Under the pieces are notes generated by a model that made no database searches, had not been told where the DNA came from, and worked only from the letters and a program-made list of their open reading frames with translations. From a virus, in the IMG/VR virus record IMGVR_UViG_3300027759_000252, positions 1-34,070 of that record: a DNA stretch of 34,070 nt. One strand, given 5' to 3'. This document shows positions 1 to 34,070 of the stretch, piece after piece. A program made the position numbers and the translations under genes. Every line of letters starts with the position of its first letter. Positions within the stretch are counted from its first letter, which is position 1.

Positions 1-388
1 CATAAGCAACCTTACCGCGATGCCAAGCATCAACACCTTCGTCTGGGTAACGTGCAATATCATCAGCACCAGTAATATTGAGACCAAACTCAGCACCCTT
101 TGTCAGTTCAACTGGTCCAGTAAAAGAGCTTCGAGCTTCTTGACCTGCTGGATAGACATTCCCTTCAGTTCTTGGGACAATCTTAAAATTGTCATAATCT
201 ACAACTTCAAATTCACCCTTGAATGTAAATCCAGCACCACGAAGGAATTGCTCAAATTTACCAAGAAGTTCGGTAACAGTCGAACCTTCAGTAGAAAACT
301 CGAGACAATTATCTAGTCTGTCAGCATCATCATAATCGCCGAACGTATACCGAAAAGTATATTTCTCAACAGTCTTATCGTTACTCAT
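1..388 (-). CDS. hypothetical protein, C-terminus cut by window edge
   Basis: An open frame runs from an ATG at 388 to the left edge without a stop, giving about 129 residues of an incomplete protein. It begins MSNDKTVEKYTFRYTFGDYD and is rich in acidic residues, Gly and Phe. A GAGAGG ribosome site sits 6 bases before the ATG, and the preceding gene stops only 2 bases upstream, so it is the continuation of the same operon. I see no recognisable motif. The plus-strand frame over the same bases has no ribosome site and is a shadow. The reading frame is secure; the function is unknown. Confidence 0.75.
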   Translation of the reverse strand, partial: MSNDKTVEKYTFRYTFGDYDDADRLDNCLEFSTEGSTVTELLGKFEQFLRGAGFTFKGEFEVVDYDNFKIVPRTEGNVYPAGQEARSSFTGPVELTKGAEFGLNITGADDIARYPDEGVDAWHRGKVAY

Positions 389-390
389 AA

Positions 391-780
391 TTAACCTCTC
401 CTGCTCTTAGAGCCAATTGTCTTAATATCTTCACCAGGTGTAATCAACTGATAGCCACCCTTATTATAGGCTGGGGCAACACGAGCAGCCTTCTTGAGAA
501 TCTGCATCTGTACATCGACAGTTTCGTTATTGAGATTTTCAAGGACAGTGGTAATGCGAAAACCATTACCGACCTTATTAGATAGTTCGCCATTTTTCTC
601 GACTTCATAAGAAGGCATAGCGTTGACGTGCTTCTTTTTGTTTGCTAGCTGAGTGGAGTGAACACCCATGCTCTTCAGCCACTTCTCATGATCGAGCTGA
701 GCCTTGGTAGGTTCACGATCACGAGTGCGACGATTAAACTTGGTAGTCGTTACCCAAGCCTTCTCAAGATGCATCGACAT
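391..780 (-). CDS. conserved phage hypothetical protein
   Basis: A 129-residue basic protein starting MSMHLEKAWVTTTKFNRR, with many Lys, Arg and Asn. The start at 780 has AGAGGAG eight bases upstream; a second in-frame ATG two codons later is possible. Its start overlaps the end of the zinc-finger gene by 17 bases, which suggests coupled translation. The opening pattern (short N-terminus, W-x-T-T-T, basic stretch) resembles small hypothetical proteins I recall from cyanophage-type T4-like genomes, but this is memory of a pattern and not a search. No catalytic motif was seen. Confidence 0.75.
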   Translation of the reverse strand: MSMHLEKAWVTTTKFNRRTRDREPTKAQLDHEKWLKSMGVHSTQLANKKKHVNAMPSYEVEKNGELSNKVGNGFRITTVLENLNNETVDVQMQILKKAARVAPAYNKGGYQLITPGEDIKTIGSKSRRG

Positions 781-1105
781 TTACAAACTCCTCTAGAAAA
801 AAGGTATCTATTGTAGCACCATCTTTTGATGGCTTAGAACGATCACGAGGTATCGGGGTCTGATCAATGAGAGAAACTTTTTTCCCATTGTATTTGTCCC
901 AACAAACTACACAATATTTTCTAGTTTGATTTGGATATTTTCTTGTTGATTTTGATTCAAGATAAAACGACGACAGAGGTAGATTTTCCAGACAACAAAG
1001 ACACAACTTAACTGGAATTTCTTTCTTGCCGAAAACCGTAGTTACTCGTAAATCTTCAGAAACTTTACGGTAAACAACTCCAAAGGTATCTTCACGTTTG
1101 ATCAT
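764..1105 (-). CDS. small zinc-finger-like hypothetical protein
   Basis: A 113-residue protein with two cysteine pairs, CLCC at about residues 35-38 and CVVC at about 65-68, spaced like a four-cysteine zinc site. The segment between them (LPLSSFY, then basic residues) resembles the treble-clef zinc site of endonuclease VII-type and other HNH-like proteins. The catalytic part of such nucleases is not visible, so I call only a zinc-binding fold. The start at 1105 is preceded by AGGA. It lies just downstream of the tRNA cluster and upstream of the overlapping basic protein, so all are probably on one transcript. Confidence 0.7.
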   Translation of the reverse strand: MIKREDTFGVVYRKVSEDLRVTTVFGKKEIPVKLCLCCLENLPLSSFYLESKSTRKYPNQTRKYCVVCWDKYNGKKVSLIDQTPIPRDRSKPSKDGATIDTFFLEEFVNVDAS

Positions 1106-1123
1106 AATATAATCCTAAAAAAT

Positions 1124-1197
1124 TGGCGAAGGTGTGGAGGATCGAACTCCAGATTGCGGTTTTGGAGACCGCCGTGTTACCGCTACACTACACCGAC
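1124..1197 (-). tRNA. tRNA-Trp (CCA anticodon), imperfect acceptor stem
   Basis: A 74-nt cloverleaf including encoded CCA. D arm GTGT/ACAC with loop AGCGGTA; anticodon stem GCGGT/ACCGC with loop CTCCAAA, so anticodon CCA at 1163-1165; T arm TGGAG/CTCCA with loop TTCGATC. The acceptor pairs GTCGGTG with CACCTTC and has two non-pairing positions (2-71 and 3-70). The 5' end touches the adjacent tRNA relic, so the first bases may have been replaced during loss of the neighbour. Identity is clear; whether the tRNA is fully functional is less so. Confidence 0.8.
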
Positions 1198-1251
1198 AAG
1201 AGGCTGGACTCGAACCAGCGACTAAAAGTTCTACCGCTGAACTACTCTCTA
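1196..1251 (-). pseudogene. truncated tRNA relic lacking its anticodon arm
   Basis: A 56-nt element with a perfect D arm (GTTC, loop AGCGGTA, GAAC) and a perfect T arm (GCTGG, loop TTCGAGT, CCAGC). Only 8 bases (TTTTAGTC) lie between them where a tRNA has about 22, so the anticodon stem-loop is missing. The acceptor pairs at 5 of 7 positions. It sits between tRNA-Asn and tRNA-Trp in the same orientation. It reads as a tRNA gene broken by an internal deletion; its original identity cannot be told. Confidence 0.7.
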
Positions 1252-1259
1252 CACCAAAC

Positions 1260-1334
1260 TGGCTCCTCGAGATGGGATCGAACCACCGACAAGTGCATTA
1301 ACAGTGCACGGCTCTACCGCTGAGCTATCGAGGA
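1260..1334 (-). tRNA. tRNA-Asn (GTT anticodon)
   Basis: A 75-nt cloverleaf with encoded CCA. Acceptor TCCTCGA/TCGAGGA pairs perfectly; D arm GCTC/GAGC with loop AGCGGTA; anticodon stem GTGCA/TGCAC with loop CTGTTAA, anticodon GTT at 1300-1302; T arm GGTGG/CCATC with loop TTCGATC. It begins 6 bases after the stop of the secreted-protein gene, so it is likely processed from that transcript, driven by the promoter near 1670. Confidence 0.93.
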
Positions 1335-1340
1335 ATAAAC

Positions 1341-1634
1341 TTAATAACAAACTCGTTGATTGTATACATAACCCCAGCTGTCACGATAATACTCGTAACG
1401 ACAATACGGCTGTCTATACACAGGCTGAGGAGCATAATACACTGGAGGTGGAATATACTCCTGACGATAATATGGCTGAGGCGATACATAAACTCTTGGC
1501 TGAAGAGCTTCGTTGATAATAAAACCACCCATCACACCACCGATAATAGCGAGAGCCATATCATCAGCCTTTGCTGGCTGGACGCTCATCAACGTAGTAC
1601 CGATGACAACAGTAGCGAGAAGCTTCTTAAACAC
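1341..1634 (-). CDS. secreted Tyr/Pro-rich small protein
   Basis: I place the start at a GTG at 1634 (97 residues) because GGAG lies six bases upstream and the promoter's expected start site is near 1650; a TTG four codons earlier is in frame but lacks a ribosome site. The N-terminus is a classic Sec signal peptide: FKKLL, a hydrophobic run, then a cut after AKA (about residue 23). Next comes a Gly-rich hydrophobic segment (AIIGGVMGG), then repeated Tyr/Pro/Gln units such as SPQPYYRQ and APQPVYRQP, and a C-terminus with two cysteines that could pair. It has no lipobox, so it is not an obvious lipoprotein spanin. The product probably acts in the periplasm or at the envelope of a Gram-negative host. 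The function is unknown. Confidence 0.72.
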   Translation of the reverse strand: MFKKLLATVVIGTTLMSVQPAKADDMALAIIGGVMGGFIINEALQPRVYVSPQPYYRQEYIPPPVYYAPQPVYRQPYCRYEYYRDSWGYVYNQRVCY

Positions 1635-1656
1635 ATCAATCTCCAAGTTATAATTA

Positions 1657-1685
1657 AGTATACCCTAGTTTCACTATTTAGTCAA
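1657..1685 (-). promoter_or_regulatory. sigma70-like promoter
   Basis: On the minus strand TTGACT (1685-1680) and TATACT (1662-1657) are separated by 17 bases. The expected start is near 1650, just ahead of the secreted-protein gene, and the transcript would continue into the tRNAs. The -35 box lies just after the stop of the upstream gene. Confidence 0.75.
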
Positions 1686-1693
1686 GCACTATT

Positions 1694-2137
1694 TTAGTCG
1701 AAGAAACTATCTTCCTGTGTGTCCCAACCTTCACCGTCTTCGCCTGTGTAGATCTCAACATCACCGTAGATGATGGTACCTTCGTCATAGTTAACATCAA
1801 AAGACTTATCCATAACGATCTTCATCACACCAGGATCTTCCGAAACATGCGGCTGTACCATTTCAATAGGAACACATGCAATGCAACCAGCATCAACAGG
1901 AAAAGACTTTCCTGCATTCGAAGGAAAATAGCCATCTCCCCACATGGTAGACATAACTGCAAACTGCCGACCAGTTCTACCATCTGTAAAAATACCACCA
2001 CCACGTTCGCAGATATCTTCTCGGTCTACGCCAAAGTAGTTGGTCTCCACAAGAAGAACGTCATAGTCTTCACGATCGATCACATAGCAAGGATCGGAAA
2101 TAACATAGACACCAGCTGGAAGTGTGCGAGACATCAT
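1694..2137 (-). CDS. conserved hypothetical protein (LPAGVYVISDPCYVI type)
   Basis: A 147-residue acidic protein with an N-terminal signature LPAGVYVISDPCYVI and a later DGRTGRQFAVMSTMWGDG segment. Small proteins with this opening occur in phages and bacteria, but I know no function for them. The composition suggests a soluble beta-rich fold. It begins with two consecutive ATG codons, the first sharing a base with the upstream stop (TAATG), so translation is probably coupled. No transcription signal of its own was seen. Confidence 0.8.
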   Translation of the reverse strand: MMSRTLPAGVYVISDPCYVIDREDYDVLLVETNYFGVDREDICERGGGIFTDGRTGRQFAVMSTMWGDGYFPSNAGKSFPVDAGCIACVPIEMVQPHVSEDPGVMKIVMDKSFDVNYDEGTIIYGDVEIYTGEDGEGWDTQEDSFFD

Positions 2138-2298
2138 TAAATTCCCTTCTTCAGTTGAGCGATACGCTCTTCAAGATACTTTTTAACTGTGATAAGAGTT
2201 GCAATGTTTTTTAAGCTGGGTTCACGCACAATCTGCGATTCAAGTGTCTGAACTTCAGCGACGAAACATGCGAGGAGAGAGTATTCGGAGGAAGACAT
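2137..2298 (-). CDS. 53-residue hypothetical protein
   Basis: A short frame from ATG at 2298 to TAA at 2137 encodes 53 residues beginning MSSSEYSLLACFVAEVQ and ending ERIAQLKKGI. Its ATG overlaps the upstream stop as TGATG and its stop overlaps the next ATG as TAATG, so it exactly fills the space between two genes in coupled order. The protein looks like one or two amphipathic helices (EVQTLESQIV, TVKKYLEERIAQLKK), perhaps a small coiled coil. No function is assignable. The exact fit on both sides is the main argument that it is real. Confidence 0.75.
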   Translation of the reverse strand: MSSSEYSLLACFVAEVQTLESQIVREPSLKNIATLITVKKYLEERIAQLKKGI

Positions 2299-2474
2299 CA
2301 ATTTAAAAATCCTGTAGTGAAAGTGATATCAGCTTTACCCTTGTACTTTTCTTCCATCTGATCGTAGATTTGCCAGGACTCAGTACCCGAGTAGGTTTCC
2401 TTGGTCTCAAGAACCTTGGCACCCTTGGAAGCAGTGATGGTGAATTTCATCCTTCGAGGATTTCCCCAAGCCAT
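2298..2474 (-). CDS. 58-residue hypothetical protein
   Basis: A small protein starting MAWGNPRRMKFTITASKG. I choose the ATG at 2474 because a strong AAGGAG is nearby upstream; an ATG five codons earlier would place that site inside the gene. The sequence alternates basic and beta-prone stretches and contains SGTESWQIYDQMEEKYKGK. It is the first gene after the promoter at 2505-2533 and leads the three-gene coupled set down to 1694. The function is unknown. Confidence 0.75.
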   Translation of the reverse strand: MAWGNPRRMKFTITASKGAKVLETKETYSGTESWQIYDQMEEKYKGKADITFTTGFLN

Positions 2475-2504
2475 AACTTCTCCTTTCAATCAATCATTAT
2501 AGTA

Positions 2505-2533
2505 AGTATACTATGAATTACAGTAATAGTCAA
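2505..2533 (-). promoter_or_regulatory. sigma70-like promoter
   Basis: TTGACT (2533-2528) and TATACT (2510-2505) on the minus strand with a 17-base spacer, placed between the stop of the methyltransferase gene and the next coding start. Confidence 0.78.
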
Positions 2534-2537
2534 GCAT

Positions 2538-3092
2538 TTAATTATCTAATGAAATCAATGACTTAGACACTTCCCACATGGCAATAGAGGCTGCTGATGA
2601 TACATTTAGTGACCTAATTACTCCTCGCTGTGGAATAGAATAGATCTTTCCCTGTCTAAGAATATCAGGGTGAATACCTTCGCCTTCATTACCAAACACA
2701 AGACAAGCCTTCTTATCTATCTTATCTGTAGAAAAAGTTGAAATGCAAGCACCACCTGTTTCGATCATAACAGGAGTGTAGTTGTTATCTGTCATTAGTT
2801 TGTGAAACTTTACAGGATCGACGTACCCATCATCATCAAATCCCCCAGCCTGTACAACGTCCACATAATTATGAGATCCAACAGTACTGCGACGATCGTA
2901 CCGACGACGACCAAAAACAAATACTTTCTCCGCACCCATAAGATTCGCGGTACGAATAATAATACCCGTGTTAAGATCACCCACAAGATTAATGATACAG
3001 ACGGCGAATGGGAGTCTGTCTCGGTCTGTAATGTCTTTAAGAGTTGGTACATCGTAATTCTTCAAATGGTCGTGCACGTTAAAATCGTACAT
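2538..3092 (-). CDS. SpoU/TrmH-family RNA 2'-O-methyltransferase
   Basis: A 184-residue protein with the three SPOUT motifs of the TrmH class: motif 1 around residues 38-51 (GDLNTGIIIRTANL, with Asn41 and Arg47), motif 2 LVFGNEGEGI at 131-140, and motif 3 SLNVSSAASI at 161-170. These form the knotted SAM-binding site. Family members methylate a ribose 2'-OH in tRNA or rRNA; the substrate here is unknown. It lacks the extra N-terminal domain of rRNA-specific relatives and is close to the minimal catalytic length. I start at 3092 because GGAG lies six bases upstream. An in-frame GTG at 3116 would fall ahead of the promoter's expected start site, and an ATG at 3104 has no ribosome site. Confidence 0.88.
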   Translation of the reverse strand: MYDFNVHDHLKNYDVPTLKDITDRDRLPFAVCIINLVGDLNTGIIIRTANLMGAEKVFVFGRRRYDRRSTVGSHNYVDVVQAGGFDDDGYVDPVKFHKLMTDNNYTPVMIETGGACISTFSTDKIDKKACLVFGNEGEGIHPDILRQGKIYSIPQRGVIRSLNVSSAASIAMWEVSKSLISLDN

Positions 3093-3118
3093 TGTAGTCT
3101 CCATATTCACACACACTT

Positions 3119-3147
3119 ATTATATAATGAAACTACAATAAAGTCAA
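3119..3147 (-). promoter_or_regulatory. strong sigma70-like promoter
   Basis: TTGACT (3147-3142) and TATAAT (3124-3119) on the minus strand with a 17-base spacer. The -35 box directly abuts the regA stop codon, so the methyltransferase starts a new transcription unit. Confidence 0.8.
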
Positions 3148-3546
3148 CTACTTTGCTCTACGTCCAATATTATATTTCGTTACAAGTTCCCACTCATCTT
3201 TTTCTTTGAAAGGAAGGATCTTAATTTGACGAAGAGGAGTAGTTGGTTCCTTGATCGTTTCAGGCTCTACGACCTTGATCAATCCCCAGTCTTGTAGAAG
3301 ATTTACGATTGTATTTCTACGACCCTTATCTTCATCAGAAAAATTGCTTGGCTTACCATCAAGAGCAAATAACTCTTTGAAGTGGACAATGTAATACTTA
3401 CCTTGTTTGTGAAGGATATGACAAGACTGATACAGTTTCTTGTCTTTGCGAGAAGCAACACCAATACGTGTGAGGGTTTCTCTAACTTTTAGAAAATCAT
3501 CTTCCTCCGCCAACTTCACTTCAACTAATGTATCCAATACATTCAT
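3148..3546 (-). CDS. regA: RegA translational repressor
   Basis: A 132-residue protein matching T4 RegA in length (122) and order, directly after gp62. RegA binds AU-rich start regions of early mRNAs, including those of the clamp and clamp loader genes in T4, and blocks ribosome binding. Recognisable family segments include VEVKLAEEDDFLKVRETLTR near the N-terminus and HILHKQGKYYIVHFKELFAL in the middle. It overlaps gp62 as ATGA, so its translation is coupled to the clamp loader. It has a basic C-terminus (GRRAK). Confidence 0.93.
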   Translation of the reverse strand: MNVLDTLVEVKLAEEDDFLKVRETLTRIGVASRKDKKLYQSCHILHKQGKYYIVHFKELFALDGKPSNFSDEDKGRRNTIVNLLQDWGLIKVVEPETIKEPTTPLRQIKILPFKEKDEWELVTKYNIGRRAK

Positions 3547-3929
3547 TTTTTTAATCCACCTTTTTCTAAAACCGTTTTTATATGCTTCAACTGTTCTTTA
3601 GAAAGAAGTGAGACGACATCCTTGGCATTCTTATAGGAATAAGAATAGTATTCCATTACCGCATCAATATCACTACTTCCAACCTTCTTTGCCCATGATT
3701 CACGTTTGCCCCTCATAGGTTTCACGATATTTATTAAATAGTGATACTGAAGTTTTTTGTCGAGTTGAGGACGCTGATTCATCTCATTAGCGTGCCAAAC
3801 AGCTCCATATACGTAGGAAAGTCCACGGTTGGTTAGAAAGGGAACATAATCCTTCTCGGCAAGCGGATCATCTTTCATAATGTCCGCTTGCTTGCCCAGA
3901 ATGTCATTTACATAATCAAAAGGATTCAT
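3543..3929 (-). CDS. 62: clamp loader small subunit gp62
   Basis: A 128-residue protein (MNPFDYVNDILGKQ...) in the gp44-gp62-regA position. gp62 joins four gp44 ATPase subunits to load the gp45 clamp on DNA. It is shorter than T4 gp62 (187), as is usual in the cyanophage-like branch. I choose the ATG at 3929, which shares a base with the upstream stop (TAATG); an in-frame GTG three codons earlier is less likely. The protein is mostly helical and ends in LEKGGLKK. It overlaps regA by four bases. Confidence 0.9.
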   Translation of the reverse strand: MNPFDYVNDILGKQADIMKDDPLAEKDYVPFLTNRGLSYVYGAVWHANEMNQRPQLDKKLQYHYLINIVKPMRGKRESWAKKVGSSDIDAVMEYYSYSYKNAKDVVSLLSKEQLKHIKTVLEKGGLKK

Positions 3930-4108
3930 TACCACCACCCAAGCTGATGCGAGTTATTCAAAATAATCATTAAGCAAGTCATCATATGAACGACAACCCA
4001 AACAGAACGAAGCAATGCTGCTATGTCTGCATCTTTATCATTTGGACCGATTTTACTCCCAATCGTCTTCGCCCAAATTTCCCACACTGTCAGCTTTTTC
4101 TTTTGCAT
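3929..4108 (-). CDS. small membrane microprotein between gp44 and gp62
   Basis: A 59-residue protein from ATG at 4108: MQKKKLTVWEIWAKTIGSKI, then GPNDKDADIAALLR and a hydrophobic segment (SVWVVVHMMTCLMIIL) ending in LGWW. It should cross the membrane once. A frame open further upstream exists, but its extra 39 residues overlay the zinc-ribbon gene; the ATG at 4108 has GAAAGAG upstream. It overlaps the zinc-ribbon gene by 56 bases in another frame. Its stop shares a base with the gp62 start. I recall a similar I-G-x-K-x(4)-DKEAD microprotein in this position in cyanophages. The function is unknown. Confidence 0.7.
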   Translation of the reverse strand: MQKKKLTVWEIWAKTIGSKIGPNDKDADIAALLRSVWVVVHMMTCLMIILNNSHQLGWW

Positions 4109-4286
4109 CTTTAACTCTTTCAAAAAGACCAGCACAGTTTTCACAAATTTTAACTGTACTCGTTGTCCCAGAGATATTTGTTTCTGGATCAGTGTAACGA
4201 TATGCAACTTCAGCGTAGCTTCCACTCAGACGCTTGTGGCACATCACACACTTTTTGAAATATAGAATTAGGTTTTGAAAGAACAT
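4053..4286 (-). CDS. small zinc-ribbon protein
   Basis: A 77-residue protein with CVMC near residue 13 and CENC near residue 48, a four-cysteine zinc ribbon, followed by an acidic helical tail (FERVKDAKEKADS...DDWE). The start at 4286 overlaps the end of gp44 by 19 bases in another frame, consistent with coupled translation; I see no strong ribosome site of its own. It sits inside the clamp loader operon, so a role beside replication proteins is possible, but that is inference from position only. Confidence 0.7.
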   Translation of the reverse strand: MFFQNLILYFKKCVMCHKRLSGSYAEVAYRYTDPETNISGTTSTVKICENCAGLFERVKDAKEKADSVGNLGEDDWE

Positions 4287-5209
4287 CCGACCATAATCTC
4301 CGCAAGAAGTGCAGCTGTATTAATTTCCTGATCAACAACGAAAGCAGACTTGTACTGATAATCTGCAATGTTAACAACAAGAGCAGGCACAGAACCAGGC
4401 TGCAGTTCGGGCGACAGCTTATCATACAGAGTACGGAATAGCGTGTTATGGTCCATGTCGGAGTTCTGCCCGACCCACTTACGGACGCTAGTATAGTCCT
4501 TGCTCTTCATGAAACCGAGCAGGTTGTTGATATTGACTTCCTTCATGTTAGAAAGAATACCAGAATCAATCTTACCAGTTGCTGAGTAACGCTGTAGTTC
4601 ATTCAGAACACGTCGCCAATCGGGGAAGTGCTTCATGATAACTTCAGCAACCACAGACATCTCGTACTGAACACCTTCCTTATCTAGGATAGTGCCAACA
4701 CGCTTCATGAACTGTTTGGCTAGCTTCTGCTTTTCTTCATTAGAAATATCAAAATCAATTACTGAACACCGAGAGTGTAGCGGCTCGATAATGCGATTCT
4801 TAAAGTTACAGGTAAGAATAAATCCACAGTTCTTGGAAAACTCTTCCATGAAGTTACGAAGTGCTGGTTGGGTCGAATTAGCGTTCAGGTAATCAGCCTC
4901 ATCCAAGATAACGTATTTACGTCCGCCTGTGAAGGATACAGAGGAAGCGAACTGCATAATCTCGTTACGTAGGGTATCGATGTTACCATTCATCGATCCG
5001 TTAATTACAATGTAATCACATTCAAGTTGCTCAAGCATTGCTCGGGCAACAGTTGTCTTGCCAACACCAGCCTTACCTGCCAGGATAAGGTTTGGGATAT
5101 TTTTCTGATCAACGAACTGTTGAAAAGTAGCTTTCAGATTGGCAGGAAGGATAGTATCATCAATAGTCTGTGGGCGATATCGTTCGACCCAGAGGAAATC
5201 TTCACGCAT
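4268..5209 (-). CDS. 44: clamp loader large subunit gp44 (AAA+ ATPase)
   Basis: A 313-residue AAA+ protein (T4 gp44: 319). Seen: N-terminal LWVERYRPQTIDD typical of clamp loaders, Walker A GKAGVGKT at 45-52, Walker B ILDEAD at 101-106, and the arginine-finger motif SRC at 146-148. With gp62 it opens and closes the gp45 clamp on primer-template DNA using ATP. The start at 5209 follows a short GGTGA; a consensus promoter lies directly upstream, so it can be transcribed independently of gp45, from which it is separated by a terminator. Confidence 0.97.
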   Translation of the reverse strand: MREDFLWVERYRPQTIDDTILPANLKATFQQFVDQKNIPNLILAGKAGVGKTTVARAMLEQLECDYIVINGSMNGNIDTLRNEIMQFASSVSFTGGRKYVILDEADYLNANSTQPALRNFMEEFSKNCGFILTCNFKNRIIEPLHSRCSVIDFDISNEEKQKLAKQFMKRVGTILDKEGVQYEMSVVAEVIMKHFPDWRRVLNELQRYSATGKIDSGILSNMKEVNINNLLGFMKSKDYTSVRKWVGQNSDMDHNTLFRTLYDKLSPELQPGSVPALVVNIADYQYKSAFVVDQEINTAALLAEIMVGCSFKT

Positions 5210-5237
5210 GTCATCACCAAATAGTTAGGGAGGTTCA

Positions 5238-5266
5238 ATTATATAATACTTGACTGTAAAAGTCAA
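5238..5266 (-). promoter_or_regulatory. strong sigma70-like promoter for gp44
   Basis: TTGACT (5266-5261) and TATAAT (5243-5238) on the minus strand with a 17-base spacer. The -35 box also forms a small inverted repeat (TTGACT/AGTCAA, 5 bases apart) and directly follows the T-tract of the gp45 terminator. Confidence 0.82.
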
Positions 5267-5295
5267 GAAAAAAGGGAGGGGGATTTCTCCCCCTC
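5267..5295 (-). terminator. rho-independent terminator after gp45
   Basis: On the minus strand GAGGGGGA and TCCCCCTC pair across a GAAA loop (5295-5276), followed by CCTTTTTT. It starts 6 bases after the gp45 stop. The GNRA-like tetraloop and 8-bp GC-rich stem make it strong. Confidence 0.9.
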
Positions 5296-5301
5296 GCCAA
5301 G

Positions 5302-5967
5302 TTAACTGAAAGTGCTGTTGGCTTCGACAGCAATCCAGTATTCAACGTCCTTCCCAACAAAGTGGGAAAGACCCTTCGAAGAAATAGCAACCTGATAATC
5401 ACCAGGAATAATCTTAAGGTTTTCAGCCTTGAAGATAAACTTGAAGGTGCTTTCAGTTTCACCAACGATCACACGGTGAACATCACCTGTTGGATTCTTC
5501 GAGTCCATAGCTTGTAAATAGACTTCACCATCTGCTCCAACCACACCAATTTCTGGCAGAGAAAGAACACCAAGAGCCTTCTGAACCTTAGAGAAAGTTT
5601 TCTCGTCAAGAACAAACTCTACCTCTGGATTAGGAAACTTGATATCCTTTTCTGGAGGAGAAACAATGTTAGATGCTTCAGCACAGATATACTTGGTGTT
5701 CTCACCAGCTGCCGAATCATTTTCAATAACAACAATCTTGTCATTGATCTTTAGATTTGGAGAATCATAAAGAGACATGGTGCCAAGGAAACGAGAAAGA
5801 TCATAGATGGCAAACTCGCCAGGGATCTCGTCGTTAATCCGAGCCTTCGCAAGGATTGTCTTGGTTGGAGACATGGTAGCCAGATTCTTACCTGGCTTGA
5901 AGATAATCGACTGATTGATGGTCGAAAAGTTCTTCAGAACTTGTAGTGTACGAGCTTCAAACTTCAT
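5302..5967 (-). CDS. 45: sliding clamp gp45
   Basis: A 221-residue protein (T4 gp45: 228) beginning MKFEARTLQVLKNFSTINQS. The family segments VYLQAMDSKNPTGDVHRV and a C-terminal KGLSHFVGKDVEYWIA are clear. It forms the trimeric ring that holds the polymerase on DNA, and in T4 it also activates late transcription by tracking to gp55-bearing RNA polymerase. AAGGAA precedes the ATG. It is the last gene of the transcript arriving from the glycosyltransferase and is followed by a strong terminator. Confidence 0.96.
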   Translation of the reverse strand: MKFEARTLQVLKNFSTINQSIIFKPGKNLATMSPTKTILAKARINDEIPGEFAIYDLSRFLGTMSLYDSPNLKINDKIVVIENDSAAGENTKYICAEASNIVSPPEKDIKFPNPEVEFVLDEKTFSKVQKALGVLSLPEIGVVGADGEVYLQAMDSKNPTGDVHRVIVGETESTFKFIFKAENLKIIPGDYQVAISSKGLSHFVGKDVEYWIAVEANSTFS

Positions 5968-5985
5968 AATATAATTTCCTTTAGA

Positions 5986-6843
5986 TTAGCCGAGTTTCCG
6001 ACGCTTTACTTTGTCAACATCAGCAGTAGCTGAAGCACCAACAGATGCTAGATCTGCTAGTGAACCACCAAAGATGAACGTACCAACATGCTGTAGTTGC
6101 ATCCATGGGCAGAGCCAAACCTTCAGACCCATCTTCTGTACATTGTAGCAGAACATATAATCTTCAGAAAGATAACGCTTGGAGACTGGATCAATGATAC
6201 AATCGAAGTAAGCCATAATCTCACGCGAACCATCAAAATGCTCAGTACGAACATGATCCGGACGATAAGATAGATGAGGAAATTCTGTATCGTACTTAGC
6301 AAACACAGAACGACGAATCATCATGAAGCCTGTACCACCTTCAAGCACTTCGGCTGGTTCGCCGAGTGGGATTGACTTTGTGGAAGCCTTTGGATTGAAA
6401 ACGAAGTCACCAACGAAACGATCGAGAATATTTGGATCTTCGTCGGCGATACCCTTATCAACTGCCATCTTGATCTTTTCCCAAGAGATACACTTCTTTG
6501 GATATGGGCCACAGAGAACGTCATAGTCACTGTCTTCAGACTGCATAGCCATCAGAGCGATAACGTCATTAGGATTAAAACCGATGTCTGAGTCGATAAA
6601 CATCAGATGGTCGGCTCCAGAACGAAGGAACTCGTCGACACAGTAGTTACGAGCACGTGTAATCAGCGATTCATTAAACAGAAAATACATCTGTAGTTGA
6701 ATGCCATGGTGGACGCAAAGAGCAGAAAGGTCAGCAACAGAACGAGCAAACATACCTGCACATTGTCCACCATACATTGGTGTCGCTAAAAATAACTTAC
6801 GCTTACGTAGTTCTTCAATAGGTACTTTAATTTCAAAAGCCAT
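5986..6843 (-). CDS. putative GT-A glycosyltransferase
   Basis: A 285-residue protein starting MAFEIKVPIEELRKRKLFLA. I choose the ATG at 6843 because a perfect AAGGAG lies just upstream; the frame stays open for 13 more codons, but these overlap the previous gene. A nucleotide-sugar binding core is visible: RNYCVDEFLRSGADHLMFID followed by DSD at 85-87, the metal-binding D-x-D of GT-A enzymes. Later GGTGFMMIRRSVF and a C-terminal His-rich LQHVGTFIFGG resemble glycosyltransferase acceptor regions. The target (DNA base, lipid or protein) is not shown. A promoter inside the upstream gene can drive it, and gp45 follows 18 bases later. Confidence 0.75.
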   Translation of the reverse strand: MAFEIKVPIEELRKRKLFLATPMYGGQCAGMFARSVADLSALCVHHGIQLQMYFLFNESLITRARNYCVDEFLRSGADHLMFIDSDIGFNPNDVIALMAMQSEDSDYDVLCGPYPKKCISWEKIKMAVDKGIADEDPNILDRFVGDFVFNPKASTKSIPLGEPAEVLEGGTGFMMIRRSVFAKYDTEFPHLSYRPDHVRTEHFDGSREIMAYFDCIIDPVSKRYLSEDYMFCYNVQKMGLKVWLCPWMQLQHVGTFIFGGSLADLASVGASATADVDKVKRRKLG

Positions 6844-6844
6844 A

Positions 6845-7147
6845 TTAACTCCTTGGTTGTTGATCCAACTGTTCATCATCATGAACGTATAGTTGTATTA
6901 TACTATAATGTATGATTTTTAACAAGTCTTTTTTATTGAATCCTTGCTTTTTTCCATACCGCTTGGCATACTTCATAATATTGCCAATGTTAAAACCTGT
7001 ACCATGCCCAGCATCAATGATCATGTCGGTTGCTTGATACTTACCTGAATAGTGCTGGGTGTAAGTAGCATCAACATACTTCTTAATCTGTTCTAGGTAT
7101 AGATCCTCATTGAATTTATAACAGATTTGTTCGTTTTCACCGCTCAT
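6845..7147 (-). CDS. DUF3310-like protein
   Basis: A 100-residue protein whose central part (YTQHYSGKYQATDMIIDAGH, then FNIGNIMKYAKRYGKKQG) matches the pattern of DUF3310 proteins: an HY near the start, a G-N-x-x-K-Y core and a basic R-x-GKK turn. The biochemical role of the family is not settled. Its start overlaps the peptide deformylase stop as ATGA, and its stop leaves 1 base before the next ATG. The coding end carries a promoter for the next gene. Confidence 0.75.
   Translation of the reverse strand: MSGENEQICYKFNEDLYLEQIKKYVDATYTQHYSGKYQATDMIIDAGHGTGFNIGNIMKYAKRYGKKQGFNKKDLLKIIHYSIIQLYVHDDEQLDQQPRS
6897..6925 (-). promoter_or_regulatory. sigma70-like promoter inside the DUF3310 gene
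   Basis: TTGTTA (6925-6920) and TATAAT (6902-6897) on the minus strand with a 17-base spacer, placed in the C-terminal coding part of the DUF3310 gene and about 55 bases before the glycosyltransferase start. It would add expression of glycosyltransferase and gp45. Confidence 0.65.
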
Positions 7148-7659
7148 GCTGAAATTTTTTCCTTCTTTCGTCTAGAAATTGTTTTCATCTTCCTTCTAGC
7201 CTGGTCTAAATGAAACAGAGAGGCTCGGTTTGAGTGTACAACTCCATTCAGATGATCGAGTTCATGCTGAAATACACGAGCTGTAAGACCCTCAAAGGTT
7301 TCGTTCTTAACTTCTCCGTTTGGCAGGTTAAAACGAACCCGAATAGACGCTGGTCTTTTGATCTTAATGAAAAGATTTGGGTATGAAAGGCATCCTTCTT
7401 CCATCAAAACTTCTTCAGAAGAGCGATCAATAATCCTTGGATTAAAGCAAGCGTAAATTGGAGTACCTGTAATAACAAAAACACGGTAAGGAAGATTAAC
7501 CTGGTTAGCGGAAAGACCAAGACCATTGTTTGCAATCATTGTTTCAGCAAGATCCCTAGACAACTGATTAGGATCTGTTGGTGGGTTCAGAAAATCAAAA
7601 GGCTGGATAGTTGTCTTAAGAATTTCCGAATATGGAGCAACTAATGTTTGAATTGCCAT
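7144..7659 (-). CDS. def: peptide deformylase
   Basis: A 171-residue enzyme with all three deformylase motifs: GLGLSANQ at 46-53 (usual GxGLAAxQ), EGCLS at 88-92 with metal ligand Cys90, and HELDH at 132-136 with metal ligands His132 and His136 and catalytic Glu133. It removes the formyl group from new proteins. Deformylases are a known auxiliary gene of marine T4-like phages, usually short like this one and lacking a long C-terminal extension. Here the tail is basic (RRKMKTISRRKKEKISA). Its ATG shares a base with the MazG stop. Confidence 0.95.
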   Translation of the reverse strand: MAIQTLVAPYSEILKTTIQPFDFLNPPTDPNQLSRDLAETMIANNGLGLSANQVNLPYRVFVITGTPIYACFNPRIIDRSSEEVLMEEGCLSYPNLFIKIKRPASIRVRFNLPNGEVKNETFEGLTARVFQHELDHLNGVVHSNRASLFHLDQARRKMKTISRRKKEKISA

Positions 7660-8027
7660 TAGAAGCTCTTTCCGCCAGCCTTTTCACGATTGGCTAGCTG
7701 ATGATCTGCACGAGTGCGATTGTATTCATGCTTGTCTGCGATAGCACCTGCCACGTCAAGATTAAGCGAACCAGCAAGATCAAGAATACGAATGATGCAG
7801 TCAGCTAGTTCGACTTCAATCATCTTACGATCAGGAAGATGGTCGTCCATCAAATCCTTTCGTGCACCTTCCATTGCTTCTGATAGTTCGCTGTGGCACA
7901 GGGCGATCAGTGTACCAACTTCACGTGGCTTATTATGCCAACCCATTTCCTTTGCTTGCCCATGCAGTTTGTTCTGAACGAGGCGAAGGTAATCAACTTC
8001 TGTAGGTTCAATACTGTATTTTCCCAT
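7659..8027 (-). CDS. mazG: MazG-like nucleotide pyrophosphohydrolase
   Basis: A 122-residue all-alpha NTP pyrophosphatase. Metal-binding ExxE (Glu47, Glu50 in SELSEA) and ExxD (Glu73, Asp76 in EVELADCIIRI) are seen. I place the start at 8027 because AAGGAAG lies 5 bases upstream; an ATG 12 codons earlier has no ribosome site. Family members hydrolyse (d)NTPs to monophosphates; marine phage MazG proteins were proposed to act on nucleotide pools or (p)ppGpp, but the substrate here is open. It is the first gene of a coupled set with deformylase and DUF3310. Confidence 0.88.
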   Translation of the reverse strand: MGKYSIEPTEVDYLRLVQNKLHGQAKEMGWHNKPREVGTLIALCHSELSEAMEGARKDLMDDHLPDRKMIEVELADCIIRILDLAGSLNLDVAGAIADKHEYNRTRADHQLANREKAGGKSF

Positions 8028-8076
8028 CTTCACTTCCTTTTGTACATTTTGTGCCATAGCCAATTGTTAAACCTAG

Positions 8077-8104
8077 TTGATACAGTCATCAACCAATTAG
8101 TAAA
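8077..8104 (-). promoter_or_regulatory. possible weak promoter before mazG
   Basis: TTTACT (8104-8099) and TATCAA (8082-8077) on the minus strand with a 16-base spacer in the 117-base gap before mazG. The -10 matches consensus at only 4 positions, but the gap is otherwise unexplained. The same gap holds an AACCAG/CTGGTT inverted repeat at 8117-8137 that could be a weak terminator. Confidence 0.4.
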
Positions 8105-8144
8105 CTTGCTGTTCCAAAACCAGTGATCATATCTGGTTCTTTTT

Positions 8145-8507
8145 CTACAATCCATCCACTATCTCCATCACATAAAATTTGTTTACCTTGTTCATCTCGG
8201 TAGCCATATTTCTTGCTCCAGGAGATTTGCCATCCCAGAGGATAATAGCCCAATCGCAGTACTCAGCCATATTTTTATTACGGATTATACCAGCGGACTT
8301 ACCGTGTTTGGTCCAATCTGCTGGCATTTTCTTTACTGGGATATTCATCATGGAAGCGTAACTCTCGCCTGTCTTATCTACGCCGACAGCACAACCAGAA
8401 ACGATTTCGGTTACTGGTTTGTTCATGAAGGTGATAAGTTCGTGGAGTAGTTTGCGGATCTTTGGTTCATTATTTAGCGATCTAGAACCAGCGATTAGGA
8501 GTTTCAT
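8145..8507 (-). CDS. DUF2493/SLOG (YspA-like) nucleotide-binding protein
   Basis: A 120-residue Rossmann-like protein opening MKLLIAGSRSLNN, the typical G-S-R-x start of DUF2493 proteins, followed by VSGCAVGVDKTGESYA (the G-A-x-G-x-D loop of the SLOG fold) and KSAGIIRNKNMAEYCDWAI. SLOG proteins bind nucleotides or nucleotide-derived ligands; they are common in phages, with no settled role. The start overlaps the gp46 stop as ATGA, so it is translated with the recombination nuclease. No effector domain is fused. Confidence 0.85.
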   Translation of the reverse strand: MKLLIAGSRSLNNEPKIRKLLHELITFMNKPVTEIVSGCAVGVDKTGESYASMMNIPVKKMPADWTKHGKSAGIIRNKNMAEYCDWAIILWDGKSPGARNMATEMNKVNKFYVMEIVDGL

Positions 8508-10219
8508 GCGGCAATCCTACTAAAATTTTTGTGTTTTTCAAATTTGATTACTGAGTGAAACTTGTCGTATAGCTGATCACCTTTATGAGATATAATAAAC
8601 ACATTCGTTTCAGAAGTCAAACCCTGAAGGATCTTTAGAAATTCATCAGTACCTGTAGAGTCTAGAGATGAATCGAAAACCTCATCCATGATAAGCAAAT
8701 TAGTAGAAGCAGAGTTTCTAAGTTTCGCAACCGCTCGCCAAGTAAATAGGAGAGCAAGATCAATTCGCATCTTTTCGCCTTCAGAGAAGGAAGCGTAGCT
8801 AAACTCATCACGGAACCTCGATTTGATTGTTTCTTCAAACTGGTCATTAAGTTCAAACTGAATAAAGAAGTCCATAGCAGCCAGATACTTATTAATCAGT
8901 TTGTTGATAACAGGAACATACTGTTTGATGATCTTAGTTTTAATACCACCATCCTTTAGCAGATGAGAAGCAGCTTCAAGAAGCACCCTCTCGTTCGCTA
9001 GAGTTTCTTTCTTTTCCTGTTGTACTTTCAACTCACCAATATATGTATTCACATCTGTAGCTTCATCAGACATTTTTTCACTTTTATTTACAAGTGCTTC
9101 TTTTTCTGCATAAAGTTGTTCACTGTTTTTTGCATACATTGAAATTTTCATGTTAACAGTAACTAGCTCTGACTTGAACTTTTTGATGTTTGAATTGAGC
9201 TCATCAATTTCATCAATACGCTCATCAACCTTAGCAAGTTCAGTTTCTAACTGTTGTAGTCCATCAGTAAGTTGATCTATTTTTTCCTTCTTGCTATCAG
9301 CAAACTCGCCAACAAAAGTATCGGAAATTTGCTGAGTGCATGTTGGACAGTTGCTGTTATTATGAAAGAAGTTAAGATGTTCGTTGATCTGATTTAATTT
9401 GAAGGTAAGTTCCGAACGAACATTCTCAAACTTCTTCTTCTTTGCTCTGACCTTTGATTCGTCAGTAACCTTTTCTTCAGCAAAGACAATTTGATTCTCA
9501 ACAGCAGAACTATCTAAAACTAAATCATTGATAACTGCGATATTTTCCAGTATCTTTGAATGTTTCTCAGCAATCAGTTCTTCGTTGTTTTCCTGTAGTG
9601 TAGCAAGGTGCTTCTTGGTCAGATCAATTTTCTGCTCAAGTAGTTTGATATCGTTGTTGTTATCAAGGATAGCACCCTTATTGGTTTGAATCTTGTCCTT
9701 TAGAATATTGTTCATCGTCGAGAAGATTTGAATATCCAAAAGGTCTTCAATAACTTCTCGACGATGTGCTGCTGGGAGCTGCATAAAAGGAACAAAATTT
9801 GCAGATCCCAGAACAACAATTTGAGAGAACGAACGATGGTTCAACTTGAGAATTTGAGTTTCAAGAATTTCCTGATACTCGCGAACGTCAGAGCTCTGGT
9901 TAAGCAGAACACCTTCGTTGAGAATCTCAAAAAAGTGTGGCTTCATACCACGCCGAACCATATAGTTCTTCTTGCCGATAGAAAACTCTACTTCGGCGAC
10001 CAATCCCTTACCAGTAATAGTGTTCATCAACTGTGGTTTATTGATGTTACGAAACGCTTTACCATATAGAGCGAAAGAGAGAGCATCCAACATGGTTGAC
10101 TTTCCTGCACCGTTCTCACCAACTACAAGAGTTGATACAGAACGCTGAAGGTTGATCTCGGTAAACTCATTTCCTGTTGAAAGAAAATTCTTCCATCGAA
10201 TCGTTTTAAAGACAATCAC
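8504..10219 (-). CDS. 46: recombination endonuclease subunit gp46 (SbcC/Rad50-like)
   Basis: A 571-residue SMC-type ATPase (T4 gp46: 560). Walker A GENGAGKS at 34-41, a long coiled coil, the zinc hook CPTC at 291-294, a second coiled coil, signature FSEGEKMR at 478-485 and Walker B LLIMDE at 508-513 are all seen. With gp47 it resects DNA ends for recombination-dependent replication. The start is a GTG at 10219; the upstream ATG in the same region meets a stop at once. In T4-like phages gp46 normally follows gp47 closely; here 604 bases and an opposite-strand endonuclease gene separate them. Confidence 0.97.
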   Translation of the reverse strand: MIVFKTIRWKNFLSTGNEFTEINLQRSVSTLVVGENGAGKSTMLDALSFALYGKAFRNINKPQLMNTITGKGLVAEVEFSIGKKNYMVRRGMKPHFFEILNEGVLLNQSSDVREYQEILETQILKLNHRSFSQIVVLGSANFVPFMQLPAAHRREVIEDLLDIQIFSTMNNILKDKIQTNKGAILDNNNDIKLLEQKIDLTKKHLATLQENNEELIAEKHSKILENIAVINDLVLDSSAVENQIVFAEEKVTDESKVRAKKKKFENVRSELTFKLNQINEHLNFFHNNSNCPTCTQQISDTFVGEFADSKKEKIDQLTDGLQQLETELAKVDERIDEIDELNSNIKKFKSELVTVNMKISMYAKNSEQLYAEKEALVNKSEKMSDEATDVNTYIGELKVQQEKKETLANERVLLEAASHLLKDGGIKTKIIKQYVPVINKLINKYLAAMDFFIQFELNDQFEETIKSRFRDEFSYASFSEGEKMRIDLALLFTWRAVAKLRNSASTNLLIMDEVFDSSLDSTGTDEFLKILQGLTSETNVFIISHKGDQLYDKFHSVIKFEKHKNFSRIAA

Positions 10220-10240
10220 AGTGTTTAAAATCCCATATTA

Positions 10241-10248
10241 TATAAATA
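10241..10248 (+). promoter_or_regulatory. T4-type late promoter TATAAATA (plus strand)
   Basis: A perfect TATAAATA on the plus strand 66 bases before the homing endonuclease ATG. It is the only late element found on this strand, ahead of the only convincing plus-strand gene. An AGGAG ribosome site at 10301-10305 completes an expression unit. Confidence 0.75.
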
Positions 10249-10313
10249 AAATGTAAGTCGCGGATTGCCGTCCCACTTACTCTAACGTCTTAATTCTTCG
10301 AGGAGACATCAGC

Positions 10314-10850
10314 ATGGATATTTATCGTTTCTACGTATATGCCTACATAAGAACAAACGGAACTCCTTATTATATAGGTAAGGGTACTGGTTCGCGTGCT
10401 TATGGTAAACACAATAAAACTCCAGTTCCAAAAGAAAAATCCAGAATTATATTCCTTGAAACAAATCTATCTGAAGAGGTAGCATTTGATATGGAACGCA
10501 CATATATTTCTCTTCTTGGTCGCAAAGATCTCGGTACTGGTATTTTATTGAATAGAACCGAAGGTGGTCAAGGATGTTCCGGTAGAATTTGCACAGAAGA
10601 AACTATTTCAAAGATGAGTTTGTCTCAAAAAGGAAAAAAGAAACTACCATGGTCTAAAGAACATCATGATAAAATGGACGGAAAAATTCCATGGAATAAA
10701 GGCATTAAGCAAGGACCACATAAAAAACCAAGAAAACCTTATTCAGAAAAAGCTAAGTCTGCATTCAAAGGTCCAAGAGGATCTAATGCCGCTTTGAAGG
10801 CATGGGAAACTAGAAGAAAGAATCAATCAACACTTAGAGCCTCATTATAA
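10314..10850 (+). CDS. GIY-YIG homing endonuclease
   Basis: A 178-residue protein. The GIY-YIG core is seen as YVY at 8-10 and YIG at 20-22, then Arg28, the catalytic Glu61 (DMERTYI) and Asn80, followed by NUMOD3-like DNA-binding repeats ([12 protein letters not shown], then [13 protein letters not shown]) and a basic tail. Such enzymes cut a specific site in phages lacking the gene and spread by repair. It lies between gp47 and gp46 on the opposite strand, with its own late promoter and AGGAG eight bases before the ATG. Its 3' end overlaps the gp47 3' end by 28 bases, tail to tail. It is free-standing; no intron ends were seen and both neighbours are intact. Confidence 0.93.
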
Positions 10851-11884
10851 AGGTTTCTCATCAATAAGTCAAGTTTATTCTTGTCTACAGACAGATTAAT
10901 TTGCTCGACGTACTTCTTAAGAATAGTAACAGTGTCTTCAGCCTCATCAACGATATCGCTGTCGTCTTCAAGGTTGAGATTATAATTATCTTCGACGACT
11001 TGAATATCTACAACACCAGCCTTTTCCATCTCGCCCATCATAAGATCAAACCAGTAAGGATTTGTCTTGTTACGCACAATCACTTTTACAAAAGAGTTAG
11101 CCAGTGGTTTGAAGTCAACAGAAGTGAAGTCCTCAGGCTTCTTACCTTCATCATCATAGTGAATCTTGGTAAACATCTTGTAAGGATTTTCTATAAAAGT
11201 AAGAGAACGATCATCAGTGTCAAAGATATGAAAGCCACGGGGATCATTATAATCAGACCAAGTAATCTCATAAGGAGAACCCAGGTAATGGATATTCCCT
11301 CGAGAAGATTTATGGTGAAAATGCCCAGAACAGACAATATCAAACTTATTGAAAATAGAAGCATCAAAGCCGTGGTCATTAGGGGATCCTTTATACATTT
11401 CAAATCCCTTTAGTTCAAGATGACCAAAGAGTATTTGAGCTTTTGTGTTTTCAATTGCTTCCATAGAATCTTTATAGTTACCACTATTGATCCATGGCAT
11501 CAACATAATTTTCTGTCCATCAAAGTTTAACTCTGTTGGACTTGAATAATAATTAATAAAAGTATCAGAACTATAAAGTTCAGCCATAGCATTTACTTCG
11601 TTGGTGTTCTTGTAGTACACATCATGATTACCGAGAATTACGTGTACATGAATACCTTGAAATGCAGCAGGATACATGAAGTCATCACGTAGCCTTTTTG
11701 CGGAAACAAAGTTGATGTACTTACGGCGATCAACAATATCACCAAGGTGAATAATTGTCTTGATCCCTTGCTCTTTCAGAGTAGGAAAAAACACATTGTC
11801 ATAAAACTTTTTGAAGTAGTCAGCGAACTGAATACTGTCACCACGACATCCCCAATGGGTGTCTGTAATCAATGCAATTTTCAT
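10823..11884 (-). CDS. 47: recombination endonuclease subunit gp47 (SbcD/Mre11-like)
   Basis: A 353-residue metallophosphoesterase (T4 gp47: 339). All metal sites are seen: D8 and H10 (ITDTHWG), HLGDIVD at 46-52, LGNHD at 84-88, GHLE at 154-157 and SGHFHH at 187-191. It is the nuclease partner of gp46. The ATG shares a base with the gp55 stop (TAATG). The last 28 bases overlap the opposite-strand endonuclease gene. Confidence 0.96.
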
Positions 11885-12468
11885 TATTCCTCTACTTTAA
11901 CAGCTGTTTCTACTGGTAGTTCTTCATCAAGAAAGTTTTCAATACCCTTTTTCTTTTGTGGTTTTTTAAACTTTCGTTCAACAGAATTGATCAGACTGTT
12001 GATCCTATCATTATCTTGTTGATTGTTCTTCGACTCAAAATGTCCTTCGTCGTTTCCACCAACCAATGTGTTAAAAATGATTGAATGTTCAAGGGACTTA
12101 TGCTTGATGTAGGACTGTTTCTTTTCCTTATGAATCCTTCGTATGAATGCATAATATATGATTTGAGTAAAATAAGCAAATGGATTCGTAGATTTAGCAG
12201 GATCAAAGTTATCAATGTATTGTAGACAGTTTTCGATCCCATCAGAAATCATTTCCTCTTTGTATGTGTAATTTACAAAGTTTGGCTTCTTAGCAAGGTT
12301 ATTAGCGATTAGAAGAATACATTCGCCGATATAGTTGGGAACAAGTGGTTTTTCTGTTTCAGCAGCGATAGCAGCTTGAACCTTTTCACGATACTCTGAA
12401 ATAGAATCTAGCATCTGTTTGTTGTTGACATAATGCTTGGATGGTTTAGACGCTGGTCTTTTGATCAA
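11884..12468 (-). CDS. 55: late-transcription sigma factor gp55
   Basis: A 194-residue sigma-like factor (T4 gp55: 185). The region 2-like core is seen: EEMISDGIENCLQYIDNFDP and NPFAYFTQIIYYAFIRRIHK, typical of the family. It replaces the host sigma on RNA polymerase and recognises TATAAATA, found here before the structural genes. The C-terminus is charged, with a short end that in T4 contacts the gp45 clamp. It overlaps the upstream Sm-like gene as ATGA and gp47 as TAATG, tying late transcription to the recombination operon. Confidence 0.95.
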   Translation of the reverse strand: MIKRPASKPSKHYVNNKQMLDSISEYREKVQAAIAAETEKPLVPNYIGECILLIANNLAKKPNFVNYTYKEEMISDGIENCLQYIDNFDPAKSTNPFAYFTQIIYYAFIRRIHKEKKQSYIKHKSLEHSIIFNTLVGGNDEGHFESKNNQQDNDRINSLINSVERKFKKPQKKKGIENFLDEELPVETAVKVEE

Positions 12469-12884
12469 TTCAAAGCCCCTTTAACTTGAATGTTATCGAA
12501 AAGAGCCTCCATCTCCTCATCAGTAAAAATGTGATTGGACTTTTTCTTTTCAATAGATTCTTCCAGAGCCTTGATACCTGCCTCTAGATCTTCGGCCATA
12601 CTTTCACCATAGATCATATCCAGATATTCAACCATCTTCAGATAGTATTCAATCAGCAGTGGCACTGGCTCAAATTCTGCCACAATATTGTTCTTTTTAA
12701 TTTCAACTTGTTTCTCGGTTGCAAACACTGAAAACCTCGCCAACGTAACCGAAGGAGGTCCAATAACACCATATCTATATTTAACAACAAGAGGATTGTC
12801 TAGGTGAGCTGATGTTTCTGTTTGCTGAAGATACTTGCCAATAATTTCCTCGCCAGTTACTAACTTCATTACTACGTAACTCAT
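12465..12884 (-). CDS. conserved phage protein with Sm-like N-terminus
   Basis: A 139-residue acidic protein opening MSYVVMKLVTGEEIIGKY, a beta-strand pattern like Sm/LSm folds (strand, G-E-E, strand), followed by LDNPLVVKYRYG. The C-terminal half is helical and ends in FTDEEMEALFDNIQ. It lies between uvsW and gp55 with four-base overlaps on both sides; a small gene in that slot is common in cyanophage-like T4 genomes. An RNA-binding role is only a guess from the fold. Confidence 0.75.
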   Translation of the reverse strand: MSYVVMKLVTGEEIIGKYLQQTETSAHLDNPLVVKYRYGVIGPPSVTLARFSVFATEKQVEIKKNNIVAEFEPVPLLIEYYLKMVEYLDMIYGESMAEDLEAGIKALEESIEKKKSNHIFTDEEMEALFDNIQVKGALN

Positions 12885-14320
12885 GTTTTCAACCCCACTG
12901 TATAAATCTTATAAGAGAATTTTTCCTCGTCGTAAATCTTAACACGTTCAATAAAGTGTGAAAGAGTATGGTTCTGTTTTGATTTCCAAGAAAGATCATC
13001 AGCAATATCGTAAAGAGTAGCCGACGATTTAGTTTCGCTCATTCTCAATCCACGTCCAATCGACTGGAGATTTCTAACTCTTGACTTGGAAGGCGAGGCA
13101 AAAATAACATTATGTAAATTTTTAATATTGATGCCAGTCGAGAACGTTCCGTATGAAGCCACAATGACTGAGTTGTTGGATGTTTCAATAAGCGCTCTAA
13201 TATTTTCTCGTTCTTCACCGTCAACTCCTCCATGAACAAAGTGGCACTCTCTTTCAGGAGAAATCATATCGTACAGTACTTTACCGTGTTTTTCTACGTA
13301 GTTGTATAGTATTAGTATATTCCCATTTAGTGATAAAGTCAAGTTCTTTATAAACTTATTTCGAGCTTCGTTACGAACGATGAAATCGATCTCGTCTTGA
13401 TAGGTAGCACCCTTGAGTTGTTTCTTTATTTCATCAGGATATTTGAGCACCAGAGCCTTGATCTTGAAGTCAGCAACATGTTTCTGCTCCATCAGTTCAG
13501 CGGTAGTTGTAACCTTTCTTACTGCACCGAACAGTCCTTCGAGAACTAGCTTATGTGTTTGAGAACCGTCGAGTGTACCAGTAAAACCGAATCTGTACCC
13601 ACAGTCTGTTAGCTTCTCTAGAATAGATGTAAGACTCTTAGCTTTAAACAGATGTGCTTCGTCGCCTATGGCAACATCAAACGATCCGAAATATTCTTTA
13701 GGAAGTTTGTATATCGACTGCCAAGTAGAGATTGTAATCCGTGCATCTGAATGTTTATCGACTCCAGCAGATATTGTATGTATGTCATCGGGTACATTAT
13801 GGCCATAACTGGCAAAATCACTAGCCAGCTGGAGCACCAGAGAAACAGTTGGAACAATAATAAGAGTTCTAGCATTATAATATCTCACAAGTAGGTAAAT
13901 GATGAGCGACTTACCAGAAGCGGTTGGTGAAAGAAGAACTGCTCTTTTACTTCTTACCGCATGAACAAACGCATCTAGTTGATAATCTCTTACTGGGAAA
14001 GGAAGATTGAGCGTTTGAATAAAGTCTTCAGCTTCTTTGATTGAAAATTCTTCATCAGCAAAAGAGTCAGCTAGATCACACTTATACTCTCTATCTTTAC
14101 AGAACTTCTGTATATGCTGAGTTAATCCAGCGTAGATAATACCAGTCATCGAGTTGAGAAGTCTTATCTTCCCATCCCAAATTCTGTTTCTAACAGCTGG
14201 CATAAACTTTGCTCCAGGAACAGTGAATGTGAAGTACTCACTCATCTCCTGAAGAATACCAGCGTCTGCTTTGACTCTGGCGTTTGTTTCGTTTATCTTC
14301 TCAACATACACTGATTCCAT
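12881..14320 (-). CDS. uvsW: UvsW DNA/RNA helicase
   Basis: A 479-residue superfamily 2 helicase (T4 UvsW: about 500). Seen: an N-terminal substrate domain, Q-motif RDYQLDA at 111-117, Walker A SPTASGKS at 131-138, DEAH at 220-223, GFTGTL at 245-250 and, near the C-terminus, SIGRGLR (motif VI). It unwinds R-loops and branched DNA, and in T4 helps switch from origin-dependent to recombination-dependent replication. It starts 20 bases after uvsY, the usual partner order. Confidence 0.96.
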   Translation of the reverse strand: MESVYVEKINETNARVKADAGILQEMSEYFTFTVPGAKFMPAVRNRIWDGKIRLLNSMTGIIYAGLTQHIQKFCKDREYKCDLADSFADEEFSIKEAEDFIQTLNLPFPVRDYQLDAFVHAVRSKRAVLLSPTASGKSLIIYLLVRYYNARTLIIVPTVSLVLQLASDFASYGHNVPDDIHTISAGVDKHSDARITISTWQSIYKLPKEYFGSFDVAIGDEAHLFKAKSLTSILEKLTDCGYRFGFTGTLDGSQTHKLVLEGLFGAVRKVTTTAELMEQKHVADFKIKALVLKYPDEIKKQLKGATYQDEIDFIVRNEARNKFIKNLTLSLNGNILILYNYVEKHGKVLYDMISPERECHFVHGGVDGEERENIRALIETSNNSVIVASYGTFSTGINIKNLHNVIFASPSKSRVRNLQSIGRGLRMSETKSSATLYDIADDLSWKSKQNHTLSHFIERVKIYDEEKFSYKIYTVGLKT

Positions 14321-14339
14321 TACAATCCTACTTTAAAAT

Positions 14340-14774
14340 TTAAGAAACTCCAGTAGTAAATTTCATCCATTGGATGGCAGCACTAATCTGATAACCACGA
14401 TTGGAAAGTGTTTTGATGATCGACTCAAGTAGTTCAATCTTTTCTTGTTGGTAACCGACTTTAAGGTTCATCTCGATAATTTCTTTATCCGAATCTATAT
14501 AGTTATTCACTTCACCCTTAAGAATACGACCACGGGCTGGCATCTTCCAGTGAGATGGAGTATCCTCGTTTGGACCTTCGGTATAGAACTCGTACTTATC
14601 AAACTTCAAAGACTTTAGTTCTATCTCAGTTTTACGAAGCCTAAGTCGTTCTGATGCAAATATCTTAAAATACTTATGGTGTAGCTTGGGAATCTTGAGA
14701 GCCTCGGTACCTAGCTCTGTTCTATCTATCTCCGAGTCTTTTTCCCACTCAGCAAGAATATCATCAATCTTCAT
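14340..14774 (-). CDS. uvsY: UvsY recombination mediator
   Basis: A 144-residue protein (T4 UvsY: 137) beginning MKIDDILAEWEKDSEID, with the family core KLHHKYFKIFASERLRLRK and a helical C-terminus (LLESIIKTLSNRGYQI...AIQW). UvsY loads the UvsX recombinase onto gp32-coated single strands. AAGGAT precedes the ATG, and its own sigma70-like promoter lies about 35 bases upstream, so this is where the middle-type promoters begin again after the late structural block. Confidence 0.94.
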   Translation of the reverse strand: MKIDDILAEWEKDSEIDRTELGTEALKIPKLHHKYFKIFASERLRLRKTEIELKSLKFDKYEFYTEGPNEDTPSHWKMPARGRILKGEVNNYIDSDKEIIEMNLKVGYQQEKIELLESIIKTLSNRGYQISAAIQWMKFTTGVS

Positions 14775-14803
14775 AGTCTATCCTTTCAATCACATCATAT
14801 ATG

Positions 14804-14832
14804 ATTATACTAGATTACTCGTATGAAGTAAA
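14804..14832 (-). promoter_or_regulatory. sigma70-like promoter for uvsY
   Basis: TTTACT (14832-14827) and TATAAT (14809-14804) on the minus strand with a 17-base spacer, between the gp3-like gene and uvsY. It probably drives uvsY-uvsW-Sm-like-gp55-gp47-gp46. Confidence 0.75.
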
Positions 14833-14835
14833 GGA

Positions 14836-15360
14836 CTAAATTACAGGATTCAGCTTCAATGATGTAAATTTAAAGGTAGCGGTTGCTTCAACATAGATCA
14901 AATCATCTGTTGATGAATCTAAACGGACTGATGAAAGAAGAACAGGAAACAAATCTTTAAAATAAACTTCCATTACTGGGTTCATGGAAGAAGAAAGAAT
15001 AATGAGAGTAGCGTCAGAATATAGACCTTGACCTGATGTTAGTGGTTGGTTCTGAAGCTCTGCTCTTTGTTCGAAGTTGTCTGGAAACCCTATACCTGTG
15101 ATCCAGTTAAAGATCTCAATATAATTTGACATGTCTTCGGCAATTTTAAAAGTAATTTGAAGATCGCCGTAGGATAGTTCTGTGCCAACGTAGGGAATTC
15201 TTTTGAATGGAGTTGGCTCTTCGGCGTAGTCATTGCTGATATCTGGTAAATCAACAGACTGAACAAAGAAGTTCATGTTTGGGGTCTTGTTGATTACAAA
15301 CTTGAAACCCAAAGGAGATAAAAAGTTTTTATTTGATGGTTGTCTTAGAAATTCACTCAT
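14836..15360 (-). CDS. 3: gp3-like tail completion protein (tail-tube-fold family)
   Basis: A 174-residue beta-rich protein. Length (T4 gp3: 176) and position between gp23 and uvsY match gp3 in cyanophage-like genomes. gp3 caps the tail tube and stabilises the sheath end. The pattern (SPLGFKFVINKTPNMNFFVQ, later FPVLLSSVRLDSSTDD and ATATFKFTSL) looks like the tail-tube fold, shared by gp19, gp54 and terminator proteins, so a different member of that fold is the main alternative. It has its own late promoter 23 bases upstream. Confidence 0.6.
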   Translation of the reverse strand: MSEFLRQPSNKNFLSPLGFKFVINKTPNMNFFVQSVDLPDISNDYAEEPTPFKRIPYVGTELSYGDLQITFKIAEDMSNYIEIFNWITGIGFPDNFEQRAELQNQPLTSGQGLYSDATLIILSSSMNPVMEVYFKDLFPVLLSSVRLDSSTDDLIYVEATATFKFTSLKLNPVI

Positions 15361-15382
15361 AATCCCTCCAGATCTATCACCC

Positions 15383-15390
15383 TATTTATA
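15383..15390 (-). promoter_or_regulatory. T4-type late promoter TATAAATA
   Basis: TATAAATA on the minus strand, 23 bases before the gp3-like gene. It directly follows, without a gap, the T-tract of the gp23 terminator. Confidence 0.8.
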
Positions 15391-15419
15391 AAAAAAAGAG
15401 GGGAGCCTCTCAGCTCCCC
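15391..15419 (-). terminator. rho-independent terminator after gp23
   Basis: On the minus strand GGGGAGC (15419-15413) pairs with GCTCCCC (15406-15400) across TGAGAG, followed by TCTTTTTTT. It lies about 27 bases after the gp23 stop and would end the most abundant late transcript. Confidence 0.9.
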
Positions 15420-15445
15420 CCAGTACGCAACATCTTTTTTTATTA

Positions 15446-16813
15446 TTACATGATGTTGTTGATAAGCACTCTGCGGTAGTACACGTTTGTATCTTCTTCG
15501 CGAGCAGCTGTAGCTGATGGATCAGTTGCACCCTTGGCGAATGGATTGATAGCAATACCGTAACGAGTCTTGAAACCAATCTTAGGTTGGAAAGTGTTTT
15601 GGTCAACTGCACGAACCATTTGTAGTGGAACGTATGGGCAGTAGAATAGACCAGCGTCAAACACGTTAGAACCCTTGTAACCAACGGTCATGTAGTTTCC
15701 GCCGATTGCATATGGATCGATATAAACACGGTAACGACCGTTTAGAACACCAACGAAAGTTGAACCGGTGTCATCAACGTTGAGGTTGTTGCTGTTAAGA
15801 GCAGGAGCGTAATCGAGAACGCCAGCCATTTGCAGAGCAGATGCAACATCTGAAGAGCAAAGGATAATGTTACCCTTACCACGTCTGGTGTCCTTGGCAA
15901 TCTTGTTTGCTTCACGTTCAACGTGGAACATTAGACCCTTGAACTTTTCGACTGACCAACGACCGTTTGAATCGGTGTCAAGATCGAAGATACCTACTGT
16001 AGTTGTACCTTCAGTGGCACCACGAACAGCAGTGACGTTGATTGTACGAACAACTTCACGGTTGATTTCAGCCATAATTTCTGTTGAAAGAATATTGGCT
16101 AGTTCGGTTTCGGCATCAAGACCGTGAATTGCCTTTAGGTCTTGTGCTAGTTCGAGTGAGTATTCAGCCTTTAGAGCACGTGTACGAGCAGTAACTGTAA
16201 CCTTCTCGATTGAGAAAGACATTTCTGGGAACACGAGCACTGAGTTTGAACCAAGACCTTCAGCGTTAGCTGTGGTCATTGCTTGTTGGTAGTTGTAGAC
16301 GTTGGCTTGAGCAAGAAGTGTTGTTTGAGCAGTTGTACCTGGAATTGAGTAGGTAGCATTTGCTGAACGGGCTTCACCACCGATTGTGTCGTTTGTACCA
16401 GCTAGAGCTGCGAAACCAGTGTCTGCTTCGTTGTAGAATGCTTCTGTACCAACTTGGTTGGCATAACGAGCACGCATTGCGAAGATAAGTCCTGTTGGAC
16501 CAGTCATTGGCTGCACGCCGCAGATATCATAAGCGATTAGGTTTGGCATTGCACGACGAACTAGTGAGATTAGCACTGGATCGAATGTGTCAATGTTTGT
16601 TCCGCCTTCTGCTGAAAGAGCGTTGGCTGGAACAGATTCGAATAGGTTTTGACCGCCACGCATCATTTGTTCAGAAGAACGCAATTCACGTTGTGTGTTC
16701 TCAAGAACTGTTGCAGTAACAAGTCTACGATTAGAATCGGTAATCTTTCCTAGATCATCGTGATCAAGTACTGGACCCCACTTTCTGTATAGGTCTTCAG
16801 CTAAGTATGCCAT
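15446..16813 (-). CDS. 23: major capsid protein gp23
   Basis: A 455-residue HK97-fold capsid protein (T4 gp23: 521; cyanophage types are shorter, as here). Family segments are unmistakable: LVRRAMPNLIAYDICGVQPM, TEIMAEINREVVRTI, GRYRVYIDPYA and GFKTRYGIAINPFA. A likely gp21 cut site is L-F-E at 57-59, in the same place as the L-T-E site of T4 gp23 at its residue 65. AAGGAGAG precedes the ATG, and a late promoter lies 38 bases upstream. Codon use looks more uniform than in the neighbouring hypothetical genes, as expected for a highly expressed gene. Confidence 0.99.
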   Translation of the reverse strand: MAYLAEDLYRKWGPVLDHDDLGKITDSNRRLVTATVLENTQRELRSSEQMMRGGQNLFESVPANALSAEGGTNIDTFDPVLISLVRRAMPNLIAYDICGVQPMTGPTGLIFAMRARYANQVGTEAFYNEADTGFAALAGTNDTIGGEARSANATYSIPGTTAQTTLLAQANVYNYQQAMTTANAEGLGSNSVLVFPEMSFSIEKVTVTARTRALKAEYSLELAQDLKAIHGLDAETELANILSTEIMAEINREVVRTINVTAVRGATEGTTTVGIFDLDTDSNGRWSVEKFKGLMFHVEREANKIAKDTRRGKGNIILCSSDVASALQMAGVLDYAPALNSNNLNVDDTGSTFVGVLNGRYRVYIDPYAIGGNYMTVGYKGSNVFDAGLFYCPYVPLQMVRAVDQNTFQPKIGFKTRYGIAINPFAKGATDPSATAAREEDTNVYYRRVLINNIM

Positions 16814-16850
16814 TTTTACTTCTCTCCTTAGTTAGGATTACTGTTATTTT

Positions 16851-16858
16851 TATTTATA
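16851..16858 (-). promoter_or_regulatory. T4-type late promoter TATAAATA
   Basis: Perfect late element on the minus strand 38 bases before the gp23 ATG, in the short gap after gp22. Confidence 0.85.
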
Positions 16859-16863
16859 AAACT

Positions 16864-18108
16864 TTATTTCTTGACTGTTCTTGAAATCGCACTGACATAA
16901 TTTCTGACATCAGAATCAACAAACCCAGACTTTGGGGTTTCTTCGTATTCAGAACTATATGCTGGTGCTTCTTCAGTGATGATGTTTGTTGAAACTCTTT
17001 TATTCTCAACGAGCCTTCCTCTGATTAGAGTTAGCTTCTTCTTATAATCTTCAACTGAATTATAGTCCACACCTTCAGAGAGGGTGCGAAGTTTTTCAAT
17101 TTGAGTTGCTGCTAGACCTTCAGCGACTGTCTCAAATGTATCATCGATAACTTTTTCGTTTAGTTCTTTCTTGAGCTCAATGTTTTCATTGAGAACACTG
17201 TTTAGTTTGTCTTCAAGCTCTTCAACAGTTAGAACTAGGTCCTCGAGAACATCGGTCTTTCCTGATGGAATTTCGATGTAGTTTTCAACAAATAGATCCT
17301 TTAGACCGTTGACGAAATCTTCCATAACTTCTACCTTTAGAGCAGACTCGATGGCAACTTCGTTTTCGGCAACCCATTGTTCTGCAACATATGTAAGATA
17401 ATCGTCAACCTTTTCTACAAGGCCAGCAGTAATTTCTTCAACATGTTCGTTTAGGGCTTCTTCATATGCTTCTTCAAGAGCAGCGGTTTCAACAATGATA
17501 CGAGCTTGAACTGCAGCTTCGAATAGTGTTGAGGCTTGGTCCTTAAATTCTTCTGAAAGATCATCGCCGAATAGTTCGTCGAGGTCTTCCTTAACAGCTG
17601 AGCCAGCGGCTGATGGCTTCATTTGAATTGTAGCAGCGTTCTTTGCAGCAGCGCCAGCGTCGATAGATGCTGCACCTTGTTGGCTCATAGCAAGAGCATC
17701 GTTGAGAAAGTGTGAAAGATCTTCCTTTGACATTCCGCCAATAGCAGCCATAGCAGCAGCCATTAGACCAGTCTTTGAGTCAAGGTTGGTTGGCTTTGAA
17801 TTTGGTGAAAGAGTTTCAGCGGCTGAAGAAGTGGCTTCTTCTGGCAATTGACCAATTGGTTTTCCTTGCTTTGTGCCTTTTGCTGCCGTAATTGATTTCT
17901 TCAAATTACGAACAGACATTCCGCCGCGACCTTTTAAAGGATCTTTGTTCTGATCTTTCCCAGGGCGATTACTTGGTAGCATGTAAGATGGATTAGTGTC
18001 ATCATCTTCTTCACCATTAACATTAAATTTCTCACCAGCTGCACCTTTTCTGTACTTAGCTGCTTCTTCGATGTCATCTTCGAAATCGTCTTCGTATCTC
18101 TCTGTCAT
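16864..18108 (-). CDS. 22: prohead scaffold core protein gp22
   Basis: A 414-residue acidic, helix-rich protein in the slot between gp21 and gp23, longer than T4 gp22 (269), as in related marine phages. The N-terminal part is low-complexity and charged (YEDDFEDDIEEAAKYRKG), the middle is Ala-rich, and the C-terminal part is coiled-coil-like (TVEELEDKLNSVLNENIELK). It builds the assembly core and is degraded by gp21; many L/I-x-E sites are present. A late promoter and an AAGGAG site precede it. Confidence 0.9.
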   Translation of the reverse strand: MTERYEDDFEDDIEEAAKYRKGAAGEKFNVNGEEDDDTNPSYMLPSNRPGKDQNKDPLKGRGGMSVRNLKKSITAAKGTKQGKPIGQLPEEATSSAAETLSPNSKPTNLDSKTGLMAAAMAAIGGMSKEDLSHFLNDALAMSQQGAASIDAGAAAKNAATIQMKPSAAGSAVKEDLDELFGDDLSEEFKDQASTLFEAAVQARIIVETAALEEAYEEALNEHVEEITAGLVEKVDDYLTYVAEQWVAENEVAIESALKVEVMEDFVNGLKDLFVENYIEIPSGKTDVLEDLVLTVEELEDKLNSVLNENIELKKELNEKVIDDTFETVAEGLAATQIEKLRTLSEGVDYNSVEDYKKKLTLIRGRLVENKRVSTNIITEEAPAYSSEYEETPKSGFVDSDVRNYVSAISRTVKK

Positions 18109-18141
18109 TTTACTTAACTCCTTTAGAGTAACCTTTTGTAA

Positions 18142-18149
18142 TATTTATA
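18142..18149 (-). promoter_or_regulatory. T4-type late promoter TATAAATA
   Basis: Perfect late element on the minus strand 34 bases before the gp22 ATG, just after the gp21 stop. Confidence 0.85.
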
Positions 18150-18153
18150 AAAG

Positions 18154-18819
18154 TTAGTTGCTTGAGATTGAGTTTAAAAATCTTTCAAACATTTTGAGTT
18201 TGGTTGATTCATCCAATGAATGTGCAGCTGCTGCACGATTAATATCACGCTTGATACCTTCAAGTTGAACCTGCTTCAATGCACCGTTATTCCAGACCCA
18301 CTCAACACCTTCCATGATGCCTTGTACGAAAGCATCTGGAGCTGAAGGATCAGCAACAATATCAGCTGCTGTGGCAAGATAGAAGTCGCTTTGAACTTCC
18401 ATGATACCATTTTTGCTTTCTTTGATTGAACCCATACCACGTGAAGAAACGCCAAGATTGGCACCTTCATCAATCAGATTACGAACGATATTACCCATAG
18501 GAGTTTCAAGAACCTTGGCTCTACCAATAAAGTTTGGACCATCTTTACGAATTGATTCGATCATGTGTGAAACACGATCAAGATTGATAGATGGACCTTG
18601 TGGATGTCCTAGTTCACCATAGGCTCTTTTCTTTTCAATATTTTCTGTCACATAACGATTAACTTCTTTTTCAAGAATCGCTACTGGATAGATACGCCCA
18701 TTGCGATTTTGTAGATCAGCCTGAAGGAAAATGCCTTCAATGAACATGTTCTTCTTACCGTTTTCTTTTGCTTCGGTAATCACCTTAACATTTTCAACTT
18801 GTTCGACAATGAGTTTCAT
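18154..18819 (-). CDS. 21: prohead protease gp21
   Basis: A 221-residue serine protease of the T4 prohead endopeptidase type (T4 gp21: 212). The likely catalytic His72 (GELGHPQG) and Ser126 (GVSSRG) are seen, with AATAADIVADPSAPDAF-like C-terminal family text around residues 150-165. It sits inside the prohead, cuts gp22, gp23 and internal proteins after L/I-x-E, then degrades itself. The ATG follows the stop of the 121-residue gene by 1 base. Confidence 0.95.
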   Translation of the reverse strand: MKLIVEQVENVKVITEAKENGKKNMFIEGIFLQADLQNRNGRIYPVAILEKEVNRYVTENIEKKRAYGELGHPQGPSINLDRVSHMIESIRKDGPNFIGRAKVLETPMGNIVRNLIDEGANLGVSSRGMGSIKESKNGIMEVQSDFYLATAADIVADPSAPDAFVQGIMEGVEWVWNNGALKQVQLEGIKRDINRAAAAHSLDESTKLKMFERFLNSISSN

Positions 18820-18820
18820 A

Positions 18821-19186
18821 TTAGACTCCTGATGCTTTCTTCTGACCTTCTAGAGCGAGATGACCAACGCCAGAGCCAGTTAAGGTAAATACTAAGTTTG
18901 CAGTTTGGTCGATCTGAAGACCAAGACCATTACCAGCAAAATCAAGATAACCACTGTCTGGCAATACTAGAATTGTGTTTGATCCTCTTTTGACAGTCCA
19001 GTATGAAGCATTGGATGAACCCCACCAAACTTGAGAGATGTGGGCGGCAGCAATAGTTTCATTAGTGAGAGCAATATTACTGACAGAAGAATTACCAACA
19101 ACAACAATTGTATCATTTGCAACAATATGTAGGGCAAAGCCAGCAGAGCTAGAAGGACCAAGTGCTTTATTTTGAATAATAGCCAT
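18821..19186 (-). CDS. unknown head-region protein (121 residues)
   Basis: A beta-rich protein low in charged residues, with many Ser, Ala, Gly and Asn: MAIIQNKALGPSSSAGFALH, then VVGNSSVSNIALTNE, VKRGSNTILVLPDSGYLDF and LTGSGVGHLALEG. This is the composition of a small structural or decoration-like protein. It lies between the gp68-slot gene and the gp21 protease, where T4 has no gene, so it is an insertion relative to T4. A virion or prohead role is inferred from place and late expression only. I do not recognise a family. Confidence 0.75.
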   Translation of the reverse strand: MAIIQNKALGPSSSAGFALHIVANDTIVVVGNSSVSNIALTNETIAAAHISQVWWGSSNASYWTVKRGSNTILVLPDSGYLDFAGNGLGLQIDQTANLVFTLTGSGVGHLALEGQKKASGV

Positions 19187-19188
19187 AA

Positions 19189-20067
19189 TTAATCACCCCT
19201 TTGAGCAGAATAAAATGCAGCTTGTGCCATCTTCATTCTTTTTCTTTTTGAAAATCCTTCAAACTTTGGGTTGTCTGAGTGAACGAAATCGCTGATCCAA
19301 GCACCAATACCATCAGAAACCTTTAACTTTTCTTCGATGTATTCAACTTCTTCTTCGCGAATATAAGATTTTGCTCTTTGTACTCTGTCATGCAACTTAG
19401 AAATTTTTTGTTGTTCAGCTTTTTTTTGCTGTGGTGTCATTGTATCGCTTTGCGTATCATAATCATTAACTGCTTTATTGTGTTGATCTTTCAATCTTGT
19501 ATGTAATTGTGTTGCTGCATTAGTATCAACTTCATCAAGCTCGATTTCTTCTTTTATGCCAGCTTTCCTAAGCCTTGCAAAAGTTATTTCCTGTCTGGCT
19601 CTCGTAGCCTTAATCCGATCTTGAAGTCCTGGTGTGTCCATTCCATAATCTTCTGGTTTTCCGCGATAAACTTTAAGACCACCAGTCTGGTTACGAGGGC
19701 TGCCATAAGCCACAAATTTTCTAGCTTGCTCAGCTTTTTTTGTAGCTAATTTGATATTTCCTGCTGCTTTAGCTTTTCTTGCCGCCTCGCCTGCAGCAAT
19801 CGAGGCTCTAAAGGCCAAGTCTTGACTAACTTCTTCTAGATCTTCAATATCGTCTTCATATTCTTCATAAACTTCTTCGTCTTCACCTGGTTCGTAACCA
19901 TGACGTTCTTTTTTACGATCAAGTGCTTTAATATTTGTGGCTTGGAACACAGGATCGCCATTGCCATTCTTGTCTCTATGTTTGACAACAATGTGCTTCT
20001 TGACGAATTTATCTTCGTCCTGAGACTTTGGCTTATAAAGCTCCAAAATTTGTTTAAGAGTTTTCAT
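19189..20067 (-). CDS. putative prohead core/internal head protein (gp68 slot)
   Basis: A 292-residue, highly charged helical protein located where T4 has gp68. It opens MKTLKQILELYKPKS, much like the capsid-targeting leader of T4 internal proteins (MKT...F-I-x-E), with an I-L-E at residues 7-9 that gp21 could cut. The rest has acidic (EEVYEEYEDDIEDLEEV) and Ala/Lys-rich helical stretches (AAGEAARKAKAAGN). Its start overlaps the gp67-like gene by 14 bases. Either a scaffold component or a packaged internal protein fits. It is much longer than T4 gp68 (141). Confidence 0.7.
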   Translation of the reverse strand: MKTLKQILELYKPKSQDEDKFVKKHIVVKHRDKNGNGDPVFQATNIKALDRKKERHGYEPGEDEEVYEEYEDDIEDLEEVSQDLAFRASIAAGEAARKAKAAGNIKLATKKAEQARKFVAYGSPRNQTGGLKVYRGKPEDYGMDTPGLQDRIKATRARQEITFARLRKAGIKEEIELDEVDTNAATQLHTRLKDQHNKAVNDYDTQSDTMTPQQKKAEQQKISKLHDRVQRAKSYIREEEVEYIEEKLKVSDGIGAWISDFVHSDNPKFEGFSKRKRMKMAQAAFYSAQRGD

Positions 20068-20335
20068 CTTCTTCTTCCTCTGAATCTAAATCGTCTAAAT
20101 CTGAATTGTCGTAGTCTTCATCGTCATCATCATCTTCAGACTCATCATCTTCGTATTCAATATCATCATCTTCAGAATCCTGAGGACCAAACATTTGTTG
20201 TGCAACTTCAACTTTCTTCTGCGCGATAATATCAACGATCCTTTGACCGATAAGCTCATCAAAAGCAACAGAAACTTCAGCTGGTTTTTCGTCAACAGTT
20301 AAATCAATAAGGTCAAAAGTGTTATAATCAGGCAT
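20054..20335 (-). CDS. 67: prohead core protein gp67-like
   Basis: A 93-residue protein right after the portal gene, as T4 gp67 (80 residues). The first 50 residues are mixed; the last 40 are almost entirely Asp/Glu (a run of DDDD and EEEE units), the hallmark of gp67, which helps shape the scaffold and is cut to small peptides by gp21. It has its own late promoter 19 bases upstream. Confidence 0.78.
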   Translation of the reverse strand: MPDYNTFDLIDLTVDEKPAEVSVAFDELIGQRIVDIIAQKKVEVAQQMFGPQDSEDDDIEYEDDESEDDDDDEDYDNSDLDDLDSEEEEDENS

Positions 20336-20353
20336 TAAAGTTCTCCATCAATT

Positions 20354-20361
20354 TATTTATA
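20354..20361 (-). promoter_or_regulatory. T4-type late promoter TATAAATA
   Basis: Perfect late element on the minus strand just after the gp20 stop region and 19 bases before the gp67-like ATG. The block gp67 to gp21 has no other late element. Confidence 0.8.
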
Positions 20362-20363
20362 AT

Positions 20364-21902
20364 TTATTGTTGCTGGGGTGGTTGACCACCAGGTTCAGTT
20401 TGAGGCATCATTTGATACTGAGGATCTTGCATTTCTTCAGCGATTTGCTCGTCCATTTCTTCGATATCTTCGTCAGACTGCTTGAGAATTGTTTTACGAA
20501 TCCATGTATGAGAAACATACTTGCCAGCATAATCATCCATGCTTCTAACCAAGTTAACTCTATCGTTCATAATTTCGGTCATCTTTAATTCTTCGAAATG
20601 GTTATCTTCGGCGAATCTAAATTTAATTTGATTTTTGAAAACTGCCCAATCTTCTGAAGTAATAATTTGCTTTAGAATAAGTTGACGCTCAAGTAGTTTC
20701 ATGAATATACCAGAAAACTTTGCTCTAAGTCTTTTTAAAAATTTAGCAAATTTAACTTCATCTCTTGAAATTTCAGTAGCACGGCCAAAGTTAAATGTTT
20801 GATCTGATTGAAGACGACCAATTGGTACGTTCAAAGACTTATATAATTTATTTTGGAAATATTCAACGTCGCCCATTTCGCCAAGGTTTTGACCAGCTGG
20901 AAGAGTTGTAATTTCTGTACCCTTACCACCTTCACGACGTGGTAGCCAGAAATCTTCTAGCATTGTCATAAACTTACGATCATCACGAATTTCGCCAGTA
21001 GTTTGATCGTAAACAAGTTTATTCTTGAAGCGAGTCATAATATCACGAAGATATTGCTCGGCTTTCATTTTAGGAAGATTGCCAACGTCGATGTAAAAAA
21101 TACGACGTTCTGGTGCACGAGATATTCTATAGATTACGGTAGCATCTTCGAGTGCACGAAGTTGATTGAGTGGCTTAATAGCCTTGTGTAGATAACCAAG
21201 AACCATGTCACCAGAAACAGAAGTTAGTCCTGAGGTGACATGAATGATAGAATCTTTGGCAATACGAATTGAACCACCAGTAGCAGCATAAGATGCGGTA
21301 CCAGGGGACTTGTTGCTGAAACCCTTATCATTATAGACATAATATTCAGCATTAGTTGCCTGAATAGATACGTCGTTTTTCATTTTCTTTTTGGTTACTT
21401 CTCTGACCTTACGAATTTTACGTGGGTCAATGTAACGTAGTTCCTTGATACCTTCTTGTGGAACCTTTTCATCAATAATTGCATGATAATAGATTCGTCC
21501 GTCAACATACCACTTACGGAAAATTTCGTAGGCATGTTGGTCAAATTCTAAAATTGTAAGAATATTTTTAAATTCGTTTGTAATCAATTCTTTGATGTTG
21601 TCTGGTTGTTCCATTTCATCAAGGATAAGTTCAACTGTTTCATCTTGATCTTGAATAACAATAGAATCATTGACAATGTCATCAACGGCTGCATCAACTT
21701 CTGGATGCAATGCCATATCTCTATAACGTGTAACTAGTTCGGCTTCTGATCTAATAGTACCATCTAAATCAACATACGTGCCATATACGCCGCCAGCAGC
21801 GACAACCATTGCTCCATCGTCTTCGAGAGGCGGAGCAAATGATGGAAGCTCTTTCACTTCATCAGTTTTTCTTTTAATTTGGAAACCGAATAATTCTGCC
21901 AT
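20364..21902 (-). CDS. 20: portal protein gp20
   Basis: A 512-residue portal (T4 gp20: 524). Family segments are clear: VYGTYVDLDGTIRSEAELV, MALHPEVDAAVDDIVND, RYIDPRKIRKVREV, RAPERRIFYIDVGNLPK, and the tail LWLPRREGGKGTEI-type region (DFWLPRREGGKGTEITTLPA). Twelve copies form the DNA entry ring at one vertex, start head assembly, and dock the terminase gp17. A strong hairpin terminator ends 11 bases before the ATG, so expression probably depends on read-through from gp19. The C-terminus is Gln/Pro-rich. Confidence 0.97.
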   Translation of the reverse strand: MAELFGFQIKRKTDEVKELPSFAPPLEDDGAMVVAAGGVYGTYVDLDGTIRSEAELVTRYRDMALHPEVDAAVDDIVNDSIVIQDQDETVELILDEMEQPDNIKELITNEFKNILTILEFDQHAYEIFRKWYVDGRIYYHAIIDEKVPQEGIKELRYIDPRKIRKVREVTKKKMKNDVSIQATNAEYYVYNDKGFSNKSPGTASYAATGGSIRIAKDSIIHVTSGLTSVSGDMVLGYLHKAIKPLNQLRALEDATVIYRISRAPERRIFYIDVGNLPKMKAEQYLRDIMTRFKNKLVYDQTTGEIRDDRKFMTMLEDFWLPRREGGKGTEITTLPAGQNLGEMGDVEYFQNKLYKSLNVPIGRLQSDQTFNFGRATEISRDEVKFAKFLKRLRAKFSGIFMKLLERQLILKQIITSEDWAVFKNQIKFRFAEDNHFEELKMTEIMNDRVNLVRSMDDYAGKYVSHTWIRKTILKQSDEDIEEMDEQIAEEMQDPQYQMMPQTEPGGQPPQQQ

Positions 21903-21912
21903 GTACGTTCCT

Positions 21913-21948
21913 AAAATAAAGGGAGGCTAAACCTAAGTCTAGCCTCCC
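21913..21948 (-). terminator. rho-independent terminator or attenuator before gp20
   Basis: On the minus strand GGGAGGCTA (21948-21940) pairs perfectly with TAGCCTCCC (21929-21921) across a 10-base loop, followed by TTTATTTT. It lies about 45 bases after gp19 and 11 bases before gp20. On the plus strand the flank is not T-rich, so the signal faces minus-strand transcription. Confidence 0.85.
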
Positions 21949-21992
21949 CAATAATCAATAATAAAGAGGCTCATTTTTATTTAGTGAGTTTA

Positions 21993-22496
21993 TTATACGT
22001 TCTTCAACCAGTAGTCGAAGGTAAATGTCACGTCGAATGTTTCAATTTGGTCAGTATTATTCCAATCTAGCCCAATTGCTGAGATATTTGTTGGGAACAT
22101 ACCAACAAACTCATACTGAGCAATCGTTTCGCCAGCTTGTCCATATTGAGTCACAAGAGCGTTCTTCTTGTAACTTTCTGGCGAAGAAGAAATACGAAGG
22201 TTGCCGATTGCTTGGTTAATTGTACCCTGCCAATCTTCAAGTGCAGTTCTGACGCTGAAATTTTCGTCATTGATAACTGTTACTTGCCAATCTTCGTAGG
22301 TTCTGTCACCAGCAACACGGACTTTTCTTCCAAAATATGGAACGTCCACGACCCCAACCACACTGGCTGGGATCTGTGCTGCTTGTACCATGAAGCGTGT
22401 ATCAACTCCAAGCTGCAAAATTTGCACTTGGAAGAGGGATGGACGAGCACCACCGTTGATCAACGCTCCTCTAAACTCGTTTACATTAAAAGCCAT
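21993..22496 (-). CDS. 19: tail tube protein gp19
   Basis: A 167-residue tube protein (T4 gp19: 163), starting MAFNVNEFRGALINGGARPS and containing VPYFGRKVRVAGDRTYEDW and a C-terminal beta pattern (TFDVTFTFDYW). Six-fold rings stack inside the gp18 sheath to form the DNA channel. A near-perfect late element lies 28 bases upstream, and a strong terminator follows. Confidence 0.96.
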   Translation of the reverse strand: MAFNVNEFRGALINGGARPSLFQVQILQLGVDTRFMVQAAQIPASVVGVVDVPYFGRKVRVAGDRTYEDWQVTVINDENFSVRTALEDWQGTINQAIGNLRISSSPESYKKNALVTQYGQAGETIAQYEFVGMFPTNISAIGLDWNNTDQIETFDVTFTFDYWLKNV

Positions 22497-22523
22497 CTAA
22501 ATTCTCCTCTGGTATCTTTTAAT

Positions 22524-22531
22524 TATTTATT
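22524..22531 (-). promoter_or_regulatory. late promoter variant AATAAATA
   Basis: On the minus strand AATAAATA differs from the T4 late element in its first base. It overlaps the gp18 stop and lies 28 bases before the gp19 ATG, the same geometry as the perfect elements nearby. Confidence 0.6.
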
Positions 22532-24569
22532 AGAATTTGCCGACAACTTCGTCAAACTCAACACCAGTTCTGACAGCTACGAAGTTCAACTGAATGAAGT
22601 TGATGCTTCTGGCTGGCTTAATATAGATATCGCCAACGAATTCGTTACGATCAATTACTTCGCCAGTGTTATTTGTAGTATCGCAGATTACTCTAAAATC
22701 ATAGATACCACGACGACCTTGAACGTCACGTAGGAATGGCTCAACTAGACCCTTGAACTGTGATCTTGTAAATTCATCGTTGAACTCGAACAGAGTGAAC
22801 TTAGAAGCAGTAGCAATTGCCTTTTCAAGAACGATAAACAGACGACGAACGTTAATTCTATCGAAAGCTGATGGCTTTGCAAGTAGAGTCTTATCGCCGA
22901 AGAGAACTGTTCCTTGACCTGGGAAGGAAGTAACAGGATTGACACCATTCTTATATAGTTGATCTCTTTCAGCCTTGGTTGGATTCCAAGCAAGTTTGAC
23001 AAGATTCTTAATTTGACCACGATTGAAACCACCTGGTGAATACCAAGGATCGAAAGCAGTATCAGTTCTTGCGCAGAGACCAGCAATATCACCATTTAGT
23101 GGAATATAACGATATACGTCATTGTACTTGTCATATTGATACTTGTAACCTGAATCCATCACAGCATATGAAGAAGAACGATTCAAAGTATTTCTGAATC
23201 CAACAACGTCAGCTACCTGATTTCCATTATTGTTAACAACGTCGGCTCTGTCAGGAGAAACGAATACAACGCAATCCTTACGATCTTCTGCTAGGTTGTC
23301 TATTAGATAACCAGCTAGTTGAGTTGCACCACCAGCGCCTCGTGCTTTTCCTTGAAGGATAAGTGAAACGTCGATAGCTGTAGCATCTTTGAATAGGTCG
23401 TAACCTAGAGCGATTGTTGAGATTGGTAGAGTTGATTCATCATCACCATCTTGACCTAGATCAAAGGAAAGTGATAGTGGCTTTGAGTTTGTTGAGCTGG
23501 CTAGATTGTTTGCTGTATTTGCACCAGCATTGGCTCTATCATTTGCCCACCAAACATAATTTGAACCATCATTAATTACTGTTTGATAGAAGTTTGTAGC
23601 GCCATCTCTTGTCTTGGCATCAGTTGCTCTTGAAAGGTTTGCAAACACTTCAAGAATTGTGCCAGGAACGCCAGAAAACTTACCATCTTGATCAACAACA
23701 ACAGCATGAAGTTCGTCATTTGCTGCTGTATTGCCGAAAGAAGCCATATATTCTGATTGACCTGGAGCAGCATCAATAACAGTGAAATATTCCCAGTATC
23801 TATTGATTGTTGTTACAGCATTGAAATCTCTGCTCAAAGAAAAGTTTTCTTCAAGAGTTAGATTCAAGTTAGCTGTAGCTTGTGTGATACCAGTAATCTT
23901 AAGTAGTTGCTTGCCGATAGTTGAGTTACCAGCTTCAATGTAATCACCAACAGTAAACTGACCATTACCAGTTGTGGCTGCACCAGAAGAACCAAATACT
24001 AGCGTAGCAGCATTTGAACCAACAATGAAGACAGCATTTGAAACTGTGATAGCAGCTGTATACTGATTTGCTGAGTCACAAACAGAAATCTTTAGCGAGT
24101 CACCAAGATCGCCAGGGAAACGAGCAATATAATGCACGCCACCAGAACCGATTGCTGGGAAAGACTTTGTTAGATAATCGTCTCTATTCTTTACAACATA
24201 TGAGCTGAGTTCAACTGTATTTCCGATTAGTGTAGTATCGGTTGTAGCAATTGAATTGAACACACTGTTTGGGCTGTCGGTCAATGTTGTTGAAGAAGTG
24301 TTTGCAACTGTATTTGCAACACGAACAACATAAAGACTGTTACCATAGCCAAGGAAATTGGCTGCAGTAAACCATGTTTCTGCATTATGATTGGTTGGTT
24401 TTGTAAAACGATTTATAAGATTGATTTCAGAGTCTACTAAAGTTGCTAGGTCAACTGGACCCCAACGGAAAACACCAGCAATCGCGCCAGTAGATGTTGA
24501 TACCGCTGGAACAACTGTAGTGAGATCAATCTCAGTTACATTTACTCCTGGACTTAATTGAAATCCCAT
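22530..24569 (-). CDS. 18: contractile tail sheath protein gp18
   Basis: A 679-residue sheath protein (T4 gp18: 659), starting MGFQLSPGVNVTEIDLTTVV. The conserved C-terminal part is seen: WNPTKAERDQLYKNGVNPV, GQGTVLFGDKTL, NVRRLFIVLEKAI and a final TGVEFDEVVGKF. These form the ATPase-independent contraction lattice. The middle (about 150-400) is the variable protruding domain and shows little family conservation. A perfect late promoter is 41 bases upstream. Confidence 0.97.
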   Translation of the reverse strand: MGFQLSPGVNVTEIDLTTVVPAVSTSTGAIAGVFRWGPVDLATLVDSEINLINRFTKPTNHNAETWFTAANFLGYGNSLYVVRVANTVANTSSTTLTDSPNSVFNSIATTDTTLIGNTVELSSYVVKNRDDYLTKSFPAIGSGGVHYIARFPGDLGDSLKISVCDSANQYTAAITVSNAVFIVGSNAATLVFGSSGAATTGNGQFTVGDYIEAGNSTIGKQLLKITGITQATANLNLTLEENFSLSRDFNAVTTINRYWEYFTVIDAAPGQSEYMASFGNTAANDELHAVVVDQDGKFSGVPGTILEVFANLSRATDAKTRDGATNFYQTVINDGSNYVWWANDRANAGANTANNLASSTNSKPLSLSFDLGQDGDDESTLPISTIALGYDLFKDATAIDVSLILQGKARGAGGATQLAGYLIDNLAEDRKDCVVFVSPDRADVVNNNGNQVADVVGFRNTLNRSSSYAVMDSGYKYQYDKYNDVYRYIPLNGDIAGLCARTDTAFDPWYSPGGFNRGQIKNLVKLAWNPTKAERDQLYKNGVNPVTSFPGQGTVLFGDKTLLAKPSAFDRINVRRLFIVLEKAIATASKFTLFEFNDEFTRSQFKGLVEPFLRDVQGRRGIYDFRVICDTTNNTGEVIDRNEFVGDIYIKPARSINFIQLNFVAVRTGVEFDEVVGKF

Positions 24570-24609
24570 TTTATTATCTCCCTGATAAAGAGGTTACTCG
24601 ATTTTATTA

Positions 24610-24617
24610 TATTTATA
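24610..24617 (-). promoter_or_regulatory. T4-type late promoter TATAAATA
   Basis: Perfect late element on the minus strand in the 63-base gap between gp17 and gp18, 41 bases before the gp18 ATG. Confidence 0.85.
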
Positions 24618-24632
24618 AAATTCGAGTTTCTA

Positions 24633-26216
24633 CTAGAAATCGACAGTCCATGGTTTTGCTTCTTCTTCTATACCATCATCGTAAATTCCGAATGGCAGTG
24701 CCTCATCATCAAGCATTTTTTGGTTTGCGTCATACAATATTTTTCTAATATCTACGTCTGTCACCTCTTTAAAGTATGGTTGAGCTGTCAACCAAGCAAA
24801 TAAAACGCAACACATTACTAAATCATCATGACCTTCTTCAGCTTCGTAGGATGTTCCTTTTTGCGAAAACCTTGACAACTCTTGAATTGTTTCATAATCA
24901 TTAATAAACAGTTGATCTTTCTCAATCAAAGTTTTTAAATTAGCACAACCGATTCGTTTTACTTGTTTTGTTGTGCGCACCCCAAAATGTAAAGAACCAT
25001 TAAACCCACCACTTAGTGTTTGACCGTCGCGACCATTGTTTGTTGTAAACATGATGTATTCATATTCTAGATCATGGTGAAGGATATCCGCAACCTGTTG
25101 ACCAATATCATTAGTTTCAACAAGAACCATTGCACTGTTGTAAAATTTTGCTGCGGAGTATATGATGTTTGGGTAAAGCAGAGGAGAAATTAAGTTATTC
25201 CTATAAACAGCACAGATTTCATAGGGAGGTTTAGCCTTAAACACAATAAAAGCTGAGTAATCACCACCGGAACCCCTTGACGTATCGACTACAATAGTAT
25301 ATAATTCATCTTGTGATGGTTGATGATAGATGTTGATGTTCTCTTGCTTAGTAATTGGTGTTTTGAATACCAGTGACCTGAGTTTGGTTGGATGAATCAG
25401 AGTCATTGACGATCCAAGGAACTCACACTCAAATTCAACTCTGAATTGTTCCTCTGAAGTATTCTTTACCTGTTCAACCATCCAGTTGTGGTCTCTACCA
25501 GGCACATTTGACCAATGAACGTCGACTCGGGCATAGGTATTTCTATTTTCCTCTGAATCAACCCATAATTTATAGAAAAGATTTAGCCCATTTGGTGTTG
25601 AAGTAATAACAACCTTTGAAGATTTACCAGATGAGATCGTTGGATACACTGATGCGAAAAATTCTTCCTGAATATTGGTTGGAACGAAGGCAAACTCGTC
25701 TAGATAGATAAGGTTGAATGATCCACCACGAACTGCAGACGATGAAGTGGCGGCTGCAAGGATCTTTGAGCCGTTTTCAAGCTCAATATTACCCTTGTTC
25801 CACTCTTTTACGCCCATTTGCATAAATCTGGGTAGGTATTCGAACATCAACTGAATACGGGATAGAATTTCTCGTGCTTGCATCATCTTGTTGGCTAGAA
25901 TTGCTATATTGAAGTTCTCAGTAAAGAGAATTTTCCAAAGCATGTAGGCAGCAACAGTAGTTGTTTTACCAACCTGACGTGGCATCTTACAAATAGTGTA
26001 ACGATTCGCTTCAAACGTCGTTACCATTTCCTCTTGAAAGTCCCACAACGCAAAGTTGATAAGACCTCTGTCGACGTTAACGATTTTACAGTAGGTTTTA
26101 ATGAAGTAGACTGAATTTTTCGAACATTTTACATATTCAGAAAGTTCAAAAGGAGACCATTCTATAGCAACATTTGATTTTTTAAGATTTGGATTACCAA
26201 GATAAGTATCAGCCAT
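24633..26216 (-). CDS. 17: large terminase subunit gp17
   Basis: A 527-residue packaging motor (T4 gp17: 610). ATPase part: Walker A PRQVGKTT at 79-86, Walker B LIYLDE at 169-174 and coupling motif TSTPNG at 205-210. Nuclease part: Asp311 (VVDTSRGSGGDYS), Glu367 (VETND) and Asp464-465 (GHDDLV), the three acidic metal ligands of the RNase H-like fold. It pumps DNA through the gp20 portal and cuts concatemers. Its ATG shares a base with the gp16 stop. Confidence 0.98.
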   Translation of the reverse strand: MADTYLGNPNLKKSNVAIEWSPFELSEYVKCSKNSVYFIKTYCKIVNVDRGLINFALWDFQEEMVTTFEANRYTICKMPRQVGKTTTVAAYMLWKILFTENFNIAILANKMMQAREILSRIQLMFEYLPRFMQMGVKEWNKGNIELENGSKILAAATSSSAVRGGSFNLIYLDEFAFVPTNIQEEFFASVYPTISSGKSSKVVITSTPNGLNLFYKLWVDSEENRNTYARVDVHWSNVPGRDHNWMVEQVKNTSEEQFRVEFECEFLGSSMTLIHPTKLRSLVFKTPITKQENINIYHQPSQDELYTIVVDTSRGSGGDYSAFIVFKAKPPYEICAVYRNNLISPLLYPNIIYSAAKFYNSAMVLVETNDIGQQVADILHHDLEYEYIMFTTNNGRDGQTLSGGFNGSLHFGVRTTKQVKRIGCANLKTLIEKDQLFINDYETIQELSRFSQKGTSYEAEEGHDDLVMCCVLFAWLTAQPYFKEVTDVDIRKILYDANQKMLDDEALPFGIYDDGIEEEAKPWTVDF

Positions 26217-26587
26217 TATTCGTCCCGCATGCTCTTCAGCATTTTCTGAAGTTCAGCAGTTGATCCAACGAAAAGATTATTGGTTACAGTTTTCTTTTCT
26301 TCTGGAGCGTTACCAATGATGTCTTTTTTCTTTTTACTCAGATCAAGAAGATCTTTGTTAGCTTGAGTCAGTGCATTAATTAATGTAGCAACAACTTCAT
26401 AAGCTCTTGGATGTTGTGACTGATCAGCAAGATCAATCATACGATTGAGTGCTTCTTGACCGTTCATTAAAATACCATGAAGGTTTGATCTAGCAATTTG
26501 AAAGTCTTGTTGAGTTTCAGTTTCAATTGGTTCAATATCATCCATAGGAACAAGTGAAAGCGCTCGTTGTAATTTATCGTCGTCCAT
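26216..26587 (-). CDS. 16: small terminase subunit gp16
   Basis: A 123-residue helical protein (T4 gp16: 164) directly before gp17. The central helix pair (LHGILMNGQEALNRMIDLAD, then YEVVATLINALTQANKDLLD) forms the oligomer ring of small terminases, which feed and stimulate gp17. The C-terminus (NNLFVGSTAELQKMLK) matches the conserved gp17-interacting tail seen in this phage branch. It is coupled by TAATG on both sides. Confidence 0.93.
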   Translation of the reverse strand: MDDDKLQRALSLVPMDDIEPIETETQQDFQIARSNLHGILMNGQEALNRMIDLADQSQHPRAYEVVATLINALTQANKDLLDLSKKKKDIIGNAPEEKKTVTNNLFVGSTAELQKMLKSMRDE

Positions 26588-27456
26588 TATGTTCCCTTAT
26601 CAAAATCAATAATAAATCCATAATTGCTGTTTGCTGAAATTTGACCAATAGGTATACTGTTTGATGCTGGGAGTCCAGTCAACAATCCATTTTTATCAAT
26701 ACCAACAGGTTTATTATTTGCGGTAACGCCAGGTTGCACTTTTACTGTTTCAGCAGCAGTGGTTGGTAGCGTGTCGATCGCATCAGTAAAATCTTCTTCT
26801 CTTGCAACAGGATATAGTGCAGTATTTGCAATTTTGATAATGCTTTGTTTCTTAACTGGTCCGAAGATATAACCTTTTAGAGTAAAGGAAATAGTCCAGA
26901 TCAAAGTTTTACGTTCAATAAAAGCACCTTCATACACATCCTGAACATCAATAGTATTTAAAACTACTGGGATATCATGTTTGATATCAAGCTCAGGTAC
27001 AAGGTTAAGTGTGGCTGACCATTCTGGTGTGAAGAAAGGAAGAATCTGTTCCAGTATTTTATTACCATCTTCAGCATTCTTTACCATGATATTAAGGTTT
27101 AGATTGATGTTATATGGAACAGGGTTATATTGAAATCTCTGACTTGTTGTTGCAGCCGTATCAATTCCCTGAACAAACTTATTAACAGTATTTAATTTTC
27201 TATCTGAATCATATGACATGCCAGTTATCTCAAAAGACATAGCTGGTAGTGACATTGCGATTGGTCTATCTAAGTTTGGATCGCCTTGCAAACGAGCCAA
27301 CATTTTTTCTTTTGGCGCATAAGTCAAAGGAACCTTGAGAGTTTGAATTAACTCACCATTAGCATCTTCTCTATTCACATACAAATTATTGAATAGTGTA
27401 CCAAACAGAATGATATACTTACGAATAGTGCCATAGTACCATGTTTGATTAAACAT
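26587..27456 (-). CDS. 15: tail sheath stabiliser and completion protein gp15
   Basis: A 289-residue protein (T4 gp15: 272) starting MFNQTWYYGTIRKYIILFGT, with the family segments NREDANGELIQTLKVPLTYA and PYNINLNLNIMVKNAEDGNK. It forms the hexamer that joins the finished tail to the head neck. gp14 and gp16 flank it with shared-base overlaps. Confidence 0.95.
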   Translation of the reverse strand: MFNQTWYYGTIRKYIILFGTLFNNLYVNREDANGELIQTLKVPLTYAPKEKMLARLQGDPNLDRPIAMSLPAMSFEITGMSYDSDRKLNTVNKFVQGIDTAATTSQRFQYNPVPYNINLNLNIMVKNAEDGNKILEQILPFFTPEWSATLNLVPELDIKHDIPVVLNTIDVQDVYEGAFIERKTLIWTISFTLKGYIFGPVKKQSIIKIANTALYPVAREEDFTDAIDTLPTTAAETVKVQPGVTANNKPVGIDKNGLLTGLPASNSIPIGQISANSNYGFIIDFDKGT

Positions 27457-28187
27457 TAATAAGCTCCTTCCGAGAACGGATCAGTTTCGGAAAAATCAAC
27501 AAAGGTGTCTGCTTCTACTTGAATCTCATCATTGTCAGCAAAGAAATCTCCAGCCTGTGTATCAATATCAAACTGACCTTGGATAATTGGGAATCCGTCA
27601 GTATCAGTAATAATGAATCCATCTTCAGTTTTCAATGCATAATTAACTAGATCAATTGAGCGATTTCTTTCAAGAATATCAATCTCATAAATGCCAGTGT
27701 TCATACGTTCTCCAGAATACTCGAAGAGTTCGCATTGAACATCATACATTTGCAGAGCGCCCATCTGATAGAATACAGGTTCATGCTCTACGAATTTAAC
27801 TTGGAAGATCTTTTTATTGAGTGGAAAGTAAATTAAATCGCCTTCCTGTGGTCTGACGATTGCTGGTTCATATTTGCTAACTTCACCAGTAAATGTTCTT
27901 CTGGCTACTGTAAATGTAATTTGATCTCGGATCTGTAGATTAAATTTAGAAAGGAAGTCGCCTTCTCCAGCAAAACCTTCGACATTCTTGATATACATTT
28001 CAAGGAAGTACTGAGTGTTAAACTCAGCTAGAGGTGCCTCGCCTAGGATCTTATCTAAGTCTGTCAAAACTCTAGGGATATAATAAACATCATGACCGTA
28101 TATGCGAATTGATTCAATAACAAGGTCTTCGATTAGACCTTGCTCTCCACTGTTTTGGAAGTTATTGAAATATACGGAAGTTGCCAT
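27456..28187 (-). CDS. 14: neck protein gp14
   Basis: A 243-residue protein (T4 gp14: 256) starting MATSVYFNNFQNSGEQGLIE, with ESIRIYGHDVYYIPR, a family signature. gp13 and gp14 complete the filled head so that the tail can attach. The C-terminus is acidic (ADNDEIQVEADTFVDFSETD). The ATG shares a base with the gp13 stop. Confidence 0.95.
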   Translation of the reverse strand: MATSVYFNNFQNSGEQGLIEDLVIESIRIYGHDVYYIPRVLTDLDKILGEAPLAEFNTQYFLEMYIKNVEGFAGEGDFLSKFNLQIRDQITFTVARRTFTGEVSKYEPAIVRPQEGDLIYFPLNKKIFQVKFVEHEPVFYQMGALQMYDVQCELFEYSGERMNTGIYEIDILERNRSIDLVNYALKTEDGFIITDTDGFPIIQGQFDIDTQAGDFFADNDEIQVEADTFVDFSETDPFSEGAY

Positions 28188-28930
28188 TAGCCAATCATAT
28201 CCATAACTGGAAGTGAATACCCAGAAATCATTTCTTCTTCCATTCTCTGAATTTCAGCATCAGCGTCATCATAGATTTTTTCACCGTTAAAGGTTACTCC
28301 ACCAGGAAGTTGAAGACCGCTGAACTTGGTAAGATTTGATCCCCATTGTTTCTTGATCAGGGCTGTTGCATACTTGGCTAGCCAACGGTCACCCCATGCA
28401 TCAGTAAAGGTATCTGGATCAACTACTTCGTAGGCTTGAACTAGAAGATAGTTGCCAGTTACAACCTTGTTCCAATCAATGTCAACATATAGTCTATCTT
28501 TGTGTCTTGAATATCTGATAAGTGGCATACCGACAAGCATCTCAGAAATAATACCAAGATGAGTCATAGCAAGATAATAAGGTACCATTGATACTGATGT
28601 CAATGTGTAAAGATCGTTCAAAGCAATTTGATAGCGAATATTAAACAGATCTTGCGAGTTGATTGTTGGGTCGCCGATAGGAAATACCGACACAGCACCA
28701 ATAATATTTTCTGGTAATGTGATGTATTTGTCGATTACATTTTGATCTGTAATTTGATGTTTGTAGTAAGTCATCTCGGCACCATCGAAGTGATAGTCCC
28801 AGTAAAACTTAAGAGCTTCGTCGATACGATCTTCAGTTTGATCGTCGTCTACGTTAATTTCGATGACAGGTTTACCTAGTTTACGTAGGCAATATTCTTT
28901 GAACTCTGATCTTGAAGTGGGTACTGCCAT
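28187..28930 (-). CDS. 13: neck protein gp13
   Basis: A 247-residue protein (T4 gp13: 309; shorter forms are usual in marine relatives). It begins MAVPTSRSEFKEYCLRKLGK and contains DEALKFYWDYHFDGAEMTYY and a conserved W-G-x-x-L region (KKQWGSNLTKFSGLQLPGG). It fits the head-completion connector family that binds under the portal. It is the first gene of the gp13-17 operon, with a perfect late promoter 33 bases upstream. Confidence 0.94.
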   Translation of the reverse strand: MAVPTSRSEFKEYCLRKLGKPVIEINVDDDQTEDRIDEALKFYWDYHFDGAEMTYYKHQITDQNVIDKYITLPENIIGAVSVFPIGDPTINSQDLFNIRYQIALNDLYTLTSVSMVPYYLAMTHLGIISEMLVGMPLIRYSRHKDRLYVDIDWNKVVTGNYLLVQAYEVVDPDTFTDAWGDRWLAKYATALIKKQWGSNLTKFSGLQLPGGVTFNGEKIYDDADAEIQRMEEEMISGYSLPVMDMIG

Positions 28931-28962
28931 GATTTCTACTCGCAGTTAGGTGCATTACATTC

Positions 28963-28970
28963 TATTTATA
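28963..28970 (-). promoter_or_regulatory. T4-type late promoter TATAAATA
   Basis: Perfect late element on the minus strand 33 bases before the gp13 ATG. It overlaps the last codons of the upstream cupin-like gene. Confidence 0.83.
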
Positions 28971-29400
28971 AAATTTTTGCTGAGTTGAAAATTTCCTGCT
29001 TTGAGTACCCCTGAGAGAGCCAAAACTTGCTGTCTCTCATTTCTTTACCATTAACCAGAAACTTTGTGTATGATTCAATTTTACCACGAACAAATAAAGT
29101 CACAGCATATTTCTTGATTGGTTTGATTATGTGATACTGATTCATTGTTCTGAAACAAAAGAAACCTGGTTTCCTTGTGTGGGTTGTTACACCAGTTTCT
29201 TCTACTAGAGTTTCATAGTAACCACCCCAAAGAATAAAACTGAAGAAGTTCCATGGATGTGAGTGTAGAATATCAATATCTCCGTAAAGAACATTGATAC
29301 AAATTCTGTTTGTAAACCAAGGCATATACCGAACTATGTGTTCGATTTTGTTTTCTTCGGATGGTAACGTGATGATTTCTTTCCTGATAAGTTTCATCAC
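28966..29400 (-). CDS. cupin-like protein (HxHPW type)
   Basis: A 144-residue protein with a cupin-like pattern: ICINVLYGDIDILHSHPWNF, where His-Ser-His would be metal ligands, then FILWGGYYETLVEE, RKPGFFCFR and QYHIIKP with a further His. Bacteria and phages have small proteins with the order HxHPW, GGYxE, RxxG, R and H; no reaction is settled for them. A metal-dependent small-molecule enzyme or binding protein is plausible. The start overlaps the upstream gene by 4 bases. Confidence 0.7.
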   Translation of the reverse strand: MMKLIRKEIITLPSEENKIEHIVRYMPWFTNRICINVLYGDIDILHSHPWNFFSFILWGGYYETLVEETGVTTHTRKPGFFCFRTMNQYHIIKPIKKYAVTLFVRGKIESYTKFLVNGKEMRDSKFWLSQGYSKQEIFNSAKIL

Positions 29401-29726
29401 AGCTCCATTTCTATCTCTAACTTGAAGAAATTTTTGTGTAGTTTATCTGTTGACAATAATTCAGTACCAACTCTATATTCAACAAGGTCTCCAAAGAACA
29501 ACTTGTCTGCTTGTAATCTAGCAAATTTAACACTTTCATTATCAGGCACAAGTACAAGAACTTTTTGTCCGTGAAACTTAGCAGCCCCGATCGGACCAAA
29601 TACAACTTTGCCTACCCAGTGAGCATAATACAAAGAAGTATTAAGCGGAACAGGGACACTAGTTTTGAACAGCGTTCTTATTTCTTTCAGGAACTGTGGC
29701 TGCGATTCTAAGTTTGCCGTTGTCAT
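29397..29726 (-). CDS. hypothetical protein
   Basis: A protein of 109 residues from the ATG at 29726 (MTTANLESQPQFLKEIRTLF), chosen because AGGA lies nine bases upstream. An in-frame ATG ten codons earlier (29756) has no ribosome site and would lengthen the overlap with the upstream gene from 68 to 98 bases. Beta and helix segments alternate (GKVVFGPIGAAKFHGQKVLV, then FARLQADKLFFGDLVEYRVG). I do not recognise it. It ends inside the start of the cupin-like gene (4-base overlap). Confidence 0.65.
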   Translation of the reverse strand: MTTANLESQPQFLKEIRTLFKTSVPVPLNTSLYYAHWVGKVVFGPIGAAKFHGQKVLVLVPDNESVKFARLQADKLFFGDLVEYRVGTELLSTDKLHKNFFKLEIEMEL

Positions 29727-29898
29727 TATACATAATCCTAATTTTGTTCCCACCATATCTATTCAGAACATCTGTAGCAAACTCTTTAATCTTATCAAGA
29801 TCTTCCCATTCATAAGAAATATAATTTGTTGGATCTTCATCTAGTTGATGGATGAAGAAATAGCCAACGGTGTTTGGGTTTACCTCTAAAGTTTTCAT
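29659..29898 (-). CDS. hypothetical protein, 79 residues
   Basis: A small acidic protein, MKTLEVNPNTVGYFFIHQLD, followed by YISYEWEDLDKIKEFATDVL and a basic tail (VPERNKNAVQN). The ATG overlaps the desaturase stop (ATGA), so it is coupled to it. No motif was recognised. Its 3' part shares bases with the next gene in another frame, an overlap longer than usual for this genome. Confidence 0.7.
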   Translation of the reverse strand: MKTLEVNPNTVGYFFIHQLDEDPTNYISYEWEDLDKIKEFATDVLNRYGGNKIRIMYNDNGKLRIAATVPERNKNAVQN

Positions 29899-30668
29899 GC
29901 AGAAAGAACCTTACCAAAGAATCTATGAATTGGTCCGTGATCATAGATTTTAATATTGTCATGATGCACTTTGTGCATATTTTCAAGAATACCAATATAC
30001 TCGACCCAACGGATATTAATTGGTTCGTCGAATGGATGTAGAAGAATAGCAAACACCATACCGAAGATTGCGATACCAGTTGGCATTACCCATCCCCAGT
30101 AAAGCCACATTAATGGATTGCCAAGCAATAGACCTACGGCAAGAATAGTTGCTGGCCAGACAAGAATCCACCAGTGTAAGTCTCTTAAAAATGATACTTG
30201 CCATTTGTCTCTAAGGAGATGTTTAGCTGACAGAAATGAAAGTCTAAGATCATCACCCTTTGGTGCAGGATGATTTGCGTAAATTATTGCATTCCAAAAT
30301 CCTCTATGGATTGGAGAAGATGGATCTTTAACAGTATCAGTATATTTGTGATGCATATAATGAACAAGCGTAAATCCTAGCGGACTTGTTAAGGCTGTTG
30401 AAGTATAAAAGAATCCAACAAATCTTTGAACCCATGGTCTCATTGTTAGTGCTTTATGGCAAAGACCAAAGTGCATACCAATAACATTAATTCCGGAAAT
30501 AACAAAAGCCCAAGCAAACCAAGCAACAATCCAATGCATCCATGAATTTTCATAAAGAAATGGACCAGCAAACATCAATGGCATAAGTATAAACATACCA
30601 GCTGTTTGCAAAAATTTGGTGTAGTTTCCTACCTTTTCAGGGATAGTTGATGCTTCGGATTTTGCCAT
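29895..30668 (-). CDS. membrane fatty acid desaturase
   Basis: A 257-residue integral membrane protein. The three histidine boxes of acyl desaturases are present: H66-x4-H71 (HFGLCH), H103xxHH107 (HYMHH) and H232xxHH236 (HKVHH). Hydrophobic segments lie near 23-40, 44-64, 84-102 and 166-208, giving the usual two-hairpin layout, with the His boxes on the cytoplasmic side. It would use a di-iron centre and O2 to put a double bond in an acyl chain, so it would alter host lipids. It starts at 30668 with GGGAG 7 bases upstream. It is shorter than most bacterial acyl-CoA desaturases but has all the ligand boxes I can check. Desaturases occur in some marine myoviruses. Confidence 0.93.
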   Translation of the reverse strand: MAKSEASTIPEKVGNYTKFLQTAGMFILMPLMFAGPFLYENSWMHWIVAWFAWAFVISGINVIGMHFGLCHKALTMRPWVQRFVGFFYTSTALTSPLGFTLVHYMHHKYTDTVKDPSSPIHRGFWNAIIYANHPAPKGDDLRLSFLSAKHLLRDKWQVSFLRDLHWWILVWPATILAVGLLLGNPLMWLYWGWVMPTGIAIFGMVFAILLHPFDEPINIRWVEYIGILENMHKVHHDNIKIYDHGPIHRFFGKVLSA

Positions 30669-30671
30669 AAT

Positions 30672-31238
30672 TTACTCCCAAATTTTAATTAAGTAAGAAT
30701 CTTCTAAAGCTGTTAAATTTACAACTTCATTTGCGCTAAATTTAATAAGAGAAAAAGTTTGTCTATCTGTTGTGTTAATATTAATCTTACCTGTAGCAAC
30801 AAAGTAAAAAGTTTCTTGATTGTTAGTTTCTGAGATTGTATCTCCGGAATTTAAAGACATAATAGATCTTTGATATATCATACTCTTTTTAGGAATTAGG
30901 CAAAACCAGGATGTGTTATCTTCAATAGCAGTTAATTTATAAATCGTTTTACTTCTGGTCATGCTTGTGCCCTGACCTTTAGTAAAGATAAAATCTGGGT
31001 GTTTCTTGTTCTGAATTAGAACACTTCCGTTGGTTACCATAAAAATGTTAGGTTGATATCTAAACCATTCTCTCGCTTCTGGATCTGTTGTATGTGCGTA
31101 TACTGGTACCCAAGAAGGAGCTGGACCATCATACCAAGAAGTTTTATTACTTAGAGTGCTAGCATATCTAATTGTGAAATGTGGAGTTTCAATAATTTGA
31201 AAATCTGCTAACAAACCTACACTGTCAGAACTTGCCAT
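30672..31238 (-). CDS. tandem cupin-like protein with internal repeat
   Basis: A 188-residue beta-rich protein. The first half ends in YKLTAIEDNTSWFCLIPKK and the second half in NLTALEDSYLIKIWE, each preceded by a G-containing turn (FMVTNGSVLI, and FYFVATGKIN). This is the pattern of two successive cupin domains from an internal duplication. No clear HxH metal ligands are visible, so it may bind a ligand without catalysis. It sits between the radical SAM gene and the desaturase, and its stop forms part of the desaturase ribosome site. It has a late promoter 45 bases upstream. Confidence 0.65.
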   Translation of the reverse strand: MASSDSVGLLADFQIIETPHFTIRYASTLSNKTSWYDGPAPSWVPVYAHTTDPEAREWFRYQPNIFMVTNGSVLIQNKKHPDFIFTKGQGTSMTRSKTIYKLTAIEDNTSWFCLIPKKSMIYQRSIMSLNSGDTISETNNQETFYFVATGKININTTDRQTFSLIKFSANEVVNLTALEDSYLIKIWE

Positions 31239-31247
31239 TTTATTTTC

Positions 31248-32777
31248 CTAGATTAATTTTTGTAGATAACCTTCTACAGTCTTATTTATACCGTTTTCCA
31301 TAAAAGAAAAAACATCACCGTCGATATCTGACATCTTCATTGAGCCATCATATTTATTGATATCAAACCCAGTATTCATAATATTTGGTATCATAAAAGA
31401 ATGTATATTTTTATTCTTGAAGTTATCAATAGCAAACTTACTGGCAAGTTCGATAGATTTACTATAATTCATATGTTCGTTTTTCCAAAACATTTGTCCT
31501 GTCCAAACGCTGGTAAGCCCACCGTTTTTTGCTTGAATAAGTTTTGTTTTATATCCATATGATTCTGGGTCAATATCGATAGGACTAAGTTTTCTTTCTG
31601 ATATTTTTTCTTTGTTTACAATAGACAAAGGTTGCCAGAAAGACCCATCAATATAGTTTTCTTTCATAATATGTTCATGTGATTGTTCGACGCTTTCCAC
31701 AGTTTCGTGCGGCAAACCAATAATCATATTGATTCCATTATACACTTTATTGTTACTTCGTTTTTTCATTTCTTTCATTACGTCAAGAATTTTATTAATA
31801 TCGCCCATCTTCTTTACAGACATGCGAGTTTTGTAATTGAAAGATTCAACACCATAATTAGCAGATACTATTCCACTGCCTATTAGTAGATCAATTTGTT
31901 CTGGAAAAATAGCGAGCAAATCTGGTTTGACGTATGATGTAAAGTTTATTTTAAATGGCAATCGTTGTGTCATATTATAAAATCGTTCAAGTTTTGTTGT
32001 TGAATCATTAAAAGTGTCATCAGCAAAAACGTAGTTCTTTACTCCAAACAGCTCATAATTTCTACGTAACTCACATTCAAGATTATCTTCTTCTCTGAGA
32101 TAATCTAGTTTCTTTTTACCTTTCAATGGAAAATTGCAAAATGCACATTTAAAAATACAACCACGCGAAGCCTCAATGGGTAATGCTTCGTAAGGCTGAA
32201 CTGCATCTTCTGGTAACCATACATTATTAATCTCAATAGAAGAAAAGGGATAATCTACGTTACCATCAATTGTATTTTCTTTTTTAATAATAAGACTATT
32301 TGTTTTACCTTCAAGATAATCTAGATAATTTAGAAGAGCTAGCTCGGCGTAACCTGAAATACAAAAATCTACATATTTTGTATTCATGTCATAAGATGCA
32401 TGTTGACCACCAACAATAATTTTAAGATTTGGAAATTTATTTTTAAGTTCAAGAAATACTTCTGTGTATTTGTCCCAAAACATAGGATTAAGAAACAAAG
32501 TTGATAAACCTATAAATTTTGTTTTTGATGAAACAATGTTATTAAGAACACTTTTCATTGTAATTTCGTCATAAAAATCACAAAAATCAACCGCTCTAAT
32601 ATTATATCCAAAATTTGAAAGATGTGTTCTTAATCTTACAGGTCCAAGATTTCTGAAGAAACTTACAACAGTATCAAGTTTTGTAAATTGAATTAAGTCT
32701 TCGTTTAAAAATGATTTTTCAGTTGCACTAAATCCTGGTCTTGGTGCTCCGGTTAAAATTATACCATCATAAAACAT
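31248..32777 (-). CDS. B12-type radical SAM enzyme (putative)
   Basis: A 509-residue protein. Residues 1 to about 160 resemble a cobalamin-binding Rossmann domain (FIGLSTLFLN, LKIIVGGQHASYD, FCISGYAELAL); the usual D-x-H-x-x-G is absent, so B12 may not bind or may bind base-on. Then the radical SAM core: C207-x3-C211-x2-C214 (RGCIFKCAFC) for the 4Fe-4S cluster, YVFADDTFND in the barrel, VSANYGVESFN and YNGINMIIGLPHET, all typical of the class. The last 130 residues have no match I know. AAGGA is 7 bases before the ATG. The substrate is unknown. Carrying such an enzyme is unusual for a T4-like phage. No maturation partner was seen. Confidence 0.88.
   Translation of the reverse strand: MFYDGIILTGAPRPGFSATEKSFLNEDLIQFTKLDTVVSFFRNLGPVRLRTHLSNFGYNIRAVDFCDFYDEITMKSVLNNIVSSKTKFIGLSTLFLNPMFWDKYTEVFLELKNKFPNLKIIVGGQHASYDMNTKYVDFCISGYAELALLNYLDYLEGKTNSLIIKKENTIDGNVDYPFSSIEINNVWLPEDAVQPYEALPIEASRGCIFKCAFCNFPLKGKKKLDYLREEDNLECELRRNYELFGVKNYVFADDTFNDSTTKLERFYNMTQRLPFKINFTSYVKPDLLAIFPEQIDLLIGSGIVSANYGVESFNYKTRMSVKKMGDINKILDVMKEMKKRSNNKVYNGINMIIGLPHETVESVEQSHEHIMKENYIDGSFWQPLSIVNKEKISERKLSPIDIDPESYGYKTKLIQAKNGGLTSVWTGQMFWKNEHMNYSKSIELASKFAIDNFKNKNIHSFMIPNIMNTGFDINKYDGSMKMSDIDGDVFSFMENGINKTVEGYLQKLI
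31283..31290 (-). promoter_or_regulatory. T4-type late promoter TATAAATA
   Basis: Perfect late element on the minus strand, located in the last codons of the radical SAM gene and 45 bases before the tandem cupin-like gene. It would transcribe the cupin, desaturase and downstream small genes late. Confidence 0.75.
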
Positions 32778-32793
32778 ACTTTATCCTTATAAA

Positions 32794-33048
32794 TTATATT
32801 CCGTTTTCAAAATCATCTTCAAGGTTACCAGACATAGTTAGTTCTTCTGCAAAAGGACAATGCAGATTTACATGATAATCTAAATTTGCAGGAACAATGA
32901 CTGGAGCTGGTATACAGATTACTACTTTATTTGCAGTGTTGCTCAAAAGAGTATATTCAACATTTATTGTATTGTTGAAAGGGTCTCCGCTTTTTATAAT
33001 GTACGAATATTCTTGCATCAAAGCCTCGTTAAAATTGGGATAATTCAT
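32794..33048 (-). CDS. hypothetical protein, 84 residues
   Basis: A small protein MNYPNFNEALMQEYSYIIKS, with NTINVEYTLLSNTANKVV, a Pro-rich IPAPVIVPANLD and an acidic end. Mostly beta strands are expected. It overlaps the upstream gene by 20 bases. I do not recognise it. Its position next to the radical SAM gene, 16 bases away, suggests the same transcript. Confidence 0.65.
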   Translation of the reverse strand: MNYPNFNEALMQEYSYIIKSGDPFNNTINVEYTLLSNTANKVVICIPAPVIVPANLDYHVNLHCPFAEELTMSGNLEDDFENGI

Positions 33049-33397
33049 CTAAGAATTGATTTTTGATATCTTCCATGTTTTGACTATCGAGACCTTTAGA
33101 TTTGTATATCTGATAATATGTAGATTTTACTTCTAAAATTTTATCCAAAGTCATTATTCCTGATCTACCAATGTAGTTACCAATTTCAACAACATGTGGT
33201 TCTCCATTTAATGCATTTAACTCATTTTTCCAGAAAGTTTGGGGAGCGCAATGATCAATAGATTGTAAAAAATCTTCAGTTTCTGCAGATATATTTTGTG
33301 TAATTTCACTAAGGATAATATTGTCAGGTGTGTACTTAATCAACACTGAGTTTGTTTCAGTATTTGCTGATAAGATTGTAAATGTATACGTTTCCAT
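33029..33397 (-). CDS. hypothetical protein, 122 residues
   Basis: Begins METYTFTILSANTETNSVLI and alternates beta strands, a D/E-rich loop and a C-terminal helical part (GIMTLDKILEVKSTYYQIYK, then MEDIKNQFLDELSQF). A fold of small tail- or fibre-associated proteins is possible from the N-terminal strand pattern, but I have no signature to support it. It directly abuts the stop of the 66-residue gene (TAA then ATG) and overlaps the next gene. Confidence 0.65.
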   Translation of the reverse strand: METYTFTILSANTETNSVLIKYTPDNIILSEITQNISAETEDFLQSIDHCAPQTFWKNELNALNGEPHVVEIGNYIGRSGIMTLDKILEVKSTYYQIYKSKGLDSQNMEDIKNQFLDELSQF

Positions 33398-33595
33398 TTA
33401 ATTCTGTCCATTTCCTGGAAGATAGGTTACATTACCACCACTCTCAATATCAATTTTACAATTACCTACTTCTATTCTTCCTCGTAGTATATGATCGTCA
33501 TGTAAACTGAAATGCAAATCTGCAATCCAATTTCTCAGCTCATATGGTAAGTTGTCGTAACATTCCATTACGAGCTGCATTCTGTCTCTATTCAT
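33398..33595 (-). CDS. hypothetical protein, about 65 residues
   Basis: A small protein with a helical N-terminus (RMQLVMECYDNLPYELRNWI) and a beta C-terminal half (RGRIEVGNCKIDIESG). The reading frame is clear but the start is not: ATG at 33595 lies within 5 bases of a late promoter, while a second ATG at 33580 would be downstream of the expected transcription start and has GAGAC ahead. I give the longer form. I do not recognise the family. Confidence 0.65.
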   Translation of the reverse strand: MNRDRMQLVMECYDNLPYELRNWIADLHFSLHDDHILRGRIEVGNCKIDIESGGNVTYLPGNGQN

Positions 33596-33599
33596 CAAC

Positions 33600-33607
33600 T
33601 ATTTATA
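33600..33607 (-). promoter_or_regulatory. T4-type late promoter TATAAATA
   Basis: Perfect late element on the minus strand filling the space between the oxygenase stop and the start of the 65-residue gene. It may lead the transcript down to the radical SAM gene. Confidence 0.7.
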
Positions 33608-34070
33608 TTATTTGAACGGTGGTCCAGCAATCCAAATAACAAGGCTTTTTCTTGTTCCGGCTGTAACAGGAGTTACCTTATGCAGCATATAAGAAGGAAA
33701 AACTGCAATAAACCCTTTTTTCTTTTCGACTGTTGTCGGATTGGCTGAACTCATCAACTGTAATTCGCCACCCTCATATTCATCAGGATCTGATAATTGC
33801 ATTACAAGAGAAAGTTTTCTTGGAGAAGTGCTAGATTTATTTCCCATATCAACATGCCAGTCATAGTGACCTTTTTTGTCACCATAATATGTTGTGTATT
33901 GAAAGTCTTCAATAAATCCTGAGATATCAAAGTTAAAGAACTGACCATTCAATTGTCTGACGATAAAAGCAAACCGATCATATATCCAAGTTGTGTCATT
34001 TTGTAATGGTATCCAACGAGCTTCTGATTCTCTGATATCTGAAAAATCAGAGTCGCCCTCATGACCACCA
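33608..34070 (-). CDS. 2-oxoglutarate/Fe(II) oxygenase, N-terminus cut by window edge
   Basis: The frame is open to the right edge, about 153 residues, with an upstream start outside the window; a TTG at 33952 is only an in-frame codon, not a start. Fe ligands are seen: H-x-D in GHYDWHVDMG, and the distal His in SYMLHKVTPV, followed 10 residues later by the 2-oxoglutarate-binding Arg in GTRKS. GGELQL is the usual turn of prolyl-4-hydroxylase-like (PKHD) enzymes. It would hydroxylate a protein or small molecule using O2 and 2-oxoglutarate. Such genes are frequent in marine T4-like phages, with no known target. Confidence 0.88.
   Translation of the reverse strand, partial: GGHEGDSDFSDIRESEARWIPLQNDTTWIYDRFAFIVRQLNGQFFNFDISGFIEDFQYTTYYGDKKGHYDWHVDMGNKSSTSPRKLSLVMQLSDPDEYEGGELQLMSSANPTTVEKKKGFIAVFPSYMLHKVTPVTAGTRKSLVIWIAGPPFK

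Follow-up and report, generated by a model that had tools for sequence, protein, structure and literature searches.

In an uncultured T4-like phage, a block of minus-strand genes adjoins those of the neck; it was analysed in a window of 34,070 nucleotides, i.e. the whole stretch of DNA under study. This island is composed of three parts and does not constitute a single fixed pathway. The first part, a 2OG-Fe(II) oxygenase gene with orf66 and orf122, belongs to an adjoining module of Gly-rich fibre and DUF6065 genes. The second is a B12-type radical SAM (rSAM) gene of a large and, judged by match scores, essentially viral subfamily, together with a rare metal-less bicupin partner. The third is an SCD-type desaturase cassette. 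The identities of these components can be given with high confidence. As a tentative explanation, the island would represent late, modular cargo directed at acyl or prenyl lipids, located at the neck-side end of a hypervariable region and put together from three separately acquired parts; this reading comes close to, and falls short of, being probable.

Site, genes and expression signals

All features described below are located on the minus strand, as confirmed for the five genes named in an earlier sequence-only reading (2OG oxygenase, rSAM, tandem cupin, desaturase and HxHPW cupin-like gene); five small ORFs (orf119, orf79, orf84, orf122 and orf66) had been left out of that list. The right-hand border of the island is the gene for neck protein gp13 (28187..28930), which has a 79% identical neighbour in the two closest relatives, L003 and L004. 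A second contig, L002, carries identical island genes (100% identity to the window). Gene content between the fibre and neck genes was variable in L002, L004, L031, L043, L058 and HTVC008M. The island thus lies at the border of a hypervariable region that is established for T4-like marine phages (the "host recognition" or hyperplastic region), and an island of this kind is therefore already known.

The genes are joined by two 4-base overlaps (29397/29400 and 29895/29898) and by joints of -20 to +16 bases, except for orf119/orf79 with an overlap of 98 bases, in agreement with the earlier description. The late-promoter motif TATAAATA was found in eight exact copies on the minus strand (1.1 expected). 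The island is served by an exact copy at 33600..33607, in front of orf66/orf122, and by one at 31283..31290, within the 3' end of the rSAM gene and about 45 bases ahead of cupB. The motif at 28963..28970 belongs to the neck gene gp13 and not to the island.

The 2OG-Fe(II) oxygenase gene (33608..34069; PF13640, 4e-17; phrog_61, 2e-32) is truncated by the window edge, as had been recognised: the C-terminal 153 aa are present, the 5' end lies beyond the window, and the complete gene (205 aa) was found in L002 (1758-2375). Next to it are the small conserved ORFs orf66 (33398..33598; 69% identical in L004), for which an ATG one codon further on is the likelier start, and orf122 (33029..33397; 35% identical in L004), which also occurs in L247. 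A match to the same L004 ORF (5e-4) was obtained for orf84 (32794..33048), which by sequence is a possible paralogue of orf122. The oxygenase keeps company with Gly-rich fibre and DUF6065 genes; in 50 contigs anchored on it, neither an rSAM (at 1e-20) nor a desaturase scoring over the cut-off was present. Membership of the oxygenase in one pathway with all other island genes was ruled out on these grounds.

The rSAM protein (31248..32777; 509 aa) matched PF04055 at 1.1e-16 (61.9 bits, cut-off 29.5), contains the CxxxCxxC cluster motif at C207/C211/C214, and carries the motif of the viral subfamily (RGCxFKCxxC ... DDTFND). The N-terminal B12-binding family PF02310 was matched below its cut-off (1e-5; 25.8 bits, cut-off 32.1). 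The predicted fold (pLDDT 84, pTM 0.86) could be aligned over both domains with OxsB, CysS and TsrM, and also matched MgmA. Together with the PF02310 match, this predicted fold supports an N-terminal B12-binding (Rossmann-like) domain, which upholds the earlier label of a putative B12-type radical SAM protein; the enzyme may use B12. The motif DxHxxG was not seen, but this does not settle the matter, since there are cobalamin-type radical SAM enzymes that do not have it.

Phage relatives of this protein scored 290-591 bits and cellular ones at most 228 bits, i.e. distant, so that the subfamily appears to be essentially viral. Viral contigs contained 209 confirmed relatives by a strict pattern search and at least 576 by a looser pattern; in an alignment of 42 relatives the catalytic residues were intact. 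None of the named lipid rSAM models came near its cut-off with this protein, TIGR04072 included (lipid biosynthesis B12/radical SAM protein; 73 bits, cut-off 360). An identity as a ladderane-type or PhpK-type enzyme was rejected, the scores being equally far too low.

The product of cupB (30672..31238; 188 aa) is a putative pirin-like bicupin. Its best full-length PDB matches were bicupins (pirin YhhW); in the model the C-terminal barrel is clear and the N-terminal half has a pLDDT below 60, and the structure search is trustworthy for the C-terminal half. The earlier label of a tandem cupin is plausible overall, with the C-terminal cupin well modelled and the N-terminal half weak. No His is invariant among four cupB copies, and a His/Glu metal site was not found in them, which argues against a metal site of the usual type. 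Pirin_C_2 (cut-off 22.9) was matched by the L247 homologue at 23.9 and, below the cut-off, by the two L004 copies at 22.7 and 17.4; the window protein was not among the matches listed. GenBank phages contained no relative of cupB.

The third part is centred on a membrane acyl desaturase of the SCD/DesC type (29895..30668; 257 aa; PF00487, 9e-9, 35.9 bits, cut-off 29.7). In addition to three His boxes it possesses the ninth di-iron His, and all nine residues (His 66, 71, 103, 106, 107, 211, 232, 235 and 236) are invariant in 11 aligned phage desaturases, so the claim of a complete His-box desaturase held. A profile of this alignment found SCD1 (4ymk) at 7.8e-33. By hydropathy alone, peaks were located at 19-38, 44-70, 163-191 and 189-217; four membrane helices are expected for the family. 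No match to the desaturase was obtained among 50,697 GenBank phages at 1e-5, and none in plasmids.

The HxHPW cupin-like protein CupA (28966..29400; 144 aa) matched phrog_4786 ('cysteine dioxygenase', 2e-16) over residues 38-117. It gave no Pfam or NCBIfam match over the cut-off, and weak single-cupin matches in the PDB. The adjoining orf119 (29397..29756), whose start may be called too early, and the small orf79 (29659..29898) had no relatives in the loci fetched. Among these loci, cupA and the two small ORFs were present in the window phage and its twin contig only.

Association of the rSAM subfamily with desaturases

A desaturase was present in 15 of 48 deduplicated rSAM contigs. Distances were evaluated against random placements that were barred from overlapping the rSAM gene. 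Of 28 desaturases, 11 were no more than 5 kb away from an rSAM gene (4.0 expected, p 0.0008), and a limit of 7 kb took in 15 (5.5 expected); direct adjacency was not enriched (2/28 within 1 kb, 0.9 expected). In the same contigs, neither 2OG oxygenases (4/19, expected 3.5) nor GT2 glycosyltransferases (1/9, expected 1.3) clustered near the rSAM gene. Desaturase density was 5.9 per Mb in rSAM contigs versus 0.95 per Mb in control contigs (p 4e-5); the mean length of the control contigs is smaller, and they may come from other virus groups. The statement from a gp13 survey that desaturase and rSAM subfamily never meet outside the window was overturned by this wider rSAM survey.

The carriers are distant from each other: when the longest rSAM of each is compared, no pair exceeds 51% identity. 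The rSAM and desaturase trees lacked congruence (Mantel test, r 0.14 and p 0.17); the pairing was therefore put together repeatedly and not inherited. The desaturase cassette is missing at the same site in L003 and L004, the latter having a Coq4-like gene there. A fixed rSAM-desaturase operon was ruled out by these two results. The earlier proposal of one modification pathway for all genes was given up for the same reasons, and because the 2OG oxygenase belongs to another module and, among the loci fetched, cupA and its two small neighbours are confined to this phage and its twin contig. Near-absence of co-occurrence, which would have spoken against joint travel, was untrue for rSAM and desaturase; different origins and changing neighbours were found in part.

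In every case cupB was located directly 5' of an enzyme gene, namely the desaturase in the window, the Coq4-like gene in L004 and L247, and the rSAM gene in L004 and L003. The clustering and the constant position of cupB make a lipid-directed module, as suggested from the sequence alone, a fair guess that does not extend to all island genes.

Possible lipid chemistry and alternative explanations

The unusually frequent desaturases of rSAM carriers hint at viral lipid chemistry, and a lipid mechanism is regarded as possible. Cargo acquired apart in the hypervariable region between tail-fibre and neck genes would be expressed late. The desaturase would introduce a cis double bond into host acyl chains with host ferredoxin and O2, and the bicupin, free of conserved metal ligands, could bind or present the substrate or dock the adjoining enzyme. 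The rSAM enzyme would perform radical C-H chemistry on a substrate of acyl or prenyl type, e.g. by transferring a methyl group to it, and in this way membrane or lipid-linked surface molecules would be changed late in infection. The lipid substrate, B12 use, the bicupin role and a sequential action of the enzymes are presumed here. In favour of this reading, a different rSAM clade adjoins neck genes in company with genes for a FabA-like dehydratase and for an FNR-like reductase. It is weakened by the non-congruent trees, the lack of enrichment at direct adjacency, the absence of the desaturase from L003 and L004, the low scores against lipid rSAM models, the rSAM neighbours that are not lipid genes, the difference in G+C content between the desaturase and rSAM blocks, and the make-up of the control contigs. 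In an unlikely extension, the metal-less bicupin would be a common partner of exchangeable lipid enzymes (desaturase, Coq4-like, B12-type rSAM), and the viral rSAM family and phage desaturases would jointly make modified acyl chains foreign to the host.

Alternatively, the genes may have entered a permissive hotspot singly, each useful alone and without a common substrate, the desaturase serving membrane fluidity as has been proposed for other phage desaturases. This is a serious if somewhat improbable explanation, favoured by the known variability of the site (PMC2984593, PMC7029224), the changing neighbours, the desaturase being absent in L003 and L004, the non-congruent trees and the step in G+C content between the desaturase block (0.38) and the rSAM block (0.30). 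The desaturases of L031, L043 and L058 likewise stand beside sulfotransferase and 2OG genes, without rSAM. The enrichment and clustering of desaturases with the rSAM subfamily, which the two control families of the same contigs did not show, and the bicupin that remains beside its enzyme argue against it.

Still less likely, the island modifies molecules of the virion or host surface (fibre proteins, glycans or a small natural product) and not membrane lipids, the desaturase acting on a lipid-like building block of the product. It adjoins fibre genes, the 2OG gene accompanies Gly-rich fibre genes, and a pelagiphage desaturase (Mosig, see below) is located in a similar mixed cluster adjoining tail fibres. 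Elsewhere the rSAM gene often has many additional rSAM genes, Asp/Arg hydroxylases and TauD as neighbours, which are not lipid genes, and also an aminotransferase and methyltransferases. However, neither a carrier protein nor a precursor peptide nor a scaffold synthase was seen in the island, and the 2OG and rSAM modules were not found together elsewhere. An assembly chimera or decayed genes are very improbable: nothing direct points to them, although the desaturase is the most divergent of the set; all frames are open, catalytic residues are intact, late promoter motifs are in place and L002 has the same genes at 100% identity.

Phage desaturases have so far been explained by membrane fluidity alone. 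That they recur together with a B12-type radical enzyme of mostly viral occurrence suggests more elaborate late acyl-chain chemistry in some phages, and the large viral rSAM subfamily is a good experimental target.

Comparison with known systems

The rSAM protein shares an N-terminal B12-binding-type domain and a barrel with CxxxCxxC with the cobalamin-type enzymes OxsB, CysS, TsrM, MgmA, AprD4 and TokK (Z 19.4-21 over 366-428 residues for most, 16.2 for TokK), but is 12-16% identical to them and has its own invariant motif DDTFND. CupB resembles pirin-like bicupins (YhhW, Pirin_C_2) in the two-cupin layout of its best full-length matches, and differs from them in its lack of an invariant His and its badly modelled N-terminal half.

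Viral fatty acid desaturases are described from Arctic brine (vFAD; PMC7300359) and from Nitrospirota viruses of Lake Baikal (PMC7678222), and lipid desaturases are reported from cyanophages (Roitman 2018); like them the window enzyme is a phage-carried SCD-type membrane enzyme with three His boxes. Its third box, however, reads HKVHH where the others have HNNHH or HNMHH, and it is only 19-24% identical to the other aligned phage desaturases. In Pelagibacter phage Mosig EXVC030M, an FA_desaturase gene has an Asp/Arg hydroxylase, tail fibres and MoaA-like enzymes as neighbours; this mixed cluster resembles the island, but has different rSAM types and no annotated bicupin.

The host recognition cluster or hyperplastic region of pelagimyophages and cyanomyophages (PMC7029224, PMC2984593) is, like the island, a variable block amid structural genes that adjoins a neck gene and holds tail fibres and metabolic genes; the bicupin is not described there. 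Its marine members are reported to have rSAM cassettes, and its freshwater members a 2OG protein along with fabF and a stearoyl-CoA desaturase. The freshwater genomes are stated there to be without rSAM genes, whereas the island of the window carries rSAM and desaturase together.

Island genes and late promoters

The 34,070-base IMG/VR fragment derives from a T4-like phage. Its minus strand carries neck, sheath-stabilising, terminase and further structural genes; the terminase was 58% identical to that of Methylophilales phage Melnitz and 56% to that of Pelagibacter phage HTVC008M. The same strand also encodes tRNA-Trp (cca) and tRNA-Asn (gtt) at 1124-1334. Gene calls and family searches recovered every gene named in the sequence-only reading of the island (28966-34070, minus strand), and the component identities are secure. 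The joints are 4-base overlaps at two positions and short gaps or overlaps at others, as described earlier, except that orf119 and orf79 overlap by 98 bases. Contig L002 (10.7 kb), the window's twin, carries every island gene at 100% identity and reaches past the window edge. There the 2OG oxygenase gene (window 33608-34069) is complete (205 aa), and genes for a DUF6065-like and a Gly-rich protein precede it. Both orf84 and orf122 (window 32794-33397) match a single ORF of L004, a close relative at this site, and may be a duplication.

The late motif TATAAATA had 8 exact minus-strand sites versus about 1.1 expected (first-order Markov simulations; maximum 5 of 300). Only exact sites were counted, because the one-mismatch version was not enriched. 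The site at 28963 is that of neck gene gp13; those at 33600 and 31283 lie inside the island, which bears out its proposed service by late promoters.

Radical SAM protein and desaturase

The radical SAM protein (rSAM; 31248-32777) carries a B12-binding-type domain as well as the CxxxCxxC motif. The AlphaFold2 model of the protein (pLDDT 84, pTM 0.86) aligned with AprD4, OxsB, CysS, MgmA and TsrM over 366-428 residues (Z 19.4-21). In its subfamily RGCxFKCxxC is invariant and DDTFND near-invariant. A strict pattern search of IMG/VR gave 209 confirmed relatives and a looser one at least 576. Ten matches, all 22-29% identical, came from a comparably strict search of 84,980 cellular species; the viral/cellular ratio is only a guide, since the two strict patterns differed slightly. 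With the family profile, phage members scored 290-591 bits versus at most 228 for cellular matches, from which DDTFND was absent.

Within 2.5 kb of this rSAM (about 40 contigs, 148 proteins), other radical SAM proteins were commonest (18), followed by Asp/Arg hydroxylases (9), desaturases (6) and TauD (4). In a distinct clade of the same family, rSAM genes adjoin a FabA-like dehydratase gene and one for an FNR-like reductase, beside gp13/gp14-like neck genes (L019:5206-10020, two rSAM; L022:6888-9791, one rSAM). At L005-L018 and similar loci, the phage rSAM stands in tandem with a second, MoaA/HMPTM-type rSAM near fibre genes, accompanied by GNAT-like and SGNH-like proteins.

The desaturase (29895-30668) scored above the PF00487 cut-off and keeps all nine His invariant among 11 phage desaturases, being only 19-24% identical to the others aligned. 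A profile of these matched stearoyl-CoA desaturase (human 4e-32, mouse 8e-33). An rSAM-free cassette recurs beside the neck gene in L031, L043, L058 and L061 (upstream of gp13) and in L235; it combines a divergent desaturase with an unknown protein of 182-184 aa, a sulfotransferase and a 2OG oxygenase. In the cultured pelagiphage Mosig EXVC030M (L118; MT647606), a possible laboratory model, a desaturase, Asp/Arg hydroxylases, MoaA-like enzymes, an aminotransferase, TauD and a methylase cluster by the tail fibres.

This rSAM and desaturases co-occur and cluster more than chance predicts. Of the 50 longest contigs with the rSAM, 18 gave a desaturase match (17 above cut-off); after removal of two near-duplicates, 28 desaturases lay on 15 of 48 contigs. 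With the window's own pair left out, 11 desaturases lay within 5 kb of an rSAM versus 4.0 expected under random placement outside rSAM genes (p 0.0008) and 15 within 7 kb versus 5.5; within 1 kb the count was not significant (2 versus 0.9). The longest rSAMs of the carriers were at most 51% identical to one another, so the carriers are not copies of one virus. Desaturase density was 5.9 per Mb on rSAM contigs versus 0.95 per Mb on controls (p 4e-5), the control contigs being shorter and of unmatched lineages. Among contigs of at least 25 kb, 15/48 rSAM versus 5/54 control contigs carried a desaturase (p 0.006), with a conservative control count and unmatched lineages. Matches occurred in 4/50 gp13-anchored contigs, including the window's twin, and none above cut-off in 50 2OG-anchored contigs (five near-identical sub-cut-off matches). 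Both genes may simply favour the same hotspots; against this, neither 2OG oxygenases (4/19 within 5 kb, 3.5 expected) nor family-2 glycosyltransferases (1/9, 1.3 expected) clustered on rSAM contigs.

One inherited rSAM-desaturase unit was ruled out by tree incongruence across 16 pairs (Mantel r 0.14, p 0.17) and by desaturase absence at this site in L003 and L004. The pairing looks to have been assembled repeatedly. G+C was 0.29-0.30 for rSAM and orf122, 0.32 for the bicupin gene cupB and 0.38 for the desaturase, the last resembling the structural genes.

2OG oxygenase, bicupin and Coq4-like genes

The 2OG gene is part of a fibre module. In 46 distinct 2OG-anchored loci a Gly-rich protein gene was found in 28, a DUF6065 gene in 19 and orf66 in 8; the Gly-rich protein gene occurred in 0/34 rSAM loci. 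The Gly-rich proteins encoded ahead of the DUF6065 and 2OG genes (L002 about 339-1043; L004:2817-4199; L247:2610-4073) resemble polyglycine adhesins and are possible hydroxylation targets of the 2OG enzyme.

The pirin-like cupB (30672-31238) is rare: apart from the window and its twin, only three IMG/VR contigs yielded it, bringing the total to five distinct copies. Each lies immediately upstream of an enzyme gene, which is a desaturase in the window, Coq4-like in L004 and L247, and rSAM in L004 and L003. The L247 copy scored above the Pirin_C_2 cut-off, pirin YhhW was the best PDB match spanning both halves, and no His was invariant across the four full-length copies. cupB may have an adaptor or ligand-presenting role. 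Coq4-like (PF05019) genes above the family cut-off occurred on T4-like contigs at L004:6632-7441, L247:6532-7335, L043:10861-11589 (between terminase and sheath genes) and L063:about 6814-7413; the copies read, in L004 and L247, have HDxxH-x11-E. GenBank phages gave no match to them, and a literature search found no paper on phage Coq4-like genes.

Function and the site in relatives

The single, perhaps lipid-directed, pathway proposed earlier held in part: rSAM and desaturase are linked, and the 2OG gene goes with the fibre module, 50 2OG-anchored contigs containing no rSAM at 1e-20. A lipid-directed function is tentatively the best single explanation, at somewhat under even chances; independent cargo is nearly as plausible.

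L004 and L003, whose gp13 is 79% identical to the window's, have the order 2OG - orf66 - orf122-like - cupB - Coq4-like - cupB - rSAM - gp13 where covered, the L003 contig beginning within cupB. L247, found via the 2OG gene, has 2OG - orf122-like - cupB - Coq4-like - oxygenase-like, with no rSAM or desaturase match on the contig. HTVC008M carries several oxygenases in the slot before the neck gene. A variable region at this site was previously reported in cyanomyophages and pelagimyophages (PMC2984593, PMC7029224); rSAM cassettes are mentioned there, and freshwater members are said to carry a stearoyl-CoA desaturase together with fabF and a 2OG protein. As this region is already in the literature, the late, modular cargo island is of a known kind, its parts newly combined.
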